Shown here piece by piece: positions 1-64,000 of a DNA stretch of 64,000 bases. A program made the translations under genes and the position numbers. Numbering within the stretch: the stretch's first letter is position 1; each line of letters begins with the position of its first letter. A model generated the notes under the pieces. The model made no database searches. It was not told the origin of the DNA and saw nothing but the letters and a program-made list of their open reading frames with translations. Source of the DNA: Bacteroidales bacterium (GTDB lineage: Bacteria; Bacteroidota; Bacteroidia; Bacteroidales; WCHB1-69); the NCBI GenBank assembly GCA_017549765.1, contig JAFYNM010000029.1, positions 308,048-372,047 of the forward strand, in the 5' to 3' direction.

Positions 1-2106
1 AGTTCTGGCCTTGGCAGATGTCATGCTGCATACCGAAGGAAAGGACAGGCAGGTCGTGGACAACCACGGTGACGGAATCCACATCGGCACAGCCGGTGTT
101 GTTGGTGATAGTGACTTTGTAGGTGCCGGCAGCATTGACGATGATAGACCGTGACGTGCTATTGTTAGACCAGAGGTAGGAATAGCCTGCCGGTGCAGTC
201 AGGGTGGTGCTCTGACCTTGGCAGATATTCAGGTTGCCGGTGATATGGGCCGTCGGAATCTCGCTGATGAAGACATCGTGGGAGGCCGTTCCGAGACAGC
301 CGTTGATATCGGTTGCTGTCACGGTATAGGTGCCGGTCATCGTCACAGCGTTGGTATTCGCAGTGACGCCGTTGTTCCAAGCATACGTGTTGCCGCCGAA
401 AGCAGTCAACGTGATGGCATCGCCTTGACAGGCCGCGTGGGAGCCGGTGATTTGCACATTAGGCAGCGGAACCACATTGATGGTGGTGCTGGCCGTGGCA
501 GTACAACCGTTTGGATCGCTCACCAGCACCGTGTACATGGTGTTGACGGACGGGGAGACGGTGATGATGGAGGTCGTTTGTCCGGTGGACCAGTTATAGG
601 TATTGCCGGAGGCAGAGATAGCATAGATGGTGACAGAATTGCCGACGCAGAGAGTCTCGTTGGTCAGCAGACTCAGCGAAGGAGTCGGGTTGACGATGAC
701 CGTGGCAGAAGCAGTAGCACTACAGCCGTTGCTTGCCGTCACCGTCACCGTATAGGTACCGGAAGTTGTCACGTTGAGATACGACTGGGTAGAGTTATCG
801 TCCCACACATAGGTCACGCCGCCGGTGGCTCTGAGGTTGGTAGTCTGGCCCTGGCAGATGGTGAGGGCTCCATCGATAGAGGCATTCGGGGTGGTGAGCA
901 CTGACAGCTGGTCGGTAGCGGAAGTGGAGCAGCCGTATTGGTTGGTGGCGGTCACGGAATAGGTACCGGCCGTGTTGACGGTCAGTTCATGCCCGGTGGC
1001 GCCATTGGACCAAGTATAGGTGATGTCACTCAGTTGCGGAAGCGTATAGGTGTACGACTGTCCTTGGCAGATCGTATGCTGAACGCCGAAGTTCAGAATC
1101 GGCTTTGAATGTACCGCGACAACGGTAGTGCCCGTCTTCATACAGCCAGCGGCATTGGTCACGGTCACGGAATAGGTGCCGGGAGTGTTGACGGTGATAG
1201 ACTGTGCCGTGCTGTTGTTAGACCACTGGTAAGTATAGCCTGCCGGCGCCTCCAATGTGGTGGAGCTACCCTGGCAGATGCTGGTATTGCCGGTGATGCT
1301 GGCATTGGGTTGCGGGTTGACCTGAACAGACAGGGAGGCATGGCCTTGGCAGCCATTGGCATCCGTAGCGGTCACGGAGTAGGTACCTGTGGAGGAGACA
1401 GCAACCATCTGGGCGTTGCTACCGTTGTTCCAGAGGTAAGAGACACCGCCGCTCGCCGTCAGTGTGGTGGTCTGGCCCTGACAGAGGGAGGTCTCGCCAT
1501 TGATGAACACAGAAGGCGTCTGGGTCACCGAGATGGTGGTACTGGCAGTGTTCGTACAGCCGTTGGCATCCGTGACGAGCACTGTGTACATCGTCGAGGC
1601 TGTCGGGGAGACGGTGATGAAGGAGGTATTCTGGCCCGTGGACCAGTTGTAGGTGTTGCCGGCACCGGAGATAGCATAGATGGAGGCCGACTGTCCTTGG
1701 CAGAGGACCTCATTGGAGAGGAGCGTCAGCGAAGGTGTCGGATTGACGATGACCGTCGCCGAGGCGGCGGCACTACATCCGTTGTTGCCCGTCACTGTCA
1801 CCGTGTAGGTGCCCTGAGTCGTCACCGTCAAGATAGCCTGTGTGGATCCGTCGTCCCATTGGTAGGCGACACCACCGTTGGCCCGAAGGATGGTGGACTG
1901 TCCCTGGCAAATGGAGAGGAATCCAGTGATGGTGGCTGCCGGCAGCGCATATTGAACCACATTGGCTTGGATGGTGCTTGTACATCCCAGCGCATTGGTC
2001 ACTGTCACCGCATAAAGGCCGGGAGCCGTGATGACCGCACTCTCGGTGGTGCTGCCGTCATACCATTGATACGTGTAGGGCTCGTTGCCAGACACAGTCA
2101 GCGTGG
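1..2106 (-). repeat. 1,053-bp higher-order repeat inside adhesin gene
   Basis: Matching landmarks recur exactly 1,053 bp (351 codons) apart: the ATGATAG/GTGATAG site at 141 and 1194, and the GATGAC site at 695 and 1748. The text between them aligns over most of its length, including the stretches around 520-620 and 1575-1680. This is a duplicated block of five ~70-residue Ig-like domains, of which nearly two copies fall in the window. Confidence 0.8.
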
Positions 2107-4102
2107 TGCTGCCGTTCTCACAGAAGAAACGGTTACCCGTGAGAGAGGCCGTCACCTGACTGGAAGTCAAGGTCACCTGGGCGGTAGAACTACAGCCATA
2201 CACATCGGTACCCGTGACCGTATAGGAGCCCACAAAAGAGGTGGTGATAGAACGGGTCAGCTCACCAGAACTCCACTCGTAGCTGTTCGCTCCTTGGGCG
2301 GTGATCGTGGTAGATGAGCCCACACAGAAGCTGGTTCTACCCAGGATCTGCACGTTCGGGTTCTGGTGGACAATCAGACGATAGTAAAAGACGGAATCGC
2401 AACCTGTCACTGTGGAAGAGGTGACGAAGGTGTAGAGACCGGCATGTGTCATGGTTGTGTCAAAAGCGGTATGCGGAAGCTCGCTGGAACAGATCTCATG
2501 ATAGATGGTGTCCGGATTGTAGATGATCGGGTTGACATGAAGATGCAACGGCAAGAGGCTGTCGCAACCATCCACGGTCGTGTAGTGCAGTTCATAATCG
2601 CCGGAGGCATAGAAAGACTGTCCGTCATACACGTAAGGCAGGTCGTTTTCACAGATAACGGCAGAGACAGTGTCGAGCACATAGGAGGGCAGCAGTGTCA
2701 GATTCAAGGTTATCAAACTGTCGCAGCCATAGGTGGAAGCCAGGACAAACTCATAGGTTCCTGCTTCTGTCAGCACAGAGTCTGCGAAGACATACGGCAC
2801 ATTGGAGCAGGTGGTCACATCCAAAGTGTCGTGATAGGTCGGCACCGTGACCACGGTCAGATGGCGGAAGATATCGCAAGCACCCTCCACCGTATCGGGC
2901 ACATAGAGGTCGTACACACCTGCAGAATCGATGAGTGAATCACCATAAATGAATGGGTAAGTGTTTTCGCAAGCATAATAGGTCAGCGTATCGACAGGAT
3001 TATCCAGAATCTCGACAACCAGATAAGTAGTCAGACTGTCGCAGCCATACATAGATGGCGTGGTCACCACCAACTCTCCACCGCTCAGATAGGTGATGTT
3101 AGTCACCGGATCATCATACGGCAACTGATTTTGACATACATAGACAGTGTCATGTGCAACCTCGTTATAGGATGGATGCACGGAGAAGATCACCACTGAA
3201 GAGGTGTCGCAGCCAGGCACGGGCGTCGTAAAGGTCGTGTCTTCCGTCAACAGAAGTCCAGCATACGCATACGGCGTCTCCACATCACAGACATCCAAAT
3301 AGATCGTATCCTCAAAGACACTGGTGATCACATTCAAGACAAACATGGAAGGGCACAATGTAGAATCATTGATAGAGTACACATAGGTGCCTTGCTGGCC
3401 AATGGAGAAATCGGGATGGCCATCCTGAGAATCCACCTCCTGCCACACCAGATTGCCGGAAGCATCTCTTACAGTATCCAGCAACAATGGATAATTACCT
3501 TCACAGACATAGAAGGAGAGCGTGTCATACTGGGTAGGAATCACCGTAAGGATAAGATGGCGCATCAGACTGTCACAACCTGCCTGCGTATGATAGGCGA
3601 CGTCATAGATTCCAGTCTCCGTGAATTGCAGGGTGTCCTCCATGTAGGGAAGATCATGAGAACAGACCGTCACCTCCAGCGTATCCTTCAGCGAATAGGA
3701 AGGCTCATAGAAGACATGCAGATGCACGAGACTATCACAACCAACCGAGTCGGGATAGGAGAAGTTGTAGGTTCCCGTATCTATCAGCACCATATTCCCA
3801 TAGAATATCGGCAAGTGACAGACACCATACTCGATAGTAGTCTCGGGTCCAGCCAATGCGCTTACAACAAACAGTGTCCAGATAGAGTCCTGGGAAGTGG
3901 CACCGAAATGCAAACGCAGATACGAGCCGGGAGCGTCGAACGACAATGTGTCATACGATACAGGAAAATCATTAATACAAGCTGAGAGCTCAATGGTATC
4001 CGTAGGATCGATGCGAGAATCTTGCGATTGCGCCATCGAGTTGACCTGGGTCAATGCCATGAGGAAAAGACCAATTAATGCGGATTTGTAAAGCAGTTTC
4101 AT
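1..4102 (-). CDS. Giant secreted repeat adhesin, SprB/Ig-like (3' end outside window)
   Basis: The minus frame stays open from ATG at 4102 to the window edge, over 1,360 codons. It starts with a signal peptide (about residues 1-24, MKLLYKSALIGLFLMALTQV... ending near SMAQS). Two repeat types follow. From about 4000 to 2350 there are roughly ten ~55-residue units, most containing GCDSL or GCDT followed by a hydrophobic strand. From about 2350 to 1 there are about eleven ~70-residue Ig-like/PKD-like units, each with an (I/L)CQGQS-type start and a GTYTVTVT-NGC core. The Ig-like part also repeats at a higher order of 1,053 bp. Such proteins are cell-surface adhesins or gliding adhesins exported by T9SS; the C-terminal sorting domain would lie outside the window. 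Role as adhesin is inferred from architecture. Large ORFs on the opposite strand (218-904, 1109-2317) are antisense shadows of the repeats. Confidence 0.85.
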   Translation of the reverse strand, partial: MKLLYKSALIGLFLMALTQVNSMAQSQDSRIDPTDTIELSACINDFPVSYDTLSFDAPGSYLRLHFGATSQDSIWTLFVVSALAGPETTIEYGVCHLPIFYGNMVLIDTGTYNFSYPDSVGCDSLVHLHVFYEPSYSLKDTLEVTVCSHDLPYMEDTLQFTETGIYDVAYHTQAGCDSLMRHLILTVIPTQYDTLSFYVCEGNYPLLLDTVRDASGNLVWQEVDSQDGHPDFSIGQQGTYVYSINDSTLCPSMFVLNVITSVFEDTIYLDVCDVETPYAYAGLLLTEDTTFTTPVPGCDTSSVVIFSVHPSYNEVAHDTVYVCQNQLPYDDPVTNITYLSGGELVVTTPSMYGCDSLTTYLVVEILDNPVDTLTYYACENTYPFIYGDSLIDSAGVYDLYVPDTVEGACDIFRHLTVVTVPTYHDTLDVTTCSNVPYVFADSVLTEAGTYEFVLASTYGCDSLITLNLTLLPSYVLDTVSAVICENDLPYVYDGQSFYASGDYELHYTTVDGCDSLLPLHLHVNPIIYNPDTIYHEICSSELPHTAFDTTMTHAGLYTFVTSSTVTGCDSVFYYRLIVHQNPNVQILGRTSFCVGSSTTITAQGANSYEWSSGELTRSITTSFVGSYTVTGTDVYGCSSTAQVTLTSSQVTASLTGNRFFCENGSTTLTVSGNEPYTYQWYDGSTTESAVITAPGLYAVTVTNALGCTSTIQANVVQYALPAATITGFLSICQGQSTILRANGGVAYQWDDGSTQAILTVTTQGTYTVTVTGNNGCSAAASATVIVNPTPSLTLLSNEVLCQGQSASIYAISGAGNTYNWSTGQNTSFITVSPTASTMYTVLVTDANGCTNTASTTISVTQTPSVFINGETSLCQGQTTTLTASGGVSYLWNNGSNAQMVAVSSTGTYSVTATDANGCQGHASLSVQVNPQPNASITGNTSICQGSSTTLEAPAGYTYQWSNNSTAQSITVNTPGTYSVTVTNAAGCMKTGTTVVAVHSKPILNFGVQHTICQGQSYTYTLPQLSDITYTWSNGATGHELTVNTAGTYSVTATNQYGCSTSATDQLSVLTTPNASIDGALTICQGQTTNLRATGGVTYVWDDNSTQSYLNVTTSGTYTVTVTASNGCSATASATVIVNPTPSLSLLTNETLCVGNSVTIYAISASGNTYNWSTGQTTSIITVSPSVNTMYTVLVSDPNGCTATASTTINVVPLPNVQITGSHAACQGDAITLTAFGGNTYAWNNGVTANTNAVTMTGTYTVTATDINGCLGTASHDVFISEIPTAHITGNLNICQGQSTTLTAPAGYSYLWSNNSTSRSIIVNAAGTYKVTITNNTGCADVDSVTVVVHDLPVLSFGMQHDICQGQN

Positions 4103-4143
4103 ATCTTCTAAATTATAATATTACTCTAATATAAAAAGGGCCG

Positions 4144-4151
4144 CAAAAATA
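4144..4151 (-). promoter_or_regulatory. -7 promoter box for adhesin gene
   Basis: CAAAAATA on the plus strand reads TATTTTTG on the minus strand, the Bacteroidota -7 consensus, about 42 bp upstream of the adhesin ATG. It forms a divergent pair with the box at 4187-4194. Confidence 0.65.
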
Positions 4152-4186
4152 CGATTTTTATGGTATTTAGTATAACTTGAAATTTT

Positions 4187-4194
4187 TATTTTTG
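4187..4194 (+). promoter_or_regulatory. -7 promoter box for the 4214-6307 gene group
   Basis: TATTTTTG lies 19 bp before the ATG at 4214 and matches the Bacteroidota -7 consensus TAnnTTTG. Confidence 0.65.
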
Positions 4195-4213
4195 CACGCA
4201 GATTTTTACCCTT

Positions 4214-4750
4214 ATGTTTACCACCTCCGTCATCGCCCCTTTTCTCCAAAGTGTACGGTTAAACCCTAATGAGACTTGTCTGATTTTAGGAGAGCATCGC
4301 TATACAAATGCAGCTTTTGCTCAACATATTTCCCCTATTATCAATGAGTTGGATTCATCTCCATCCACTTCTCTTTTTCTATTGATGGAAGAGGATGTGC
4401 AGTCGTACGCCGCCCTCTTTGCGGCCATGCTGGCTGGCAAACTGGTTATCCCGATATCGCCAAACTGGTCAGAAAAGGATGTTGACAAGATTCAGGAAAT
4501 GGTTCCAACGGAGTTGTTTTTGTGCAAAAATCGCATGCAATATTACTTTCGGATGACAGTGGAAGATGCGGTTTGCCGGATCGACAACGGCTTATACCAA
4601 TATCCGTCCGGCCATCCCATGGTGCACTGTTTCCAGCCGACCCCTGACGGCACATGGCGAGATCGGCTTTTCACGGTGGAAGACATTCTTCAGATACATC
4701 CTCCCCACCCTATCCGTTTCTATCAATTTTTCAAAGACTTTATCGACTGA
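4214..4750 (+). CDS. Stand-alone N-terminal fragment of an adenylate-forming (AMP-binding) enzyme-like protein
   Basis: 178 residues. Residues ~10-100 read like the N-terminal subdomain of acyl-CoA synthetases and adenylation domains: an N-P-N-E...L...Y-T-N-A-A-F opening, a YAALFAAMLAGKLVIPISP core, then WSEKDVDKI. The later catalytic motifs (phosphate-binding loop, TGE, YGxTE) are absent, whereas normal family members exceed 450 residues. It ends 1 bp before the next start, so the two genes are probably translationally coupled. The ATG sits 19 bp after a good -7 box. It could be a degenerate or repurposed domain, perhaps for carrier-protein or membrane-lipid metabolism; no activity can be claimed. 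Resemblance is by eye only. Confidence 0.5.
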   Translation: MFTTSVIAPFLQSVRLNPNETCLILGEHRYTNAAFAQHISPIINELDSSPSTSLFLLMEEDVQSYAALFAAMLAGKLVIPISPNWSEKDVDKIQEMVPTELFLCKNRMQYYFRMTVEDAVCRIDNGLYQYPSGHPMVHCFQPTPDGTWRDRLFTVEDILQIHPPHPIRFYQFFKDFID

Positions 4751-4751
4751 C

Positions 4752-5714
4752 ATGTTTTTCTATTTCAACAAAAATACGATCATTCAGATCATTATATCCG
4801 TAGGTCTTCTGGGCTGGGCTTTTTTCAGCATCATCACCCAGATGACGTTGATGGCGCCTGATCATCAGGCTTTCCTGTACCAAGCCATCTATCCTTTCCT
4901 GGCCGCCCGCCCTTGGTGCTACAAAGCGCTTGCCATTCTCATCACCTTGCTGACGGCTTTCTTCATCCAACGCTATTTCAGCATCAGCAAGTTCTCCGAC
5001 AACGTCACCTACATGCCGATTGTTTTCTTCCTGTTGTTGTTCAACCTAAACCACTCTTTCAGCATCTTCTCGCCGGTGTTTTTCACCATTCTGACCTCGG
5101 CATTTCTGCTTATGAGGAATACGCAGAACGAGCATGACCCCTCCCTCCGGAACAGCATCTTCAGCTCGGGACTGTTCCTGGGCATCAACAGTCTGCTGGA
5201 TTTCCATTCCGTGTGGCTCATCGGGATGATCATCTTGGTCTTGATGATCACGAGCATCTCCAAATTCAAAGATGTGGTCATTTTGCTTGTCGGAGTGCTT
5301 TTCATTTACCTCTATCTTGTAACCTACGGCTATCTCACCGACACCATCCCCAGTATCTGGAGCGTCTTCCAAGATCTGAAATTCGGATATATCATCCATA
5401 ACTTCGCAACCCTGCAATGGCTTGACTGGATCTTCATCGCTGTTTTGGGCCTGACCTTGCTGCTTTTCTCTTTCGCTGGCAAGATCTATTTCGACAACAA
5501 AATTGTGGCGTTACGTCGGCGCTACATTGCTTTCATCCTATTGATTATCACCTCCATCACGATGGGCATTTTCTCCAACTACGAGTTGCCCGTATCCTTG
5601 CAATACCTGCTTTTGCCCACCGCCCTCATCTTCGCTCTGACGTCACTCATCGAGGAGCGCAAATGGCTTCACGACTTCTTCATTCTGGCAACCTTTATTT
5701 TATTATGGCTTTAA
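4752..5714 (+). CDS. Polytopic inner-membrane protein, DUF6427-like
   Basis: 320 residues with about ten hydrophobic segments, beginning MFFYFNKNTIIQIIISVGLL. The composition and the pattern of short loops resemble an uncharacterised Bacteroidota membrane family (DUF6427-like). I chose ATG 4752, one base after the TGA of the upstream gene; an upstream in-frame extension to 4566 only overlaps that gene. The 3' end overlaps rnhB by 10 bp, so the three plus-strand genes form one operon. No catalytic motif is visible and the function is unknown. Confidence 0.7.
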   Translation: MFFYFNKNTIIQIIISVGLLGWAFFSIITQMTLMAPDHQAFLYQAIYPFLAARPWCYKALAILITLLTAFFIQRYFSISKFSDNVTYMPIVFFLLLFNLNHSFSIFSPVFFTILTSAFLLMRNTQNEHDPSLRNSIFSSGLFLGINSLLDFHSVWLIGMIILVLMITSISKFKDVVILLVGVLFIYLYLVTYGYLTDTIPSIWSVFQDLKFGYIIHNFATLQWLDWIFIAVLGLTLLLFSFAGKIYFDNKIVALRRRYIAFILLIITSITMGIFSNYELPVSLQYLLLPTALIFALTSLIEERKWLHDFFILATFILLWL

Positions 5715-6307
5715 AATCCCATTATTCATCAGAAGTGGTTGTAGAGTGCGGCTGTGACGAGGTTGGACGCGGCTGCGTGGCCGGGCCTGTCTTCGCGGCG
5801 GCTGTCATCCTGCCCCACGATTATCACAACGACTTAATCAACGACTCGAAGCAACTGACTGCCAAGCAGCGTGAAGAGATCCGCCTCATTATCGAGCGGG
5901 ATGCCGTGGCTTGGTCAGCGCAAGCACTGAGTGAACAGGTCATCGACAAGATCAACATCCTCCGGGCTTCCATCCAGTGTATGAACAACGCTGTGGCCGC
6001 CCTGGCTGTCCGTCCCGAGCTGCTGCTCATCGACGGCAACAAGTTTCAGGACGTGCACCACATCCCCTACCGCTGTATCGTCAAGGGAGATGCGCAGTAT
6101 CTCTCCATCGCCGCTGCCTCCATCCTGGCCAAGACGCACCGAGACGCCTTTATGGAGCGCCTGCACGAGGAGTACCCCATCTACGATTGGAAAAACAACA
6201 AAGGCTATCCGTCACCCAAACAGATAGCCGCCATCAAAGAGCATGGCCTCTCCCCCTACCATCGGAAGAGTTTCCACATCAAACAATTGGATCCAGTGTT
6301 GTTTTAG
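5705..6307 (+). CDS. rnhB: Ribonuclease HII
   Basis: 200 residues. Cleaves the RNA strand of RNA-DNA hybrids and removes misincorporated ribonucleotides, using two metal ions. The signature DEVGRG near residue 17 carries the first catalytic Asp/Glu pair. Further family motifs are LLIDGN and the segment SIAAASILAKTHRD, with the YDWKNNKGYPS motif near the C terminus. Length is normal for the family. ATG 5705 overlaps the end of the upstream gene and puts DEVGRG at the expected distance; the 14-residue longer form starting at 5663 is less likely. Confidence 0.95.
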   Translation: MALKSHYSSEVVVECGCDEVGRGCVAGPVFAAAVILPHDYHNDLINDSKQLTAKQREEIRLIIERDAVAWSAQALSEQVIDKINILRASIQCMNNAVAALAVRPELLLIDGNKFQDVHHIPYRCIVKGDAQYLSIAAASILAKTHRDAFMERLHEEYPIYDWKNNKGYPSPKQIAAIKEHGLSPYHRKSFHIKQLDPVLF

Positions 6308-6361
6308 CCATTAGCTATTTGCTATTAGCTGTTAGCCTTTGGCTGTTGGCTGTTGGCTATA
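6306..6361. repeat. Heptamer repeat array 1 (8 units)
   Basis: Eight contiguous 7-bp units in perfect register: agccatt, agctatt, tgctatt, agctgtt, agccttt, ggctgtt, ggctgtt, ggctata. The array begins within the TAG stop codon of rnhB and fills the spacer to the convergent lipoprotein gene. Confidence 0.8.
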
Positions 6362-6379
6362 CAGATCACGGTTCACTCA

Positions 6380-6949
6380 TCATTTCAAATCCAGCATCTC
6401 TTCCAGCTGACGTTCATCTTTACCCAGGATCTTGAGGTAGTCTTTTAGCTGAACCGCCAAGCTGTCATCCGGATAGCGGTTTATGAAATCCCTGTACTGG
6501 TCTTGTGCGCTGGTATAGTCGCCCAAGATATCATCATAGACGATACCGCGTTGGTAGTAGCAGTACTTGGCATTCTCGTGGTCTGGGAATTTTTCTTGGA
6601 AGTCGTAGAAGATCTTCAGTGCCTGTTTGGCATAATGGGCGGTCTCCTCCCTGGTGATAGAGGACTTGGCGAGGATCATGCTGCCGACGCCGGCCTTGTA
6701 GAGCATCTCGGGAGCCATATCCGATTGCGGGTTCTCGTCGGCCAGTTTTATAGCTGAGCGAATAAAACGGTTGAAGGAGGCCGAGTCTATGAAGCCGATC
6801 TTATACAGGGAGTCGGCATGATGATATTGTTGCAGCACCTCAGCACATTGTGCGTTTTGCTTCGGACCTACCGGACTGTTGCCCTTTTGATGACAAGCGG
6901 CGCCCATGAGAGCACACACTGAGATCAGCAGGATAAAATATTTTTTCAT
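6380..6949 (-). CDS. Lipoprotein with tetratricopeptide-like helices
   Basis: 189 residues. The N terminus MKKYFILLISVCALMGAAC is a lipoprotein signal with lipobox GAAC. The rest is helical with TPR-like spacing: ADSLYKIGF, ALKIFYDFQEKFPDHENAKYCYYQRGIVYDDILGDYTSAQDQYRDF. This resembles the repeat region of outer-membrane lipoproteins such as BamD/YfiO, but is shorter. It follows def by 5 bp and is the last gene of the long tyrS-to-def minus-strand cluster. Exact role is unknown. Confidence 0.75.
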   Translation of the reverse strand: MKKYFILLISVCALMGAACHQKGNSPVGPKQNAQCAEVLQQYHHADSLYKIGFIDSASFNRFIRSAIKLADENPQSDMAPEMLYKAGVGSMILAKSSITREETAHYAKQALKIFYDFQEKFPDHENAKYCYYQRGIVYDDILGDYTSAQDQYRDFINRYPDDSLAVQLKDYLKILGKDERQLEEMLDLK

Positions 6950-6954
6950 CTCCC

Positions 6955-7512
6955 TTATTTTTTAGGATGTACAATCTTGTAGCCGGTCCGCATACGACCT
7001 GCGGAGATGTCGCTGAGCGAGCGTTTCAGCACCATTTTTTTGATGGAAGAGAGATGGTCCACGAAGACCTTGCCTTCGAGGTGGTCGTACTCGTGTTGGA
7101 TCACGCGGGCCACGAGTCCGTCGAAGTCCTGCTCGTGGAACTCTCCGTTCTCATCGTAGTATTCAACGTGGATATTGGACTTGCGTGTCACATCCTCGTT
7201 GAGGTTGGGCAGGCTGAGGCATCCTTCGCCAAAGACGAAATCCTCCCCCCACTCTTCGGTGATGACGGGGTTGATAAAGGCGCTCTTGAATATCTGAACA
7301 TCCGGGAAAGCCTCTTTGAAAGGCTCGGAATCCATCACGAAAAGGCGGATGTCCTTTCCAATCTGCGGGGCGGCAAGGCCCACGCCTCCGGCATGATACA
7401 TCGTCTCGTACATATCAGCCACCAAGGGTTTCCAGTCCACGCCTTCCACGTCCACTTCGTGGGCAAGCTTACGCAGCACTGGTTCTCCATATACATAAAT
7501 AGGCAAAATCAT
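6955..7512 (-). CDS. def: Peptide deformylase
   Basis: 185 residues. Removes the N-formyl group from nascent polypeptides as a metal-dependent hydrolase. All three family motifs are present: GGVGLAAPQIG (motif 1), EGCLSLP with the metal-binding Cys (motif 2) and QHEYDHLEG with the HExxH metal site (motif 3). Length is normal. The start at 7512 gives MILPIYVYGEPVLRK, the usual N terminus. It follows ruvX after a 62-bp spacer largely made of heptamer repeats. Confidence 0.96.
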   Translation of the reverse strand: MILPIYVYGEPVLRKLAHEVDVEGVDWKPLVADMYETMYHAGGVGLAAPQIGKDIRLFVMDSEPFKEAFPDVQIFKSAFINPVITEEWGEDFVFGEGCLSLPNLNEDVTRKSNIHVEYYDENGEFHEQDFDGLVARVIQHEYDHLEGKVFVDHLSSIKKMVLKRSLSDISAGRMRTGYKIVHPKK

Positions 7513-7517
7513 AATAA

Positions 7518-7559
7518 AGTTATCAGTTGTCAGTTATCAGTTGTCAGTTATCAATTATT
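7518..7559. repeat. Heptamer repeat array 2 (6 units)
   Basis: Units agttatc, agttgtc, agttatc, agttgtc, agttatc, aattatt in uninterrupted 7-bp register. The array lies between ruvX and def, immediately upstream of the def start codon. Confidence 0.85.
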
Positions 7560-7574
7560 GGGTTGTGTTAAACG

Positions 7575-8021
7575 TCAAGGATTGCGTTGGGCATCAAACT
7601 CCATCTGTTCCATATAGGTTTGCAGAATGATGGCGGCGCTCACCTTGTCGATGAGGGCCTTGTTTTGGCGGTCCTTCTTCTTGAGTCCGGCGTCGATCAT
7701 CGACTGGAAGGCCATGCGGGAGGTAAAGCGCTCGTCCACACGTGCGATGGTGGTCTCGGGCGAGATGTTGGGCAGTTCCTTGCGCAGCCTGTTGACGAAG
7801 GGCTCGATATAGCGAGTGGAGTCAGAGGGAGTGTTGTCGAGTTTGCGGGGCTCACCGATCACGATGACATCCACCTTCTCTGTCTGGAGGTATTTTTTGA
7901 GGAAATCAAAGGCTTGGGCCACCGGAATGGTGTCCAGTGGGTTGGCACAGATGCGGAGCTCGTCGGTGACCGCGAACCCCACGCGCTTCTGGCCGTAATC
8001 GATAGCTAATAATCTACCCAT
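7575..8021 (-). CDS. ruvX: Putative pre-16S rRNA nuclease / Holliday junction resolvase, YqgF family
   Basis: 148 residues. RNase H-fold protein of the YqgF/RuvX family, implicated in 5' processing of 16S rRNA. Family motifs: LLAIDYGQKRVGFAVTD at the N terminus with the first catalytic Asp, VIVIGEPRKLD in the middle, and VDERFTSRMA with the second acidic pair. Length is normal. The start overlaps the 3' end of cstA by 8 bp, which suggests coupled translation. Confidence 0.93.
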   Translation of the reverse strand: MGRLLAIDYGQKRVGFAVTDELRICANPLDTIPVAQAFDFLKKYLQTEKVDVIVIGEPRKLDNTPSDSTRYIEPFVNRLRKELPNISPETTIARVDERFTSRMAFQSMIDAGLKKKDRQNKALIDKVSAAIILQTYMEQMEFDAQRNP

Positions 8022-9474
8022 GTACTTCCTGTGATTTCTCTTTCTTTCTGGATTTGGTAATAAAAATGATCAAGATGGCCAGTGTGACGACAGCGGCGAT
8101 GGCGTAGCCGGCGCCGCGCGGGAGCCAACGGCCCAGTCCTTCTTTCTCAGCCACCAGCAGGAAGCTGGAGGTCACCATGGTCATAAAAAGGGCCGGCAGC
8201 AGGGTCAGAAGATACCATTGTCCGCCCTTGGTGCGCCGCAGATAGACGGTGATGGCCCACAGCGTGAAGGTCGCCAGCAGCTGGTTGGCCCAAGCGAAGT
8301 AACGCCATATCACGTCGAAGCCGTTGGCGTCCAAAAGGCTGAAGATCAGGAATGCCACGGTGACGGCGAAGATGGGGATCGCGATGAGCAGACGGTTCTT
8401 GATGGGTTTCTGGTCGTAGTGCATAAAGTCGGCCACGATCAGACGGGCTGAACGGAGGGCCGTGTCCCCGGAGGTGATGGCCGCGCTGATGACGCCCAAG
8501 ATGGTGATGATGGCGATGGCCTTGGGGAACCAGGTGTCGGCGATGAGGCCCACCATGGCGGGACCCGACTTGCCGGCGGTCACGAGGCCACTCTCGGGGC
8601 TGAAGAAGTAGGCGGCGGCGGCAGCCCATATCAGAGCCACCACGCCTTCTGTGATCATCGCGCCGTAGAAGATGGGGCGTCCCTGCTTCTCGTTGACCAT
8701 GCAGCGCGCCATCAGCGGCGACTGCGTGGCGTGGAAACCGGAGATGGCGCCACAGGCGATGGAGATGAACATCATCGGGAAGATGGGATTGTGGGCTGCA
8801 TCGGGGTGACGGTTCTGCAGGCCCGACCACAACTCGGGAATCTCGGGACGATAGACGAAGAAGGCCACCACGATGGCTATGGCCATGCCCAAGAGCAGAA
8901 TTCCGAAAATGGGATAGATACGTCCGATGAGCTTGTCAATAGGAAGCAGCGTAGCGATCAGATAGTAGAAGATGACGATGCCCACCCATACGAAGACACT
9001 CATGTTGGGGGTGAAATGTACGGTCAGCAGGGTGGCCGGCGTGTTGACGAAGACCACACCCACCAGGATCATCAGCAGCACCATAAAACCGCGCATGAAC
9101 TGCTTGATACCGTTACCCAGATAGTCGCCATGGATCTCGGGAAGACTGCATCCCTTGTTGCGCAGCGACATCATGCCGGCAAGATAGTCGTGCACCGCCC
9201 CGGCGAAGATACTGCCAAAGACGATCCACAGGAATGAGGAGGTGCCGAACTGCGCACCCATGATGGCACCGCAGATGGGGCCCACTCCTGCTATGTTCAG
9301 AAACTGTATCAAGAAAATACGCCACGGCTTCATCGGCACATAGTCCACTCCGTCGGCCATGGTCGTGGCAGGTGTCTCCCGGTCCTTGTCGGCACCGAAG
9401 ACACGTTCCATGAAGGTTCCGTAAACCAGGTAACCCAGCAGCAACAATCCTAATGCGAGAAAAAATGTGATCAT
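8014..9474 (-). CDS. cstA: Carbon starvation CstA family transporter, short form
   Basis: 486 residues, polytopic, about 13 hydrophobic segments. CstA/BtsT proteins import peptides or pyruvate. Typical family text is visible: the NIAGVGPICGAIMGAQFG segment in the first third, GAVHDYLAGMMSLRNKG, and SGFHATQSPLMARC further on. E. coli CstA is about 700 residues; the Bacteroidota forms are shorter like this one, so I do not regard it as truncated. It overlaps ruvX by 8 bp and follows the 5'-nucleotidase-like gene by 15 bp. Substrate is not inferable. Confidence 0.9.
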   Translation of the reverse strand: MITFFLALGLLLLGYLVYGTFMERVFGADKDRETPATTMADGVDYVPMKPWRIFLIQFLNIAGVGPICGAIMGAQFGTSSFLWIVFGSIFAGAVHDYLAGMMSLRNKGCSLPEIHGDYLGNGIKQFMRGFMVLLMILVGVVFVNTPATLLTVHFTPNMSVFVWVGIVIFYYLIATLLPIDKLIGRIYPIFGILLLGMAIAIVVAFFVYRPEIPELWSGLQNRHPDAAHNPIFPMMFISIACGAISGFHATQSPLMARCMVNEKQGRPIFYGAMITEGVVALIWAAAAAYFFSPESGLVTAGKSGPAMVGLIADTWFPKAIAIITILGVISAAITSGDTALRSARLIVADFMHYDQKPIKNRLLIAIPIFAVTVAFLIFSLLDANGFDVIWRYFAWANQLLATFTLWAITVYLRRTKGGQWYLLTLLPALFMTMVTSSFLLVAEKEGLGRWLPRGAGYAIAAVVTLAILIIFITKSRKKEKSQEVHG

Positions 9475-9489
9475 CTGAATGTCAATTTA

Positions 9490-10266
9490 TTACGGTTGTC
9501 TTTCAATTTGCACGCGTCCTTCCAAATCGCCATCCACGAGACGGTCCTCGTTGGTCATGGTGATGATCTCCTCGATCAGGAAATCGCGGAAGACCATCGT
9601 GGTATTCACGGTCTTCTCGAAAACGATGTCTTTGAGGATATTGTCTCCACCCTTCGCGAGGAAGTCGAGAGTGACGACCTTGTAAAGCCGGTTATCGTCG
9701 ATCGGGGCGTGTTGCACCCGAATGTTGACAGGCTTGCCGTTCCGATAGGTCATCTCCACGCCTGCCATCGGGGCATTGACCTTGTCGGTGAAGCGCATCA
9801 GGGCCTTTTTCAGCTCACTGCCTTTGATTTGCAAAAAGACGAGGCAGTTCTCGAAGGGAGAGACGTTGTAGAGGTCGGCGATGCGTATATCGCCGGCAGG
9901 GATCTGGGCGCGGATGCCGCCGAAGTTGAGCAGGGAGACATCGCATTCCGCGAAGAGCGGGTCGTCCACATATTGGGGAGCGCGTTCCAGAAGCAGGTTC
10001 GTGAGGAAGTTCGAAAGCGGACTCTCCGGTGAGAAGGAGACCAGCGTCTTGGCCGAGCGGCCGATGACTACATTGACCATATCTTCCAGTTGTTGGTGTT
10101 TAAGCTGTATATATTGTGCCAGACCAGGATCTCCTTTGGCATCCCAGGTGGAGTCCATGCGCACCATCCGGTAACGGTAGGAGAAGGCGGGCTCCAAGCA
10201 ACCAGTTTGGGCATAACCGATGACGGTCATGCCCAAAATCCATATTACCAGCAGTTTCTTTTTCAT
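9490..10266 (-). CDS. Secreted stand-alone 5'-nucleotidase C-terminal domain protein
   Basis: 258 residues. A signal peptide (MKKKLLVIWILGMTVIGYAQ) precedes a region matching the substrate-binding C-terminal half of UshA-type 5'-nucleotidases: LLNFGGIRAQIPAGDI, then LYNVSPFENCLVF and YKVVTLDFLAKGGDN. The N-terminal metallophosphatase half (DxH, GNHD) is absent here and no partner gene carrying it adjoins, so activity would need a second protein encoded elsewhere. The gene sits between the nitroreductase-like gene (3 bp) and cstA in the same cluster. Such split nucleotidases are common in Bacteroidota, with the two halves normally adjacent. Confidence 0.85.
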   Translation of the reverse strand: MKKKLLVIWILGMTVIGYAQTGCLEPAFSYRYRMVRMDSTWDAKGDPGLAQYIQLKHQQLEDMVNVVIGRSAKTLVSFSPESPLSNFLTNLLLERAPQYVDDPLFAECDVSLLNFGGIRAQIPAGDIRIADLYNVSPFENCLVFLQIKGSELKKALMRFTDKVNAPMAGVEMTYRNGKPVNIRVQHAPIDDNRLYKVVTLDFLAKGGDNILKDIVFEKTVNTTMVFRDFLIEEIITMTNEDRLVDGDLEGRVQIERQP

Positions 10267-10269
10267 GAC

Positions 10270-10890
10270 TTATTCAACAGGGAATCCGACACACTGTGCC
10301 AGCACCGCTTTGCCATTGAACTGCAGGGCGGCCTTGATGTCATCGCGATAGATGTGTCCCATCACCACGGTGTTGAGGTTGTTGGCGGCGCAGTAGAGAT
10401 AAACGTTTTGGCTCACATAGCCAGCGTCGGTGGCACCGTAGAACTCCCGGCCATTGTCATCAAAGCCCTTCATCTTGTCGTAGTTGGCCACGAAGAGCAG
10501 CATGATGGGGGCATCCTTGGCGAAGTCGCTGTGCGAGGTCACCGGACGAAGGTCTTCATTGGATATGAAGACGAGTTTATTCTCCGCAGGATTGTAGAGG
10601 TAGGTGCCAGTGGGCATCAACACATAGATGTCTATCTCCTGGGCATTGCGGGCCGAGGGAGCCGTACGTTTGCCGTCGGTTCTGTTAATGCCGTTGGCGC
10701 ACCAGAGCAAATCGGAGATCTGTTGTATCGGCAGTTTGGCGGTGGAGAACTCGCGCGCCGTGGAGCGGCGGAAGAGGGCTTCATTGAGAGGCATTCCGCC
10801 ACGGGTCTGAGGCAGGGGGAGATCAATATCTTGAGCTATCAGCAATGTTGTCATAAGCAGAAATGATGAAATCAAAAAAACTTTTTTCAT
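10270..10890 (-). CDS. Secreted nitroreductase-family (SagB-like) protein
   Basis: 206 residues from ATG 10890. After a signal peptide (MKKVFLISSFLLMTTLLIAQ) comes a nitroreductase fold: RRSTAREFSTAKLPIQQISDLLWCANGINR, SARNAQEIDIYV, and near the C terminus ATDAGYVSQNVYLYCAANNL. These are the FMN-binding and dimer elements of SagB-type nitroreductases. A start at 10938 would overlap floA and hide the signal peptide, so I prefer the start 4 bp after the floA stop. Physiological substrate unknown; an exported location is unusual for an FMN enzyme but common for this group in Bacteroidales. Confidence 0.85.
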   Translation of the reverse strand: MKKVFLISSFLLMTTLLIAQDIDLPLPQTRGGMPLNEALFRRSTAREFSTAKLPIQQISDLLWCANGINRTDGKRTAPSARNAQEIDIYVLMPTGTYLYNPAENKLVFISNEDLRPVTSHSDFAKDAPIMLLFVANYDKMKGFDDNGREFYGATDAGYVSQNVYLYCAANNLNTVVMGHIYRDDIKAALQFNGKAVLAQCVGFPVE

Positions 10891-10894
10891 ACCA

Positions 10895-11869
10895 TTATTT
10901 TTTAGGGGTTTTGTCTTGGCCGATCTTACTGATGCCATCGCGCATCTGCGTGTCGGCCTTGATATTCTCGAGGCGGTAGTAGTCCATGACGCCGAGGTTG
11001 CCAGTGCGGAAGGCTTCTGCCAGTGCGAGGGGCACTTCAGCCTCTGCGAGGATTACCTTGGCGCGGGCCTCCTGGGCCTTGGCCTTCATCTCCTGTTCGG
11101 AGGCGACAGCCATAGCGCGGCGCTCTTCGGCCTTGGCTTGGGCGATGTTCTTGTCAGCGTTGGCTTGGTCCATCTGCAACATAGCACCGATATTCTTACC
11201 CACATCCACGTCGGCGATGTCGATGGAGAGAATCTCGAAGGCGGTACCGGAGTCCAGGCCTTTGGAGAGCACCAGTTTGGAGATGGAGTCCGGGTTCTCG
11301 AGCACCATCTTGTGGGTCTCGGCAGAGCCGATGGCGGTGACGATGCCTTCACCCACACGGGCGATGATGGTCTCCTCGCCGGCGCCACCCACCAGCTGGC
11401 GGATGTTGGTACGCACGGTCACACGCGCCTTGGCAATCAGCTGGATACCGTCCTTGGCCACGGCAGCCACCGGCGGCGTGTTGATCACCTTCGGGTTGAC
11501 GGATGTCTGGATGGCCTCCACCAGATTACGACCTGCCAAGTCGATGGCCGTAGCCGCCTTGAAGTCCAACGGGATATTGGCCTTGTCGGCAGAGATCAAA
11601 GCATTGACGACAGCGGAGATATGTCCGCCGGCCAGATAGTGAGCCTCCAACTGATCACGACCCAACGGGATGCCCGCCTTGGATGCCGTAATCATAGAGT
11701 TGACGATTTTATCTGGCGGAACACGACGCCAACGCATCAGGATAAGCTGAATCAAAGAAATATGCACACCATTCAGAATGGCGATGAACCACAATCTCAA
11801 AGGCACCATCCAGAAGAAGACGATGACTAAGACGACGATGGCGACAACAATTAATATTGTACTGGTCAT
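10895..11869 (-). CDS. floA: Flotillin-like protein FloA
   Basis: 324 residues. Membrane-associated scaffold of functional membrane microdomains. The N terminus has one long hydrophobic segment ([19 protein letters not shown]) and a second hydrophobic stretch at about residues 25-45. An SPFH-like domain follows with [20 protein letters not shown] and [16 protein letters not shown]. The distal part is an Ala/Glu-rich coiled coil ([20 protein letters not shown]). Length matches B. subtilis FloA (YqfA). nfeD lies 6 bp upstream, the standard partner arrangement. Confidence 0.94.
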
Positions 11870-11875
11870 AATCTG

Positions 11876-12337
11876 TTATTTTAAAGGTTTTACGAAAATT
11901 TCATTCTGGTCTATCTTGACAATCTCAATCGGCGTGTTGGCATCCACAAATTCCTGCAGGGAGGTCACCTCCATCATCTGGTCGCCGAAACGGCCGGTGC
12001 CTTTCTGGGCGAGACGGGAGATGGCGACGCCCTGGTCGCCTACCTTGAGCTGCTCGCTGATCTGGTTCATCTTACTGTCGATCTGCGTGTTGAGCTGCAG
12101 CTTGCGCCATGTCTTGGTGCGCATCATAAAATAGAACGAGAGGAGTGTCACGATGGCGACGGCAAAGATCATGATAGTGCCGAACGTGGCGCCATATATG
12201 ACGTAAGAAGCCACGATGCCGGCAATCATGCAGAGCACGCCGAAGATAGCCACCACCCCACCCGGGATGACCAGGAAGTCCAGGATCATCAGCAACAGGC
12301 CTACCAGGATTATCAGGATAATACTGCCGATATTCAT
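11876..12337 (-). CDS. NfeD-like membrane protein
   Basis: 153 residues: three or four hydrophobic segments in the first 80 residues (LILVGLLLMILDFLVIPGGV...), then a small OB-fold-like C-terminal domain (VGDQGVAISRLAQKGTGRFGDQ). This is the NfeD partner of flotillins and is directly upstream of floA. No serine protease domain is present, so it is the short NfeD form. Confidence 0.9.
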   Translation of the reverse strand: MNIGSIILIILVGLLLMILDFLVIPGGVVAIFGVLCMIAGIVASYVIYGATFGTIMIFAVAIVTLLSFYFMMRTKTWRKLQLNTQIDSKMNQISEQLKVGDQGVAISRLAQKGTGRFGDQMMEVTSLQEFVDANTPIEIVKIDQNEIFVKPLK

Positions 12338-12347
12338 ACAGTCACGA

Positions 12348-13634
12348 TTAAGCTATGTGGACGATATAATAGTTCTTCTTGCCTTTCTGCACCAAGATGT
12401 AATGCCCGTTCATCACCAGGTCGGTGGTGACGGTCAGGTCATCCTTGACTTTATTTTTGTTGATCGCGACGCCATTATCTTTCAGCATACGGCGCGCCTC
12501 GCCCTTGGAGGCGAAGATGCCGGTATGCTCCGACAAGAAGTCGATGACACCACATCCATTCTCAAGAACGGATTTAGCCACTTCCACTTGAGGCACGCCT
12601 TCAAAGACGGAGAGGAAGAGTTTCTCGGGCAGGGCGGCGAGACTCTCGGAGGTCCCTTTGCCAAAGAGAATCTCGGAGGCGTTGACAGCCGCGTTGTAGT
12701 CCTCTTCGGAGTGAACACGGATGGTCAAGTCCTTGGCAAGGGCTTTCTGAAGGATACGCAGGTGCGGGGCGGCATCGTGTTCCTTCTCCATCGCTTCTAT
12801 CTCCTCTTTGGTGAAGTGGGTGAAGATGCGGATATAGCGTTTACTGTCGTCATCGGAACAATTGAGCCAGAACTGATAGAAGGCATACGGAGAGGTGCGC
12901 TCGGGATCCAGCCATATATTGCCCTTCTCCGTCTTGCCGAACTTACCGCCGTCAGCCTTGGTGATAAGCGGACATGTCAGCGCATAAGCGTCACCATTGA
13001 GAATACGGCGGATCATCTCCGTGCCCGTGGTGATGTTACCCCATTGGTCGGAGCCACCCAGCTGCAGTTTGCAACCATAGTTTTGGAAGAGATACAGGAA
13101 GTCGTAACCCTGCACAAGCTGATAGGAGAACTCCGTGAACGACATGCCGTCGCCCTCGCCGTTGAAACGCTTCTTGACGGAGTCTTTGGCCATCATATAG
13201 TTCACCGTGATATGCTTGCCGATATCGCGAATGAAATCCAAGAATGAAAACTGGCTCATCCAGGTGTAGTTGTTGACGAGTTGTGCCGCCGTCGGCCCCT
13301 TGGAGTCAAAGTCCAGAAACTTGCTTAGCTGTTTCTTGATGCACTCCTGGTTATGTTTGAGCGTCTCCTCATCGAGCAGATTACGCTCTTGTGATTTGCC
13401 GGAGGGGTCGCCAATCATACCGGTGGCACCTCCCAAGAGGGCGATGGGGCGATGGCCGCAGCGCTGGAAATGCGAGAGCATCATGATGCCCACGAGATGT
13501 CCAATATGCAGTGAGTCCGCCGTCGGGTCGATACCCAGATAGGCCGTGCAGACCTCTTTGTTCAACAATTCCTGTGTTCCAGGCATGATGCTATGCAACA
13601 TACCACGCCATTTCAGTTCTTCTACAAAATCCAT
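12348..13634 (-). CDS. tyrS: Tyrosyl-tRNA synthetase
   Basis: 428 residues, normal for bacterial TyrRS. Charges tRNA-Tyr. Class I motifs: [10 protein letters not shown] (HIGH) near residue 40 and [11 protein letters not shown] (KMSKS equivalent, KFGKT type) near residue 230; [13 protein letters not shown] is also diagnostic. The C terminus holds an S4 RNA-binding domain. First gene of the minus-strand cluster; upstream is a degenerate heptamer array rather than a clear promoter box. Confidence 0.97.
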
Positions 13635-13643
13635 ACTTCTGTT

Positions 13644-13678
13644 ATTAGTGATCAGCGAATCGTGATCAGTTTCGTTTA
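13644..13678. repeat. Heptamer repeat array 3 (about 5 degenerate units)
   Basis: Units attagtg, atcagcg, aatcgtg, atcagtt, tcgttta in 7-bp register, just upstream of the tyrS start. More degenerate than the other arrays. Confidence 0.55.
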
Positions 13679-13709
13679 AATTATTGTTATCCAGTTATCT
13701 TTTAGCGAT

Positions 13710-14093
13710 TTACAATGACAATCTCACACACCAGTGATCGTCTTCCTTTTTCAGGTTGAAATCTTGCTCCTTCTCCTGGCCGTTCAGACTGTAGATGCCA
13801 TGGCATACTGCCGTGGAGTCTGTCTGTTGCGTACAGGTGACACTCTTGATTTCCAGTTTGTTCTTTTTCACCTTCTCGTACCGGTCTTTGTCTTCATTCA
13901 TCTGTTTTTCTATCAGTTCAATCAGTATGTGTTCTTTAGCAGGAGTATATTTGTAGATATTAGGGAAATCTCCTGTGTTAAAGGACTTAAGGAATTCTTT
14001 GGTGGCAAATTCCGGAGTGGTCTGATCCTCCATCTTGCAAGAGGCGAACAGGAGGATCATCATGGATAAAAGTAAAAAATTACGCAGTTTCAT
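13710..14093 (-). CDS. Small lipoprotein, DUF4878-like
   Basis: 127 residues from ATG 14093 ([19 protein letters not shown], lipobox FASC). The remaining domain has [18 protein letters not shown] and a C-terminal beta-rich part ending [10 protein letters not shown], the layout of NTF2-like DUF4878 lipoproteins. A -7 box at 14114-14121 lies inside the longer ORF that would start at 14153, which supports the shorter start. Function unknown. Confidence 0.75.
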
Positions 14094-14113
14094 ACTATAT
14101 TTTTTAAAGAGCG

Positions 14114-14121
14114 CAAAAATA
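14114..14121 (-). promoter_or_regulatory. -7 promoter box for lipoprotein gene 13710-14093
   Basis: CAAAAATA reads TATTTTTG on the minus strand, 20 bp before the ATG. Confidence 0.6.
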
Positions 14122-14169
14122 ATAAATTTTGCGGAATTCTTATCGTACTCCATCTATTCATATTTTTTT

Positions 14170-14177
14170 TATTTTTG
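14170..14177 (+). promoter_or_regulatory. -7 promoter box for mscL
   Basis: TATTTTTG, 31 bp before the mscL ATG; divergent to the box at 14114-14121. Confidence 0.65.
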
Positions 14178-14208
14178 CGGAAAATTATTCATCAAAAAAA
14201 ACAATCCT

Positions 14209-14679
14209 ATGGCAAAATCAGGTTTACTCAAAGAATTCAAAGAGTTTGCGTTAAAAGGCAACGTAATGGACATGGCTATCGGTGTCATCATCGGTGGTGC
14301 TTTTGGCAAAATCATCACCTCTTTGGTGAACGACATCTTGATGCCGCCCATCGGATGGCTTCTCGGTGGTACAGACTTCACGAAATTGAGCCTGACGTTC
14401 CCTCAGCGCAAGGTGATGGAAACGGTTATCGGCGAAGATGGTCTTCCCCAGACTGTAGAGAAACTGATGGATCCCGTGACTTGGAACTATGGTAACTTCA
14501 TCCAGGTGACCATCGACTTCCTCATCGTATCCATCTGTATCTTCATGGTTGTCAAGGGCATCAACAAGCTTGCGGCCCTTCGCAAGAAAGAGGCAGAAGA
14601 GGCTCCGGCACCTGCTCCCGAACCCACCAAGGAAGAGGTTCTGCTCACTGAGATCCGCGACCTTTTGAAGAGCAAATAA
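14209..14679 (+). CDS. mscL: Large-conductance mechanosensitive channel
   Basis: 156 residues from ATG 14209. Releases solutes under hypo-osmotic stress. The family N terminus is clear: [20 protein letters not shown], then [21 protein letters not shown] (TM1) and the second membrane segment [20 protein letters not shown]. The C-terminal helix ends [16 protein letters not shown] longer ORF back to 14035 would run through the promoter and is rejected. Monocistronic, with its own promoter and terminator. Confidence 0.96.
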
Positions 14680-14698
14680 ACCTTTGCTGGTATTAAAA

Positions 14699-14754
14699 GG
14701 ATGATGCCCTTACGCCGCAACCGACAGTTCGGTGGTTGAGGGCATCATTTTTTT
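14699..14754 (+). terminator. Rho-independent terminator after mscL
   Basis: ATGATGCCCT (14701-14710) pairs with AGGGCATCAT (14739-14748) and is followed by a run of T. The long loop holds a smaller inner hairpin around CCGACAGTTCGG. Confidence 0.85.
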
Positions 14755-14778
14755 ATCATCACACAACTACAGCACACC

Positions 14779-16170
14779 ATGGCCAGCACACGCGAGACCT
14801 TCAACGGGCACCCCATTTATTCGCTATCCGAGATAGCGATGAGCCTTCACAATGTCATTGAGCGGACCTATCCCCAGCCCTACTTCATCAAGGCGGAGAT
14901 TCTCAAGCTCAACTACTATCCGCACTCTGGGCATTGCTATCCCGAGTTGATCGAGAAAGAGGGCGACAAGGTGAAGGCGGAGATCCGGGGCGTCATCTGG
15001 TCGTCGCAATACCAACAGATCAATGCGCGCTTCCAGCGCATCACCGGAGAGCCTTTGCGCGAGAACATCAGCATCCTCTGTCTGGCCAAAATCGAATACA
15101 GCCCGAAGCACGGCCTCGCCCTGCACATCCAGGACATAGACCCTTCGTTCACGCTGGGCGAGCTCATGCGCAACCGGGCCGAGTGCATCGAGCGGCTGAA
15201 GAAAGAGGGTGTCTTCGAGCGCAATCATCATTTGGAGTTGCCGCTGCTGCCCAAACGCATCGCCATCATCTCCGTGGAGACGAGCAAAGGCTACAGCGAC
15301 TTCATCACCACGCTTACCGGCAACAAAAAGGGCTATCGTTTTGAGACGGTGTTGTTCCCTTCCATCCTGCAAGGCGAGAAGGCTATTGCAGGCATCACCA
15401 GCCAGCTGGCGGCCATCGAAAGCCGGAAAGAGGAGTTCGACTGCGTCGTCATCGTCAGAGGCGGTGGCGGGGATGTCGGGCTGAGCTGCTACGACGACTA
15501 TCAGATGGCCCATCGGGTGGCCACCTTCCCCCTGCCCATCCTGACGGGCATCGGCCACTCCACGAACCTCACGGTCGTCGATATGGTGGCGCACACCCAC
15601 AAGATCACGCCCACCGACGTGGCCTTCACCATCCTGCAGGCTTTTGAAAACTTCGACGAGGATGTTACCCATTGCCAGACGCGCATCGTCGAGTTGTCGC
15701 AGCATCTGGTCTCCGACCTCAGGCTGGCGCTCACCGAGACCGAAGGCAGTTTCAAGCTGATGGCGGAGAGACTGTTGCAAGACAAGCGTCGCGAGCTGCT
15801 GTCTCTATCCAAAGACGTGTCCCTCAACGCCAGCAAGTTCGCCATCGCCCAGCGACATCTGTTGGACGACCATCGGAAGACCCTCACCAGGGAGTGTTCC
15901 CGGCTGCTGCAAAAGCATCACGAGCTTCTCGGCGAGATCCCGGGGAAGGCAGCCAAGCAAACCATGAGCATCATCCAAAATCAGCAAGACAGCATTCTGC
16001 TATTAGAAGAAAAAATGGCGCTACTCCACCCCGACAATATTTTAAAGCGGGGGTTCAGCATCACCCGGCTCAACGGACGGGCTGTCACAAAAGCATCACA
16101 ACTCAAGCAGGGAGATCGTCTCACCACGCACTTCCACGAAGGCGATGTGGAGAGTATGGTAACCTTATAA
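14779..16170 (+). CDS. xseA: Exodeoxyribonuclease VII large subunit
   Basis: 463 residues. Degrades single-stranded DNA with the small subunit XseB. An N-terminal OB-fold (residues ~10-110, with KAEILKLNYYPHSGHCYPEL) is followed by the catalytic domain: RIAIISVETSKGYSDF, CVVIVRGGGGDVGLSCYDD and ILTGIGHSTNLTVVDMVAH, matching the family's SP(T/S), RGGGS and GHETD blocks. A coiled coil and a C-terminal RGFSITRLNG strand complete it. The xseB gene usually found just downstream is missing; instead cdsA ends here convergently with a 6-bp overlap. Confidence 0.93.
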   Translation: MASTRETFNGHPIYSLSEIAMSLHNVIERTYPQPYFIKAEILKLNYYPHSGHCYPELIEKEGDKVKAEIRGVIWSSQYQQINARFQRITGEPLRENISILCLAKIEYSPKHGLALHIQDIDPSFTLGELMRNRAECIERLKKEGVFERNHHLELPLLPKRIAIISVETSKGYSDFITTLTGNKKGYRFETVLFPSILQGEKAIAGITSQLAAIESRKEEFDCVVIVRGGGGDVGLSCYDDYQMAHRVATFPLPILTGIGHSTNLTVVDMVAHTHKITPTDVAFTILQAFENFDEDVTHCQTRIVELSQHLVSDLRLALTETEGSFKLMAERLLQDKRRELLSLSKDVSLNASKFAIAQRHLLDDHRKTLTRECSRLLQKHHELLGEIPGKAAKQTMSIIQNQQDSILLLEEKMALLHPDNILKRGFSITRLNGRAVTKASQLKQGDRLTTHFHEGDVESMVTL

Positions 16171-17025
16171 CATCAGCAAGACTTCCAAGACGGTGATGAC
16201 GGGATAGACCGTCAGCAGGATAGAGTCCAGACGGTCGAGCACGCCGCCGTGACCGGGCATGATCTTGCCGGAATCTTTCACCCCGGCCTGGCGTTTCAGC
16301 CATGACTCCAGCAGGTCACCCATAGTAGCTAACAGCGAGACGGTGAGGCCGAACAAAAGCCAGCCGTACCAATGAAAAGTGGCACCCAGGAAGATTTGCC
16401 CACCCCAGAAATAGCCTGCCAGCACAGAGGCCACCATGGTGAATACAAAACCTGTCAGCGTGCCTTCCCAAGTCTTGTTTGGCGAGATGCGCTCCACCAT
16501 CTTATGACGGCCATACATACTGCCTCCCAGATAGGCGAAGGTATCATTGATCCACACCAAAACGAAGGTAAACAGCACCACCCTGCCCTGCCCATCGTTC
16601 AGGCAGGCATCCGTCATCAAGCTTAACGGCAAGACAAGCCAGCAGAGGGCGAACAATGACAACCCCACCTGACGGGCTGCGGATTCCTGTTTTCCGCAAA
16701 GCGAGACCACTGCCAGCAACAGGAACAAGAAAAATGCGTAATGAAACTGTTGGTAAGGACCGATAGGAAGCATCGGGGACACGGCGGAGGCGAAAATCAG
16801 CAGATACAAGAAGACAACGAATGTAATGAGGATATTCCGCAACAGACGGTCAGGATTCTGGGCATCCATCATCTTGAAATACTCCACCAGGCCGATAACC
16901 GTCAGCAGGCACATCAGCGGGATCATCACGATGGGATATAGAGTAGCCACCACGATCAGGGCCACATATACAGCCCCTGACAAAGTCCTTACAATTACAT
17001 TCTTCAACTTACTGTCCGCCATCAC
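16165..17025 (-). CDS. cdsA: Phosphatidate cytidylyltransferase
   Basis: 286 residues, about eight membrane segments. Makes CDP-diacylglycerol from phosphatidate and CTP, the precursor of phospholipids. The family signature lies near the C terminus: SGKIMPGHGGVLDRLDS, with the invariant HGGxxDRxD. WINDTFAYLGGSMYGRHKM and ISPNKTWEG are further conserved blocks. Translation may start at either of two adjacent Met codons. Last gene of the rsfS-ftsH-LUD-cdsA operon. Confidence 0.96.
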   Translation of the reverse strand: MMADSKLKNVIVRTLSGAVYVALIVVATLYPIVMIPLMCLLTVIGLVEYFKMMDAQNPDRLLRNILITFVVFLYLLIFASAVSPMLPIGPYQQFHYAFFLFLLLAVVSLCGKQESAARQVGLSLFALCWLVLPLSLMTDACLNDGQGRVVLFTFVLVWINDTFAYLGGSMYGRHKMVERISPNKTWEGTLTGFVFTMVASVLAGYFWGGQIFLGATFHWYGWLLFGLTVSLLATMGDLLESWLKRQAGVKDSGKIMPGHGGVLDRLDSILLTVYPVITVLEVLLML

Positions 17026-17033
17026 CTTTCAAG

Positions 17034-17684
17034 TTATTCCACATCATCTTGCACCATAAAAACAAAGAAGCGGGGATTCTGGGGAGAATATACCGGTTTT
17101 TCCTCCTCGTCCAACTCCTCATGAGGGGTGACGAACTCCACGATGGAGGTCTTGGCATCGGGGCCAAGGGAGTGTTGATAATCCATTGCGGCAGCATAGT
17201 TAGGGAAGACGCAGCGGGAGCGGGTCATCACGATGACATCCTTGGCCAGATTCTTAACAGAGGGATAGAGGATGGTTCGCGGGGTAAAACCGATACTTCC
17301 AGAGCTGGCAACCAGCATATCGGAGAACACCAAGGCGGCATCAGCCGGCTCGTTGAAGGGGATCACATTGACGAAGGGGATGTTCCGCTTCTCCAAGAAA
17401 GGATGTAGATTAGGGGTGAGTGCCACCAAGGTATTGTAATGCTGCTTCTTCAAGAAGAGTTCCAGGTTCGCATATATCTGATCCTTCGGAAACGGGAAAA
17501 ACTTGCCGCCGCCGTTGCGGAAATGAGCGACGAACTCGTCCACAATAGGCTGTTGGAAGGTGGAGAAGAACGAATACTTCTCCAGGTCCTGTTCCAGCTG
17601 AAGGGTTTTGATGTGATTGGTGTCGCGCAGGGATTTGCGGACCACATCTTTGGAATTTTCGCTTTGCAATCTATCAGTGTCCAT
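17034..17684 (-). CDS. LUD-domain protein (LutC/YkgG-like)
   Basis: 216 residues. Contains the LUD fold in its second half: PADAALVFSDMLVASSGSIGFTPRT, followed by KNLAKDVIVMTRSR. LutC-type proteins belong to lactate-utilisation complexes, but no lutA or lutB is next to it; the position between ftsH (2 bp) and cdsA (8 bp) is a Bacteroidota arrangement whose meaning is unclear. The N-terminal ~45 residues are charged and helical. Function not assigned. Confidence 0.8.
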   Translation of the reverse strand: MDTDRLQSENSKDVVRKSLRDTNHIKTLQLEQDLEKYSFFSTFQQPIVDEFVAHFRNGGGKFFPFPKDQIYANLELFLKKQHYNTLVALTPNLHPFLEKRNIPFVNVIPFNEPADAALVFSDMLVASSGSIGFTPRTILYPSVKNLAKDVIVMTRSRCVFPNYAAAMDYQHSLGPDAKTSIVEFVTPHEELDEEEKPVYSPQNPRFFVFMVQDDVE

Positions 17685-17686
17685 CT

Positions 17687-19762
17687 TTATTCTGTGGTAT
17701 TAGAGGATGATACGTCGGGTTCTGTGGTCGGGGGTTCTGGCTCAGCCGTTTCCTGTGACTTGAAAGGCTCTGGTTCCTCTTTGGCGAAGGGGCGTTTGCC
17801 TAGTATCTTTTCCACGTCTTCGGCAAAGATGACTTCGCGGTCGAGGAGTTGCTGGGCCAATTCGGACAATTGGTCTTTATGCTCGGAGAGGATCTCCTTG
17901 GCGCGGGCATAGCAGGACTCCACCAGGTCATGGACCTGTTGGTCGATATCCTGGGCAGTCTTTTCGCTATAGGGTTTTCCAAAGGCGAACTCTTGTTGGC
18001 CCGTGGAGTCGTAATAGCTCACATTGCCGATCTTCTTGTCGAGACCGTAATAAACGACCATGGCATAAGCCATCTTGGAAGTTCTTTCCAAGTCGTTGAG
18101 GGCGCCGGTGGACACTTGGCCGAAGATGACCTCCTCGGCAGCGCGGCCGCCCAGCAGGGCCGTCATCTCATCCACCATCTGGTCATAGTTGGTCAGCTGT
18201 CGTTCTTCGGGCAGGTACCAGGCCGCGCCAAGGGCCTTGCCTCGGGGCACGATGGTGACCTTGACAAGCGGAGAGGCATAGCGCAACAGCCAGCTGACGG
18301 TGGCGTGTCCTGCTTCGTGGTATGCCACGGCACGTTTCTCCTCCGGAGTGAAGACACTGCTGCGACGCTCCAGTCCACCGATGATACGGTCAACGGCAGC
18401 CAGGAAGTCTTCCTTCTCTACATATTCCTTATTGTTACGGGCCGCAATCAGGGCAGCCTCATTGCATACGTTGGCGATGTCGGCACCGGAGAAACCGGGG
18501 GTCTGCTTCGCGAAGAAGTCGAGATCCACATCGGGGCCGATCTTGATATTGCGCACATGGACGCCGAAGATGCCACGGCGTTCACTGAGGTTGGGCAGCT
18601 CCACCTGAATCTGGCGGTCGAAGCGTCCGGCACGGAGCAGGGCGCGGTCGAGGATGTCAGCACGGTTGGTGGCAGCCATGATGATGACACCGGCATTGGT
18701 AGAGAAGCCGTCCATCTCCGTCAACAACTGGTTGAGAGTGCTCTCGCGTTCGTCGTTGACATTGCTCATGGCGTTCTTGCCACGCGCACGGCCGATAGCA
18801 TCGATCTCATCGATAAAGATGATACAGGGGGCCTTTTCCTTGGCGGTCTTGAAAAGGTCGCGCACCCGGGAGGCACCCACACCGACAAACATCTCCACGA
18901 AGTCGGAGCCCGACAGAGAGAAGAAGGGCACCTTGGCCTCTCCCGCCACTGCCTTAGCCAGCAAAGTCTTGCCGGTACCCGGAGGGCCGACCAGAAGCAC
19001 GCCTTTCGGGATCTTGCCACCCAGCACCGTATATTTCTTGGGATTCTTCAGGAAGTCCACCACCTCTTCGATTTCGAACTTAGCACCTTCCAGACCGGCC
19101 ACATCCTTGAAGGTGACCAGCTGACCGGATTTCTCGTCGAACTCTTGGGCACGGGACTTGCCGATGCTGAAGATATTGCCGCCACCGCCGGGTCCGGAGC
19201 CGCCCCGCATGGAGCGCATCCACATCACCATCAAGGCAATCAGGAACAAGGTCGGCAGGAACCAGATCATCAGCTCCCAACCCCAGTTGCGGGAATTGTC
19301 TTGCTTGACAGGAAAATCATAGCTATCTATCAAATCCGTCTCTTTCAAGGTGCTATCGGTTGCCATCGCCTTCTTGATGGCCGTCGCTTTGATATCTTTC
19401 AACTCATCCTGGAAAGAGGAATAGTCTCCGACAGAGAGATAATATTGGGGACCTTCGACATTCTTCTGGACACTCTCATAGCGAGACTGTTTCAAGGCCT
19501 CCTTGGTCAGAAACACATTCGCCCGATGATTCTTGTTGACATACTCCACATGTTCCACATCGCGGTTCTCCACCATCTGTTTAAACTGGGTGTTGTCGAT
19601 TTCCTGCATGGTGGTATTAGTGGACATCAGGAAATAGAGGCCGATGGCCACGGCTATAATAATATATACGTATGACAACGCTGCCGATGTCTTGTCTTTG
19701 GAATTGCGCGGATTACCCTTGTTGTTCGACTTGTTAAAAGGGTTCACATTTTTCTGCGGCAT
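17687..19762 (-). CDS. ftsH: ATP-dependent zinc metalloprotease FtsH
   Basis: 691 residues. Membrane-bound AAA+ protease for quality control of membrane proteins and regulators. Order: TM1 about residues 30-47, a periplasmic domain, TM2 about 165-183 ([19 protein letters not shown]), AAA module with Walker A GPPGTGKT (~257) and Walker [13 protein letters not shown], second region of homology around [20 protein letters not shown], then the zinc site HEAGH (~479). The C-terminal tail is acidic and proline-rich. Linked to rsfS upstream (20 bp) and the LUD gene downstream (2 bp). Confidence 0.98.
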
Positions 19763-19782
19763 ATCTGCAATGTTTTAATCTG

Positions 19783-20163
19783 TTAAAATGACTGTACTTC
19801 AGCATCGCTCCAGAGCGCCTCGATCTTGTAATAGTCGCGGGCCTCAGGTTGGAATATGTGAACCAGAATATTGAAATAGTCGAGCAAGACCCACTCACAA
19901 TTCTCCAGGCCTTCCAGATGGACGGGCTTGACGCCGGCGACCCGCTGGGTGGTCTCCTGCACAAAGTCGCACAGTGTTTCCACATGAGGCTTTGAATTGC
20001 CGGTGCAGACAATAAAATAATCAAAATAGGCGTGATTGACCTTTTTCAGGTTCATACATCGGATGTCAACGCCCTGTTTCTCAATAAGAGCCTGTATAAT
20101 GAGTTCTTCTAGATTTCCTTCGTAAGGTGTTCCTTCAAATTTTACTTTTTTTCTCGTTGCCAT
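19783..20163 (-). CDS. rsfS: Ribosome silencing factor RsfS
   Basis: 126 residues. Binds uL14 and blocks subunit joining when nutrients are low. Family features: IQALIEKQGVDIRCMNL, YFDYFIVCTGNSKPHVET and the C-terminal WVLLDYFNILVHIFQPEARDYY. First gene of the operon; its promoter diverges from that of the protease gene at 20237. Confidence 0.95.
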   Translation of the reverse strand: MATRKKVKFEGTPYEGNLEELIIQALIEKQGVDIRCMNLKKVNHAYFDYFIVCTGNSKPHVETLCDFVQETTQRVAGVKPVHLEGLENCEWVLLDYFNILVHIFQPEARDYYKIEALWSDAEVQSF

Positions 20164-20183
20164 ATCTTCTCAAAAAAACGGTG

Positions 20184-20191
20184 CAAATGTA
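20184..20191 (-). promoter_or_regulatory. -7 promoter box for rsfS operon
   Basis: CAAATGTA reads TACATTTG on the minus strand, 20 bp upstream of the rsfS ATG. Confidence 0.55.
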
Positions 20192-20202
20192 CATTTTTTT
20201 TT

Positions 20203-20210
20203 TATTTTTG
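20203..20210 (+). promoter_or_regulatory. -7 promoter box for protease gene 20237
   Basis: TATTTTTG, 26 bp before the ATG; back to back with the rsfS box. Confidence 0.65.
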
Positions 20211-20236
20211 CGGCTTAATTTTTAAAACCCATTTGT

Positions 20237-21877
20237 ATGAAAAATACTCTATTCTCTCTTCTTGTGATGGCAGCTTGTCTTTTCTGCTTCACAACCATTC
20301 AGGCACAGAAAGATCTCAAGCCGTACACTTTCACACACCAGAACATTTCGTATGATGTGGACAAGCATGTCTTGCCAGCACTTGACGTAGAAGAATTATA
20401 CAAAGAAGACGCCATAAATTCCGAGAAGGGCACGCCTCTCCGTATTGGCCTTGTCCGCCATGTCAGCTACACCTTCGAGAACAGCGGTCGTACGGACATT
20501 CTGCCCGACGGCTCCAAGCTGTGGCGAATGACCATCCAGTCCGAGGGCGCTCACATGCTCTGCATCTTCTTCTCCACCTTCAACATTCCGGAAGGAGCCA
20601 CCTTCCATATCTACAGTGGGGACCGTTCCCAGCTGACGGGCAGCTACACCAATGAAGATGTGCAGGCCAACGGCGTGTTAGCCGCTGACGACATCATCGG
20701 CGACGAGGCCACGTTGGAGTACTACGAGCCTGCCGACGTTCCTTTCCACGGCATTATTGAAGTGGACCGTGTCAGCCACATCTACCGTGACGTGTTCCAC
20801 CTCAGCACGGATGACGAGAAAGGCCACTGGGGCAATGCGGAAGGAGACTGCCATATCAACGTGGTATGTCCCGAAGCCAAGCCGTGGCACGACCAGGCCA
20901 GCTCTGTGGTCTGCATCTCCATCACTGGCAGCACGGGAAGCTACATGTGTTCCGGCGCCATGATCAACAATGTGAGACAAGACCGCACGCCTTACTGTCT
21001 GACCGCCAACCACTGTCTGGACGGCACCTCCTCCACCTTCAAGTTCTACTTCTTCTACCAGACCAACACCTGTACTGGAACTGGCGGTTACTTCAACAGA
21101 GTATGCAACGGTGGCGAGATCAAGGCTCGTGCCAGTTTGAACACCAGCTCCGACTTCATGTTGCTGTTGCTCACCGGCACATTGGGACAAGTCTATCGCG
21201 ACAGTATCGTCTTTGCCGGCTGGGATGCTTCCGGAGCAGCCTCTGCTGGTGTGGGCATTCACCATCCTGGTGGCGACAACAAGAAGATCAGCTGGGTGAA
21301 AACTGTCACCGGCAGTTCCACAGCCAAATACTGGACAGCCCATTGGTACACCAACCCCAACAGGGGTGTCACCGAGCAAGGTTCGTCCGGCTCTCCCCTC
21401 TTTAATGCCGCCGGCTTGATTATCGGCGACCTCAGCAACGGAAGCAGTGCTTGCGACTATCCGCAAGGCACCGACAACTACGGCAAGATCTCCTACTCTT
21501 GGCAGAACGGAGGGACGCTCTCCAACGCCGCCAAGCTAAAACCGTGGCTCGACCCCGACGGCACGGGCATCCTCCAATTACGTGGCATGAACTATGACGG
21601 CACTCCTGCCGGCATTGAGACCTACCAACCCGATTTCAAGACCTTCGGTATCCAACCCAACCCCAGCAATGGCCAAGTCACCATCTTGGGTACTTTTGCC
21701 AGCGACAACGGAACCTGCATGATCTACAATGCCATGGGTATGCTCGTGGGCACGTACGACCTGCAGCTGGACGCTCCTTGCCAGCTCAACCTCAGCCACC
21801 TGCCCAACGGTGTCTATATGATGCACATCAACAGCGACGGTCAGAACTACCGATCCAAATTAGTGATTGCCCAGTAG
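20237..21877 (+). CDS. Secreted trypsin-fold protease (lysyl endopeptidase-like) with T9SS sorting tail
   Basis: 546 residues. Signal peptide (residues 1-23, ending IQAQ), an N-terminal prodomain to about residue 210, then an S1-type catalytic domain. The triad is visible as CLTANHC (His), SSDFMLLLL (Asp) and EQGSSGSPLF (Ser), in the arrangement of lysyl endopeptidases; several cysteine pairs are present. The last ~80 residues form a T9SS sorting domain (IQPNPSNGQVTILG, LPNGVYMMHI, KLVIAQ). Expected on the cell surface or outside the cell. Followed 2 bp later by the WbqC gene. Confidence 0.92.
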   Translation: MKNTLFSLLVMAACLFCFTTIQAQKDLKPYTFTHQNISYDVDKHVLPALDVEELYKEDAINSEKGTPLRIGLVRHVSYTFENSGRTDILPDGSKLWRMTIQSEGAHMLCIFFSTFNIPEGATFHIYSGDRSQLTGSYTNEDVQANGVLAADDIIGDEATLEYYEPADVPFHGIIEVDRVSHIYRDVFHLSTDDEKGHWGNAEGDCHINVVCPEAKPWHDQASSVVCISITGSTGSYMCSGAMINNVRQDRTPYCLTANHCLDGTSSTFKFYFFYQTNTCTGTGGYFNRVCNGGEIKARASLNTSSDFMLLLLTGTLGQVYRDSIVFAGWDASGAASAGVGIHHPGGDNKKISWVKTVTGSSTAKYWTAHWYTNPNRGVTEQGSSGSPLFNAAGLIIGDLSNGSSACDYPQGTDNYGKISYSWQNGGTLSNAAKLKPWLDPDGTGILQLRGMNYDGTPAGIETYQPDFKTFGIQPNPSNGQVTILGTFASDNGTCMIYNAMGMLVGTYDLQLDAPCQLNLSHLPNGVYMMHINSDGQNYRSKLVIAQ

Positions 21878-21879
21878 CC

Positions 21880-22503
21880 GTGTCTGTCATCACCCTGTCA
21901 ACGGCCTATCTTCCCCCTGTTGAATATGTCTCATTTCTGCTAAAAGAGAACATTCAATTGGAATATTGCGAACATTTCCAGAAACAGAGTTTCCGAAATC
22001 GCACCCACATCCTGACCGGCAACGGGGTACAATCCTTATCCATACCCGTCATCAACGGGAACAAAGAATTTCCGATAGTCGATGCCCGCATCGACTATCG
22101 GACTTTTTGGCAACGGGACCACTGGCGCACCATCGTGTCAGCCTACAACAACAGTCCCTACTTCCTCTATTACCAAGATGCCTTCAAGCCCTTCTACGAG
22201 CAGCACTACACCTATCTTATGGAGTATAACGAGTCGTTGCTCAAGGTCGTCTGCCAGTTGTTGCAGGCTCCTTGCTCATGGACCCGGACAAGCGACTACG
22301 AAAGGTATCTTCAACCCGACCTGCGACAGCTCATACATCCCAAGAGACAAAGCCGCGACGACTATCCCTACCGGCTGACAGAGCCCTATGCACAGGTCTT
22401 CAGCGACCGTTTCGGCTTCACCCCCAACCTGTCCATCCTGGACCTGCTCTTCAACGAAGGTCCGCAAGCAGCCACCTATCTGAAAAACCATTGCCGTTTC
22501 TAA
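21880..22503 (+). CDS. WbqC-family protein
   Basis: 207 residues if translation starts at GTG 21880, two bases after the protease stop; this gives (V/M)SVITLSTAYLPPVEYVSFLL, the usual WbqC N terminus. No ATG is available without running into the protease gene. Family features: LEYCEHFQKQSFRNRTHILT, the DYRTFWQRDHWRTIVSAYNNSPYF region and the C-terminal FTPNLSILDLLFNEGP. WbqC proteins are linked to polysaccharide or glycan modification; in Bacteroidota they usually sit near signal peptidase genes. Biochemical function unknown. Confidence 0.85.
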   Translation: MSVITLSTAYLPPVEYVSFLLKENIQLEYCEHFQKQSFRNRTHILTGNGVQSLSIPVINGNKEFPIVDARIDYRTFWQRDHWRTIVSAYNNSPYFLYYQDAFKPFYEQHYTYLMEYNESLLKVVCQLLQAPCSWTRTSDYERYLQPDLRQLIHPKRQSRDDYPYRLTEPYAQVFSDRFGFTPNLSILDLLFNEGPQAATYLKNHCRF

Positions 22504-22506
22504 GCC

Positions 22507-24375
22507 ATGTCATCTAAATTCAACATATCAAGTCTCCTCAACCGATTGTTCCAGAGAATCAGCAACTGGTTCTCCTACTCTCACGAGATGTTCGATGACG
22601 AGGTCTGGCAGTTTCGTCTCTCCAAAAAGCGGAATAGCGCTCTGAAATACAAGGCTTCCAGAAGCTTGTTCAGCTTGAGCATCAAGGATTCCGACGATGT
22701 CTTCAAATACCTGCTGATGGCGATGATGGCCGTCATGTTGGTCGTCATGTGCCTGATGAGCCGCCATGTGGGCATCTCCGACCGCGAGATGGAGCAGAAC
22801 AACTACACCGAACTGATATACAACCACTTCCATCATATTGGAGACCGCGATGCCTACAAAGAGCATCCCTATGCATCCACGCAGGCACAATATATCGACC
22901 TCATCATCTTCTCTGTTGGGAAGCTCATCCATGCCAAGGACATCTTCATTGCCAAGCATCTGATCAGCGCCATCTTCGGATGGTTGCTCATCCTGTATCT
23001 CTCCATCTTGATGCGGAGAGCCTATAACTGGCGAGCGGCTTTCTTCACGGCCTTCTTCCTCCTCATCTCCCCACGATTCCTGGGGTATGCCGTCAGCAAT
23101 GTGACGGATGTCACCTTCGCCTTTGGCTTCGTCTTCACCATCACCCAGCTATACTATTTCTGCCGGGAGATACCGGTGATTCGCATTTACCGGGTCATCA
23201 AGATCATCCTGGGCATGTTGCTTGCACTCTCGACCTTCAATGCCGGATTTGTGCTCATTCATTTCCTCTTCATCTTCTCCATCCTCAACTTCCTCATCTA
23301 CAACCCCATCCGAAAGTTCTTCACACTGCCTTATCTGAAATCTTTGGGCACCTTGCTGCTGTTGCTCTTCGGCATCACGGGAATCGTGTACCTGACCCAT
23401 GCCATCGGCACGCACTTCTTAGTCAAGTCGTTAGTATCCCCTCGAGACGCCTTCTCGCTGCTCACCTTGAACTATCCTGTGGCGGAGAACCAGCTGTTTG
23501 CCGGCAAGATCATAGGGCCCGACAACTTCCCTAACCGCTACTTCTTGCAGTTCCTCTTCATCACCATCCCCATGGTGGTGCTGACAGGGTTCATCCTTTT
23601 CTTTGTCTTCATCCGCAGTGCCATCCGCACCTTGAAGCCCTACTCCATCTTCATCTTCCTCTACACCTTCTTCTTCTGCATCCATCGGGTACACAACAAC
23701 TACATGAATCCCGACACCATGTGGGCCATCTACTTCGCCATCTATCCATTATTCATGCTCATTGCGGCCGGTGGCGTGGAAAATGCCATGCGCAGCATCC
23801 ATGACATCTACACCAACACGGTTGTTGTCGGCCTCATCGCACTTTTCTCCATTCTGCCCATCCGCCATATCGCCCTCAACCAGCCATTGTCTTTCATCTA
23901 TTTCAACGAGTTGTCGGGCGGCATCCACAACGCCTATGCCAAATACACCATCTTATATGACAACGAGGCTAACAAATTCGCTGCCCATTGGCTGAAGGAC
24001 TATATTTCCCATAATGGCTGGGAGGGGAATCCCGACTATGTATGGCAGGTGGCGACCAACGGCAACCAAGCCTGTGATCTCTTCTTCCAGAACGACACCC
24101 ATATCGACCTCACGCACAAGGCGTACAACAAGGCCGACACCACCTGGGACTATTACATATCCTTCTGTAACGATGTGCCGGCCACGCTGCTGCGCAATGG
24201 TCTCTGGCCCACCGACAGCACCATCAAGGTGTTCCGGATAGAGAGCATGCCCGTTGCCGCCATCTATCAGAACGAATACCGGGAGCGGCAACGTTTCCTG
24301 AGCGACAGCATTGCACAAGCCTTGAACGACAGTCTATTAGAGGCCAATATCATAGAATCGGAAAGCGCACAATAA
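22507..24375 (+). CDS. Polytopic membrane protein, glycosyltransferase-39/PMT-like
   Basis: 622 residues. A cytoplasmic N-terminal ~70 residues, about ten membrane segments to ~residue 450, then a soluble domain of ~170 residues. The topology resembles GT-C fold glycosyltransferases, with an acidic motif after the first membrane segment (SDREMEQNNYTEL) where those enzymes keep catalytic acids; HNNYMNPDTMW later also fits. Starts 3 bp after the WbqC stop. Assignment to a transferase is inference from topology only. Confidence 0.6.
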   Translation: MSSKFNISSLLNRLFQRISNWFSYSHEMFDDEVWQFRLSKKRNSALKYKASRSLFSLSIKDSDDVFKYLLMAMMAVMLVVMCLMSRHVGISDREMEQNNYTELIYNHFHHIGDRDAYKEHPYASTQAQYIDLIIFSVGKLIHAKDIFIAKHLISAIFGWLLILYLSILMRRAYNWRAAFFTAFFLLISPRFLGYAVSNVTDVTFAFGFVFTITQLYYFCREIPVIRIYRVIKIILGMLLALSTFNAGFVLIHFLFIFSILNFLIYNPIRKFFTLPYLKSLGTLLLLLFGITGIVYLTHAIGTHFLVKSLVSPRDAFSLLTLNYPVAENQLFAGKIIGPDNFPNRYFLQFLFITIPMVVLTGFILFFVFIRSAIRTLKPYSIFIFLYTFFFCIHRVHNNYMNPDTMWAIYFAIYPLFMLIAAGGVENAMRSIHDIYTNTVVVGLIALFSILPIRHIALNQPLSFIYFNELSGGIHNAYAKYTILYDNEANKFAAHWLKDYISHNGWEGNPDYVWQVATNGNQACDLFFQNDTHIDLTHKAYNKADTTWDYYISFCNDVPATLLRNGLWPTDSTIKVFRIESMPVAAIYQNEYRERQRFLSDSIAQALNDSLLEANIIESESAQ

Positions 24376-24417
24376 AACCAACGAGTTTCAGTTTATACAT
24401 TATTCAAATCTTTTTAC

Positions 24418-24425
24418 TACTTTTG
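24418..24425 (+). promoter_or_regulatory. -7 promoter box for FKBP gene
   Basis: TACTTTTG, 21 bp upstream of the ATG at 24447. Confidence 0.6.
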
Positions 24426-24446
24426 CGGCCTTAAAAAATCATCAAA

Positions 24447-25118
24447 ATGAAGAAAATAACTATTGTATGTTTGTGCCTTTTACTTACAGGCATCACCACA
24501 ACCCTTAAATCACAGACAGAAATGACAAAAGAGCAAAAAAGCAGTTATGCCATTGGTGTCAACATGGGCACTAATTTGAAAAACGATGGTGTCAACATTG
24601 ATGCAGCATCCTTCCTTCAGGGTCTGCAGGATGGCTTGGCCGGCAAGAACCTTTTTACCGAGCAAGAAATGCAAGACATCTTCACGCAGTTGCAGCAAGA
24701 CATCATGGACAACCGCAACAACATGGCCAATGCAGAAAAGGTTATGGGCAAGAAGTTCTTAGAGGACAACAAATCCAAAGAGGGCGTGCACGTTACCGCC
24801 TCCGGTCTGCAATATAAGATCCTCAACGAAGGCAATGGTCCCAAACCGACTGCCACGAGCGAAGTGACCGTCAACTATAAAGGCATGCTGTTGGATGGAA
24901 CCGTTTTCGACTCCACAGAGAAGACCGGCCAGCCGATCTCCTTCCCACTTAACCGGGTGATTCCCGGATGGACAGAAGGTCTGCAGCTGATGAGTCCCGG
25001 AGCCAAATACATCTTCTACATCCCCTCCGAGTTGGCATACGGCGACCAGGGAGCTCCTGGAGCTATCCCAGGTGGTGCAACCCTGATATTCGAAGTTGAG
25101 TTGATATCATTTAAATAA
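24447..25118 (+). CDS. Exported FKBP-type peptidyl-prolyl isomerase
   Basis: 223 residues. Signal peptide (MKKITIVCLCLLLTGITTTL) then the MIP-type dimerisation domain (SYAIGVNMGTNLKNDGVNID, FTEQEMQDIFTQLQQD) and the FKBP catalytic domain (VTVNYKGMLLDGTVFDST, VIPGWTEGLQLMSPGAKY, IPSELAYGDQGAPGAIPG). Assists folding of exported proteins. Resembles FkpA/FklB in layout. Monocistronic with its own promoter and a strong terminator. Confidence 0.94.
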   Translation: MKKITIVCLCLLLTGITTTLKSQTEMTKEQKSSYAIGVNMGTNLKNDGVNIDAASFLQGLQDGLAGKNLFTEQEMQDIFTQLQQDIMDNRNNMANAEKVMGKKFLEDNKSKEGVHVTASGLQYKILNEGNGPKPTATSEVTVNYKGMLLDGTVFDSTEKTGQPISFPLNRVIPGWTEGLQLMSPGAKYIFYIPSELAYGDQGAPGAIPGGATLIFEVELISFK

Positions 25119-25127
25119 AGCTATCCA

Positions 25128-25160
25128 AGAGCAGGGCCATGGTCCTGCTCTTTTTTTTTG
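25128..25160 (+). terminator. Rho-independent terminator after FKBP gene
   Basis: AGAGCAGG (25128-25135) pairs with CCTGCTCT (25144-25151) around a GCCATGGT centre, followed by nine T. Confidence 0.9.
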
Positions 25161-25168
25161 TATTTTCG
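25161..25168 (+). promoter_or_regulatory. -7 promoter box for argS
   Basis: TATTTTCG, one mismatch from the consensus, 23 bp before the argS ATG. Confidence 0.5.
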
Positions 25169-25191
25169 CAGCCTCAAAAACAACCTTATCC

Positions 25192-26982
25192 ATGACACTA
25201 GAACGCACCCTGGCTTCAGCCCTGAAAGATGCTCTGCAAGCACTCTACCAGATAACCATAGAGCCCGACGAGAAGCTCATCCAGCCCACCCGCAAGGAGT
25301 TCGAGGGCGACCGCACCATCGTGGTCTTCCCTTACGTCAAACTTGCCCGCAAGGCCCCCGACATGGTTGGAAAGGAGATCGGCGAGCACATCCATCAACA
25401 GTTGGACTTCATCACTGGTTTCAACGTGGTGAAGGGCTATCTTAACATCTCCATAGACGATGCCTTTTGGTGCGATCATCTGGCTGCCCATCATGACGAC
25501 TCCCGCTATGGCATCACTGAAGAACGCCAGGAGGCCCCTGTCCTGATCGAGTACTCGTCCCCTAACACCAACAAGCCCCTGCACCTGGGGCACGTCCGCA
25601 ACAACCTCTTGGGACTGGCTGTCTCCCGCATCGTTAGCGCCTGCGGCCACAAGGTCGTGCAGGTCAACCTCGTCAACGACCGCGGCATCCACATCTGCAA
25701 GTCGATGGTAGCCTGGCTGCGCTACGGCAATGGCGAGACCCCCGAGAACAGCGGCATCAAAGGCGACCATCTGGTGGGCAACTACTATGTGGCCTTCGAC
25801 AAGCACTACAAAGAGGAGCAGCAACAGCTCATCGCCCAAGGGCTCACCCCTGAGGAGGCCGAGCAGCAAGCTCCCATCATGCTGGAGGCCCGCGAGATGC
25901 TGCGCCAGTGGGAAGCCGAAGACCCGACCGTCCGGGCTCTGTGGCAACAGATGAACGGATGGGTCTATGAAGGCTTCGACCAGACCTACAACCGCCTCGG
26001 AATCCACTTCGACAAGGTATATCACGAGTCGGAAACCTATCTGCTGGGCAAGTCATTAGTGGAAGAAGGACTCCAAAAAGGTGTCTTCTACAAACACGAG
26101 GACGGCTCCGTGCGCGTCAACCTGGAGGCAGAGGGACTAGACGAGAAGGTCCTCCTCCGCAAGGACGGCACCTCGGTCTATATCACCCAGGACATCGGCA
26201 CCGCACAACTGCGCTACGAGGAGTTCCATCCTCAGAAGATGATCTACGTGGTGGGCAACGAGCAGAACTACCACTTCGACGTGCTGAAGCTGGTCTTGGG
26301 CAAGAAGTTGGGGCTGCCTTTTGGCGACAGCATCTACCATCTCTCCTACGGTATGGTGGAACTGCCCAACGGCAAGATGAAGTCCCGCGAGGGCACCGTG
26401 GTCGATGCCGACGACCTCATGGACGCCATGTACGAGGAGGCAAAACGGAGCACCGAGGAGCTGGGCAAGTTCCAGTTCTCGCCCGAGGAGGCCGACAAGC
26501 TCTATGAGATGGTCGGACTGGGCGCGCTCAAGTACTTCATCCTCAAGGTGGATCCCGCCAAGAACATGCTCTTCAACCCAGAGGAGTCCATCGACTTCAA
26601 CGGCAACACAGGACCTTTCATCCAATACACGCACGCCCGTATCCGCTCGCTGCTGCGCAAGGCCGACGAGCAACAACTAGGCTGGCGCGAGGCACTGCCC
26701 GCCGGCATGAAACTGAATGATGAGGAACGCATTCTGATCAAGATGCTGTACCAATACCCCGACACCGTCTTGGCCGCCGGCGAGAACCTCAGTCCCGCCC
26801 TCATTGCCAACTATATTTACGATCTGGCCAAACAGTTCAACCACTTCTATCAGGAGACACCTGTCATGAAGGAGACCGACGAGGCGAAGCGTCATCTGCG
26901 ACTGCAGATCGCCAACATGACGGCCCTCGCCATCCGCAACGGCATGCAGCTGTTGGGCATCGACGTGCCAGAGCGGATGTAA
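25192..26982 (+). CDS. argS: Arginyl-tRNA synthetase
   Basis: 596 residues. Charges tRNA-Arg. The N-terminal Add-1 domain precedes the class I site SSPNTNKPLHLGHVRNNLLG (HIGH variant). The KMSKS-equivalent loop is LPNGKMKSREGT near residue 400. The C-terminal anticodon-binding DALR domain ends AIRNGMQLLGIDVPERM, the usual ArgRS C terminus. Length is normal. Ends 5 bp from the convergent alpha-2-macroglobulin gene. Confidence 0.97.
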   Translation: MTLERTLASALKDALQALYQITIEPDEKLIQPTRKEFEGDRTIVVFPYVKLARKAPDMVGKEIGEHIHQQLDFITGFNVVKGYLNISIDDAFWCDHLAAHHDDSRYGITEERQEAPVLIEYSSPNTNKPLHLGHVRNNLLGLAVSRIVSACGHKVVQVNLVNDRGIHICKSMVAWLRYGNGETPENSGIKGDHLVGNYYVAFDKHYKEEQQQLIAQGLTPEEAEQQAPIMLEAREMLRQWEAEDPTVRALWQQMNGWVYEGFDQTYNRLGIHFDKVYHESETYLLGKSLVEEGLQKGVFYKHEDGSVRVNLEAEGLDEKVLLRKDGTSVYITQDIGTAQLRYEEFHPQKMIYVVGNEQNYHFDVLKLVLGKKLGLPFGDSIYHLSYGMVELPNGKMKSREGTVVDADDLMDAMYEEAKRSTEELGKFQFSPEEADKLYEMVGLGALKYFILKVDPAKNMLFNPEESIDFNGNTGPFIQYTHARIRSLLRKADEQQLGWREALPAGMKLNDEERILIKMLYQYPDTVLAAGENLSPALIANYIYDLAKQFNHFYQETPVMKETDEAKRHLRLQIANMTALAIRNGMQLLGIDVPERM

Positions 26983-26987
26983 CCATC

Positions 26988-29900
26988 CTACTCCACCGTC
27001 ACCCTTATGCCCTGCGAGTGCGACTGGAACTCCGGCGCGTACATGCACTCGATGTGCGTGATGCCATTGCTGTAGGTGCCTGCCATGGTCGCCACAACCG
27101 TGTATTCAAAGACATACTTGCCTTTGGGCATCCAGTCGATAAAGAAGTGGGTGGCCACATCCTTGGTGGCCTCATAGTAGAACAAACCGTCCTGATATTT
27201 GTACTGTGAGAAGACGTTGACCGGCTCGAAGGCGGCGGCGCGCATGTCCTTGAGATGCACAAATTCCATGTCGCGGTCGCAGGTAATGACCACCCGGACA
27301 CGTACCTTGTCACCCACATGGAGCGGGCTGTTCTCGGTGATAGCTTCCAGCACCTCGCCTTGCGCATTATAACCCACCTTATAGAGCTGTTTCTGGATCT
27401 TCAGGTTCTGGTCGTCGCTCTCCGACACTTTGTCGATATTCTCGAAGTACTGCCAATAGAGGCCGCCCCACGCAGGTCTTTTGTCGCTCTTGCGGACGGA
27501 CACCTCGGCCATTGCAGGGGTCAGTACCGAACCCTCCCAAGAGGTCTTGAAATAGCCACTGCCCGCATCCGTCTTTGTGTTCTCGTCTGGATACTGATGC
27601 CCGCCGACCATCACCGTGGCATCGCTCTCGGAGATGTCAGCCTGATTGAAGGTCAGCGCATAGCAGGCCTCTGTGGTGGCCTTCGTGGTTCCCCAATGTT
27701 GCGTCTGCTTCTGTTTCAACAACCACAACTGCATCTCCTCCACTGACTGCTCGTCATCGGGCGTGACGGTATGGAAGGCCTCGATCATCATAGCCTGGCG
27801 CTCGATGGGCTGCTCGTACCAGTAATAGCCCAAACCCTGGCGTTTCCAATACATACCCATCTCCTCGCTGTGCTGCGCCATCGACTTCAGATACTGCAGA
27901 ATCTTGACTGCCGTGGCCTTGTCGCCATTGCGATAGGCGATCAATGCCAGCATGGCCTGGGTATAGAAACTCTGTGATTTCCAGCCTTTCAGCGTGGCCC
28001 TATAGCAGGTGTCGTACGCATTCTTGTATTTTCCAGCTATCTTGTCTTGCATATAGAAGCTGCGGGCATAGAGGTAGAATGTCTCATTCACATACTGGAT
28101 ATCATGTTTCTTACGATTCAGATAGCGCTGATACATCTCCTCGTCCATATAGGAAACGGCCTTCTTGAGCATGGCAGAAGAGGCCTCTGTCGGGATGTGG
28201 AGGGTCTTCAGATGTCCGAAGCCGGCCACGATGTGGGTCGTGACAAAGGTGCTGGTCTTGCCGCCGGCGAACCAGGGCCAGCCGCCGTCGTCATTTTGGT
28301 TCTGCTCCAGCTGATGAAGCGTCTTCTTCTCTTCCTTCGACATGCGTTTCAGATCGAAGAGCAGCGCCACATTCTGCTTGTTAGCGCCCTCGCGTTGCGC
28401 GTCCAGAAGCCACGGCGTCTCCTCGATCATAACCTGCTTCAGTTCCTGGTTCTTCTCCAAAGCGGAGCAGAAAGCGTCAGGGGACTCCAGCGCCCATCGG
28501 TCAAAGGTCTCTTTGATACGAGGATTGGAATTGAGGATGGTAGTCGCCATGATGTTGGCATAGTAGCGACTGAAGATCTGCTCATTGCAGTCGTGTGGGT
28601 ACTCCATCATATAGGGCATCGCCTGGAGGGCGTACCACAACGGGTTAGGCGTGAACTCTAAGGTCAGTTTATAGTGCTCCAGGGTGCCGTTGGGATGGGC
28701 GAAGCTCTCGCGGAATCGGCCAAAGGAGAACTTTTTCTCCCCTTTTCCAGAAATATGGAGCGGCATCGTCTCGGTCACCAGGATACGGTTGGTGAGCACG
28801 GGCAGCATCTTCTCCTCGCCGTCTCCGGGCACACCTTCGGGCGTGAGGTTGTGGGCGATCATGCGGTAGGTGACGGCCGACATGCCGAAGGGCACGCTCA
28901 CTGTAAAGTGGACCTCCTGCACACCGCCAGTCGGGATGTCATAGGCGGCACGTTCCTCGGCAGCCATCGCGATGGGCTGTTGCGTCACCGCATCAAAGAA
29001 CTGAAGGGTGGCAAATCCCTGGATGGAGGATGCGGACTTGTTGACCACCTTGGCCGAGAAGACCATCGTGTCGCCCTCGCGCAGGAATCGCGGCGTGTTG
29101 GGCACCAGCATCACCTCCTTCTGTGTCTGCACATACTTCAGGAAGGTGCCGTATTGCAGGTCCAGGTTGTGGGCCACGCCCTGCATCTTCCACTTGGTCA
29201 ACGATTCCGGCATCGTGAAGGCCACATAGATGTCGCCATTCTCATCCGTGCGCAACATGGGATAGAAGAAGGCCGTCTCGTCGAAGTTGGTGCGCACCGT
29301 TTCGGACTCTTGCGGCTTCTCAGGCTCGGATTCTTCCACAACTAGTGCATCAGGGGCGGCTCCTGCACCTTCTCCCCTGGCCATAAAGGTCATCGGAACC
29401 TCATTGTCTGTGGCCATAATGGCTTCATCCATAGAACAATCGAATTCGAAATTCGCCGATTTTGACAGAAACATTCCTCTGAAATAAGTGGGAATCTGAA
29501 GCCAGAAATCCAGATATGGATAGTGGTGCTCATTGAGATAGTGATTGGAAAAATCCATGGATTTGATAGCGTAATTTAAAAGATTACTAAGACCATGACA
29601 ATACCTTTCATGACGGAACTTGAGATCATAGAAGATCTTGTGAGCACCGCCCAAAGCGTCCAAGGAGTAATCATACATGGTGCAGAGCACTTCCGCATTC
29701 ACAGGACGTCCCTCCCGGTCGGTCAGGCGAATCTGGTACTCTTCCGCGCTACCAGGCAAGGTCTTGTCTTTAAAGCGGATAAAGTCAAAATGCAATTCCT
29801 GCTGGGTATTGGGCACCGACACTCTTTGCTCTCTTTGGGTTTGTCTCCCGTTTTGCATGGTAAAGATGTGAACTGTGATACTGCCTGCATCCTGATCAGT

Positions 29901-32882
29901 CACAGGATATACAAATGTTTTGGCATTTTTGGAAAGATGAATCCATTGGGAGATGATCAGGCGACGGTTGACGCTCATCTCGCAGAACACTTCTGCATCA
30001 GTGAGATAGGAGCCCACCTCAAAACGCAAGGTGTCGCCTGGCGCTACCTTTTGAGGCGCAGAGAGCCACAACGGTTCGTAGGCGCTGCATCGCTTGGCAT
30101 ACTCATGATGCAAACACGTCTCATATTCGCGCTCCACCACCTGACCGTCAGGCTCCTCAGCCGTCAGCAGGATTCTATAATAGCCATCCGAAAGACGATC
30201 CCAATTGGGAACGGGCAGATAGTTTTTCTCCTCTTTGGATATCGCAATCTCACCTCGGGCTATGAGTTTGGCAGGCCATTGCCGCCTGTCGTGGACCTCC
30301 TTAAAGTCATAGTGCGGAAACATCTTGTAAAAGGTTTTGGCATCCTCCACAAAAAAGTCCTCCGCCTCAGCAATCGGATAGAGGTATTGGGCTGGAGCCG
30401 TCAGTGCAAAGATTTGGTAATGGACTGTCCCATCCTGCGGCTGAGAGGCCACATTGGTCAACGAGACGGGGAAACGGTTCTCGTCACGCCCCACCGTCAC
30501 AAAGGAGGGGACTTCAGCCTCCAAAACCAATGAGCGGTTGCTGATGACGATCCGGGCAGAGCCGGAGCGCGTTTCTCCGTTCACATCGGTAACATCCACT
30601 TCCACCACATAACGATACAACGGAAAGTCGCCGTCCTTACCGACCATCTCTTTAGCCACAAAGTCGATGGCAAAGCGTCCGTCGCTATCGCATACTGTCT
30701 CTCCCTGATCGATCATCTCACTATTCGGATATGGGTTATATCCGTAGCGTCGCCAAGGATAGGTGACAGAACGGGTGACGCGATAATCAACCTGCGCATC
30801 CGAGATGCCATAGCCCGCGAATGCCTCCGCCACGCCTTCTACATGGACGGTCTGTCCGGCACGGTAGGTCTCCTTGGGCGTCTCAACCGTCACCTCAAAG
30901 GTGGGGCGCTTGTACTCCTCCACATGAAAAGTAACGGTCCATGCCCCTTGAGAACCTTCCGCTCTGCCTACTATGGTATAATGGCCTGTCAATCCACCTT
31001 CCGGCAAATCAAAGGAGCCAGCCACAGAGCCATACTCATTGGTGACCAGTTGCTGTTCGGCCACTTTCTGGTAGTTTGCATCCTTCAGCTCTACGGACAC
31101 TTTCCTGCCTTCCAACAGTGTCATGGAGTCAGTCTCTCCGGCTTTCAAGACAATCTGTCGGAGAATGCCCTTGAAATAGACCTTTTGTCCAGGACGATAC
31201 AAACTCCTATCGGTCAAGACGGACATCTCTAAGTCTCGACTATCTTCTCGATATGAAGTCCACCAGTGTGGGCCCTTTTTCAACCATAAAGTCTGTCCAT
31301 TCCACTCGACAGAGAGAAGATGGAGCAGATGGTCTCTCTTAATGTCCGGATAGACAAATCCCTCGGAGTTGGTCGTCAAAGACATAGGCTCCGTGACAGT
31401 TTTTCTATTAACCCGCACCTCCGTTTCCATGTTCACCACGGCATTAGACAAGGGCTCGCCAGTAGTGCGATTCACTACGAGAGCAGCGAACTGGTCATTG
31501 GCATTTCGATCATAATGGAACAGTTCTATGTCGGTCACCTGGTAGCGCACCGAGAAAAACGCATCCACTTTGGTACTCAAAGGCTTGTCCGTAAAGACCA
31601 GCAAATAGCAGCCCGCCTTTTGTGCCGGAACGGTCACATAGCCAGTGTGCATTCGGTAGTCGTATTGTGGAGCCAGCTCTATCTTTTCCGTATGGCAGGG
31701 CTTCATCTTGACTATCCGGCGCAAGAAATCATCATGATTCAGCGTTTCCAACTCTTCATTTAACTTTTGGGAGATCTCTATAACGTTTAGGTAGCACTCC
31801 GTGATATTACGATAGGAGACCACTGTCAACATCGGCTTGCCAGGAGCCACCATGAAAGTGCCCGTGGCTGACGATACGTTCAGGCTACGCCCCTTAATCC
31901 TGGAGATGGCGGCGGCGGCATTGCCGGCTTCCAAGGATTCAGGAGCCGTCTGACGTATTTTTTCACAATATTGAATAGCCAACACATAATAATCCTTCGC
32001 CTCTGGGCACACATCCAGATTCTCTTCGTAGAGATCACCACATCTCTGATACTCCCCGGCAATTAACCAATAGAGCAACTCTATGCCATCATAGCCACGG
32101 AAGTCATCTTCCAATTCAATGAGTTTCTTCAGATACCATGTCTCGGAATCCTCCAATCCCATTCTCCTGTCGTGCAGGATGTAATAACACTCCAAGACCT
32201 TATTGATATAGGGCTTTTTTTCAGGCCTGGCGTACAGATAACGGGCCCACTGCTGATAGAGCCACAATATCCGTTGATTGCAGGTCGGCGTTTCCGACAA
32301 GGGTATCTCCACCGTCAGGAAAGTGGCAGGATTCCAAAGCTCCTTCAGCGGCAACTTGGCCCTGTCTGATCGACTTAGAAAGTCCTGAGATTGCAGGTAG
32401 CGCATATAGCGGCTCGCCAGAAGATCGTACAGCGTAGGAGTCAACAAGAAATTCGAGGTGTCGTTCAGCAGCAGCTTCCAATCTTCAATGGGCGTCCGCT
32501 GCAACAGATCGGCATTTTGCAACGACAGCTGCCAGTGCTCATCAGCATGTCGTTTCAGCGTCTTGAGATCCCACTCCTTGAAATCCTCCGGCTCCGTTTC
32601 CATCTCCGTGCGGTTGATGATAACCCAACTAATATCATCAGCATACCGATCATAGAACTGCGCCATACAGCTATGCCAGATGGCATTGGCCACCGGATCC
32701 CCTTGGGTGAGAGCCAGATTGTCCTGAATGAGTTGGTGGATGCTGTCCGAAAAAAAATCGTCCCGTCGGTTCGAGGTCTCCATCTGCTTCCAGATTTCCA
32801 CAATTTGTTTGGTGGTTTGTTGCGACATACCCATGGTTACAATCAAAAATAAGGTTATGGTTAAAGATATTTTTTTCATCAT
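26988..32882 (-). CDS. Bacterial alpha-2-macroglobulin family protein
   Basis: About 1,964 residues from the MMKKISLTITLFLIVTMGMS signal peptide (two adjacent Met codons, 32882 or 32879). Large periplasmic or surface protease trap. Visible parts: a helical N-terminal ~350 residues, MG2-type segments (TDRSLYRPGQKVYFKGILRQ), the A2M core (YPMLRTDENGDIYVAFTMPE, SLTKWKMQGVAHN) and, near residue 1430, YPHDCNEQIFSRYY. CNEQ keeps the Cys and Gln of the CxEQ thioester motif, so covalent trapping is possible. The complement-like helical domain and C-terminal macroglobulin domains follow. No pbpC partner adjoins. The longer reading frame back to 32999 lacks a signal peptide and is not preferred. Confidence 0.92.
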   Translation of the reverse strand: MMKKISLTITLFLIVTMGMSQQTTKQIVEIWKQMETSNRRDDFFSDSIHQLIQDNLALTQGDPVANAIWHSCMAQFYDRYADDISWVIINRTEMETEPEDFKEWDLKTLKRHADEHWQLSLQNADLLQRTPIEDWKLLLNDTSNFLLTPTLYDLLASRYMRYLQSQDFLSRSDRAKLPLKELWNPATFLTVEIPLSETPTCNQRILWLYQQWARYLYARPEKKPYINKVLECYYILHDRRMGLEDSETWYLKKLIELEDDFRGYDGIELLYWLIAGEYQRCGDLYEENLDVCPEAKDYYVLAIQYCEKIRQTAPESLEAGNAAAAISRIKGRSLNVSSATGTFMVAPGKPMLTVVSYRNITECYLNVIEISQKLNEELETLNHDDFLRRIVKMKPCHTEKIELAPQYDYRMHTGYVTVPAQKAGCYLLVFTDKPLSTKVDAFFSVRYQVTDIELFHYDRNANDQFAALVVNRTTGEPLSNAVVNMETEVRVNRKTVTEPMSLTTNSEGFVYPDIKRDHLLHLLSVEWNGQTLWLKKGPHWWTSYREDSRDLEMSVLTDRSLYRPGQKVYFKGILRQIVLKAGETDSMTLLEGRKVSVELKDANYQKVAEQQLVTNEYGSVAGSFDLPEGGLTGHYTIVGRAEGSQGAWTVTFHVEEYKRPTFEVTVETPKETYRAGQTVHVEGVAEAFAGYGISDAQVDYRVTRSVTYPWRRYGYNPYPNSEMIDQGETVCDSDGRFAIDFVAKEMVGKDGDFPLYRYVVEVDVTDVNGETRSGSARIVISNRSLVLEAEVPSFVTVGRDENRFPVSLTNVASQPQDGTVHYQIFALTAPAQYLYPIAEAEDFFVEDAKTFYKMFPHYDFKEVHDRRQWPAKLIARGEIAISKEEKNYLPVPNWDRLSDGYYRILLTAEEPDGQVVEREYETCLHHEYAKRCSAYEPLWLSAPQKVAPGDTLRFEVGSYLTDAEVFCEMSVNRRLIISQWIHLSKNAKTFVYPVTDQDAGSITVHIFTMQNGRQTQREQRVSVPNTQQELHFDFIRFKDKTLPGSAEEYQIRLTDREGRPVNAEVLCTMYDYSLDALGGAHKIFYDLKFRHERYCHGLSNLLNYAIKSMDFSNHYLNEHHYPYLDFWLQIPTYFRGMFLSKSANFEFDCSMDEAIMATDNEVPMTFMARGEGAGAAPDALVVEESEPEKPQESETVRTNFDETAFFYPMLRTDENGDIYVAFTMPESLTKWKMQGVAHNLDLQYGTFLKYVQTQKEVMLVPNTPRFLREGDTMVFSAKVVNKSASSIQGFATLQFFDAVTQQPIAMAAEERAAYDIPTGGVQEVHFTVSVPFGMSAVTYRMIAHNLTPEGVPGDGEEKMLPVLTNRILVTETMPLHISGKGEKKFSFGRFRESFAHPNGTLEHYKLTLEFTPNPLWYALQAMPYMMEYPHDCNEQIFSRYYANIMATTILNSNPRIKETFDRWALESPDAFCSALEKNQELKQVMIEETPWLLDAQREGANKQNVALLFDLKRMSKEEKKTLHQLEQNQNDDGGWPWFAGGKTSTFVTTHIVAGFGHLKTLHIPTEASSAMLKKAVSYMDEEMYQRYLNRKKHDIQYVNETFYLYARSFYMQDKIAGKYKNAYDTCYRATLKGWKSQSFYTQAMLALIAYRNGDKATAVKILQYLKSMAQHSEEMGMYWKRQGLGYYWYEQPIERQAMMIEAFHTVTPDDEQSVEEMQLWLLKQKQTQHWGTTKATTEACYALTFNQADISESDATVMVGGHQYPDENTKTDAGSGYFKTSWEGSVLTPAMAEVSVRKSDKRPAWGGLYWQYFENIDKVSESDDQNLKIQKQLYKVGYNAQGEVLEAITENSPLHVGDKVRVRVVITCDRDMEFVHLKDMRAAAFEPVNVFSQYKYQDGLFYYEATKDVATHFFIDWMPKGKYVFEYTVVATMAGTYSNGITHIECMYAPEFQSHSQGIRVTVE

Positions 32883-33023
32883 TTTAAAGATTTCGACAAA
32901 AACTGGATAGACTATGCCGGATGGTAAAATGTTTATTCTTTTATCCCAAAAAACAGATTTATAAAATCGGGGTAAAAATACAAAAAACTTAGGAGTCATC
33001 CCCGATGATATGCATAAATATTG

Positions 33024-33031
33024 TATTTTTG
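33024..33031 (+). promoter_or_regulatory. -7 promoter box for 33050-34206 operon
   Basis: TATTTTTG, 18 bp before the ATG at 33050. Confidence 0.6.
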
Positions 33032-33049
33032 CCCTAAATTTTTTCCAGC

Positions 33050-33463
33050 ATGAATTTAAGCAGCAATACAGAGACGGTACACATGTCGGCAGAACGGTTA
33101 TTCACCCTCCTCAGTGCCTTCTGCGACACTACCAGTCCGGCTTTCCAAGAGATCAAGAAGATGGCCGACATCACCCCCACGGAGAACGGATTCAGCTTCA
33201 GCTCCGCCATGATCAATGGCATGGTCCAACTCAAAGAGGCGGTACCCTACTCCAGCGTCACCTACGCCATCGACACGGACAAGAAGATCTCCGGCGTGGC
33301 CACGTTCCTGATCAACGGCACGGACGAGACGCATGCCGACCTGCAGATCAAGACCGACGCGCAAGTTCCATTCCTGCTGAAAGCGTTCATCGAGGAACCC
33401 CTGAGAAGAGGCATGGACCAGATCGTCGGTAGAATCAAAGAGATGGTGGAACAACAAGCCTAA
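33050..33463 (+). CDS. SRPBCC/START-like small protein
   Basis: 137 residues, no signal peptide. The pattern ([17 protein letters not shown]..., a beta-rich middle, and a long C-terminal helix [21 protein letters not shown]) fits a SRPBCC-like helix-grip fold. It is 11 bp upstream of lptB, with which it shares a promoter; similar small proteins occur beside lptB in Bacteroidota. Ligand and role unknown. Confidence 0.65.
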
Positions 33464-33474
33464 TCGCATCAGCT

Positions 33475-34206
33475 ATGGAGCATCACATTCGGACCGAATT
33501 GCTAGTCAAGAAATACAAGAACCGCACGGTGGTCAACGAGGTCAGCGTGGAGTTCTCGCAAGGAGAGATTGTGGGACTGCTGGGACCTAATGGCGCCGGC
33601 AAGACAACCTCCTTCTATATGATTGTGGGACTCATCAAGCCCTTCTCCGGCAAGATCTTCCTCGACGAACAAGACATCACCACCTTCCCCATGTACAAGC
33701 GGGCGCAGATGGGCATCGCCTACCTGCCGCAGGAGGCCTCCATCTTCCGCCATCTGACTGTAGAGGACAACATCCGGGCCATCCTGGAGTTCAAATACAA
33801 CAACAAAGCGGAACGCGAGGATCGGCTGGAATCGCTCATCTCTGAATTCAATATCCAGAAGGTGCGCAAGAACAAGGGCAACAACCTGTCGGGTGGCGAG
33901 CGCCGCCGCGTGGAGATCGCCCGCTGTCTGGCCTCAGACCCCAAGTTCATCCTCCTGGACGAGCCCTTCGCCGGCGTGGACCCCATCGCCGTGGAAGACA
34001 TCCAGCATATCGTCGCCAAACTCAAAGACAAGAACATCGGCATCGTCATCACCGACCATAATGTGCACGAGACGCTCTCCATCACGGATCGCGCCTATCT
34101 GCTCTACGAAGGCAAAGTGCTGAAGTCGGGCACCGCCGAGGACCTCGCCGCCGACCCTATCGTCAAGCGCGTCTATCTGGGCTCCAACTTTGAGCTGAGG
34201 AAATAA
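33475..34206 (+). CDS. lptB: LPS export ABC transporter ATP-binding protein LptB
   Basis: 243 residues. Cytoplasmic ATPase that drives LPS extraction from the inner membrane by LptFG. Walker [15 protein letters not shown]-loop [17 protein letters not shown], signature [15 protein letters not shown], Walker [20 protein letters not shown] and the H-loop TDHNVHETL. These match LptB closely, in particular the EASIFRKLTVxxN and FAGVDPI(A/S)V blocks. It ends directly against the stop of the convergent subtilase gene. Confidence 0.96.
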
Positions 34207-35925
34207 CTACTCCTGCCCTACCACATAGCTATACGTATTCCCTTCATACTCTATCTCCAACTCTTCCAGCCGCCACTCTTCCTGTTTGGAGAGCTTGGAA
34301 AGGCGTAACGTGTATAAAGACAATTGGGGCATCACGGCTCCTGCCTTGTGAGGAAGAAAGTTCAAGTCGGCCACTTGCTTTTTGATCTTCATTTTCCGGC
34401 CACTCTTAAGACTGAAGTGAGAAACGGTATTCTCATTTTCCTGCAGGACGATGTTCAATTCATAGTTTCCTTTTTTGTTTTTCTTCGCCACATAGGAGTC
34501 GAACCAGATCATTCCATTTTCAGGTTCAGGCTGACGGAGTATATTGTAGGCTTTCAAGAAGTCGGTGATACCATAGCCCCGTTGGTCGTCAGGATTCTCA
34601 TAGAGTTGTCCGCTTTTGCGCACGGCCTCCATGATCTCCACATTGGTCTTGTCGGGGAATGCTTGCCACAGGCAGGCGACCATGCCAGACAAGATAGGCG
34701 ACGAGAAGGAGGTGCCTGCCGCCCACGCCAGTTTGCCCTTCTGGTTGCAGACCGCAGCCATCAAGCCCACGGCACAGGCATCAGGCTTCACGCGACCGTC
34801 GGCAGTGGGGCCCCATGAAGAGAAGCCCGCCACTGTGCTGTCACCCATAACCGCTCCCACGGTGAGGATGCCATTTGCATCGGCGGGTGTGCCGAGATAT
34901 TTCCACTTCTGAGATCCGGCATTGCCAGCGCTGTTGCAGATGATCATTCCCTTCACAGAGGCAACAGATGCTGCCCGAGAGGCACGACTCTCCAGACCGT
35001 TCAGGTCTTCGTAGCTGCGCCGCTGTGCCACGGTATCGTCAAAGGTGGTGTAGCCCAACGAAGAGTTCAAAACCTGGCATCCCAGACTATCGGCCCACTC
35101 CAGGCCGGCCACCCAATAGTCCTCCTCCACTTTGGTCTCCGAACGGGCATCCTCGGTCTGACAGAGATAGACCTGCGCCATCGGAGCCGTGCCCAGCAGC
35201 TTTCCCGGCGTATAGGCCGCTATGCACGACAAGACCATCGTGCCGTGACTGTGCTTGCGGAAAGGATTCTGGTCGGGCTGCACGAAGTTACGCGCGCCCA
35301 ACAGACGATGGTCGTCGCGCAGTGTCTGGAAAAACGGGATGCTGTCCACATTCACAAAGCCACCGTCCATGACCATCATCTGCATGCCTTCACCATGGTA
35401 ACCCATACGATGCAACCACTGCGCATTGTTCATCCACATCTGATTCGCGGCGTTGCCGTAGTCAGTCTTTTGTGTATTGCCTTCCCATGAATGTTGGATC
35501 GGCTGATTCGGATCTTCCAGATAGAGGAACTCCACAATGGGCTCATCCTCAATCGTATCCAAACGCGAGGTACACTCCACCATACTCACAAAGGGCAATT
35601 GGCCCAGCATCTGCTCCACCGAGTCGCAGGTGCTGTAAATCGTGATGCCATTGAGCCACTTGGAAGTAACACAGAGATAGGCAGTGCTGTCTGCGGCAAG
35701 GACCCGCCGCACATACTCGGGATTGACCGGCAGATCCGTGGTGGTCACCGGAATGCGGAAGTGTTGACGTTGCGCGATGGCACGGGGAGAGAGGAACTCC
35801 TCGGGACGAGCCACGGAATAAGGAGTACCCTTCTTATCCTTGAACTGAACCCAATATTTAGCTGGGGACTGGGCCGAAGCAACCAGAAGATTGAATAAAA
35901 AGAACAGTAACAGAAGCTTTTTCAT
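34207..35925 (-). CDS. Secreted subtilisin-like serine protease (S8)
   Basis: 572 residues. Signal peptide MKKLLLLFFLFNLLVASAQ, a prodomain to about residue 165, then the S8 domain: Asp in MMVMDGGF, His in HSHGTMVLS, oxyanion Asn in IICNSAGNAG and Ser in AGTSFSSPILSG. The C-terminal ~100 residues are beta-rich but lack a clear T9SS tail, unlike the other secreted proteases in the window. Likely periplasmic or surface-exposed. No promoter box was seen in the short upstream gap. Confidence 0.93.
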   Translation of the reverse strand: MKKLLLLFFLFNLLVASAQSPAKYWVQFKDKKGTPYSVARPEEFLSPRAIAQRQHFRIPVTTTDLPVNPEYVRRVLAADSTAYLCVTSKWLNGITIYSTCDSVEQMLGQLPFVSMVECTSRLDTIEDEPIVEFLYLEDPNQPIQHSWEGNTQKTDYGNAANQMWMNNAQWLHRMGYHGEGMQMMVMDGGFVNVDSIPFFQTLRDDHRLLGARNFVQPDQNPFRKHSHGTMVLSCIAAYTPGKLLGTAPMAQVYLCQTEDARSETKVEEDYWVAGLEWADSLGCQVLNSSLGYTTFDDTVAQRRSYEDLNGLESRASRAASVASVKGMIICNSAGNAGSQKWKYLGTPADANGILTVGAVMGDSTVAGFSSWGPTADGRVKPDACAVGLMAAVCNQKGKLAWAAGTSFSSPILSGMVACLWQAFPDKTNVEIMEAVRKSGQLYENPDDQRGYGITDFLKAYNILRQPEPENGMIWFDSYVAKKNKKGNYELNIVLQENENTVSHFSLKSGRKMKIKKQVADLNFLPHKAGAVMPQLSLYTLRLSKLSKQEEWRLEELEIEYEGNTYSYVVGQE

Positions 35926-35940
35926 ATTTCAAGATTAACA

Positions 35941-35971
35941 AAAAAAGCACTCATGAAAACCACAAGTGCTT
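35941..35971 (-). terminator. Terminator of the tRNA-Ser/tRNA-Val operon
   Basis: AAGCACT (35945-35951) and AGTGCTT (35965-35971) pair; on the minus strand the hairpin is followed by a T run. Confidence 0.75.
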
Positions 35972-35982
35972 TGAAATCAAAG

Positions 35983-36057
35983 TGATCTGTACAAGATTTG
36001 AACTTGTGACCTCTTGCCTGTCAAGCAAGCGCTCTAAACCAACTGAGCTAACAGATC
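35983..36057 (-). tRNA. tRNA-Val (GAC)
   Basis: 75 nt cloverleaf on the minus strand: acceptor GATCTGT/ACAGATC with discriminator A, D arm GCTC...GAGC, anticodon stem CTTGC/GCAAG with loop TTGACAG (anticodon GAC), T arm ACAAG-TTCAAAT-CTTGT. CCA is not encoded. Confidence 0.95.
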
Positions 36058-36062
36058 AGGTG

Positions 36063-36150
36063 CGGAAAGACTGGGATTCGAACCCAGGAGGCGCTTTTGG
36101 CGCCTACACGCTCTCCAGGCGTGCGCCTTCGACCACTCGGCCATCTTTCC
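36063..36150 (-). tRNA. tRNA-Ser (GGA)
   Basis: 88 nt class II tRNA on the minus strand with acceptor GGAAAGA/TCTTTCC, discriminator G, anticodon loop CTGGAGA (GGA), a long variable arm with GGCGCC...AAAAGCGCC pairing, and a GGTTCGAATC T loop. Five bases separate it from the tRNA-Val gene. Confidence 0.95.
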
Positions 36151-36160
36151 TTTGCGGCCG

Positions 36161-36168
36161 CAAAAGTA
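36161..36168 (-). promoter_or_regulatory. -7 promoter box for tRNA-Ser/Val operon
   Basis: CAAAAGTA reads TACTTTTG on the minus strand, 10 bp upstream of tRNA-Ser. Confidence 0.7.
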
Positions 36169-36203
36169 CATTTTTTTTCGATTATTCAAACTATAAAATT
36201 TTA

Positions 36204-36211
36204 TATCTTTG
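36204..36211 (+). promoter_or_regulatory. -7 promoter box for endonuclease gene
   Basis: TATCTTTG, 15 bp before ATG 36227; it rules out the alternative TTG start at 36209. Confidence 0.7.
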
Positions 36212-36226
36212 CATTTTCTGAAAAAC

Positions 36227-37072
36227 ATGAGGAAACGTATTTTTAAACAGTTTAATATCAGCAAGATATACTTAGCATTTTTTTTGCTGGCCTTGATTTT
36301 CACCAGTTGTCGCGATGCTGGTGCCAAGGGTTTTCGTTCCCCATTTGGGGCAAAAGAGGAAGCTTTGGCCGCATCCGACACCGACATCATGCTGGAATTG
36401 CCCGTCTATACCGTCACGCGTACCGGCCAGACCATCTACCATTGTGGCTACACCGTCAACTTCAACCCGGAGTGGCTCATCCCCAACTGGGTGGCCTACG
36501 AGCTGACCAAAGAGGAGGCCCGAGGCACGGTAGGACGCGCCTCCTACTTCATCCCAGATCCCGACCTGGAGACCCGATGTCCTTCCTATAAAGACTATTC
36601 ATCATCGGTCTATGACCGCGGCCACATGGCTCCTGCCGGTGATATGAAATGGGATCCGCAAGCCATGGAGGAGAGCTTCTTCATGACCAACGTATGCCCG
36701 CAGGACCACGAACTCAACGATGGCGACTGGCGGCTGCTGGAGGAGCAGATCCGCCGCTGGGCACTCAAATACGGCAATATCTATATTGTATGCGGCCCTC
36801 TCGTCTCCGACAACCCCGAACGGATCGGACGCAGCAAGGTGGCCGTGCCCGACGGCTTCTTCAAGGTTGTGCTCTGCAAAATCAACGGAGAGTGGCAGGC
36901 TTTAGGCTTCCTTTTCGACAATGAAGGAACTCATCACAGCCTCAAAACCTACTGCCGCTCTGTGGATGAGGTGGAGAAACTCACCGGCATCGACTTCTTC
37001 TCCGCCCTGGAAGACGCTGTCGAGGACAAAATCGAAGCCCAACACAACCCCACCGTCTGGGGACTGCGATAG
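36227..37072 (+). CDS. DNA/RNA non-specific endonuclease, lipoprotein
   Basis: 281 residues from ATG 36227. The N-terminal hydrophobic segment ends in FTSC, so this is probably lipidated. The beta-beta-alpha-metal nuclease domain shows YDRGHMAPAGDM (the DRGH motif with the general-base His) and FFMTNVCPQDHELNDGDW, whose Asn binds the metal; GNIYIVCGPL follows. This is the NUC1/S. marcescens nuclease family. Surface or periplasmic nucleic-acid degradation is inferred from the lipobox. Own promoter; the 3' side runs into the largest heptamer array. Confidence 0.92.
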   Translation: MRKRIFKQFNISKIYLAFFLLALIFTSCRDAGAKGFRSPFGAKEEALAASDTDIMLELPVYTVTRTGQTIYHCGYTVNFNPEWLIPNWVAYELTKEEARGTVGRASYFIPDPDLETRCPSYKDYSSSVYDRGHMAPAGDMKWDPQAMEESFFMTNVCPQDHELNDGDWRLLEEQIRRWALKYGNIYIVCGPLVSDNPERIGRSKVAVPDGFFKVVLCKINGEWQALGFLFDNEGTHHSLKTYCRSVDEVEKLTGIDFFSALEDAVEDKIEAQHNPTVWGLR

Positions 37073-37168
37073 TTAATAGTTTTCAGTTGACAGTTATCAG
37101 TTGTCAGTTGTCAGTTGGGAGTTAGAAGTTAGGAGTTAATAGCTAATAGCTAATAGCTAATAGCTAAA
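37071..37168. repeat. Heptamer repeat array 4 (14 units)
   Basis: Fourteen consecutive 7-bp units without a slip: agttaat, agttttc, agttgac, agttatc, agttgtc (x2), agttggg, agttaga, agttagg, agttaat, agctaat (x3), agctaaa. The first unit starts inside the TAG stop codon of the nuclease gene (37070-37072). Confidence 0.92.
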
Positions 37169-37202
37169 GTTAATCTTCCTCGTCATTGTCCAATTTTTTT
37201 TG

Positions 37203-37210
37203 TATTTTTG
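37203..37210 (+). promoter_or_regulatory. -7 promoter box for gcvT
   Basis: TATTTTTG, 56 bp before the gcvT ATG. No glycine-riboswitch-like fold was seen in the short leader. Confidence 0.6.
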
Positions 37211-37266
37211 CACCTTCTTACAGATGCCGACAGATTATTAAATATCAATAAATAAATATTACGATT

Positions 37267-38361
37267 ATGAAAGAAACGATTTACAGAGCCACTCACGAGA
37301 AGCTGGGTGCCAAAATGGAAGAATTCGCAGGCTTCTACATGCCGATCCAGTACGACAGCATCACCAACGAACATCTTCAGGTAAGAAACAAAGTGGGTGT
37401 GTTTGACGTCTCCCACATGGGCGAGTTCACCGTCAAGGGTCCCAAAGCTTTAGCCCTTCTGCAACACATCACCACCAACGATGTGGCTGCTCTCTACCCC
37501 GGCAAGGTGCAATACTCCTGCTTCCCCAACGGCAAGGGCGGCATCGTGGATGACCTGTTAGTCTATAATCTGCACGACGAAGACTATCTGTTGGTTGTGA
37601 ACGCTGCCAACATCGACAAAGACTGGGCATGGGTGGTTGAGCAGAACAAGAACTTCGGTGCCGAGATCGAGAATATCTCCGACAACATCTCCCAATTGGC
37701 TGTCCAAGGTCCGCTCGCCCTCAAGGCCATGCAGAAGCTGACCGACGCCAACGTGGTGGATATGGAGTACTACACCAACCAGATCATCACCTTCGCCGGC
37801 ATCGACAACATCTTGTTCTCCACCACGGGCTACACCGGCTCCGGCGGTTGTGAGATCTACTTCCCCAACGAAGTGGCCATGAAGATCTGGGACGCCGTCT
37901 TTGAGGCTGGCGCTGAATACGACATCAAACCCATCGGCTTGGGCGCCCGCGACACCCTGCGTCTCGAAATGGGCTTCTGCCTCTACGGCCACGAGATCGA
38001 CGACACCATCTCCCCCATCGAGGCTGGTCTCGGCTGGATCACCAAATTTGTGGACGGCAAGAACTTCATCGACCGTAAATATATGGAAGAGCTGAAGGCC
38101 AACGGCGTGACCCGCAGAATCGCCGGTTTCGAGCTCATCGACCGCGGTATTCCGAGAAACGGCTACGAGGTGTGCGACGCTGAAGGCAACGTCATCGGCG
38201 AAGTGCGTTCCGGCACCTTCGGTCCGTCCGTCAACAAAGGCATCGGCACCGCCCTCATCAAGAAGGAATTCGCCAAAGCCGGCACGGAAATCTTCATCAA
38301 GGTGCGGAACCGCCTCCTGAAGGCCGTCACCGTGAAGATGCCGTTCTACAAACCTGAATAA
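37267..38361 (+). CDS. gcvT: Aminomethyltransferase (glycine cleavage T protein)
   Basis: 364 residues. Transfers the methylene group from aminomethyl-lipoyl H protein to tetrahydrofolate, releasing ammonia. Typical blocks: [74 protein letters not shown] and the C-terminal [16 protein letters not shown]. Length is normal. The other gcv genes are not in the window, so it stands alone, as is common in Bacteroidota. Confidence 0.97.
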
Positions 38362-38386
38362 CCCAGAATTGTTTGGATAATACCGT

Positions 38387-38422
38387 GTAGAGACGTTTCA
38401 TGAAACGTCTCTACATTTTTTT
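38387..38422 (+). terminator. Rho-independent terminator after gcvT
   Basis: GTAGAGACGTTTCA (38387-38400) and TGAAACGTCTCTAC (38401-38414) form a perfect 28-bp palindrome followed by seven T. Confidence 0.9.
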
Positions 38423-38679
38423 AACAGTGTTCTGTCACGCTTGCCTGCGGCCTCCTTATATTTCTCTATGGAGGGACGACCTTTGCCCTTGCGCACGTGC
38501 AATACTCCGTCAAGAGCAATCAGACATCCTTTCCAAAGGTAGTCTCCGGCAGCTTTTATATATTTACTGTCAGTGTAACTTTTCAGTTCAGGGTCATAGT
38601 AGGCCTTCTTGATGACCTCCTCGGCATTGGCCACATACCGGCGGGCCTCTTCAATGGGATCTTTCTTTTCCACAATCAT
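38398..38679 (-). CDS. DUF5618-like small protein, probably C-terminally truncated
   Basis: 93 residues from ATG 38679, just downstream of a -7 box at 38698-38705. The text PIEEARRYVANAEEVIKK...DSKYIKAAGDYLWKGCLIALD resembles DUF5618 (HEPN-like) proteins, which as I recall run to about 125 residues. Here the reading frame passes into the palindromic terminator of gcvT and stops there (…LLKKCRDVS), so the usual C-terminal helix appears to be lost. It may be a decaying gene. Function unknown. Confidence 0.6.
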   Translation of the reverse strand: MIVEKKDPIEEARRYVANAEEVIKKAYYDPELKSYTDSKYIKAAGDYLWKGCLIALDGVLHVRKGKGRPSIEKYKEAAGKRDRTLLKKCRDVS

Positions 38680-38697
38680 ATTTTTATTTTCAGGTTG

Positions 38698-38705
38698 CAA
38701 AGATA
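38698..38705 (-). promoter_or_regulatory. -7 promoter box for DUF5618-like gene
   Basis: CAAAGATA reads TATCTTTG on the minus strand, 18 bp before the ATG. Confidence 0.6.
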
Positions 38706-38790
38706 TAACAAAAACTATCCTTTGTCAAGGGTTTTGAGAATTTTTATATAACTATGATTCAAAGTGTTACAATTATATTATGCAACAACC

Positions 38791-38806
38791 TAACAATTAA
38801 TTGTTA
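38791..38806. other. Perfect 16-bp palindrome
   Basis: TAACAATTAATTGTTA lies in an AT-rich gap 44 bp past the stop of the M6 protease gene. It could be an operator or a weak terminator stem; nothing decides between these. Confidence 0.4.
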
Positions 38807-38849
38807 AGATTGTTTTCCAATTTGGTAAGTTTTGACAGATTTTCATCCC

Positions 38850-40400
38850 CTACTCCACCACCACCTTCGTCGTCTGCGAAGAACCATCAGCGGCAAAGGC
38901 CTTCAGAAGGTAGATTCCGGCGGGCATCTGCGAGACCGACATAGTGCAACGACTCCCACCAACCACAGACTCCACAGCAGCCATCCTGCCGACCACGTCA
39001 TACAACTCCACACGGACAATGCCCTCACCATCCACCGTGACAACATCACGGGCCGGATTGGGCCATACCCTCAACGCAGCATGATCATGATCACTCACTC
39101 CCACATTCAAGAAACGCACATGGAAGGTGAGCTGGCTGCCGTTCTCCTGAATGTCCGTGATCTCAAAGCTCGTCTCCGGAGTGCCATCCGTCAGGTAAGG
39201 ATGCGGATCCGTGGTCGGGCCGAAAGAGGTGCGGCCAGACTCCTGGCTGAAATGCGCGTCATAGAGGGCTCCCTGCACCGTGTCGCTCGCACTGCCCGGA
39301 CGGAAGATCCAATACTGATGCGCTTGCGTGTAATAGTCGAAGAAGGCGTTGGCGAACATGCCGTTATAGTTCAACGGCACTGTGTCGTTCCATCGCGCAA
39401 CGATTAGACCTCTGCCCGGGATGCCTTCGTCAAACAGATCGTTATAGGTACGGTATTCGAACACAAACCATTGCGTGGGGTCAATGTACGACTTGATGTA
39501 GTAGCAGTTCTGCGAAGGGCTCGAGCCCACGCTATTCAAGGTATAGTCGCCATCCACCGTGATCTCTATCGGATCATCGGCCACATGCAGGATCTTGTTT
39601 TTATAAATGGCCGCCAGATGATTGGGGGCATAATTGTAGCACATCATATCCCAGCTCCCCGCCGGCGACACATCGTCATAGTGGAGATAATGATACAGGT
39701 CGGGAAGATCCAGCGAGTGTCCCATCTCGTGACGGAAGACATGTGCACTGAACAAGGAAGGGGAAGCGCCCTCGAACTCCAGATTGAAGGTATTCGGACG
39801 AACGCCATTGATGGTCGCCACATAGCCGAGCGAATCATGCGGGAAATACTCCATGTGGGGCCACAAGATAGACGCCCACGCGCCTGTGCCGCCCTTTACG
39901 ATGAAGCTGATGTTGTCAATGTCACCGTCTCCATCGCCATCCAACACAACATCAGGATCCACCAGGTGCAGGGAATCCACATACTTCACTATACGTCCCA
40001 GCAACTGCGCCTCCCGCATGGAAACGCCCATAAAGGGATTTTCGCCATGATAGCCGATGGGATTCATTGGACTATAGGGTTCAAAATAGCCACGAGGAAA
40101 TGTGTCCTGATACGAGATGATCTGGCCATTCTGTATATTGTTGGTATATACCGTGTTATAATGAATCTTGTCGTAAGAAATGACCTTGTAGAAATTGTAC
40201 ACGCTCAAATAGCCTTCCGTTTTACCATTGAACATGGTGTCAATGGCCGCAAACGAATGGTTGATCTCGGCATCATCAGCAAAACGCACGAAAATCACCA
40301 AGTTGGTCAATTCTTTCGCTTCGTTTTGTGCCACGAGCGACGCAGGGACAATCAAGGAGACGAGACTCATCATCCAAAAACAAAAATACTTTTTCATCAT
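38850..40400 (-). CDS. Secreted M6-family metalloprotease with T9SS sorting tail
   Basis: 516 residues. Signal peptide (MMKKYFCFWMMSLVSLIVPA), catalytic domain with the zinc site VFRHEMGHSLDLPDLY (HExxH, about residue 222), preceded by ILWPHMEYFPHDSLGY. This matches immune inhibitor A-type M6 proteases. The C-terminal ~75 residues are a T9SS tail (VWPNPARDVVTVDG, LYDVVGRM, MPAGIYLLKAF, TTKVVVE). Expected to be secreted or surface-attached. The gene follows the DUF3298 lipoprotein by 21 bp and may share its transcript. Confidence 0.92.
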   Translation of the reverse strand: MMKKYFCFWMMSLVSLIVPASLVAQNEAKELTNLVIFVRFADDAEINHSFAAIDTMFNGKTEGYLSVYNFYKVISYDKIHYNTVYTNNIQNGQIISYQDTFPRGYFEPYSPMNPIGYHGENPFMGVSMREAQLLGRIVKYVDSLHLVDPDVVLDGDGDGDIDNISFIVKGGTGAWASILWPHMEYFPHDSLGYVATINGVRPNTFNLEFEGASPSLFSAHVFRHEMGHSLDLPDLYHYLHYDDVSPAGSWDMMCYNYAPNHLAAIYKNKILHVADDPIEITVDGDYTLNSVGSSPSQNCYYIKSYIDPTQWFVFEYRTYNDLFDEGIPGRGLIVARWNDTVPLNYNGMFANAFFDYYTQAHQYWIFRPGSASDTVQGALYDAHFSQESGRTSFGPTTDPHPYLTDGTPETSFEITDIQENGSQLTFHVRFLNVGVSDHDHAALRVWPNPARDVVTVDGEGIVRVELYDVVGRMAAVESVVGGSRCTMSVSQMPAGIYLLKAFAADGSSQTTKVVVE

Positions 40401-40421
40401 GATAACAGATTTATAATTAGA

Positions 40422-41258
40422 CTATTCCAGAGAACTTCCCTTGCTGAAAAACTCTTTGGCATACGGGGTAAGTTCCTGATGTTTCGACAGCCAGTAGATG
40501 GGCAGCACCACCGACTGCAGTCCACAGGCGTACGGGGTAATGTCATACTGTTGGAACACCACGGTGATGGTGCTGCGGGTACTGTCGATAAAGAAGTTGT
40601 CGGGCACGATGATCCTCTCGGCCTCTTTGTATTCATCGAACATGCAGTCGTACACCTCCTTGTTGACAGTCAGATCCTCGATGGCGCGCACGATGACCTC
40701 GCTCAACTTGGCGGTATCCACGAGGTCGTTCAAGTGCACCACACGCTTGGCCTTACGGTCGTAGGTCAGGTATTGGACTATGTACATGCCATGGGCGGCC
40801 CCGGCAAGGAACGTCTCGGTGGTATTGATGAAGGTGACGAGTTCTCCATTCTCCTCCACGCTGTTCTTCAGATGGGCATAGGTGTAGGTCTCCAGATGAC
40901 TGACACTATCCACATCCGTGGAGCTGAGGGCTTTGATTCCATCCTCAAAGATCCATGGGTTCTGGAGCCAGCGCTCGGCAGCCTCCCGGACCGTCTGGGA
41001 GGTGCTGTCGCTGAAGACCTGCAGGATAAGCTCTTTCTCCGCCTCCCGGCACATCATCCCTTTGTCTGGCCATACCAGACTGTAGCTGTTCTCCACGCCA
41101 TAGGGATTGAGTTCTTCCGGCAGGTAGGGGTCGCTGGTCTTGACCATGAAACAATGTTGGCCATCCATCTGGGTGGTCTTGAACGGACCATTTTTCTTTT
41201 CGCATCCTGCCAATAGGAGGATAGATAGAATAATCGTAAGAGATAAGATTCTTTTCAT
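40422..41258 (-). CDS. DUF3298 (RsiV-like) lipoprotein
   Basis: 278 residues. Lipoprotein signal MKRILSLTIILSILLLAGC. The C-terminal region carries DUF3298 hallmarks: TFLAGAAHGMYIVQYLTYD, then VVHLNDLVD and the closing VVFQQYDITPYACG. In RsiV this domain binds lysozyme, but most members are uncharacterised. It starts 3 bp after the gatD stop, so it could be transcribed with gatE-gatD. Confidence 0.82.
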   Translation of the reverse strand: MKRILSLTIILSILLLAGCEKKNGPFKTTQMDGQHCFMVKTSDPYLPEELNPYGVENSYSLVWPDKGMMCREAEKELILQVFSDSTSQTVREAAERWLQNPWIFEDGIKALSSTDVDSVSHLETYTYAHLKNSVEENGELVTFINTTETFLAGAAHGMYIVQYLTYDRKAKRVVHLNDLVDTAKLSEVIVRAIEDLTVNKEVYDCMFDEYKEAERIIVPDNFFIDSTRSTITVVFQQYDITPYACGLQSVVLPIYWLSKHQELTPYAKEFFSKGSSLE

Positions 41259-41261
41259 TTT

Positions 41262-42743
41262 TTATTTTCTCACCTTCTTCACGAACTCCTCGACCTCCGG
41301 CACGCCGCCTTGATAGACGAGGTAGCCGTCGTAGGGTTCGCGCGGGGTGATTTCATCGTTAATGGGGGTAAGCATCAGCTTCTTCACGTCTTCTCTCTTT
41401 TGGCCGCTGTCTTTGGTCAATCCCAGCGCCCAGCCAAGCTTGATGTAGGAGCTCTCCGCCAGCATGTTGTCGGCGGGGATGATGCCGCGCGCCATCATGT
41501 CGCGACCGGTGTCATAGACGAACATGTGGGTGTAGCCCCAGATGGTCTGCACGCTCATGTACTGGTGTACGCCCGCATCAGTGGCTCGTTGGATGGCGTC
41601 GAACATGTGCTTGTTGACGTGGCCTAAGCCAGTGCCGTCCCACACAATGCCCTTGTAACCATTGTCGATCAAGGCGTCCAATACGTCGGGTTTCATACCC
41701 GGGTAGTAGTAGAGGATGGCCACGCGGTCGTCAAAAGTAGGCACGATTCGGGTGACGTTCGGGTCGTTTTTCGCGATGCTGCGCTTGTAATCCTCGTAGT
41801 TGGTGATGACCTCCACCTGACGATGCTGTTCGCCTCTTCTGCGATGGTTATAGACCTCCTTGATGGGCTGCACACCATCTCTGCGATTCACCGTGGCCAG
41901 CGGCGTGTCGCCGATGGTGCGGAACGTGGAGCGGTAGGAGCTGTGCATCTTGCGCACGCGGGTGCCGCGGTGCAGGAAGCCGTAGTCGTCGCTGGTGGGT
42001 CCGAACATGCAGACCATCACCTCGGCGATGTCACCGTGACCGGCGGCGGTCATGGCGTGCATCAAGTTCAGGGCCGCGTCGGAGCTCGGACGGTCGGAGC
42101 TTCTCTGCGAACCGACCAACACCACAGGCATCGGCAGGTTCTGGCACATATAGGTCAACGCGGTGGCGGTGTGCGCCAAGGTGTCTGTACCATGGCCAAT
42201 CACGATGCCTTCGATGCCCTTCTTGATCTCATCGCCAATCTTGTTGGCCAACGCCTTGTACTCTACCGGAGACATGTTCTCGGAGAAGACGGCGAAGACC
42301 TTTTCTGTCTCCAGATTGCAGATATCTGCCAACTCAGGCACGGCGCCGTATAGCTCGCCGGGCGAGAAGGCGGGGATCACCGCGCCGGTGCGGTAGTCGA
42401 GGCGCGAGGCGATGGTGCCGCCGGTGCCTAACAACTTCACATGCGGCAAGCCCGGGGTGTAGGGGAATTCCTTTTCCGGAATCTTGAAGACGGGCTGCGG
42501 GTCGCGCTCGCCCTTCATGTCGGTAATCGTCTCGATGTCGATGCCGATGTTGTAGCCAGTGGCCACTTTCATCACAATATGGATGTCATCGGTGTTCTCA
42601 GCGCGCGGCAGGATTTTGCCGGAGAAGTGTCCGCGGGTGGTCTCCACTTCGGCCTTGTCCCACACATGCACGTCGTATTTCTTGAGCATTTCCAGTGCTC
42701 TGCCTTTATATCCTTGGAATATTTTTTTGTCGTCGTTTTCCAT
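41262..42743 (-). CDS. gatD: Glu-tRNA(Gln) amidotransferase subunit D (archaeal type)
   Basis: 493 residues. Asparaginase-like subunit that releases ammonia for the conversion of Glu-tRNA(Gln) to Gln-tRNA(Gln). An N-terminal beta-barrel domain of about 95 residues (YKGRALEMLKKYDVHVW, ETTRGHFSGKILPRAENTDD) distinguishes GatD from plain asparaginases. Active-site motifs: KLLGTGGTIASRLDY and IGHGTDTLAHTATAL, followed by VGSQRSSDRPSSDAALNL. gatE lies 40 bp upstream. GatDE is classically archaeal; bacteria normally use GatCAB or GlnRS. Confidence 0.93.
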   Translation of the reverse strand: MENDDKKIFQGYKGRALEMLKKYDVHVWDKAEVETTRGHFSGKILPRAENTDDIHIVMKVATGYNIGIDIETITDMKGERDPQPVFKIPEKEFPYTPGLPHVKLLGTGGTIASRLDYRTGAVIPAFSPGELYGAVPELADICNLETEKVFAVFSENMSPVEYKALANKIGDEIKKGIEGIVIGHGTDTLAHTATALTYMCQNLPMPVVLVGSQRSSDRPSSDAALNLMHAMTAAGHGDIAEVMVCMFGPTSDDYGFLHRGTRVRKMHSSYRSTFRTIGDTPLATVNRRDGVQPIKEVYNHRRRGEQHRQVEVITNYEDYKRSIAKNDPNVTRIVPTFDDRVAILYYYPGMKPDVLDALIDNGYKGIVWDGTGLGHVNKHMFDAIQRATDAGVHQYMSVQTIWGYTHMFVYDTGRDMMARGIIPADNMLAESSYIKLGWALGLTKDSGQKREDVKKLMLTPINDEITPREPYDGYLVYQGGVPEVEEFVKKVRK

Positions 42744-42748
42744 AATTA

Positions 42749-42783
42749 CAGTGATTAGTGATCAGTGAACAGTGATCAGTAAA
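42749..42783. repeat. Heptamer repeat array 5 (5 units)
   Basis: cagtgat, tagtgat, cagtgaa, cagtgat, cagtaaa in 7-bp register, filling the gatE-gatD spacer. Confidence 0.8.
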
Positions 42784-44733
42784 TTACTTAGTTGCTAATT
42801 CGGTGAATGCAAGGTTGCCGATGGCAATAGGACGTATGTGGCCTATAATGCTATTGCGCTTGTCGGTCTCGTTAGTACGTTTGCGACGAGGCTTGAAAGC
42901 ATCGGCAGCAGCATTCAGTTGAGACATGACTTCCTCTTTCGTGCACTTGCGGTAGTTAGACAGCTTCAGCAACTCCGCAAAGTCAGCCTTCGGGTGCTCG
43001 AACATCAGTTTGAGCAGGTCGGGGGCGATGGCTTTGTCCAGATCTTCCTGTTTCAGGAAAGCGAAGAGATCAAAGATTCTGCAGGTGCAGAACGGAATAG
43101 TGCCGTATTGGCCGTGCAGGTGTTTGAGACGATGGCCGAACAAGGTGCCGAGATATTTAGGGCAGAAGTCTAATTCGGTTGCGATCTTCTTGATGAGTGG
43201 GAAGAGATTGTGCGTGAAGATGTACTTGAAGCAGTCCTCAGGCACGCCCCACTCCACCATTTGTGCGTAGCGGTCGGCCACGGCGTCGGGGATGTTCTTG
43301 CGCAGCTCCTCGATATAGTCGTTGGTCAACGGGATGGGCGCGGAGTCGGTGTCGGGATACATACGGTCGGCACCAGGCAGCACACGCTCGAAGATGGTGG
43401 TGCCGTCGGGCAGGGCCTTGCGGGTCTCTTGCGGCACACCGTCGAAGGCCATCAACGCACGCTCTTCGATAGTTTCCAAGGCGGTCTTCACATCGTCTTC
43501 GCTCGCCCAGAAGATGATCTGGGCATCGTTGTCGCCGGCGTTCAACGCTTTGGCGGCCTTCTCAAAGACGCTGCGGCTTACCACATCCTCCAGATCCTCG
43601 CTCGTGGCCATATTGGGACGCTCGAGGCAGGCGATAACTTTCAGTCTGTCGGCAAACTCGCAGTAGAATGGATGTCCCGGCTGGGTAAAGTGGGACAAGA
43701 GCCCGCCAAACTGCGGTAAGTTGACGGCATAGACCTTCGCACCGTTCTTGATGGCGTCGGTGATGGGGTCGAAGTAGAAATGGAACTCCTTGGGATTGAG
43801 TTCCGTATAGTTCATTTTCCAATTTTCTTTGTTAATGCGGGCTTTCAGTTGCTCACGGATGGCAAGCAACGCCCACTGGCGGAAGCACTCCACGTGGGTG
43901 ACCTCCGGGATCCACTTGGTGTGGGCCACGCCCTTCACCTCGATACGGGTGCCGCCGGTGCAACTCACGTTCACGTCTTCACGTCCAGCACCGATGCCCG
44001 TGCGCACGCGACCCGTGCTGCGGTTCAGGAAGCGGATGTAGTTACAAGCCTCCTCCACCTCGTCGGGATTGACCATCTCAGGATAGGTCACGGTCTCGAT
44101 GAGCGGCATACCCAAACGGTCGGTGCGATAAACGCGGGTGTGGCCAATGTCGGAGACCTCTCGGCAGGCATCCTCCTCCACACTGAGCTGGATGAGGCGC
44201 ACCTTCTTGTTCTTCAACTGGATCTCGCCATCGATACCCAAGATGGCGGTACGCTGGAAGCCCGTCGGGATGGAACCGTCGAGGTACTGTTTGCGGGTGA
44301 TGTGCACCTCGCCCACGATCTTCAGCTTAGAGGCAAGAGCTATTTCGAGAGCATACTGCAAAGCCTCAGGGTTGATGGGGAACGGCGGGGTGTCGTCCAC
44401 CTCATAAGTACAGGCGGTGCGGTGCGCGATGCGATAGACAATGTTCTTGCGGGTCTTGAACTCCATGAGAGCCGTGCCGTCATATTCGCCCATCTCGGAG
44501 AGGGTGGGACGCATGTGGCGTAGCAACTCGGCGTCAAACTCGTCGGGTTTCTGGAAGATGCCGGCGGGACAACGGCAGAAGAGCTTCTCCTTGGTGGCCA
44601 GCTGCTGGTGGACCTCCAAACCCGACATAAACCCGATACGGTCATAGTCGGCCTGGGTTGCCTCCTTGCGGTCAACGTAGCCGATGTCTTTTCGGCTTTT
44701 CTCGTAATTTTCCTGGGGATTGATCGTTTGCAT
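42784..44733 (-). CDS. gatE: Glu-tRNA(Gln) amidotransferase subunit E (archaeal type)
   Basis: 649 residues from ATG 44733; an in-frame TTG at 44757 would add eight residues. Binds and phosphorylates Glu-tRNA(Gln) and takes ammonia from GatD. Hallmarks: IGFMSGLEVHQQLATKEKLFCRCP, the HRTACTYEVDDTPPFPINP segment (archaeal GatE has the same H-R-T-x-C-x-YExDDTPPFP text), LIETVTYPEM, TGIGAGREDVNVS, the AspRS-like insertion (around residues 290-420) and a C-terminal YqeY-like helical tail. The length exceeds GatB (~480) because of the insertion, which identifies it as GatE. A -7 box at 44807-44814 precedes it. Confidence 0.94.
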   Translation of the reverse strand: MQTINPQENYEKSRKDIGYVDRKEATQADYDRIGFMSGLEVHQQLATKEKLFCRCPAGIFQKPDEFDAELLRHMRPTLSEMGEYDGTALMEFKTRKNIVYRIAHRTACTYEVDDTPPFPINPEALQYALEIALASKLKIVGEVHITRKQYLDGSIPTGFQRTAILGIDGEIQLKNKKVRLIQLSVEEDACREVSDIGHTRVYRTDRLGMPLIETVTYPEMVNPDEVEEACNYIRFLNRSTGRVRTGIGAGREDVNVSCTGGTRIEVKGVAHTKWIPEVTHVECFRQWALLAIREQLKARINKENWKMNYTELNPKEFHFYFDPITDAIKNGAKVYAVNLPQFGGLLSHFTQPGHPFYCEFADRLKVIACLERPNMATSEDLEDVVSRSVFEKAAKALNAGDNDAQIIFWASEDDVKTALETIEERALMAFDGVPQETRKALPDGTTIFERVLPGADRMYPDTDSAPIPLTNDYIEELRKNIPDAVADRYAQMVEWGVPEDCFKYIFTHNLFPLIKKIATELDFCPKYLGTLFGHRLKHLHGQYGTIPFCTCRIFDLFAFLKQEDLDKAIAPDLLKLMFEHPKADFAELLKLSNYRKCTKEEVMSQLNAAADAFKPRRKRTNETDKRNSIIGHIRPIAIGNLAFTELATK

Positions 44734-44742
44734 ATCGTTTAT

Positions 44743-44777
44743 AGTTTCAAGTTTCAACTTTTAGGTTTCAAGAGTTC
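44743..44777. repeat. Heptamer repeat array 6 (4-5 units)
   Basis: agtttca, agtttca, actttta, ggtttca, agagttc in 7-bp register, lying in the 5' untranslated leader of gatE between its promoter box and start codon. Confidence 0.7.
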
Positions 44778-44806
44778 ATCGTGGGTTGCCTCTCAAAAAC
44801 AAGCGG

Positions 44807-44814
44807 CAAAGATA
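44807..44814 (-). promoter_or_regulatory. -7 promoter box for gatE-gatD operon
   Basis: CAAAGATA reads TATCTTTG on the minus strand, about 74 bp upstream of the gatE ATG. Confidence 0.65.
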
Positions 44815-44991
44815 GGAAAATATTTTTTCGGTCGGTTAAATAGTGGAATATTTTATCTAGTACTTGGAGGAAATGTATGGCCATGATAATTGAGCAGAGC
44901 AGGGAAAAGAAGCACAAATCCAATACAACCTATTGATTTTAAGAAAAATAAAAAAAATACCCCAAAAAACAAGTAACAACCATATTTTTAG

Positions 44992-44999
44992 TATCTTTG
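44992..44999 (+). promoter_or_regulatory. -7 promoter box for tRNA-Leu/Gly operon
   Basis: TATCTTTG, 34 bp before tRNA-Leu. The AT-rich stretch 44815-44991 between this and the gatE promoter shows no gene. Confidence 0.7.
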
Positions 45000-45033
45000 C
45001 AGCCTCATTTTATGAGGGAGTTCTTTGGAACGC

Positions 45034-45117
45034 GCCGAAGTGGTGGAATGGTAGACACGAGGGACTTAAAATCCCTTGCCCATTGCGGGCGTGTGGGTTC
45101 AAGTCCCACCTTCGGTA
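45034..45117 (+). tRNA. tRNA-Leu (TAA)
   Basis: 84 nt class II tRNA: acceptor GCCGAAG/CTTCGGT (G1-U72 wobble), anticodon loop CTTAAAA (TAA), long variable arm TTGCCCATTGCGGGCGT, T arm GTGGG-TTCAAGT-CCCAC, discriminator A. Confidence 0.95.
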
Positions 45118-45128
45118 CTGCTACACAA

Positions 45129-45201
<73 letters not shown>

Positions 45202-45214
45202 CTTTTTTATCTAG

Positions 45215-45241
45215 AAGCCCAGTCTAACGATTGGGCTTTTT
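45215..45241 (+). terminator. Terminator of tRNA-Leu/Gly operon
   Basis: AAGCCCA (45215-45221) pairs with TGGGCTT (45232-45238), then a T-rich tail. Confidence 0.85.
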
Positions 45242-45275
45242 ATTTTGTCAAGAACCGGCACATCCATAAAAAAAG

Positions 45276-45283
45276 TATTTTTG
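45276..45283 (+). promoter_or_regulatory. -7 promoter box for C10 protease gene
   Basis: TATTTTTG, 20 bp before ATG 45304. Confidence 0.65.
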
Positions 45284-45303
45284 CCACATCAAATTTGAAC
45301 AAG

Positions 45304-46335
45304 ATGTCCAGAGCTCTCACCATATTATTCTTGTTTTACGCTTTGACTGGCTTTGCGCAAACACCACTCCTCACCACACAGTGGAATCAGGAATATCCAT
45401 ACAACCTACTATGTCCGGCAGATCCCTTGGAGAATTACGCCCATAGCTATACCGGCTGTCCAGCCACTGCCATGGGACAGATCATCAATCACTTGCGGAC
45501 GACCCAAGGCACCCGCTTCGACGATAGCGACGACTATTACGCCAACTACGCCAGTCGGCAATTCCACATTGATGACGATTGGGAAACGTATCAATTTCCA
45601 TCCTTCCCACGGCTGAACGTATTTCTGGATTCTGTTGACGCCACTTTTCAACGTGGCGAAGATCTCTCCGACTCCTTGGTGGCCGCCGTCATTTTCGCTT
45701 GCGGCGTGGCCTGTCAAGAGGTCTTCACAGCGTCTCCCAATTATGGATCCGGGACTTTCAATGTGTATCAGGCGTATGATGCCTACCAACGGTTTGGTTT
45801 TGAGGACTGTCTGCTGTATCAGGAACCAGACTCGGCCATGTACGCGATATTGATCTCGAACTTGAAGGCTGGTTATCCTGCCCATCTGGCCGTGGAGAAT
45901 GACGCCGGGACCAGCGGACACAATGTTGTGGTCGATGGCTATCGCGAAAGTGACGGCAAGTTCCACATCAATTTCGGATGGGGTGGTTACAAGGATAATT
46001 GGTACAAACTCCCCGATCCAGGCGGTTATTCTTACGGATGGACCAAGATCGAGGGCATCATTTTGAACATCATCCCCACGAATACGGCTGTTCACGAGTT
46101 TGCCCGCCCGCAATCACTGGAGATTTATCCCAATCCCGTTTCCGATGTCCTCCACATCCAGAACCTTCTTGACGAAGTGGTGGATTATGCCATTTTCAAT
46201 GTCTTGGGCCAACAGGTGGCGGCAGGTTCCACTAGTGGGGCCATTTCTGTTGCGGGGCTGGAAAAAGGAGTCTATGTTTTGCAAACCAAGGGTGAAAAGC
46301 AGATTGAGACAGCGAAGTTTGTGATAAAACATTAG
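45304..46335 (+). CDS. Secreted C10 (streptopain-like) cysteine protease lacking a propeptide, T9SS tail
   Basis: 343 residues. Signal peptide MSRALTILFLFYALTGFAQ, then directly the mature domain: WNQEYPYNLLCP, the nucleophile region SYTGCPATAMGQIINHL (Cys near residue 51) and the His region TSGHNVVVDGY followed by FHINFGWGGYKDNWY. This is the C10 family of streptopain, interpain and periodontain. Those zymogens carry a ~100-residue propeptide; none fits here. A T9SS tail closes the protein (LEIYPNPVSDVLHIQ, LEKGVYVLQT, AKFVIKH). ATG 45304 is set by the promoter; the longer ORF from 45160 would run through tRNA-Gly. Confidence 0.9.
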   Translation: MSRALTILFLFYALTGFAQTPLLTTQWNQEYPYNLLCPADPLENYAHSYTGCPATAMGQIINHLRTTQGTRFDDSDDYYANYASRQFHIDDDWETYQFPSFPRLNVFLDSVDATFQRGEDLSDSLVAAVIFACGVACQEVFTASPNYGSGTFNVYQAYDAYQRFGFEDCLLYQEPDSAMYAILISNLKAGYPAHLAVENDAGTSGHNVVVDGYRESDGKFHINFGWGGYKDNWYKLPDPGGYSYGWTKIEGIILNIIPTNTAVHEFARPQSLEIYPNPVSDVLHIQNLLDEVVDYAIFNVLGQQVAAGSTSGAISVAGLEKGVYVLQTKGEKQIETAKFVIKH

Positions 46336-46344
46336 TACTGATCC

Positions 46345-46565
46345 TCACAGGGAGTCTCAATTTGTTATTATTTCTTCCCAGGTTTGTCGAACTCGTTTTT
46401 CTTGCCTTTCTTCTTGGGAAAGATGATCACACCCTGTGGCTCCTTAGGCCGTTTGCAGGTTCACCGCGAGAATACCATCGGCATAGTCGCCCAAGAAAAG
46501 GCGCTCCCGAGACACTGTATTGCTGCAATCAGGGTAAAGCTTTTTTCTTCATGGATAGTATTAAC
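46345..46565 (-). pseudogene. Probable decayed coding sequence, unidentified
   Basis: No intact ORF, but the minus strand holds two protein-like stretches in different frames: ERLFLGDYADGILAVNLQT around 46440-46505 and PKEPQGVIIFPKKKGKKNEF downstream of it, ending in a stop near 46368. The first reads like a beta-propeller blade. I see it as the remains of a gene broken by frameshifts, next to the deletion-fusion pseudogene. Identity is not established. Confidence 0.35.
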
Positions 46566-46568
46566 GGC

Positions 46569-46913
46569 AAATTCAAATAAACATCCGTGTCTGCTTGCGG
46601 TACTCTGCATAGCCGGGCTTTTTCTGCAGCTGACGTTTTTCCATAAGTGGAATACTGATACAGACAAAAAGAGCCGTCATGTCGAGGAAGAAGCAGTCGT
46701 ACCAGTCGATGAAGAGCCATATTCCGTAGCCTACCGCCAGTGCCGACCAAAAATTGTAGGCACCAGCCAATTTGACCACCAGAAGCAATAGCGCGAGAGC
46801 GATAAGGATCGCCATTCCTTTCTTCAACAGCACTGTCGGAGAGAAGAATTTGGAGGGAATGCGTTCGTGCGTCTTGAAATACTCTTCCTGAATGTCTTCC
46901 GGATAGTCCGCAA
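46569..46913 (-). pseudogene. Deletion-fusion remnant of the 59.5/58.5 kb membrane-protein gene pair
   Basis: The minus strand encodes the middle of the 165-residue membrane protein (YPEDIQEEYFKTHERIPSKF ... LFIDWYDCFFLD) joined in frame to the last ~35 residues of the DUF1295 protein (MTALFVCISIPLMEKRQLQK ... KQTRMFI). In the intact locus these two pieces are separated by about 1 kb (roughly 58654-59637), so a copy of that locus lost its centre. Bases 46831-46913 are identical to 59787-59869 (83 bp), whereas the neighbouring part is only about 80% similar. The start codon region is missing, so this is a pseudogene. Confidence 0.85.
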
Positions 46914-46971
46914 CCCTGAGCCTCTCACCCAGCGTTGCGAAATTGCGTTTGCAGCTCCTACAGTCCGTTCC

Positions 46972-47640
46972 TCACTTCAGCAGCTTCATGATCTGACTTT
47001 CAGAAGCCTCCGGCAGAAAACTACGGAAATGGGAGAGCATCCGCTCCAACGACTCTTCAGGGGTGCGCACACAAGTGCAGATTTCCTTGCCATAGAGCCG
47101 TTCGGGTGTGGTGAGCAACGACCACCCCCAGCCATATTCGCGACCGTGCTTGTCCCGCGGATAGACGAAGTCCTCGGTGACGATGCGGCAGGACATTTGC
47201 AGGCGGGTGACATAGCTGTCGAAGCGACTGCGCATCTTCGGGCCGGTGAAGCCGCAGGCGGCACGCAGTTCGCGGGTGATCAGACTGCCCTGTTCGCGCA
47301 AGGTCAGCAGGATGGCTTCCTCGATGCTGCCCTCCTCGGGTGCAGGGTACCTGTTGCGGCGATAGTTACAGAAATCGGGCCACCACTCACGACTGATGAA
47401 GCCTGCCTTGTTGGCGAAGAATTTGCCGTACATGCAGCTGCCTTCCGACACAATCGGACCTTTCCACTTCCACAGCGGCCAGTCCCAACCTCCGTCGGAA
47501 AAAGTCACATAGCGGCAGTCCTCGCTCACGATTTCCTCCGCCGAATAACCGAAAATGCCACTGTCCAACAGAGGCAGGAAACCGATCTCCTGAATCAGTT
47601 CCATCAGCAACACAGGGTTGTATATCTCAGCGTGTTTCAT
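46972..47640 (-). CDS. Winged-helix DNA-binding protein, AlkZ-related
   Basis: 222 residues. Begins MKHAEIYNPVLLMELIQEIGFLPL and contains the highly patterned segments GGWDWPLWKWKGPIV, FFNxKAGFISREWW-like FFANKAGFISREWWPDFCNY, then a winged-helix-like region LTLREQGSLITRELRAACGF and DKHGREYGWGWSLLTTPE. I recall such proteins as AlkZ-related winged-helix proteins of Bacteroidota and Firmicutes; AlkZ itself is a DNA glycosylase, but the catalytic QxQ motif is not evident here. The ATG overlaps the stop of the carbonic anhydrase stub (ATGA), so it is probably translated by coupling from that promoter. Function unproven. Confidence 0.7.
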   Translation of the reverse strand: MKHAEIYNPVLLMELIQEIGFLPLLDSGIFGYSAEEIVSEDCRYVTFSDGGWDWPLWKWKGPIVSEGSCMYGKFFANKAGFISREWWPDFCNYRRNRYPAPEEGSIEEAILLTLREQGSLITRELRAACGFTGPKMRSRFDSYVTRLQMSCRIVTEDFVYPRDKHGREYGWGWSLLTTPERLYGKEICTCVRTPEESLERMLSHFRSFLPEASESQIMKLLK

Positions 47641-47747
47641 ATCTCTTCCAACGATGGCTTCTTGTCGGGATACTTGTCGGTGAGATATTTCTCGTAGCCC
47701 TTCTCCGCCACGAAATTCTTGTTGAAAGCGATAATTTGGTCGATCAT
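47637..47747 (-). pseudogene. 5' stub of a beta-carbonic anhydrase gene (36 codons)
   Basis: ATG at 47747 opens MIDQIIAFNKNFVAEKGYEK, then YLTDKYPDKKP, which is the N terminus of bacterial beta-carbonic anhydrases; these normally continue with a CMD(T/S)R zinc-site motif. Here the frame departs after PDKK and stops at 47637-47639, so all zinc ligands are missing. The stub keeps a good promoter box (47770-47777) and overlaps the next gene by ATGA, so it now works as a leader for that gene. Confidence 0.75.
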
Positions 47748-47769
47748 AGTTTGTCTATTTATTATTCCG

Positions 47770-47777
47770 CAAAAATA
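47770..47777 (-). promoter_or_regulatory. -7 promoter box for the stub and winged-helix gene
   Basis: CAAAAATA reads TATTTTTG on the minus strand, 22 bp upstream of the stub ATG. Confidence 0.6.
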
Positions 47778-47795
47778 GAAAAATTGCGACAACTT

Positions 47796-47910
47796 GTCGC
47801 ATCTCTCCGAGATGCTTGCCTCGACCGCGCCCGTCTAACACCACACTGCGCTCCGCTTGTATGGTGTTAATTGCGCCACTGGCGCGTCTCATGCCTCTGG
47901 CATGGTGACC
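47796..47910. repeat. Structured palindromic element, copy A
   Basis: Begins GTCGCATCTCTCCGAGATGC (a hairpin), has a central CACCACAC...GTATGGTG stem with an inner GCG-ctc-CGC stem, and ends with CATGCC-tct-GGCATG. Same orientation as copy D; similarity to D continues to about 47945. Confidence 0.85.
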
Positions 47911-48022
47911 AACCGAACTTTTGCCTGTAATTATAACATAAATTATCCCCATGTGTGAAAATTGACAGGTAAAATATGAACAGTCCAAGATTTTTGCCCT
48001 GAGATGCGGATTAGATGATTAT

Positions 48023-48802
48023 TCAATCACTGACCACGAAAGCGTATCTCTTTTCTTTTAAAGCCTGTCTGATTTCATCATCCAATTGATTCTCATCATA
48101 TTTTGTTGACCAATAATCGCTTTCGCTAACTTTTTTGAAATTGAGAAGATAGTCGGTTTGTAGTCGCGAAACGAAATAGAAATATTCTGGCTTTATTTCA
48201 TTGCATGTCACAAATTCATAGTTGTCTTCCCCAGAGAAAATACGCAATCCTTTATCTGTCGGAAACGAAGAAGAGGCGGAATGGTATTCGCAGAAGCCCT
48301 CAATTTTCCAATTCTCGGAATGCAATTTTTTGAAAAAACGAAACGCACCAAGTTTTTTCCTTTCATAATGATGAAGTGCCTCGTGCAATAAAACGGAGGA
48401 AAGACTGCGTGGCAAAAGTTGTGGCTTTCGTGGCTCTATAGAATTTTTCGTCCAGTCGCACGGTCGGATCAAGATTGCCTTCAGACCGGTTCGCGACAAA
48501 GCAAGAGGTTTTCCAATTGCCATAGCCTTTATGTGAAACTCAGCCATCGTTCGGCAGAAATAGATGGAAATTTTTGGAGAATAATCACTATCAACTTTCA
48601 ACAACTGTACTCTAAGCGTTTCTGCCATTTGTTCAGCTTCCTCTTTATACCGCGTATCATCAGCATAAATGGAAATGCCGCTATTTGAATAGACTTTTTT
48701 CAAACCAATGCCACACGCCAAACGATATGCTGGAGCCAGAAGAAGCAAAACAGCCAAAACCTCAAGTACTGTTATAATAATTCTTCTCCAATTCTTTTTC
48801 AT
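48023..48802 (-). CDS. Putative membrane-anchored zinc protease (HExxH)
   Basis: 259 residues, with one N-terminal membrane segment (about residues 9-28) and the rest outside the cytoplasm. SSVLLHEALHHYERKK near residue 140 is a HExxH zinc site, and WKIEGFCEYHSASSS about 30 residues later offers the third ligand Glu, the gluzincin layout. I do not recognise the family. It has its own promoter box (48894-48901) and is visibly more AT-rich than the core genes. It is enclosed by palindromic copies A and B in inverted orientation. Protease activity is inference. Confidence 0.6.
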   Translation of the reverse strand: MKKNWRRIIITVLEVLAVLLLLAPAYRLACGIGLKKVYSNSGISIYADDTRYKEEAEQMAETLRVQLLKVDSDYSPKISIYFCRTMAEFHIKAMAIGKPLALSRTGLKAILIRPCDWTKNSIEPRKPQLLPRSLSSVLLHEALHHYERKKLGAFRFFKKLHSENWKIEGFCEYHSASSSFPTDKGLRIFSGEDNYEFVTCNEIKPEYFYFVSRLQTDYLLNFKKVSESDYWSTKYDENQLDDEIRQALKEKRYAFVVSD

Positions 48803-48893
48803 TGTTATAAGAGGACTTCTATTAATTATTACTTCGCATTGTCGCCAGTCTTACTATGAAATTCGTTAAACATCAAGACAGGCAATAACGCTG

Positions 48894-48901
48894 CAAAAAT
48901 A
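48894..48901 (-). promoter_or_regulatory. -7 promoter box for HExxH gene
   Basis: CAAAAATA reads TATTTTTG on the minus strand, about 92 bp upstream of the ATG. The rest of the 48803-49124 gap holds AT-rich sequence and palindromic copy B. Confidence 0.55.
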
Positions 48902-48980
48902 CAACTTTTTTATAGTATAAAAAATATAAAAGGTTGCAGTTGGTTTGAAATATTTTTTTGTGGATTTTGTTTGGATACTG

Positions 48981-49092
48981 GCTCACAGCCTCGGAGAGGC
49001 GTCACGCACGCAGTGCAATTAACACCACACAAGCGAAGCGCAGTGTGGTGACTGACGCGCACGGCTGGTCCGGCATATCGGAGAAATGCGAC
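48981..49092. repeat. Structured palindromic element, copy B
   Basis: Opposite orientation to A. Central perfect stem CACCACAC/GTGTGGTG around AAGCGAAGCGCA; outer end carries GCCTCGGAGAGGC, the other end a weakened CATATCGGAGAAATGC hairpin. Confidence 0.8.
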
Positions 49093-49124
49093 ATCTCACA
49101 ATTTCTGAATTTCCGTAAAAACAA

Positions 49125-49946
49125 CTACACGAATCGAATTCTATCCGCAAGTTGCAGGAAATAGTCGTTGGACCAGATGTCAAGAGCGTGAGGGTCTGCA
49201 ATGAAATCAATCACATCCGCTTTTACCAGATTAATGTCTGCAGTGGCCAGTTTGTCGCGTAATTGCAGGAGAAATGATTCTTTGTCAACATCTTCTCCGT
49301 TAAAATCCTTGATTCTTTGTTGCAAATGATTGAAATCCAATGAAATATCTTTACGCACATACCATTCGAAATCGAACCAATCGCGTCCCTTGATTCTCCT
49401 TTGCCATGCCCGATATACAAGCGCGTGCATTTTTCCGGCATATAGGTCGGGCAAAGTGAAACATCTCGTCATAAACGAAAAAGGTTCCAACAGTAGTTTC
49501 TGTTCCGTATCAAATTGCAAAGGAGGATCCGTGTCTAATTCTATCTTGATCTTTACAGTCTTTTTTGTCTGAAATTTGATCTCGTAAGCCTCTGTGTTCT
49601 CCTTCAAAAATGCCGACTCTACTCTACCGAAGTATTTTTTATCTTTCTTAGTAATGGTTACGGTAAGACCACACAGTTTGAATTCGTTCACAATCGCCGG
49701 AAAGAATGTCTCCAAATGAATATCGTCGCGTTTGGTGATTAATGAAAAATCCAGGTCTTCCGAGAAACGGGGAAGTCCATGAAAAATTCTCAGACATGTG
49801 CCACCGTAAAAAGCAGCGTGATCGAAAAAACCACCGCGATAAAGACCACCCAGCACTATTTGTTGCATCACTTCATGAGAGGAGTTTGGAGTTGAGATGC
49901 CCATTCTTTGCACATGATTCTCGAGCATGTTTTCGTATATCGTCAT
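49125..49946 (-). CDS. AbiEii-family nucleotidyltransferase toxin
   Basis: 273 residues. Toxin half of a type IV toxin-antitoxin / abortive phage infection system; family members are nucleotidyltransferases thought to modify tRNA. Diagnostic segment: FYGGTCLRIFHGLPRFSEDL with the G(G/S)T...DLDF metal-binding Asp pair, then IKIELDTDPP and LPDLYAGKMHALVYRAW with a KGRDWFDFEWY motif. The start overlaps the stop of the antitoxin-like gene by 4 bp, the standard coupled order. Confidence 0.9.
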   Translation of the reverse strand: MTIYENMLENHVQRMGISTPNSSHEVMQQIVLGGLYRGGFFDHAAFYGGTCLRIFHGLPRFSEDLDFSLITKRDDIHLETFFPAIVNEFKLCGLTVTITKKDKKYFGRVESAFLKENTEAYEIKFQTKKTVKIKIELDTDPPLQFDTEQKLLLEPFSFMTRCFTLPDLYAGKMHALVYRAWQRRIKGRDWFDFEWYVRKDISLDFNHLQQRIKDFNGEDVDKESFLLQLRDKLATADINLVKADVIDFIADPHALDIWSNDYFLQLADRIRFV

Positions 49947-50572
49947 CGTTGTATGATTTTAATGAGATTGTCCAGAATTGATTTTTTCCCACCTTGCGCG
50001 GCACAGGATTCGATGATTTCCACGTCGAAATTCGCCAATTCGTCCATATCCAGTCGGAGATCCTCCTCCAAATATTGAAGCAATCCTTTCAAGGAACGAT
50101 TGGGCAAGTAGCTGTCATACAGTATGAAATCGCACAATGCCTTTTCGGGAGTGGCCATCATAAATGAAATCCCATCTTCTTGGACGATTCTCAGTCCGAT
50201 GCTGAAATACGAGGCTTTTACCTGATAGTAATCGAAAAAACCGATAGGGGTCTCGAATGACCTCGAACGCTTGATCGTGGTGGAGGTCATACGGTGAACC
50301 TGTTCGGGTATCAGCCCATACCAACGCAACGCCCACCGGAGCGAAACGTATGAAGGTCCGTAGATGTGGTTGGCACATAGCGGTGCACTGATGGGCTTTC
50401 CGCTGATTTCGGGATTCACGACATAAAGCCCGCGCTTTAGTCGAATGAGTTCTCCACTATTCTCCAAAGATTGAACCTTTTTTGAAGGCACACCCAACTG
50501 CTGGTAGTCTGATTCTATCATCTTACCAAACACGGGAACATTTCCATATTGCAGAAGAGGGTTCTTCTTCAT
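49943..50572 (-). CDS. AbiEi-family antitoxin / transcriptional regulator
   Basis: 209 residues. N-terminal winged-helix-like part (VPSKKVQSLENSGELIRLKRGLYVV) followed by the AbiEi C-terminal domain: IYGPSYVSLRWALRWYGLIPEQVHRMTS, then MMATPEKALCDFILY. In AbiE systems this protein represses the operon and neutralises the AbiEii toxin without direct contact. -7 box at 50591-50598. Together with the toxin gene it forms a complete type IV module. Confidence 0.88.
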   Translation of the reverse strand: MKKNPLLQYGNVPVFGKMIESDYQQLGVPSKKVQSLENSGELIRLKRGLYVVNPEISGKPISAPLCANHIYGPSYVSLRWALRWYGLIPEQVHRMTSTTIKRSRSFETPIGFFDYYQVKASYFSIGLRIVQEDGISFMMATPEKALCDFILYDSYLPNRSLKGLLQYLEEDLRLDMDELANFDVEIIESCAAQGGKKSILDNLIKIIQR

Positions 50573-50590
50573 AACATCATTTTACGGCTG

Positions 50591-50598
50591 CAAAAATA
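50591..50598 (-). promoter_or_regulatory. -7 promoter box for abiE operon
   Basis: CAAAAATA reads TATTTTTG on the minus strand, 18 bp upstream of the AbiEi ATG. AbiEi-type repressors bind near their own promoter; no clear inverted repeat was found by eye. Confidence 0.6.
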
Positions 50599-50724
50599 CA
50601 AAATTTTACATAGAAAACGAAATTATTTTTCCTTTTCTATGCGAAATTTTGAATACACAGTTGCTGGAAGATGTGCGGGTGTATTGCCAACACAATACTG
50701 TGCCTGTCTGCTTGTGTGGCGAAA

Positions 50725-53052
50725 TTACCGCAGGTATGGCCCCGTGACAGAAACCGTATCCTCCGACATCGCCTTGGGCGTTCCCGTGAAGATAATGTCG
50801 CCGCCCATCGCGCCGCCACCGGGACCGAGCTCGATGAGCCAGTCGCAGGATTTCAGCATCTCAATGTTGTGCTCGATGAGGAAGATCGTGTTTCCGGCTT
50901 CCACCATCGTGTCGAAGAGCGCCAAGATGCGCTTGATGTCGCCCGCGTGGAGACCGTCGGAGGGCTCGTCCATGATGAAGATCTTGCCCTCGTCGCGCAG
51001 ATAAGAGGCTAACTTGATGCGTTGCAACTCGCCGCCAGAGAGGGTCGAGAGCGACTGATTGAGGTGTAGGTACCCCAAGCCGACCTTGCGCAGCGGCTCC
51101 AATTTCTCGGCAATGACACTTCCCGCGAACAGCTCGGAGGCTTTATTGGTGGTGAGGTCCATCACCTCAGCAATGTTCATGCCGTTTACCTTGTAAGACA
51201 AGACTTCCGGCGAATAACGCAAGCCTCCGCAAGCCTCGCAGGTGGTCTCAATGGCATCCATGAAGGCCATGTCGTTGACGATGACACCTTTCCCCTGGCA
51301 GACGGGACAGCCGCCTTTGCCGTTGAAGGAGAAGAGGTCGGCTTTGGTCTTGTTGGTTTTGGCGAAAAGTTTGCGGATGTCGTCGGCGACGTCTAAATAG
51401 GTGGCCGGGGTGCTGCGCAGGCTGATGCCGATGTTCTTCTGGCTGATATAGACGATGTCTGATTGTTGAATTGTTGAATTGTTTATTTGTTTATATGTTG
51501 AGCTGTTGTCGCAAGAACAGTTCAACGATTCAACACTCTTAATAAAACATTCCATCAGCGAGCTCTTTCCAGAACCCGCCACACCTGCGATGCCGCACAT
51601 CACCCCTAACGGCAGTTTGACGGAAATGTTCTTCAGGTTGTGCAGGTTGGCGTTTACCAGAAGGAAGAAATCCTTGGGCGTGCGCACCTGCTCCTTTATG
51701 GCACTCGACACGCTGAGCATGGTACCTGTAAGCGTCTGGCTATGCAGCAGTTCCTCGTAGCTGCCCTCGAAGACGATCTCTCCGCCGTTCATGCCTGCAC
51801 CGGGTCCCATGTCGATGATGTGGTCGGCGATGCGGATGATCTCCTTGTGGTGTTCCACTAGGATGACGGTGTTACCGTGATTCTTAAGTTTCTGCACCGA
51901 TTTCTGCATCAGCAGGATGTCGTGGTTGTGCAGGCCCACGCTGGGTTCGTCGAGGATATACATCACGTCCGAGAGGGGCGAGTTGATGTATTTCGCGATC
52001 TTGCAACGCTGTGCTTCGCCGCTGGAGAGGGTGCCGATGGCACGGTCGAGGGTGAGATAGCCGAGTCCAATCTCTTCCAACGCCGCCAGTCGCTCGGTGG
52101 TGGCCCGCTTGATGTCCTCCGCCAACGGATTGTCGATAGTCTCCATCCACTTCCGGCAGTCGCTGATGCTCATGGCCGTCACCTCTGCGATATTTACCCC
52201 GTTGATTTTGCAGGAGCGTATCTTCTCGTTGAGGCGTGTGCCGCCGCAATCGGGACAGGTGCCCATGGTCAGCATGGGGTTGAGTGCCGCGGCATGCAGC
52301 AGTCCCTCTTCCGAGTTGATGATGCTGCGGTACATGCGTGGGATAAGTCCTTCGTATTTAGCGGTTTTTGGCCAGTTTGAAGGCGGATTTTTCAACTTGA
52401 TCTGCGGCGAGTTGAGGAAAAGGTCGAGCTCTTCGGGCGTGTAGTCCTTGATTTTCTTGTCAAGGTCGAAGAGACCGCTATGGGCGTAGCGTATCCAGCG
52501 CCAGCCACCTTTGTGGAAGGCGATATAGTGGATGGTGTCTTCATCGTTGAGCGACTTATCGAAATCGACCAACTTGTGGATGTCTAGTTCCCGGATTTCG
52601 CCCAACCCGGCGCAGCGCGGACAACTGCCCGATGGGTGGTTGAACGAGAAAGCGTCGGAGTAGCCCACGAAGGGTTGCCCGATACGCGAGAACAGCAGTC
52701 GCAGCAGCGCGTAGATGTCGGTGTAGGTGCCCACCGTGGAGCGCGAGTTGGAGGCGGGTTTGCGCTGCTCGATGACGATGGCGATGGGCAGGTTCTCGAT
52801 GTCGCCCACATGCGGTCGCCCGTATTTGGGCAGATACTGCTGGGTGAAGGAGGGGAAGGTGTCGTTGAGCTCCCGTCGCGACTTGGCCGCGATGGTATCT
52901 AACACTAACGACGACTTTCCCGACCCCGACACGCCCGTCACCACCGTGATCTTCCCCTTGGGAATCCTGACGTTGACGTGCTTGAGATTGTTCTCGGTGG
53001 CATCGCAAACGATGATATGTCCGAAGTCGTGGGTCTGTTCCTTGTCCATCAT
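50725..53052 (-). CDS. UvrA-like ABC ATPase (UvrA2 / drug-resistance type)
   Basis: 775 residues from the tandem ATG at 53052/53049. Two ABC modules: Walker A VTGVSGSGKSSL and IAGVAGSGKSSL, signatures LSSGEAQRCKIAKYI and LSGGELQRIKLASYL, and two zinc modules (CPDCGG, and CPVCQGKG with CEACGG). At ~775 residues against ~940 for UvrA, the UvrB-binding region is reduced, as in UvrA2/DrrC proteins linked to DNA-intercalating drug tolerance. After the second Walker A it has a low-complexity insert (QINNSTIQQS) encoded by an 8-bp repeat array. Single gene with a -7 box at 53085-53092. Confidence 0.88.
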   Translation of the reverse strand: MMDKEQTHDFGHIIVCDATENNLKHVNVRIPKGKITVVTGVSGSGKSSLVLDTIAAKSRRELNDTFPSFTQQYLPKYGRPHVGDIENLPIAIVIEQRKPASNSRSTVGTYTDIYALLRLLFSRIGQPFVGYSDAFSFNHPSGSCPRCAGLGEIRELDIHKLVDFDKSLNDEDTIHYIAFHKGGWRWIRYAHSGLFDLDKKIKDYTPEELDLFLNSPQIKLKNPPSNWPKTAKYEGLIPRMYRSIINSEEGLLHAAALNPMLTMGTCPDCGGTRLNEKIRSCKINGVNIAEVTAMSISDCRKWMETIDNPLAEDIKRATTERLAALEEIGLGYLTLDRAIGTLSSGEAQRCKIAKYINSPLSDVMYILDEPSVGLHNHDILLMQKSVQKLKNHGNTVILVEHHKEIIRIADHIIDMGPGAGMNGGEIVFEGSYEELLHSQTLTGTMLSVSSAIKEQVRTPKDFFLLVNANLHNLKNISVKLPLGVMCGIAGVAGSGKSSLMECFIKSVESLNCSCDNSSTYKQINNSTIQQSDIVYISQKNIGISLRSTPATYLDVADDIRKLFAKTNKTKADLFSFNGKGGCPVCQGKGVIVNDMAFMDAIETTCEACGGLRYSPEVLSYKVNGMNIAEVMDLTTNKASELFAGSVIAEKLEPLRKVGLGYLHLNQSLSTLSGGELQRIKLASYLRDEGKIFIMDEPSDGLHAGDIKRILALFDTMVEAGNTIFLIEHNIEMLKSCDWLIELGPGGGAMGGDIIFTGTPKAMSEDTVSVTGPYLR
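51461..51508. repeat. Octamer repeat array inside uvrA-like gene
   Basis: Six 8-bp units in register: gattgttg, aattgttg, aattgttt, atttgttt, atatgttg, agctgttg. Translated on the minus strand they give the insert SSTYKQINNSTIQQS. Confidence 0.8.
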
Positions 53053-53084
53053 GAAAAATCCAATAACGTTCACTACAAAGGCCG

Positions 53085-53092
53085 CAAAATTA
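53085..53092 (-). promoter_or_regulatory. -7 promoter box for uvrA-like gene
   Basis: CAAAATTA reads TAATTTTG on the minus strand, 32 bp upstream of the first Met; it supports the shorter protein rather than a start at 53106. Confidence 0.55.
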
Positions 53093-53187
53093 CAAAAAAT
53101 CCGCAAGCCGAGATTTAGCCTGAATTGCGGAGTTATGTTTGCAAACGAAATTCACGGTTGTGAGCCTGTGGACGTGTTTTTGTGTAA

Positions 53188-53228
53188 CACAGATTGCACA
53201 GATTGCACAGATTTTAGCCTTCGGCTAA
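53188..53228 (+). repeat. 9-bp tandem repeat followed by a terminator-like hairpin
   Basis: cacagattg occurs twice and cacagatt once in tandem (53188-53213), then TTAGCC-ttc-GGCTAA (53214-53228) and a T-rich tail. No upstream plus-strand gene needs this terminator. The rest of the 53107-53455 gap is palindromic copy C and AT-rich sequence. Confidence 0.6.
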
Positions 53229-53265
53229 TTTTTGATTTTTTTTCGTGAAATAGTAGAATATTGTC

Positions 53266-53380
53266 TCATGGCCTCGAAGAGGCGTCACGCACGCAGTGCA
53301 ACTAACACCACACAAGCCGATAGGCGCAGTGTGGTGATGGCGATGCGCACGAAATATAAGCATCTCGGAGAGATGCGACC
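53266..53380. repeat. Structured palindromic element, copy C
   Basis: Same orientation as B. Contains CTCGAAGAGGC, a central perfect stem CACCACAC/GTGTGGTG with inner GCC-gata-GGC stem, and the terminal hairpin GCATCTCGGAGAGATGC. Confidence 0.85.
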
Positions 53381-53455
53381 AACACAATAACACAAACGTC
53401 TTTTCGTTACAATCATAGCATAAACAAAATTTTAACAATAACTAAAAACAAAATT

Positions 53456-53907
53456 ATGAGCTACACACAGACATCTTATCACATCGTCCTTCGCACACAC
53501 TGCAGCATCCCTGCCATAGTCGAGGACCACGAACGAGAACTTTACTCCTACATGCTCGGTTTCATCAACAACAAGGGAGGCCGACTCTACCGCATCGGCG
53601 GTATGCCCGACCATGTGCATCTTTTCGTATCCCTGCCCGCAACCTTGGCAATGTCCAAGTTCGTCCAGGAGCTCAAAGTCTCCACCAGCAAGTGGCTCAA
53701 GGAAAACCCTCATTTTCCACTTTTTGACGGATGGACGAAGGAGTATGCTGGCTTTTCATACAACCTGCGAGATAAAGACACGATAGTAGGAATATCGCCA
53801 AACAGAAAGAGCACCATTGCCATGTGACATTTGCCGAAGAGTACCGGCAATTTCTTGTCGAGAACGGCGTTGAGATCAAGGAGGAGTACTTTCTCAAGGA
53901 TGGATAG
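53456..53907 (+). pseudogene. Y1_Tnp (HUH) transposase, one-base frameshift at the catalytic Tyr codon
   Basis: The first 113 codons are intact: MSYTQTSYHIVLRTHC, then the HUH metal motif MPDHVHLFVSL, and GWTKEYAGFSYNLRDKDTIV. After GTA GGA (53786-53791) the frame is lost and stops early at 53827. Adding one T there restores TAT ATC GCC and the text GYIAKQKEHH...EEYRQFLVENGVEIKEEYFL to the stop at 53905-53907, total about 150 residues, the normal Y1 size. The deleted base lies in the Tyr codon of the Y-I-x-x-Q helix, where Y1 enzymes keep their nucleophile. The protein as read is therefore inactive. Confidence 0.85.
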
Positions 53908-54026
53908 TCGCATCTCTCCGAGATGCTTGTCTCGACCGCCCCGTCAGCCACCACACTACGCGCTATCGCGCTTGTATGGTGTTAATTGCGCCCGTTGGCG
54001 CATCTCATGCCTCCGGCATGGCGACC
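53907..54026. repeat. Structured palindromic element, copy D
   Basis: Same orientation as A; begins on the last base of the transposase stop. GCATCTCTCCGAGATGC hairpin, central CACCACAC...GTATGGTG stem with inner CGCG-ctat-CGCG stem, and CATGCC-tcc-GGCATG. Confidence 0.85.
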
Positions 54027-54243
54027 TGCTGAACTATTGTCTGTATATAACAACAATTAAAACCCAAACAACATTTGATCGGCAAATGCAATAAGGTTTT
54101 GTCTTTCATTTGTTTGTGTTATGTAATCCCTTCTGTTGTTAAATCCTATTTTATCTCAACCACTGTCGTTAGGTTACGAGCACCTCCGCAACGGCCTCGC
54201 CCTCATGTACCACTTTAAAACAACCATCCCAAATTATCACCAT

Positions 54244-55683
54244 TTACGCCAGCCGTTTCAGCAACTCTATCACTACCTGCCAAATGTCGTCAATGGTCTT
54301 CAACTCGACGCGCTCGCTGGTGGAATGGGGCTCGACGATGCGCGGACCGATGCTGGCGATCTGGATGCCGGAATAGTGCTGTACGAAGAAGCCGGCCTCC
54401 AACACGAAGTGCATCGCCACCATGCGGGGGCGCCAGCCCAATACATCCTGGAACGTGTCGCTGACTAATTGTAGGAAAGGCGACTGCTGGTCTTCCTGCC
54501 AGGCAGGGGCTGACATCACGACTTCAGATTCGGCACCGGCAGCTGCGAAGGCGTTAGCAATCATCTTGCTCAGCGTCGCCATGTCGCTGTCAATGAAACT
54601 GCGCGTGTGGGTCGAGACAAAGATGTGGTCTTCTTCGGTCACGATGCGCCCGACATTGTGGGATGTCTCCACCGTGCCGGGCATCGCTTCGCTCATCTTC
54701 ACCATACCCTGCGGCACCTGTTCCAGACTGTTTATGAGTGCCGTTAAAACCTCTTTGGAAATGACGGTGTCTTGTTTCTCACATTCCTCTATGCTACTGG
54801 TGATATTGGGATCGCTGTCTCCAAACTCCTTGTGCAGCCACTGATTGATGTTTTCTACCTGTTTCTTCACGAATTCGGCTGCATAGTCAGCAGCAACACC
54901 GATCACCATTTCACCTTTCGAGGCAATAGACGCATTGGCTTCGCCGATTTCAATGTTGGCCACATCAATGCCGTTTTCTTGACAGATGGCTTTCAGAATA
55001 GCCCGTGCAGGAATTTGAGCACTGCAACGCCCTTTGTTGATGTCCACGCCGGAATGACCGCCCAAACCGCCCGCGATGCGGATGCGGTACCAGACTCGTG
55101 TGTCTTTTGGTGCTGGTATTCTTATTATCGGGATGCGGTGGAACTGCAGGCAGGCACCGGCGGCACCAGTAGTGATGGTGTCATAGTCCTCTGAGTCGAG
55201 GTTGATGACCTTGCGACCTTTCAGGAAATCCTTGCCTAACTGCGAGGCTCCCGACATACCGTCTTCCTCATTGGTTGTAGTGATGACCTCCAACGCAGGA
55301 TGCACGATGCTGTCGTCCTCCAGCACAGCCAAAGCCATCGAAAGCCCGATGCCGTTGTCGGCGCCCAGCGAGGTATCCCGGGCCTTCATCCACCCATCCT
55401 CCTCGTAAGCTTCGATGGGGTCGTTCAGCGGGTCGCCCATCCCCACGCATACCATGTCCATGTGGTTGAGCAACGCGATGGGTTCGGCCGCTTCATGTCC
55501 GGGAGTGGCGGGCTTGCGGATCACCACACAGTTTTCTTTGTCGCGCTCATACTCCAGATGAAGCCGCTCGGCAAATTGACAAAGGTAGTCGGCAATCCGT
55601 TCTTCATGATGAGAGGGACGGGGTATTTGATTCAGTTCGTGAAAGATTTCAAAAACTCGTTTTGAATTAATATATCCTGTCAT
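54244..55683 (-). CDS. pepD: Aminoacyl-histidine dipeptidase (M20, PepD-like)
   Basis: 479 residues from ATG 55683. Cytosolic zinc dipeptidase that splits Xaa-His and other dipeptides. Motifs: LLNHMDMVCVG (metal His/Asp), DTSLGADNGIGLSMALA, the general-base segment ITTTNEEDGMSGASQL and GGHSGVDINKGR in the lid domain, ending with a C-terminal metal-ligand region. Length fits bacterial PepD. Its -7 box lies at 55732-55739. The gap 54027-54243 downstream shows no gene. Confidence 0.93.
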   Translation of the reverse strand: MTGYINSKRVFEIFHELNQIPRPSHHEERIADYLCQFAERLHLEYERDKENCVVIRKPATPGHEAAEPIALLNHMDMVCVGMGDPLNDPIEAYEEDGWMKARDTSLGADNGIGLSMALAVLEDDSIVHPALEVITTTNEEDGMSGASQLGKDFLKGRKVINLDSEDYDTITTGAAGACLQFHRIPIIRIPAPKDTRVWYRIRIAGGLGGHSGVDINKGRCSAQIPARAILKAICQENGIDVANIEIGEANASIASKGEMVIGVAADYAAEFVKKQVENINQWLHKEFGDSDPNITSSIEECEKQDTVISKEVLTALINSLEQVPQGMVKMSEAMPGTVETSHNVGRIVTEEDHIFVSTHTRSFIDSDMATLSKMIANAFAAAGAESEVVMSAPAWQEDQQSPFLQLVSDTFQDVLGWRPRMVAMHFVLEAGFFVQHYSGIQIASIGPRIVEPHSTSERVELKTIDDIWQVVIELLKRLA

Positions 55684-55731
55684 AATCACTTGATTTGTCG
55701 GTGTTTTATCTGTTCTGTATTATTCAATCGG

Positions 55732-55739
55732 CAAAATTA
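55732..55739 (-). promoter_or_regulatory. -7 promoter box for pepD
   Basis: CAAAATTA reads TAATTTTG on the minus strand, about 48 bp upstream of the ATG. Confidence 0.5.
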
Positions 55740-55802
55740 GCTTTATTTCTTTATAGGGGATGCTCCTCAAGGTTGTAAGCGTTCTATCGTCATGGTGACG
55801 TT

Positions 55803-56225
55803 TTACTTTTCGACTTTTTTCGGTGCCATCACTTCCGTCGAATCAGCATCTGTATAATCAGACAACTCGAAGCTTCCGACTTCTTCTTCGATACCCAGAC
55901 TTGGAACTCGCTCCACCATTCGGGTGGTGCCGCTTGTTTTGTCCACATAAAAGAACACCAACGCACCTGTATAGCTGCGGAATACCACTTGATACGCGGA
56001 GTCGGTCTCCTCCCCCATCTCCACATACATTATGGAAGGATTCTCTTTCGCTATGCTCCAGTCATACTCACGATGGCAATAGTTGTTTACTCCTTCGAAC
56101 GCCATTTCTGCCGTTATAGTAGTCTTTGAGACATCGGGAACATCCGTTTGGTTCGGCTTGTTATTGCGGCATGAGCATAATGACAAAGCCCAAACAGCCA
56201 ATGATATGAATATGATTTTTTTCAT
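55803..56225 (-). CDS. Small lipoprotein of unknown function
   Basis: 140 residues from ATG 56225 (MKKIIFISLAVWALSLCSC, lipobox). The mature part is acidic and beta-rich (ENPSIMYVEMGEETDSAYQV, ALVFFYVDKTSGTTRMVERV) with a charged C terminus. No family recognised. It starts 20 bp after the glutathione peroxidase stop and is probably co-transcribed with it. Confidence 0.7.
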   Translation of the reverse strand: MKKIIFISLAVWALSLCSCRNNKPNQTDVPDVSKTTITAEMAFEGVNNYCHREYDWSIAKENPSIMYVEMGEETDSAYQVVFRSYTGALVFFYVDKTSGTTRMVERVPSLGIEEEVGSFELSDYTDADSTEVMAPKKVEK

Positions 56226-56245
56226 TTGCTCAGATTCTCGTACCA

Positions 56246-56878
56246 TTACTCATTCAACATCTGCTGAATATCTGCCTCCAAATCCTCCGGCGACACCATC
56301 GGCTCGAAGCGCAGGATGGTTTTGCCGTCTTTGGAAACTAAAAACTTGCCGAAGTTCCATTTGATGGCGTCTCCCTTCTCAAAACCCGTACCGGTTTTCT
56401 GGTGAATCATGTCAAGCTGGGAAGCAAATGCCTCGTATCCTTCCGGATAGCCCTTAAACGGGGCTTTGGACTTGAGAAATGTGTAAAGAGGACTTTCTTC
56501 CTTACCATTTACATCGATTTTGTCGAACAACGGGAAAGTAACATTATAGTTAATGGAACAAAAACTCAGTATTTCCTCGTTGGTACCAGGTTCTTGTTCA
56601 AGGAACTGATTGCACGGAAATCCTAGGATCACCAGTCCTTTGTCTTTGTATTTCTGATAGAGGGCTTCGAGTCCTTCGTATTGCGGAGTAAGCCCGCACT
56701 TGCTCGCCACATTGACAATCAGCAGCACCTTGCCCTCGTACGTTTTCAGTGAAACATCGTTGCCTTTGATATCCTTGACAGGGATGTCGTAGATGCTTTT
56801 ATACTTTTTGTTTTGTCCGAAGCAGTTTACCGCCGCCAGCAGGACGACGGCTGCGATAATGATGGTTCTAACTTTCAT
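56246..56878 (-). CDS. Exported glutathione peroxidase family thiol peroxidase
   Basis: 210 residues from ATG 56878, beginning with a signal peptide (MKVRTIIIAAVVLLAAVNCFG). Reduces peroxides, usually with thioredoxin in bacteria. Motifs: IVNVASKCGLTPQYEGLEAL with the peroxidatic Cys, ILGFPCNQFLEQEPG with the Gln, and IKWNFGKFLVSKDG with the Trp-Asn pair. The -7 box TACCTTTG at 56905-56912 rules out the longer start at 56989. Periplasmic location is inferred from the signal peptide. Confidence 0.93.
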   Translation of the reverse strand: MKVRTIIIAAVVLLAAVNCFGQNKKYKSIYDIPVKDIKGNDVSLKTYEGKVLLIVNVASKCGLTPQYEGLEALYQKYKDKGLVILGFPCNQFLEQEPGTNEEILSFCSINYNVTFPLFDKIDVNGKEESPLYTFLKSKAPFKGYPEGYEAFASQLDMIHQKTGTGFEKGDAIKWNFGKFLVSKDGKTILRFEPMVSPEDLEADIQQMLNE

Positions 56879-56904
56879 ATAGATTGTTTTAATTATTACG
56901 GTGG

Positions 56905-56912
56905 CAAAGGTA
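56905..56912 (-). promoter_or_regulatory. -7 promoter box for peroxidase gene
   Basis: CAAAGGTA reads TACCTTTG on the minus strand, 26 bp before the ATG. Confidence 0.6.
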
Positions 56913-56999
56913 CAAAAAATCCCGCAACTCCAAGCCTTCGCCCAAGTTGCGGAAACTTGGGGCATTGCAATCTTTGGGCAACGTATCAAAACATTTTTG

Positions 57000-57007
57000 T
57001 AAATTTG
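57000..57007 (+). promoter_or_regulatory. -7 promoter box for serine hydrolase gene
   Basis: TAAATTTG, about 92 bp upstream of ATG 57100. Confidence 0.45.
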
Positions 57008-57099
57008 CAGCGTCGTTATCTTCCGGTTCTGTTCAATGGACTTCGGCGGATTCGGATGGAACGGCGCGAAAATGTTAAAAAGGAGTCCCCTTTGTTTAT

Positions 57100-58422
57100 A
57101 TGAAACAGTATCGTAAATTATTAGTGCTTATGCTCTTACTAACAGTAAGCGGCAGCGTATTTGCACAAAATCTTTTCGACAAGGCAAAGTTGGACAATTA
57201 CTTTGGCAAACTTGAGGAAAACAACAAGTTTATGGGAAGTGTTGCCGTCGCGAAGAACGGGGAGATTATCTACACAAAATCAATCGGCTTTGCTGATGTT
57301 GAAAACAATGTGAAAGCAGCAGAAAAATCCAAATATAGAATTGGTTCCGTCTCGAAATCGTTTACAGCAGTTCTGGTTTTAAAGGCAGTTGAAGAAAAGA
57401 AAATAGACCTTGATCAAACGATTGAAAAATGGTTTCCGGCTATCGCGAATTCACAGAAAATAACCATCAGGCATTTGCTAAGCCATAGAAGCGGAATACA
57501 CGATTTTACACACGACAATGACTATCTGGCTTGGTGTACGCAGCCTAAGACAGAAAACGAAATGCTGGCGATTATCGAAAAAGGCGGCAGCGATTTTGAA
57601 CCCGACAGCAAGGCCGACTACAGCAATTCGAACTATGTGCTGTTGACATACATACTTGAAAAGATTTTCTCGAAACCATATTCCGACCTGTTGCAGGAAT
57701 ACATTGCCAAGCCAATTGGCCTGACCGACACATACGTTTTTGGCAAAACCAATCCTAACAACAACGAATGCCGATCCTATCGCTTCTTGGGTTCTTGGAA
57801 GGTAGAAAACGAAACGGACTGGACTGTTCCGATGGGGGCAGGTGCCATAGTGTCAACGCCGACCGATTTGACAAAATTCGCAGACGCTTTGTTTGGTGGA
57901 AGGCTTCTGACTAATGAAAGTCTCGAAATCATGAAAACCATTAAGGACGACTACGGTCTCGGGCTGTTCGAAATTCCTTTTGGCGGAAATATTGGTTTAG
58001 GACACACGGGGGCCATAGATGGTTTTATTTCTGTTTATTCGCATTTTGCCGACGGAAATATTACGTATGCCTTGATCTCTAACGGGCAAAATTTTAAAAT
58101 CGGGAATATTAATAAGGCGGTTTTAAGCGCTGTTTTCGGCAAACCTTACGAGTTGCCAGAATTTTACAATGTGGCTTCTGAGGATTTGGACATATATTTG
58201 GGCGTGTATGTTTCCAAGAAAATAGGGTTGGATTTTATTGTCACAAAAGAAGGAAACACATTGATTGGGCAGATTGGAGATGATGCAATCCCACTTGAGG
58301 CAGTTGACAAGGACAAATTTAATTGCGACCAGATAGGTGCAACATTTGAATTTAATCCGAAAAAGAATACAATGACTTTATTTCAATACGGGGCGAAATT
58401 AGTTTTACGAAAGAAAAATTAG
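57100..58422 (+). CDS. Exported serine hydrolase, class C beta-lactamase / DD-peptidase fold
   Basis: 440 residues. Signal peptide MKQYRKLLVLMLLLTVSGSVFAQ, then the catalytic domain: YRIGSVSKSFTAVLVLKAV with the SxxK site (SVSK, Ser nucleophile), the YSNSNYVLL YxN motif, and GLGHTGAIDGF as the third (HTG) motif. The ~90-residue C-terminal beta domain resembles that of penicillin-binding-protein-like esterases. More AT-rich than the core genes around it, which suggests transfer. Substrate could be peptidoglycan fragments, a lactam or an ester; the sequence does not decide. Confidence 0.9.
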   Translation: MKQYRKLLVLMLLLTVSGSVFAQNLFDKAKLDNYFGKLEENNKFMGSVAVAKNGEIIYTKSIGFADVENNVKAAEKSKYRIGSVSKSFTAVLVLKAVEEKKIDLDQTIEKWFPAIANSQKITIRHLLSHRSGIHDFTHDNDYLAWCTQPKTENEMLAIIEKGGSDFEPDSKADYSNSNYVLLTYILEKIFSKPYSDLLQEYIAKPIGLTDTYVFGKTNPNNNECRSYRFLGSWKVENETDWTVPMGAGAIVSTPTDLTKFADALFGGRLLTNESLEIMKTIKDDYGLGLFEIPFGGNIGLGHTGAIDGFISVYSHFADGNITYALISNGQNFKIGNINKAVLSAVFGKPYELPEFYNVASEDLDIYLGVYVSKKIGLDFIVTKEGNTLIGQIGDDAIPLEAVDKDKFNCDQIGATFEFNPKKNTMTLFQYGAKLVLRKKN

Positions 58423-58453
58423 TTTCCCAGTGAGTTGGACCTGTTGTTATTGC

Positions 58454-58478
58454 GGTTGGTCGGTGAGCCTGTCGAACC
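58454..58478. repeat. Short imperfect palindrome of a widespread genomic repeat type
   Basis: GGTTGGTCGGTGAGCCTGTC followed by GAACC: ends GGTT/AACC pair. It resembles the GGTTCGACAGGCTCACC type of repeat found in many bacterial genomes. It lies 32 bp after the serine hydrolase stop and may act in transcript ending. Confidence 0.5.
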
Positions 58479-58547
58479 TTGACCTGCAAAAGAAATCCGC
58501 AACCCGAGCCTTCTCCTGAATTGCGAAAACATGTTTGATGCGCCGAT

Positions 58548-59450
58548 TCAAATAAACATCCGTGTCTGTTTGCGATACTCCGCATAGCCGGGCTTGTTCT
58601 GCAGCTGGCGTTTCTCCATGAGCGGGATGCTGACACAGACAAAAAGTGCTGTCATGGCGATAGGGCCGCAGATAAGCCAATCAACGCCTCCCAACACCCA
58701 GTACATCAGCCAAATGCCCCACCAGAATATAATCTCGCCAAAGTAATTGGGATGACGACCATGTTTCCATAGTCCCACATTGCAGTATTGACCCGGGTTG
58801 ACCGCGCGAAAATCATGGATCTGTTTGTCAGCGATAAGCTGAATGGTGGCCGCCGCAATGCACACAAGGAACCCAAAGCAAAGGTGGATGGTGGTGGTAA
58901 GCAAGGTGTAGATTCCTTCGCGACATAAATTAAAGACCCCTTGGAAAGTGAACCCCCATTCAAACATTTTCAGTCCGGGCAGCATGGCCGCAAACACCAA
59001 GAGCGTGGGCACCATGTTCAGTCCGAACAGGTTGATGAGGTGGAACAGCAGTGGGTGTTTGCTGCGGTATTGGGTATAGCGCCAGTCTTCGTGCCCTATT
59101 CCTTTGAAGGTAAGGAACCAGTTGCGTGTCAACCGCCAGCCCCAGTACCACGAAGCAAGCAGCAGCAGGACAACCGGCACCGACCAGGTGTGCGTATAGA
59201 AGGCCCAGAGGAGAAAAGCCACGGGCGGAAACACGCTCCAATAGGGATCATATACGGAAACATTTTCTAATAGCAGTCCGAAGAACCAGACGATAACCGT
59301 TGCCAACACGTCCGCCCAGAAAAGCGCCCAAAGGGGCTTCACAGCCATGGCGGTTAATTTGCTGAAAAACAGTACGCCTGCCACACCGGCAAGCACATAA
59401 ATGGCGGCTATCAACGCCACGCTAAGACTTTTGGAATAATTCTTTTTCAC
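58548..59450 (-). CDS. DUF1295 / isoprenylcysteine methyltransferase-like membrane protein
   Basis: 300 residues with about seven membrane segments. The C-terminal half carries the family signature: NPGQYCNVGLWKHGRHPNYFGEIIFWWGIWL and IPLMEKRQLQNKPGYAEYRK, typical of DUF1295 and 3-oxo-5-alpha-steroid dehydrogenase-like proteins. The substrate is unknown. Its last ~35 codons have a copy at 46.6 kb. It lies 18 bp after the 165-residue membrane protein gene, so the two form an operon. Confidence 0.85.
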   Translation of the reverse strand: MKKNYSKSLSVALIAAIYVLAGVAGVLFFSKLTAMAVKPLWALFWADVLATVIVWFFGLLLENVSVYDPYWSVFPPVAFLLWAFYTHTWSVPVVLLLLASWYWGWRLTRNWFLTFKGIGHEDWRYTQYRSKHPLLFHLINLFGLNMVPTLLVFAAMLPGLKMFEWGFTFQGVFNLCREGIYTLLTTTIHLCFGFLVCIAAATIQLIADKQIHDFRAVNPGQYCNVGLWKHGRHPNYFGEIIFWWGIWLMYWVLGGVDWLICGPIAMTALFVCVSIPLMEKRQLQNKPGYAEYRKQTRMFI

Positions 59451-59468
59451 TATTGTTCATTTTTACAG

Positions 59469-59966
59469 TTAACACAGCAACCACGCATAAATCCCTGCGC
59501 CGATAAGGCAGGGAATCAGCCCAATCAACATTCCCCAGCAGGATTGGATGAAATGGTATTTCTTTTGATGATAGGCCTCATCCATGTGCTCCGTGCCGGG
59601 CAGACGAACCTTTTTCATATTGGCAAACAGCACCCAGTCGAGGAAGAAGCAGTCGTACCAGTCAATGAAGAGCCATATACCATAGCCCACACCCAACGCA
59701 GACCAGAAATCGTAGGCTCTGGCCAGCTTGACCACCACGAGCAACAGTGCGAGGGCAATGATGAGGGCCATGCCTTTTTTCAATAACACTGTCGGAGAGA
59801 AGAATTTGGAGGGAATGCGTTCGTGCGTCTTGAAATACTCTTCCTGAATGTCTTCCGGATAGTCCGCAATCCACCATACAGGGTTTTTGACCAACGGAAT
59901 CAGGATCATCGCCGTGAAAGCCGCTATTAGAACCAATGTTTCGATAATGATGATGGTCCAGTTCAT
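59469..59966 (-). CDS. Small membrane protein, paired with DUF1295 gene
   Basis: 165 residues with four hydrophobic segments: an N-terminal one (WTIIIIETLVLIAAFTAMIL), two in the middle (ALIIALALLLVVVKLARAY, FWSALGVGYGIWLFIDW) and one at the C terminus. The loop WIADYPEDIQEEYFKTHERI is charged and conserved in the 46.8 kb copy. The motif FIDWYDCFFLDW suggests a metal or redox site but this is guesswork. Family not recognised. Promoter box at 60114-60121. Confidence 0.75.
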   Translation of the reverse strand: MNWTIIIIETLVLIAAFTAMILIPLVKNPVWWIADYPEDIQEEYFKTHERIPSKFFSPTVLLKKGMALIIALALLLVVVKLARAYDFWSALGVGYGIWLFIDWYDCFFLDWVLFANMKKVRLPGTEHMDEAYHQKKYHFIQSCWGMLIGLIPCLIGAGIYAWLLC

Positions 59967-60113
59967 AGTTTTGTGTGATTATTTTCCTTCTCGTTCATAA
60001 AACGTGACATGCACTGTGTCGCTTCAGACTTTTTTGATGCGTCTTCAGGAATATTCAGCAGTTCTTGTTTTGTGGTGGGATTGGGCATGGGGCGATTCGA
60101 TTATTTGGGGTGA

Positions 60114-60121
60114 CAAAAATA
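60114..60121 (-). promoter_or_regulatory. -7 promoter box for membrane-protein pair
   Basis: CAAAAATA reads TATTTTTG on the minus strand, about 148 bp upstream of the ATG at 59966; the long leader 59967-60113 shows no gene. Confidence 0.5.
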
Positions 60122-60150
60122 CAAAAAAAATCGCGGCCCGAAGACCGCGA
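60122..60150 (-). terminator. Rho-independent terminator after flavodoxin gene
   Basis: TCGCGG (60131-60136) pairs with CCGCGA (60145-60150); on the minus strand the stem is followed by eight T. Confidence 0.85.
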
Positions 60151-60158
60151 CTTCAGGG

Positions 60159-60701
60159 TCAATCATTCATCAACCGGTTCTCGCCCCACTTGTACTGTGG
60201 GTAGGCCTTCTTGAGGTCGTTGGCGGAGCCCTCTACCCCACTTCCGCCGCTGGTGGCGAAGACGTTGAGCACCTTGCCGCTCAGGTCGTGCGCTTCAATG
60301 AAGGTATTGACGATGGTCGGGGCGGTGTACCACCATACGGGGAAGCCGATCCACACGGTGTCATAGTCGGCGATGTTCTCGCACTTGCCTTGAATGGCGG
60401 GACGCGAGCTCTTGTCCTTCATCTCGATGGTCGAGCGCGAGGTCTTGTCGCGCCAGTCGAGGTCGGCAGCGGTATAGGGCTGCTCAGGGGTGATTTCATA
60501 GAGGTCGGCGTTGAACTCTTTAGCCAACCTCTGCGCGGCGGCCTTGGTGGTTCCCGTGGCCGAGAAGTAAACTACTAATGTCTTATTCATGTTGTTGGAT
60601 TGTTGATTTGTTGAATTGTTGATTTGTTGGGGCTTTTGTGCGCAAGCGGACATGCCAAACAGCATAATGGCGGCGCAGAGGATTGTTGTAAAGTGTTTCA
60701 T
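60159..60701 (-). CDS. Flavodoxin-like lipoprotein
   Basis: 180 residues from ATG 60701. Lipoprotein signal MKHFTTILCAAIMLFGMSAC, a low-complexity linker (QKPQQINNSTNQQSNN) written by an 8-bp repeat array, then a flavodoxin domain that would begin by itself at MNKTLVVYFSATGTTKAAAQ (FMN phosphate loop SATGTT). WIGFPVWWYTAPTIVNTFIE and VFATSGGSGVEGS complete the FMN site. The exported position is unusual for a flavodoxin. Starts 1 bp after the DUF362 stop, so the two are co-translated and may act together in extracytoplasmic electron transfer (inference). Confidence 0.9.
   Translation of the reverse strand: MKHFTTILCAAIMLFGMSACAQKPQQINNSTNQQSNNMNKTLVVYFSATGTTKAAAQRLAKEFNADLYEITPEQPYTAADLDWRDKTSRSTIEMKDKSSRPAIQGKCENIADYDTVWIGFPVWWYTAPTIVNTFIEAHDLSGKVLNVFATSGGSGVEGSANDLKKAYPQYKWGENRLMND
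60594..60633. repeat. Octamer repeat array inside flavodoxin gene
   Basis: Units gttggatt, gttgattt, gttgaatt, gttgattt, gttggggc in 8-bp register, exactly between the lipobox and the flavodoxin domain. The encoded peptide matches that of the array at 51461-51508. Confidence 0.85.
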
Positions 60702-60702
60702 A

Positions 60703-61725
60703 TTATTTGTCAATATTTATAATGTGATACTTGCGGGTTCCGAGGCCTATCTTCTCCGCCCACTCAATGGTGTGCACCCCATGCTGTTGGTCAATGCGGC
60801 TGAGCAAGTCGGTGGGGTCGTTGGTGGCGGTCACCTTCTGCTGGTTGATGATGTCAACACAGGCTTGGTCGAGGGCCACGGGGTCGGTGGAGGCCAAGAT
60901 ACCGTAATCTTCCAACTTAACCGGCTCGGGATGGTCCACGCAGTCGCAGTCGATGCTCATGTTGTTCATCACGCTGATGTAGATGATGCCCTCCTTCTTC
61001 TGGAAGTAGTCAGTTACAGCTTGTGCTGCTGCGGCCATACTTTCAAGGAAACCGTCCTGATCGCCAACAAATTCGGGTGTCCAGAGTTTCGCCATGTCGA
61101 GTTTCTCCATCTTACCAGCGGAGTGGATATAGGCTTTACCATTCTGACTGGCACAGCCGATGCTCAGGTTCTTCAGCGCACCGCCGTAGCCGCCCATGGG
61201 ATGGCCCTTGAAGTGGTTGAGTGCAATCATAAAGTCGTAGTTCGCGATATGACTGCCCACGATGTCGTACTTGAGATGCTTCGTGTCTTGCACGGGAATC
61301 TGCATCTCGCCCTCCTCATCCATGATGTCCACCTTGAACAGCGGCGTGAAGCCGTGCCGCTCGATAACCTTCCAGTGGTTGGCCGACGAGTTGCGGTCGT
61401 CCTGCTCGTTGCCGGGACCGCTGCTGTAGGCGGTGTTGCACTCCACGATGGTACCGTCAACCGCTTCCACCAACAGCCGGATAAGTTCAGGCTTCAGATA
61501 GTTGGGGTTACTGCCCTCGCCGGTGCTCATTTTGATGGCCACGCGCCCTTTTGCCTCCACGCCCAACGCTTTGTAGATGTTGAGCAAACCTTCTGGGCTG
61601 ATGTCCTTGGTGAGATATACGGCCGCGCCTTCTTGAGGCTCTTGGGCCTGAACAGTTTCAGTTTTTTGTTTGCAACCAACAAGCATGAGAATGGCTGCGA
61701 GTGCGAATAATGCGAATTTCTTCAT
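60703..61725 (-). CDS. DUF362-domain lipoprotein
   Basis: 340 residues. Lipoprotein signal MKKFALFALAAILMLVGC. DUF362 features: GRVAIKMSTGEGSNPNYLKP, VECNTAYSSGPG, the FMIALNHFKGHPMGGYGGAL segment, and the Cys-bearing MSIDCDCVDHPEPVK followed by GILASTDPVALDQACVDII. No ferredoxin-type CxxCxxC cluster is present at the C terminus, unlike longer members. Function unproven; the adjoining flavodoxin-like gene suggests redox chemistry. Confidence 0.88.
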   Translation of the reverse strand: MKKFALFALAAILMLVGCKQKTETVQAQEPQEGAAVYLTKDISPEGLLNIYKALGVEAKGRVAIKMSTGEGSNPNYLKPELIRLLVEAVDGTIVECNTAYSSGPGNEQDDRNSSANHWKVIERHGFTPLFKVDIMDEEGEMQIPVQDTKHLKYDIVGSHIANYDFMIALNHFKGHPMGGYGGALKNLSIGCASQNGKAYIHSAGKMEKLDMAKLWTPEFVGDQDGFLESMAAAAQAVTDYFQKKEGIIYISVMNNMSIDCDCVDHPEPVKLEDYGILASTDPVALDQACVDIINQQKVTATNDPTDLLSRIDQQHGVHTIEWAEKIGLGTRKYHIINIDK

Positions 61726-61748
61726 ATTATCTCCATCATGATTAACTG

Positions 61749-62912
61749 TTATAAACTTGCGGTAAGAATCTCCACAATGTCCTGTTCCGTTAGCGGGGCG
61801 TAGGCATTCTCCAGTCCTTCGTTCACGGCAATGTGGTGCGCCATCTCGCCGATGCGGCTGTCGTCAATTCCCACCTCGCGCAGGTGCATCGGGATATTGA
61901 TACTCTCGAAGAATTTGTAGGTCTCTTCAATGGCCTTGTTGGCGATTTCCCATTTGTCAAGATTGGCATCTATTCCGAAGACGTTGATGCCGTACTTCAC
62001 GAAGCGAGGTAACGTGCGTTCGTTGAGAATGTGCTTCATCCATCTCGGGGTGATGATGGCCAGCCCCTCGCCGTGGGTGATGTCGTAGTAGGCGCTCAAA
62101 GCGTGTTCGATACCATGACACGGCCAACCGCTCTGGCTGTTGCCGAGCGAGAGGATGCGGTTGCAGCCGTAGGTGCAGGCGAGCATCATCTCGGCACGGG
62201 CGGTGTAGTCCTCAGGGTTCTCTATGCACTTGCGGCCATTCACCATCAGACTGCGCAGCATGCTCTCGCAGAAGCCGTCGTTGAGCAGGGTCGCGTCTTC
62301 CACGAAATACTGCTCCATGGTGTGGTTCATCGCGTCGGCAATGCCTGCGGCGGTCTGTTTCTTGCTCACCGTGAAAGTGTAGGTCGGATCGAGGAACGAG
62401 GTGTGCGGATACAACAGCGGATCCAAATAGCCGATCTTGTCGTTGGTCTCGGTACGCGAGATCACTCCACCCGAGTCGTATTCGCTACCCGTAGCAGCGA
62501 GGGTGATGATATCAACGATGGGCAATGCCGCTTGTGCCTTCACCTTGTAGGAGATGAGGTCCCACGGGTCGCCGTCGTAGCAGGCACCTGCGGCGATGGC
62601 CTTCGAACAGTCGAGCACACTGCCGCCGCCAACTGCGAGGATGACATCGATGTTATGCTCCTTGCAGAGGCGCACGCCATCCAGCACGCTGGGGTCATAC
62701 TTCGGGTTGGGCTGGATGCCCGAAAGTTCCACGATTTCGTAGCCTTTCAGAAGTTCCAATACCTTCTGGTAAAGACCGATTTTCTTGATGCTTCCGCCAC
62801 CGTAGGTGAGGAGGATCTTCTTTCCGAACTGCGCCATCACGCTGGGCAGTTTCTCTACGACGCCCTTTCCGAAAATAAGACGTGTAGGTGTTTTATAATC
62901 AAAGTTTTGCAT
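61749..62912 (-). CDS. Iron-containing (type III) alcohol dehydrogenase, YqhD/BdhA-like
   Basis: 387 residues. NAD(P)H-dependent reduction of aldehydes to alcohols. N-terminal strand YKTPTRLIFGKGVVEKLPSV, dinucleotide motif ILAVGGGSVLDCSKAIAAG, and iron ligands in the region TVSKKQTAAGIADAMNHTME and WPCHGIEHALSAYYDITHGE. Butanol-dehydrogenase/YqhD type by overall pattern. Regulated probably by the AraC gene transcribed away from it at 63190. Its leader contains a 40-codon oxidoreductase remnant. Confidence 0.93.
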   Translation of the reverse strand: MQNFDYKTPTRLIFGKGVVEKLPSVMAQFGKKILLTYGGGSIKKIGLYQKVLELLKGYEIVELSGIQPNPKYDPSVLDGVRLCKEHNIDVILAVGGGSVLDCSKAIAAGACYDGDPWDLISYKVKAQAALPIVDIITLAATGSEYDSGGVISRTETNDKIGYLDPLLYPHTSFLDPTYTFTVSKKQTAAGIADAMNHTMEQYFVEDATLLNDGFCESMLRSLMVNGRKCIENPEDYTARAEMMLACTYGCNRILSLGNSQSGWPCHGIEHALSAYYDITHGEGLAIITPRWMKHILNERTLPRFVKYGINVFGIDANLDKWEIANKAIEETYKFFESINIPMHLREVGIDDSRIGEMAHHIAVNEGLENAYAPLTEQDIVEILTASL

Positions 62913-62933
62913 AATATGATTGATTTTGTTAAA

Positions 62934-63056
62934 TTATTTTATCGGATTAGGTCGAAGGTGACGGTGGTGGTTTTCCAATTCCTTTGCCACAGTGCTTAGG
63001 ATTGTGTAGGTGCAGCCCTTGGCGTGTGGACTTCTGTTGATGAGTAGAGCTTTCAT
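62934..63056 (-). pseudogene. 5' stub of a flavodoxin-fold NAD(P)H-dependent oxidoreductase gene
   Basis: ATG 63056 opens MKALLINRSPHAKGCTYTIL then STVAKELE, the N terminus of NADPH-dependent FMN reductases (usual text LLINGSPHxxGCTYTAL). After ~28 residues the match ends and the frame stops at 62934; the full domain would need ~150 more residues. In another frame the tail reads KTTTVTFDLIR-stop, possibly the end of a second gene, which would fit an internal deletion. It lies between a -7 box (63089-63096) and the alcohol dehydrogenase start. Confidence 0.65.
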
Positions 63057-63088
63057 ATATTTCAATATTTCTTTCAAATTTCCAGCCG

Positions 63089-63096
63089 CAAAATTA
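63089..63096 (-). promoter_or_regulatory. -7 promoter box for stub and alcohol dehydrogenase
   Basis: CAAAATTA reads TAATTTTG on the minus strand, 32 bp upstream of the stub ATG. Confidence 0.55.
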
Positions 63097-63162
63097 GCGT
63101 TTTTTCTTTTTCAAATATATCACAAAATACGTTGAATATGTCACAGAATCCGAAAAATGTAG

Positions 63163-63170
63163 TATCTTTG
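63163..63170 (+). promoter_or_regulatory. -7 promoter box for AraC-type gene
   Basis: TATCTTTG, 19 bp before ATG 63190; divergent from the dehydrogenase promoter. Confidence 0.65.
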
Positions 63171-63189
63171 CCGAAATAAAAAAACGAGA

Positions 63190-64000
63190 ATGAATACGCC
63201 TATCATTTTTTACTCTACTGATTTACAGGATATTGCCAACAAAGAACGGACGGCGGGATGCTGCATCCATCTGGTGTGTACACGCGGGAAAGGACGCTTT
63301 AGGTTTGCGGACCGTGTGGTCACCTTTTCGGCAGGACAGATGGTGGTGTGCCCGCATCCGGAGCTCATCAGCGAGTGTGCCGGAAGTCGCAACCTGAAGG
63401 TGGTGATGATTGTGGCCACCCACCAGTTCATCCTCGCCCAACTGCCGCGCAACCACTACGGCATTGGCGGACGGGCGATGCTCCGCAACGATCCTGTCAT
63501 AGACCTGCAACCCGATGATGTGCAGCGACTTGTCAACGATATGGAGCTGATTCGCCAGCACATTTCCTTGACTGACCATCGCTACCAATTGGAAGTGCTC
63601 GGGAGCTCCATCCTGACCATGGTTTATGACATTTTCGATGTACACAGCCGTCGCGACGGGTTGCATCATCCCTCGCACCAGACCCACAACCTAATACGGG
63701 AGCTTCGGGAGCTGTTGGAAAGCGGGATGACGGAGCGGGAACGCGAGGTGCGCTATTACGCTGACCTGCTGCACGTTTCGCCCAAATACCTGAGCGATGT
63801 GGTGCGCCGCAGTACAGGAGATTCCGTAGTCAAGCTCATCGACACCTATACCCTGCCCATCCTCATTGAGTACCTTCGCACGCCGCACCTTTCTTTCACG
63901 CAGATCGCCGAGCGCATGAACTTCACCACGCTTTCCTATTTCGGCCGCTATGTGAAGAAACACCTCGGTGTCACCCCCACGCAATATCGCGAGGCGGGGA
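63190..64000 (+). CDS. AraC/XylS-family transcriptional regulator (3' end outside window)
   Basis: 270 residues in the window, nearly complete. The N-terminal ~160 residues form a cupin-like sensor (RFADRVVTFSAGQMVVCPHP). The C-terminal AraC DNA-binding domain has two helix-turn-helix units: VRYYADLLHVSPKYLSDVVR and LSFTQIAERMNFTTLSYFGR, then YVKKHLGVTPTQYRE, the family signature. Its divergent position suggests control of the alcohol dehydrogenase group; the inducer is unknown. Confidence 0.93.
   Translation, partial: MNTPIIFYSTDLQDIANKERTAGCCIHLVCTRGKGRFRFADRVVTFSAGQMVVCPHPELISECAGSRNLKVVMIVATHQFILAQLPRNHYGIGGRAMLRNDPVIDLQPDDVQRLVNDMELIRQHISLTDHRYQLEVLGSSILTMVYDIFDVHSRRDGLHHPSHQTHNLIRELRELLESGMTEREREVRYYADLLHVSPKYLSDVVRRSTGDSVVKLIDTYTLPILIEYLRTPHLSFTQIAERMNFTTLSYFGRYVKKHLGVTPTQYREAG

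Follow-up and report, generated by a model that had tools for sequence, protein, structure and literature searches.

Four copies of a structured palindromic element, A to D, and a gene for a Y1 (HUH) transposase lie in the window, that is, the whole 64,000-nucleotide stretch of Bacteroidales DNA that was analyzed (Table 1). A preliminary description of this DNA had assigned a common plan to the four copies, and all four were located and scored by a model, although the bit scores come from a model partly trained on A to D themselves. Copies A, C, and D have a perfect GCATCTC/GAGATGC hairpin, one pair of which is lost in B, and the central CACCACAC stem, the variable inner stem, and the TGGTGTTAATTGC arm are as first described. 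A terminal palindrome is likewise present in each copy, but it is not of a single type: it is CATGCCTCYGGCATG in A and D and GCCTCTYCGAGGC in B and C.

Table 1. Elements and transposase gene in the window
Feature	Position	Strand	Remarks
Element A	47796..47904	+	'down' type; GTCG tag; model hit of 113.5 bits
Element A, hairpin 1	47799-47815		
Element A, central stem	47839-47866		followed by TTAATTGC
Element A, terminal hairpin	47890-47904		CATGCCTCTGGCATG
Element B	48987..49092	-	'up' type; plan as in A; 99.7 bits
Element B, hairpin 1			one T.T mismatch
Element B, terminal hairpin			GCCTCTCCGAGGC
Element C	53270..53379	-	'up' type; inverted, upstream of transposase gene; 100.9 bits
Y1 (HUH) transposase gene	53456..53827	+	PF01797, 64.9 bits
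Element D	53907..54020	+	'down' type; downstream of transposase gene; 101 bits
Element D, terminal hairpin			CATGCCTCCGGCATG

The element consists of a 7-bp hairpin with a GTNG tag at its foot, a spacer of nearly constant length (about 38 to 49 nt), a central stem ending in GTTA, and then one or two more hairpins, giving three or four hairpins in about 110 nt. Elements often form inverted doublets. Of 144 cases, 63 matched a regular expression written for this stem, and TTA follows the central stem in 23 of 79 named transposase loci compared to 7 of 512 controls. The TTA/GTTA rule was not supported in other families of the class (2/28; controls, 7/512) or in distant relatives (2/20). The GTNG tag is absent from some clades, where GAGAG-type and other tags were seen instead.

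Covariation was examined in 20 copies: the four of the window, two of the host genome, and 14 of relatives. The named structure is paired in 90.5% of cells. Changes on both sides of a pair occur in 60 cells, compared to a shuffled mean of 19.6 (standard deviation, 4.6), with none of 500 shuffles as high, indicating that the stems are kept by paired changes, as the compensatory differences initially reported had suggested. The number of further pair types points in the opposite direction from the other measures (17 observed versus 19.8 shuffled), and because copy A was the template for the structure, the comparison with slid controls is biased in the structure's favor. The first and terminal hairpins, 260 cells in all, contain no G.T pair. 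Because the stems of both are variable, the lack of G.T suggests that the element acts as DNA rather than RNA.

The reading frame of the window's transposase is intact for about 111 residues and then, by comparison with four relatives, shifts by one base at the codon for the catalytic tyrosine. C and D do flank an HUH transposase, as previously stated, but the gene between them is a broken copy that, judged by its reading frame, is dead. It is 87 to 95% identical to 11 relatives over the 111 residues, and its close relatives elsewhere are intact. In the six relatives looked at, inverted elements are present on both sides of the gene except at L059, for which almost no upstream sequence was available.

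The same arrangement was found at most of the named loci. When the two flanks are compared as inverted copies, 64 of 76 loci exceed the 99th percentile of the scores from 445 control genes, compared to 22 of 76 when the same flanks are taken in direct orientation; 12 of the 76 fail the inverted-flank test. At 47 of 79 loci, a tagged hairpin lies within 60 nt of the stop codon, as it does at 4 of 456 control genes; upstream, an inverted tagged hairpin lies within 200 nt at 44 of 76 loci and at 7 of 456 control genes. As in a REPtron, hairpins preceded by a conserved tetranucleotide thus lie next to a Y1 gene in either orientation. The upstream and downstream stems are identical within the locus in 17 of 36 cases, whereas 5,000 permutations gave a mean of 5.0 and a maximum of 13. 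Stem type, labeled as GTA/GTG versus GTC/GTT on 55 of the 102 rows of the protein tree (47 rows are without a label), changes 9 times, compared to 22.7 times when shuffled, with 0 of 200 shuffles as low. A comparable arrangement occurs at 13 of 20 much more distant family relatives and around two plasmid-borne Cytophagales relatives. The signal specific to each locus is modest in the other families of the class, where 15 of 28 own pairs score compared to 36 of 140 mismatched pairs. No inverted element was found at another host transposase, L003 (score of 14).

The class 1 signature Y---Q--HH is present in 77 of the 79 named loci, and the class 2 signature Y---NP is present in none. The DH[VI]H motif reads DHVH at 47 loci, DHIH at 30, and DHLH at 2. 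The REP_Tyr_transpos model, with a cutoff of 80 bits, scored 23.7 to 31.3 bits in all seven proteins scanned and 20.2 bits for the window's partial protein. The nearest curated protein model is the IS200 model NF033573 (cutoff, 55 bits), which scored 56.8 to 77.1 bits in six of seven intact proteins and 53.9 bits in L077; the nearest solved structures by sequence are 2f4f and ISHp608 TnpA. A structure model of the L002 transposase (mean pLDDT, 88.1) has a strand and helix order compatible with the Y1 fold and was given no weight as evidence. On the motif alone, the transposase fits TnpA Y1 subclass 1.2. Identity as a classical RAYT/TnpAREP, as first proposed, was rejected because the signature is that of class 1, Y---NP is lacking, and the REP-associated model falls far below its cutoff. 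The accompanying statement was that RAYTs are known mainly from gammaproteobacteria; they are not confined to that group, as a published survey lists TnpAREP subclasses 2.4 and 2.6 for Bacteroidetes (PMC6006769).

At least 23 elements were found in the host genome at an E value of ≤1e-3 among the 150 of 543 candidates that were scored, six of them being training copies. Of the 23, 18 lie for the greater part outside open reading frames of ≥150 amino acids, compared to 25% of random placements. Elements are present in 68 of 104 related genomes, with none at the same cutoff in the other 36, and their counts reach at least about 36, a level also attained by some transposase-free genomes. They occur in 44 of 46 genomes with the transposase and in 24 of 58 without it. 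The REPtron-like link in the preliminary description is supported, and it withstood both conditions named there as able to refute it, since the host has further copies and copies in related genomes track the transposase. As in REPtrons, numerous copies are scattered through the rest of the genome, but they do not reach the hundreds counted for classical REPs. All 16 genomes with the window's transposase clade contain the hairpin pattern of that clade, as do 14 of 88 others, and 13 of the 16 still do when copies less than 2 kb from the gene are excluded. Reversed-pattern controls gave 2 and 1 hits versus 114 and 216. Cross-pairs of clade and pattern were also weakly associated (P values of 0.06 and 0.03 within four genera). 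Families of multi-hairpin elements are scattered in gut and rumen Bacteroidales genomes.

Gene-less inverted doublets with a middle of 24 to 31 nt are dispersed in some genomes, and an occupied site and its empty counterpart were found beside pepD. In a scan of all loci for empty sites, long matching flanks on both sides were found at the pepD site only. What lies at that site are half elements that lack the tagged hairpin, so that either they can do without the tag or they are products of deletion. A comparison of contigs from four genomes (G062, G063, G064, and G058) revealed one doublet that was present or absent, with unrelated filler opposite and no clean junction. Taken with the distribution of the elements, the pepD site suggests that they are mobile.

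Because the enzyme is flanked by and matched to dispersed multi-hairpin elements, the system looks like a variant of the REP/transposase partnership. Our favored explanation, held with modest confidence, is a REPtron-like system composed of a subclass 1.2 Y1 transposase and its cognate compound hairpin elements. It is less likely, though a serious competitor, that element, gene, and element move together as an IS200-related transposon with the gene-less doublets as its miniatures, the enzyme not being domesticated. Those doublets are laid out like the gene-bearing unit, which adjoins pepD in the window and in one relative (G018) and has other neighborhoods in other relatives, and two doublet loci lie inside a larger stretch bounded by 23-nt terminal inverted repeats. 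However, gene copies are few (3 Y1 genes in the host) relative to the many dispersed gene-less elements, and neither movement nor polymorphism at a site was seen directly for the gene-bearing unit as a whole. The flanks here are also inverted copies, whereas published IS200/IS605 ends are not known to be inverted copies of one another.

We consider it improbable that a different enzyme moves the palindromic repeats and that the transposase merely inserted into them or travels with them. The elements in transposase-free genomes would fit such a positional link, as would family III, another element family with 11 host copies and no neighboring transposase identified, but the stems matched within each gene's flanks, the tracking of the protein tree by stem type, the clade-specific co-occurrence, and the repetition of the arrangement in distant and plasmid-borne relatives all argue against it. 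Least probable are structured RNAs or bidirectional terminators unrelated to transposition; the hairpins are strong and intergenic, as these would be, but an Rfam scan of positions 47700 to 54100 gave no match at gathering scores, and neither the absence of G.T wobble nor the inverted placement around one gene family fits that explanation. Identification as attC-like sites or as CRISPR was likewise weighed on general grounds and set aside.

Y1 enzymes of the IS200/TnpA class are single-strand DNA nucleases. In the REPtron-like system that we favor, the gene sits between two inverted elements whose tagged hairpins both face it. An element would fold wherever its DNA becomes single stranded, such as in the template of the lagging strand, and the transposase would read the tag and hairpin and then cut beside the hairpin, with each transposase clade reading its own stem sequence, and single elements or doublets would be moved or copied to new intergenic sites by a transposase acting in trans.

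The likeness to REPtrons (TnpAREP/RAYT with REP and BIME/REPIN) lies in a Y1 gene that has inverted tagged hairpins at its borders, copies scattered between genes, inverted doublets, and a separate hairpin for each protein group (PMC8266576, PMC3116915, and PMC6006769). In contrast, the protein here is class 1 (Y---Q--HH) rather than class 2 (Y---NP), the compound element unites three or four hairpins in about 110 nt rather than being a single REP of 20 to 50 nt, the tags include GTCG and GTTG besides GTAG and GTGG, and tens rather than hundreds of copies were counted. The subclass 2.6 TnpAREPs share with the present system their occurrence in Bacteroidota, flanking "atypical secondary structures," and extra genomic copies, but they are class 2, with YIH[QN]NP in the survey table (PMC6006769). 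IS200/IS605 elements (subclass 1.1), to which the closest curated model and structures belong, have palindromic ends with guides (PMC8266576) and differ in the inverted flanks and gene-less elements described above. Subclass 1.2 itself agrees in Y---Q--HH, DH[VI]H, a length of about 150 amino acids, low copy number, and occurrence in Bacteroidota (PMC6006769). It was described in 2018 as near the IS200 transposases but without IS properties or REPs, and, in the complete genomes of that time, as "generally" without typical terminal IS200 structures; the survey table lists no REP for it (Quentin et al. 2018, PMC6006769), whereas most loci examined here have inverted hairpin elements.

Subclass 1.2 here gains a candidate substrate in clade-matched pairs, and the compound element raises the question of the role of the central stem, which is absent from single-hairpin REPs. 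If the REPtron-like explanation is true, partnerships of transposases with dispersed hairpins originated or persisted in class 1 as well as in class 2, and a sizable share of the palindromic repeats of Bacteroidota would have a candidate author. A broader and more tentative proposal, with a little less than an even chance of being right, is that class 1 transposases gave rise to a Bacteroidota-wide counterpart of REP/RAYT in which each subclass 1.2 enzyme maintains and disperses its own compound element, the inverted doublet being the moving unit. As 124 of the 247 genomes sampled from the class carry the protein, such systems would then be a major unrecognized contributor of palindromic repeats to these genomes.

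Repeat search and alignment of the window detected four copies (A to D) of a compound hairpin element, with the fixed plan that the preliminary description had ascribed to them; the window lies on contig C29 of a host genome of 2.45 Mb in 36 contigs. Read 5' to 3', the element consists of a GTCG tag, hairpin 1 (stem G CATCTC / GAGATG C, loop TCC), a spacer, a central stem (CACCACAC) enclosing a variable inner stem, TTAATTGC, a short hairpin, and a terminal hairpin. The terminal sequence is CATGCCTCYGGCATG in A and D (the "down" type) and GCCTCTYCGAGGC in B and C (the "up" type). Over 20 copies, standard pairs occupied 90.5% of the cells in the named structure (hairpin 1, 99.3%; central, 87.7%; third, 73.7%; terminal, 95.8%). 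Changes on both sides of a pair were found in 60 cells versus 19.6 in column shuffles, with none of 500 shuffles as high, as expected from the earlier proposal of selection on structure, although sequence kinship may inflate such measures and copy A was the template for the drawn structure. Further pair types were not above shuffles (17 versus 19.8). No G.T pair occurred among the 260 cells of hairpin 1 and the terminal hairpin in these copies, even though 7 of their 13 pairs vary on both sides, which favors selection on the stems as DNA hairpins. Among the 144 tagged hairpins in transposase loci, the central-stem motif came after 63, at a distance of 38 to 49 nt in 54 of these.

Coordinates of the elements, the genes around them, and tandem element arrays
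Feature	Position	Strand	Remarks
Element A	47796-47904	+	down type
259-aa ORF	48023-48802	-	between A and B; no Pfam match
Element B	48987-49092	-	up type
AbiEii-like toxin gene	49125-50572	-	between B and C; PF08843, 112.6 bits
UvrA-like ATPase gene	50725-53043	-	772 aa; 695 bits, under the uvrA cut-off of 729.8
Element C	53270-53379	-	up type
Y1_Tnp gene	53456-53827	+	PF01797, 64.9 bits; broken
Element D	53907-54020	+	down type
Tandem one-orientation array, locus L226	13576-15254		near transposase gene
Tandem one-orientation array, locus L218	16449-17022		near transposase gene

The 259-aa ORF could be cargo, or a gene that just happens to lie between two of the elements. An AbiEi-like gene (weak match, below cut-offs) adjoins the AbiEii-like toxin gene.

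As previously described, C and D flank an HUH transposase gene, but this gene is broken: compared with four relatives, it carries a one-base frameshift at the codon for the catalytic tyrosine. The host carries two further Y1 genes, both intact (L002 in contig C21 and L003 in C26). A scan of genome contigs gave 79 transposase loci, taken from the 80 best among 144 confirmed stretches; most named relatives are rumen-derived Bacteroidales assemblies. One locus, L056, bears a Bacteroidales-type transposase on a contig labelled Clostridia, a label that likely arises from a binning error. The signature Y---Q--HH was present in 77 of the 79 loci, DH[VIL]H in all, and Y---NP in none. The Y1 survey (PMC6006769) describes subclass 1.2, a class 1 group, as having Y---Q--HH, low copy numbers, and a distribution in Cyanobacteria and Bacteroidetes, and the transposase fits this subclass by its signature.

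The elements are arranged in inverted orientation around the gene. A tagged hairpin lies a few bases after the stop codon in each of six closest relatives inspected, and an inverted one lies upstream in five; the sixth, L059, has almost no upstream sequence. Downstream, 41 of 79 loci versus 5 of 433 control genes had a perfect hairpin with the GTNG tag no more than 100 nt past the stop; upstream, an inverted one lay at most 300 nt away in 35 of 76 loci versus 7 of 433 controls. With one mismatch and a shorter reach, the counts were 47 of 79 versus 4 of 456 downstream and 44 of 76 versus 7 of 456 upstream. In a motif-free test, 64 of 76 loci had flanks that matched as inverted copies with scores beyond the 99th percentile for 445 control genes (control maximum, 53), versus 22 of 76 in direct orientation. 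By eye, several loci without GTNG keep the same plan with other tags, such as the GAGAG type. The inverted-flank cut was also passed by 13 of 20 much more distant family relatives and by plasmid-borne relatives in Bernardetia (score, 46) and Persicobacter (score, 34). Across the class, the protein was present in 124 of 247 genomes (E<=1e-20), Y---Q--HH in 29 of 29 loci read, and 15 of 28 usable loci passed the cut versus 36 of 140 mismatched pairs. The plan is thus likely general, with less firm support outside the family.

The covariance search suggested earlier, run with a model (R1) built from 19 copies, revealed further elements in the host: at least 28 places at E<=1 and at least 23 at E<=1e-3, 6 of the latter being training copies (150 of 543 first-look candidates scored). 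Eighteen of the 23 overlapped ORFs of >=150 aa by under 20% of their length, versus 25% of randomly chosen positions within those loci. Sorted by eye, they comprised the window type, half elements starting at the central stem, family III, and a GTAG/GTTG type. Family III (L133, L134, L136, L137, L139, L140, L141, L143, L144, L145, and L147) has the shared central stem but differs in its terminal hairpin and its left arm (CGCGCCGCGAG...); no transposase was identified beside its repeats at these 11 host loci. With R1 at E<=1e-4, elements were detected in at least 68 of 104 genomes and in none of the other 36, counts that are lower bounds given about 36 candidates scored per genome and stricter filters. 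Elements track the transposase in related genomes, a relationship for which the preliminary description had proposed a test: they occurred in 44 of 46 genomes with a transposase match versus 24 of 58 without (p 1.4e-9), where a match is our own cut of E<1e-35 and the set consists of related genomes, some of them incomplete. The protein without any element at the R1 cut-off was seen in G024 and G102.

Stem and protein types also correspond. Up and down stems were identical within a locus in 17 of 36 cases versus a permuted mean of 5.0 (maximum, 13). A maximum-likelihood tree (102 rows) required 9 changes of hairpin type versus 22.7 when shuffled (0 of 200 as low); it has few columns, rough bootstrap, and 47 rows lacking a hairpin label, and near-copies favor such a result. 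Across 104 family genomes, the window-clade pattern GTNGCATNTCNNNGANATGC was counted 114 times (30 genomes) and the L002-clade pattern GTRGCGTGCNNNNNGCACGC 216 times (49 genomes), against 2 and 1 hits for the respective reversed controls; a palindrome may count on both strands. GTNGCATNTCNNNGANATGC was present in 16 of 16 genomes with a window-clade protein (>=79% identity) and 14 of 88 others, with gene-side copies contributing; when copies within 2 kb of the gene were left out, 13 of the 16 kept it (p 6e-7; 4e-4 within four genera). GTRGCGTGCNNNNNGCACGC was present in 20 of 20 genomes with an L002-clade protein (>=70%) versus 29 of 84 others, copies flanking the gene included. Cross-pairs of clade and pattern, by presence within four genera, gave p values of 0.06 and 0.03.

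Elements also occur as doublets. Among the matches listed, opposite-strand neighbors within 150 nt formed, by eye, 17 pairs whose tagged hairpins face one another and 3 whose hairpins face away, each of the latter beside a transposase gene. Each facing doublet has one element of each terminal type, with a middle of 24 to 25 nt in 11, 31 in 3, and 88 to 91 in 3, and the layout of the gene-bearing unit matches that of the gene-less doublets. The 17 are not independent events: L167, L168, and L169 represent a single locus seen in three genomes, and others look orthologous. The doublets of L167, L168, L169, and L171 sit within a longer unit that carries terminal inverted repeats of about 23 nt (TACTGTTGCGATAAATTTCTATA in L168). 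At the 3' end of pepD (17 genomes fetched), the gene-bearing unit was present in the window and G018; the remaining sites had a half element (6), an empty site (4), or another neighborhood (6). On each side, some 240 nt of flank were about 89 to 100% alike between five half-element and four empty sites, which differed in net length by 64 to 73 nt (117 in L155) and showed no clear target duplication. These sequences are compatible with either insertion or precise loss.

Seven proteins scanned scored 53.9 to 77.1 bits with the IS200 model (cut-off, 55), and the solved structures matched by sequence are IS200/IS605-type transposases. According to the survey, typical terminal IS200 structures are generally absent from subclass 1.2, and its table gives REP as "no" for this subclass (PMC6006769). 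No published report of REP-like elements for subclass 1.2 was found in the searched literature, outside which lie preprints and most subscription journals. The preferred reading is a likeness to REPtrons, which combine a class 2 Y1 enzyme (TnpAREP/RAYT) with REP repeats (PMC8266576, PMC3116915, PMC6006769, and PMC3733652); the main rival explanation is an IS200-related element with miniatures. The likeness lies in the arrangement of gene and elements. In contrast, the REPtron enzyme is class 2, whereas the Bacteroidales enzyme fails the class 2 tests: Y---NP is absent, and the REP-associated model gave 23.7 to 31.3 bits in the seven proteins (cut-off, 80). The system is therefore set apart from RAYTs. 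None of the 11 structure sequences at E<=1 was a TnpAREP entry (4er8 is TnpAREP [PMC6006769]). The earlier view of a Bacteroidales version of these enzymes was not sustained. By analogy of arrangement, the Bacteroidales system would work in a REPtron-like manner without being a RAYT, with the enzyme moving the elements in trans.
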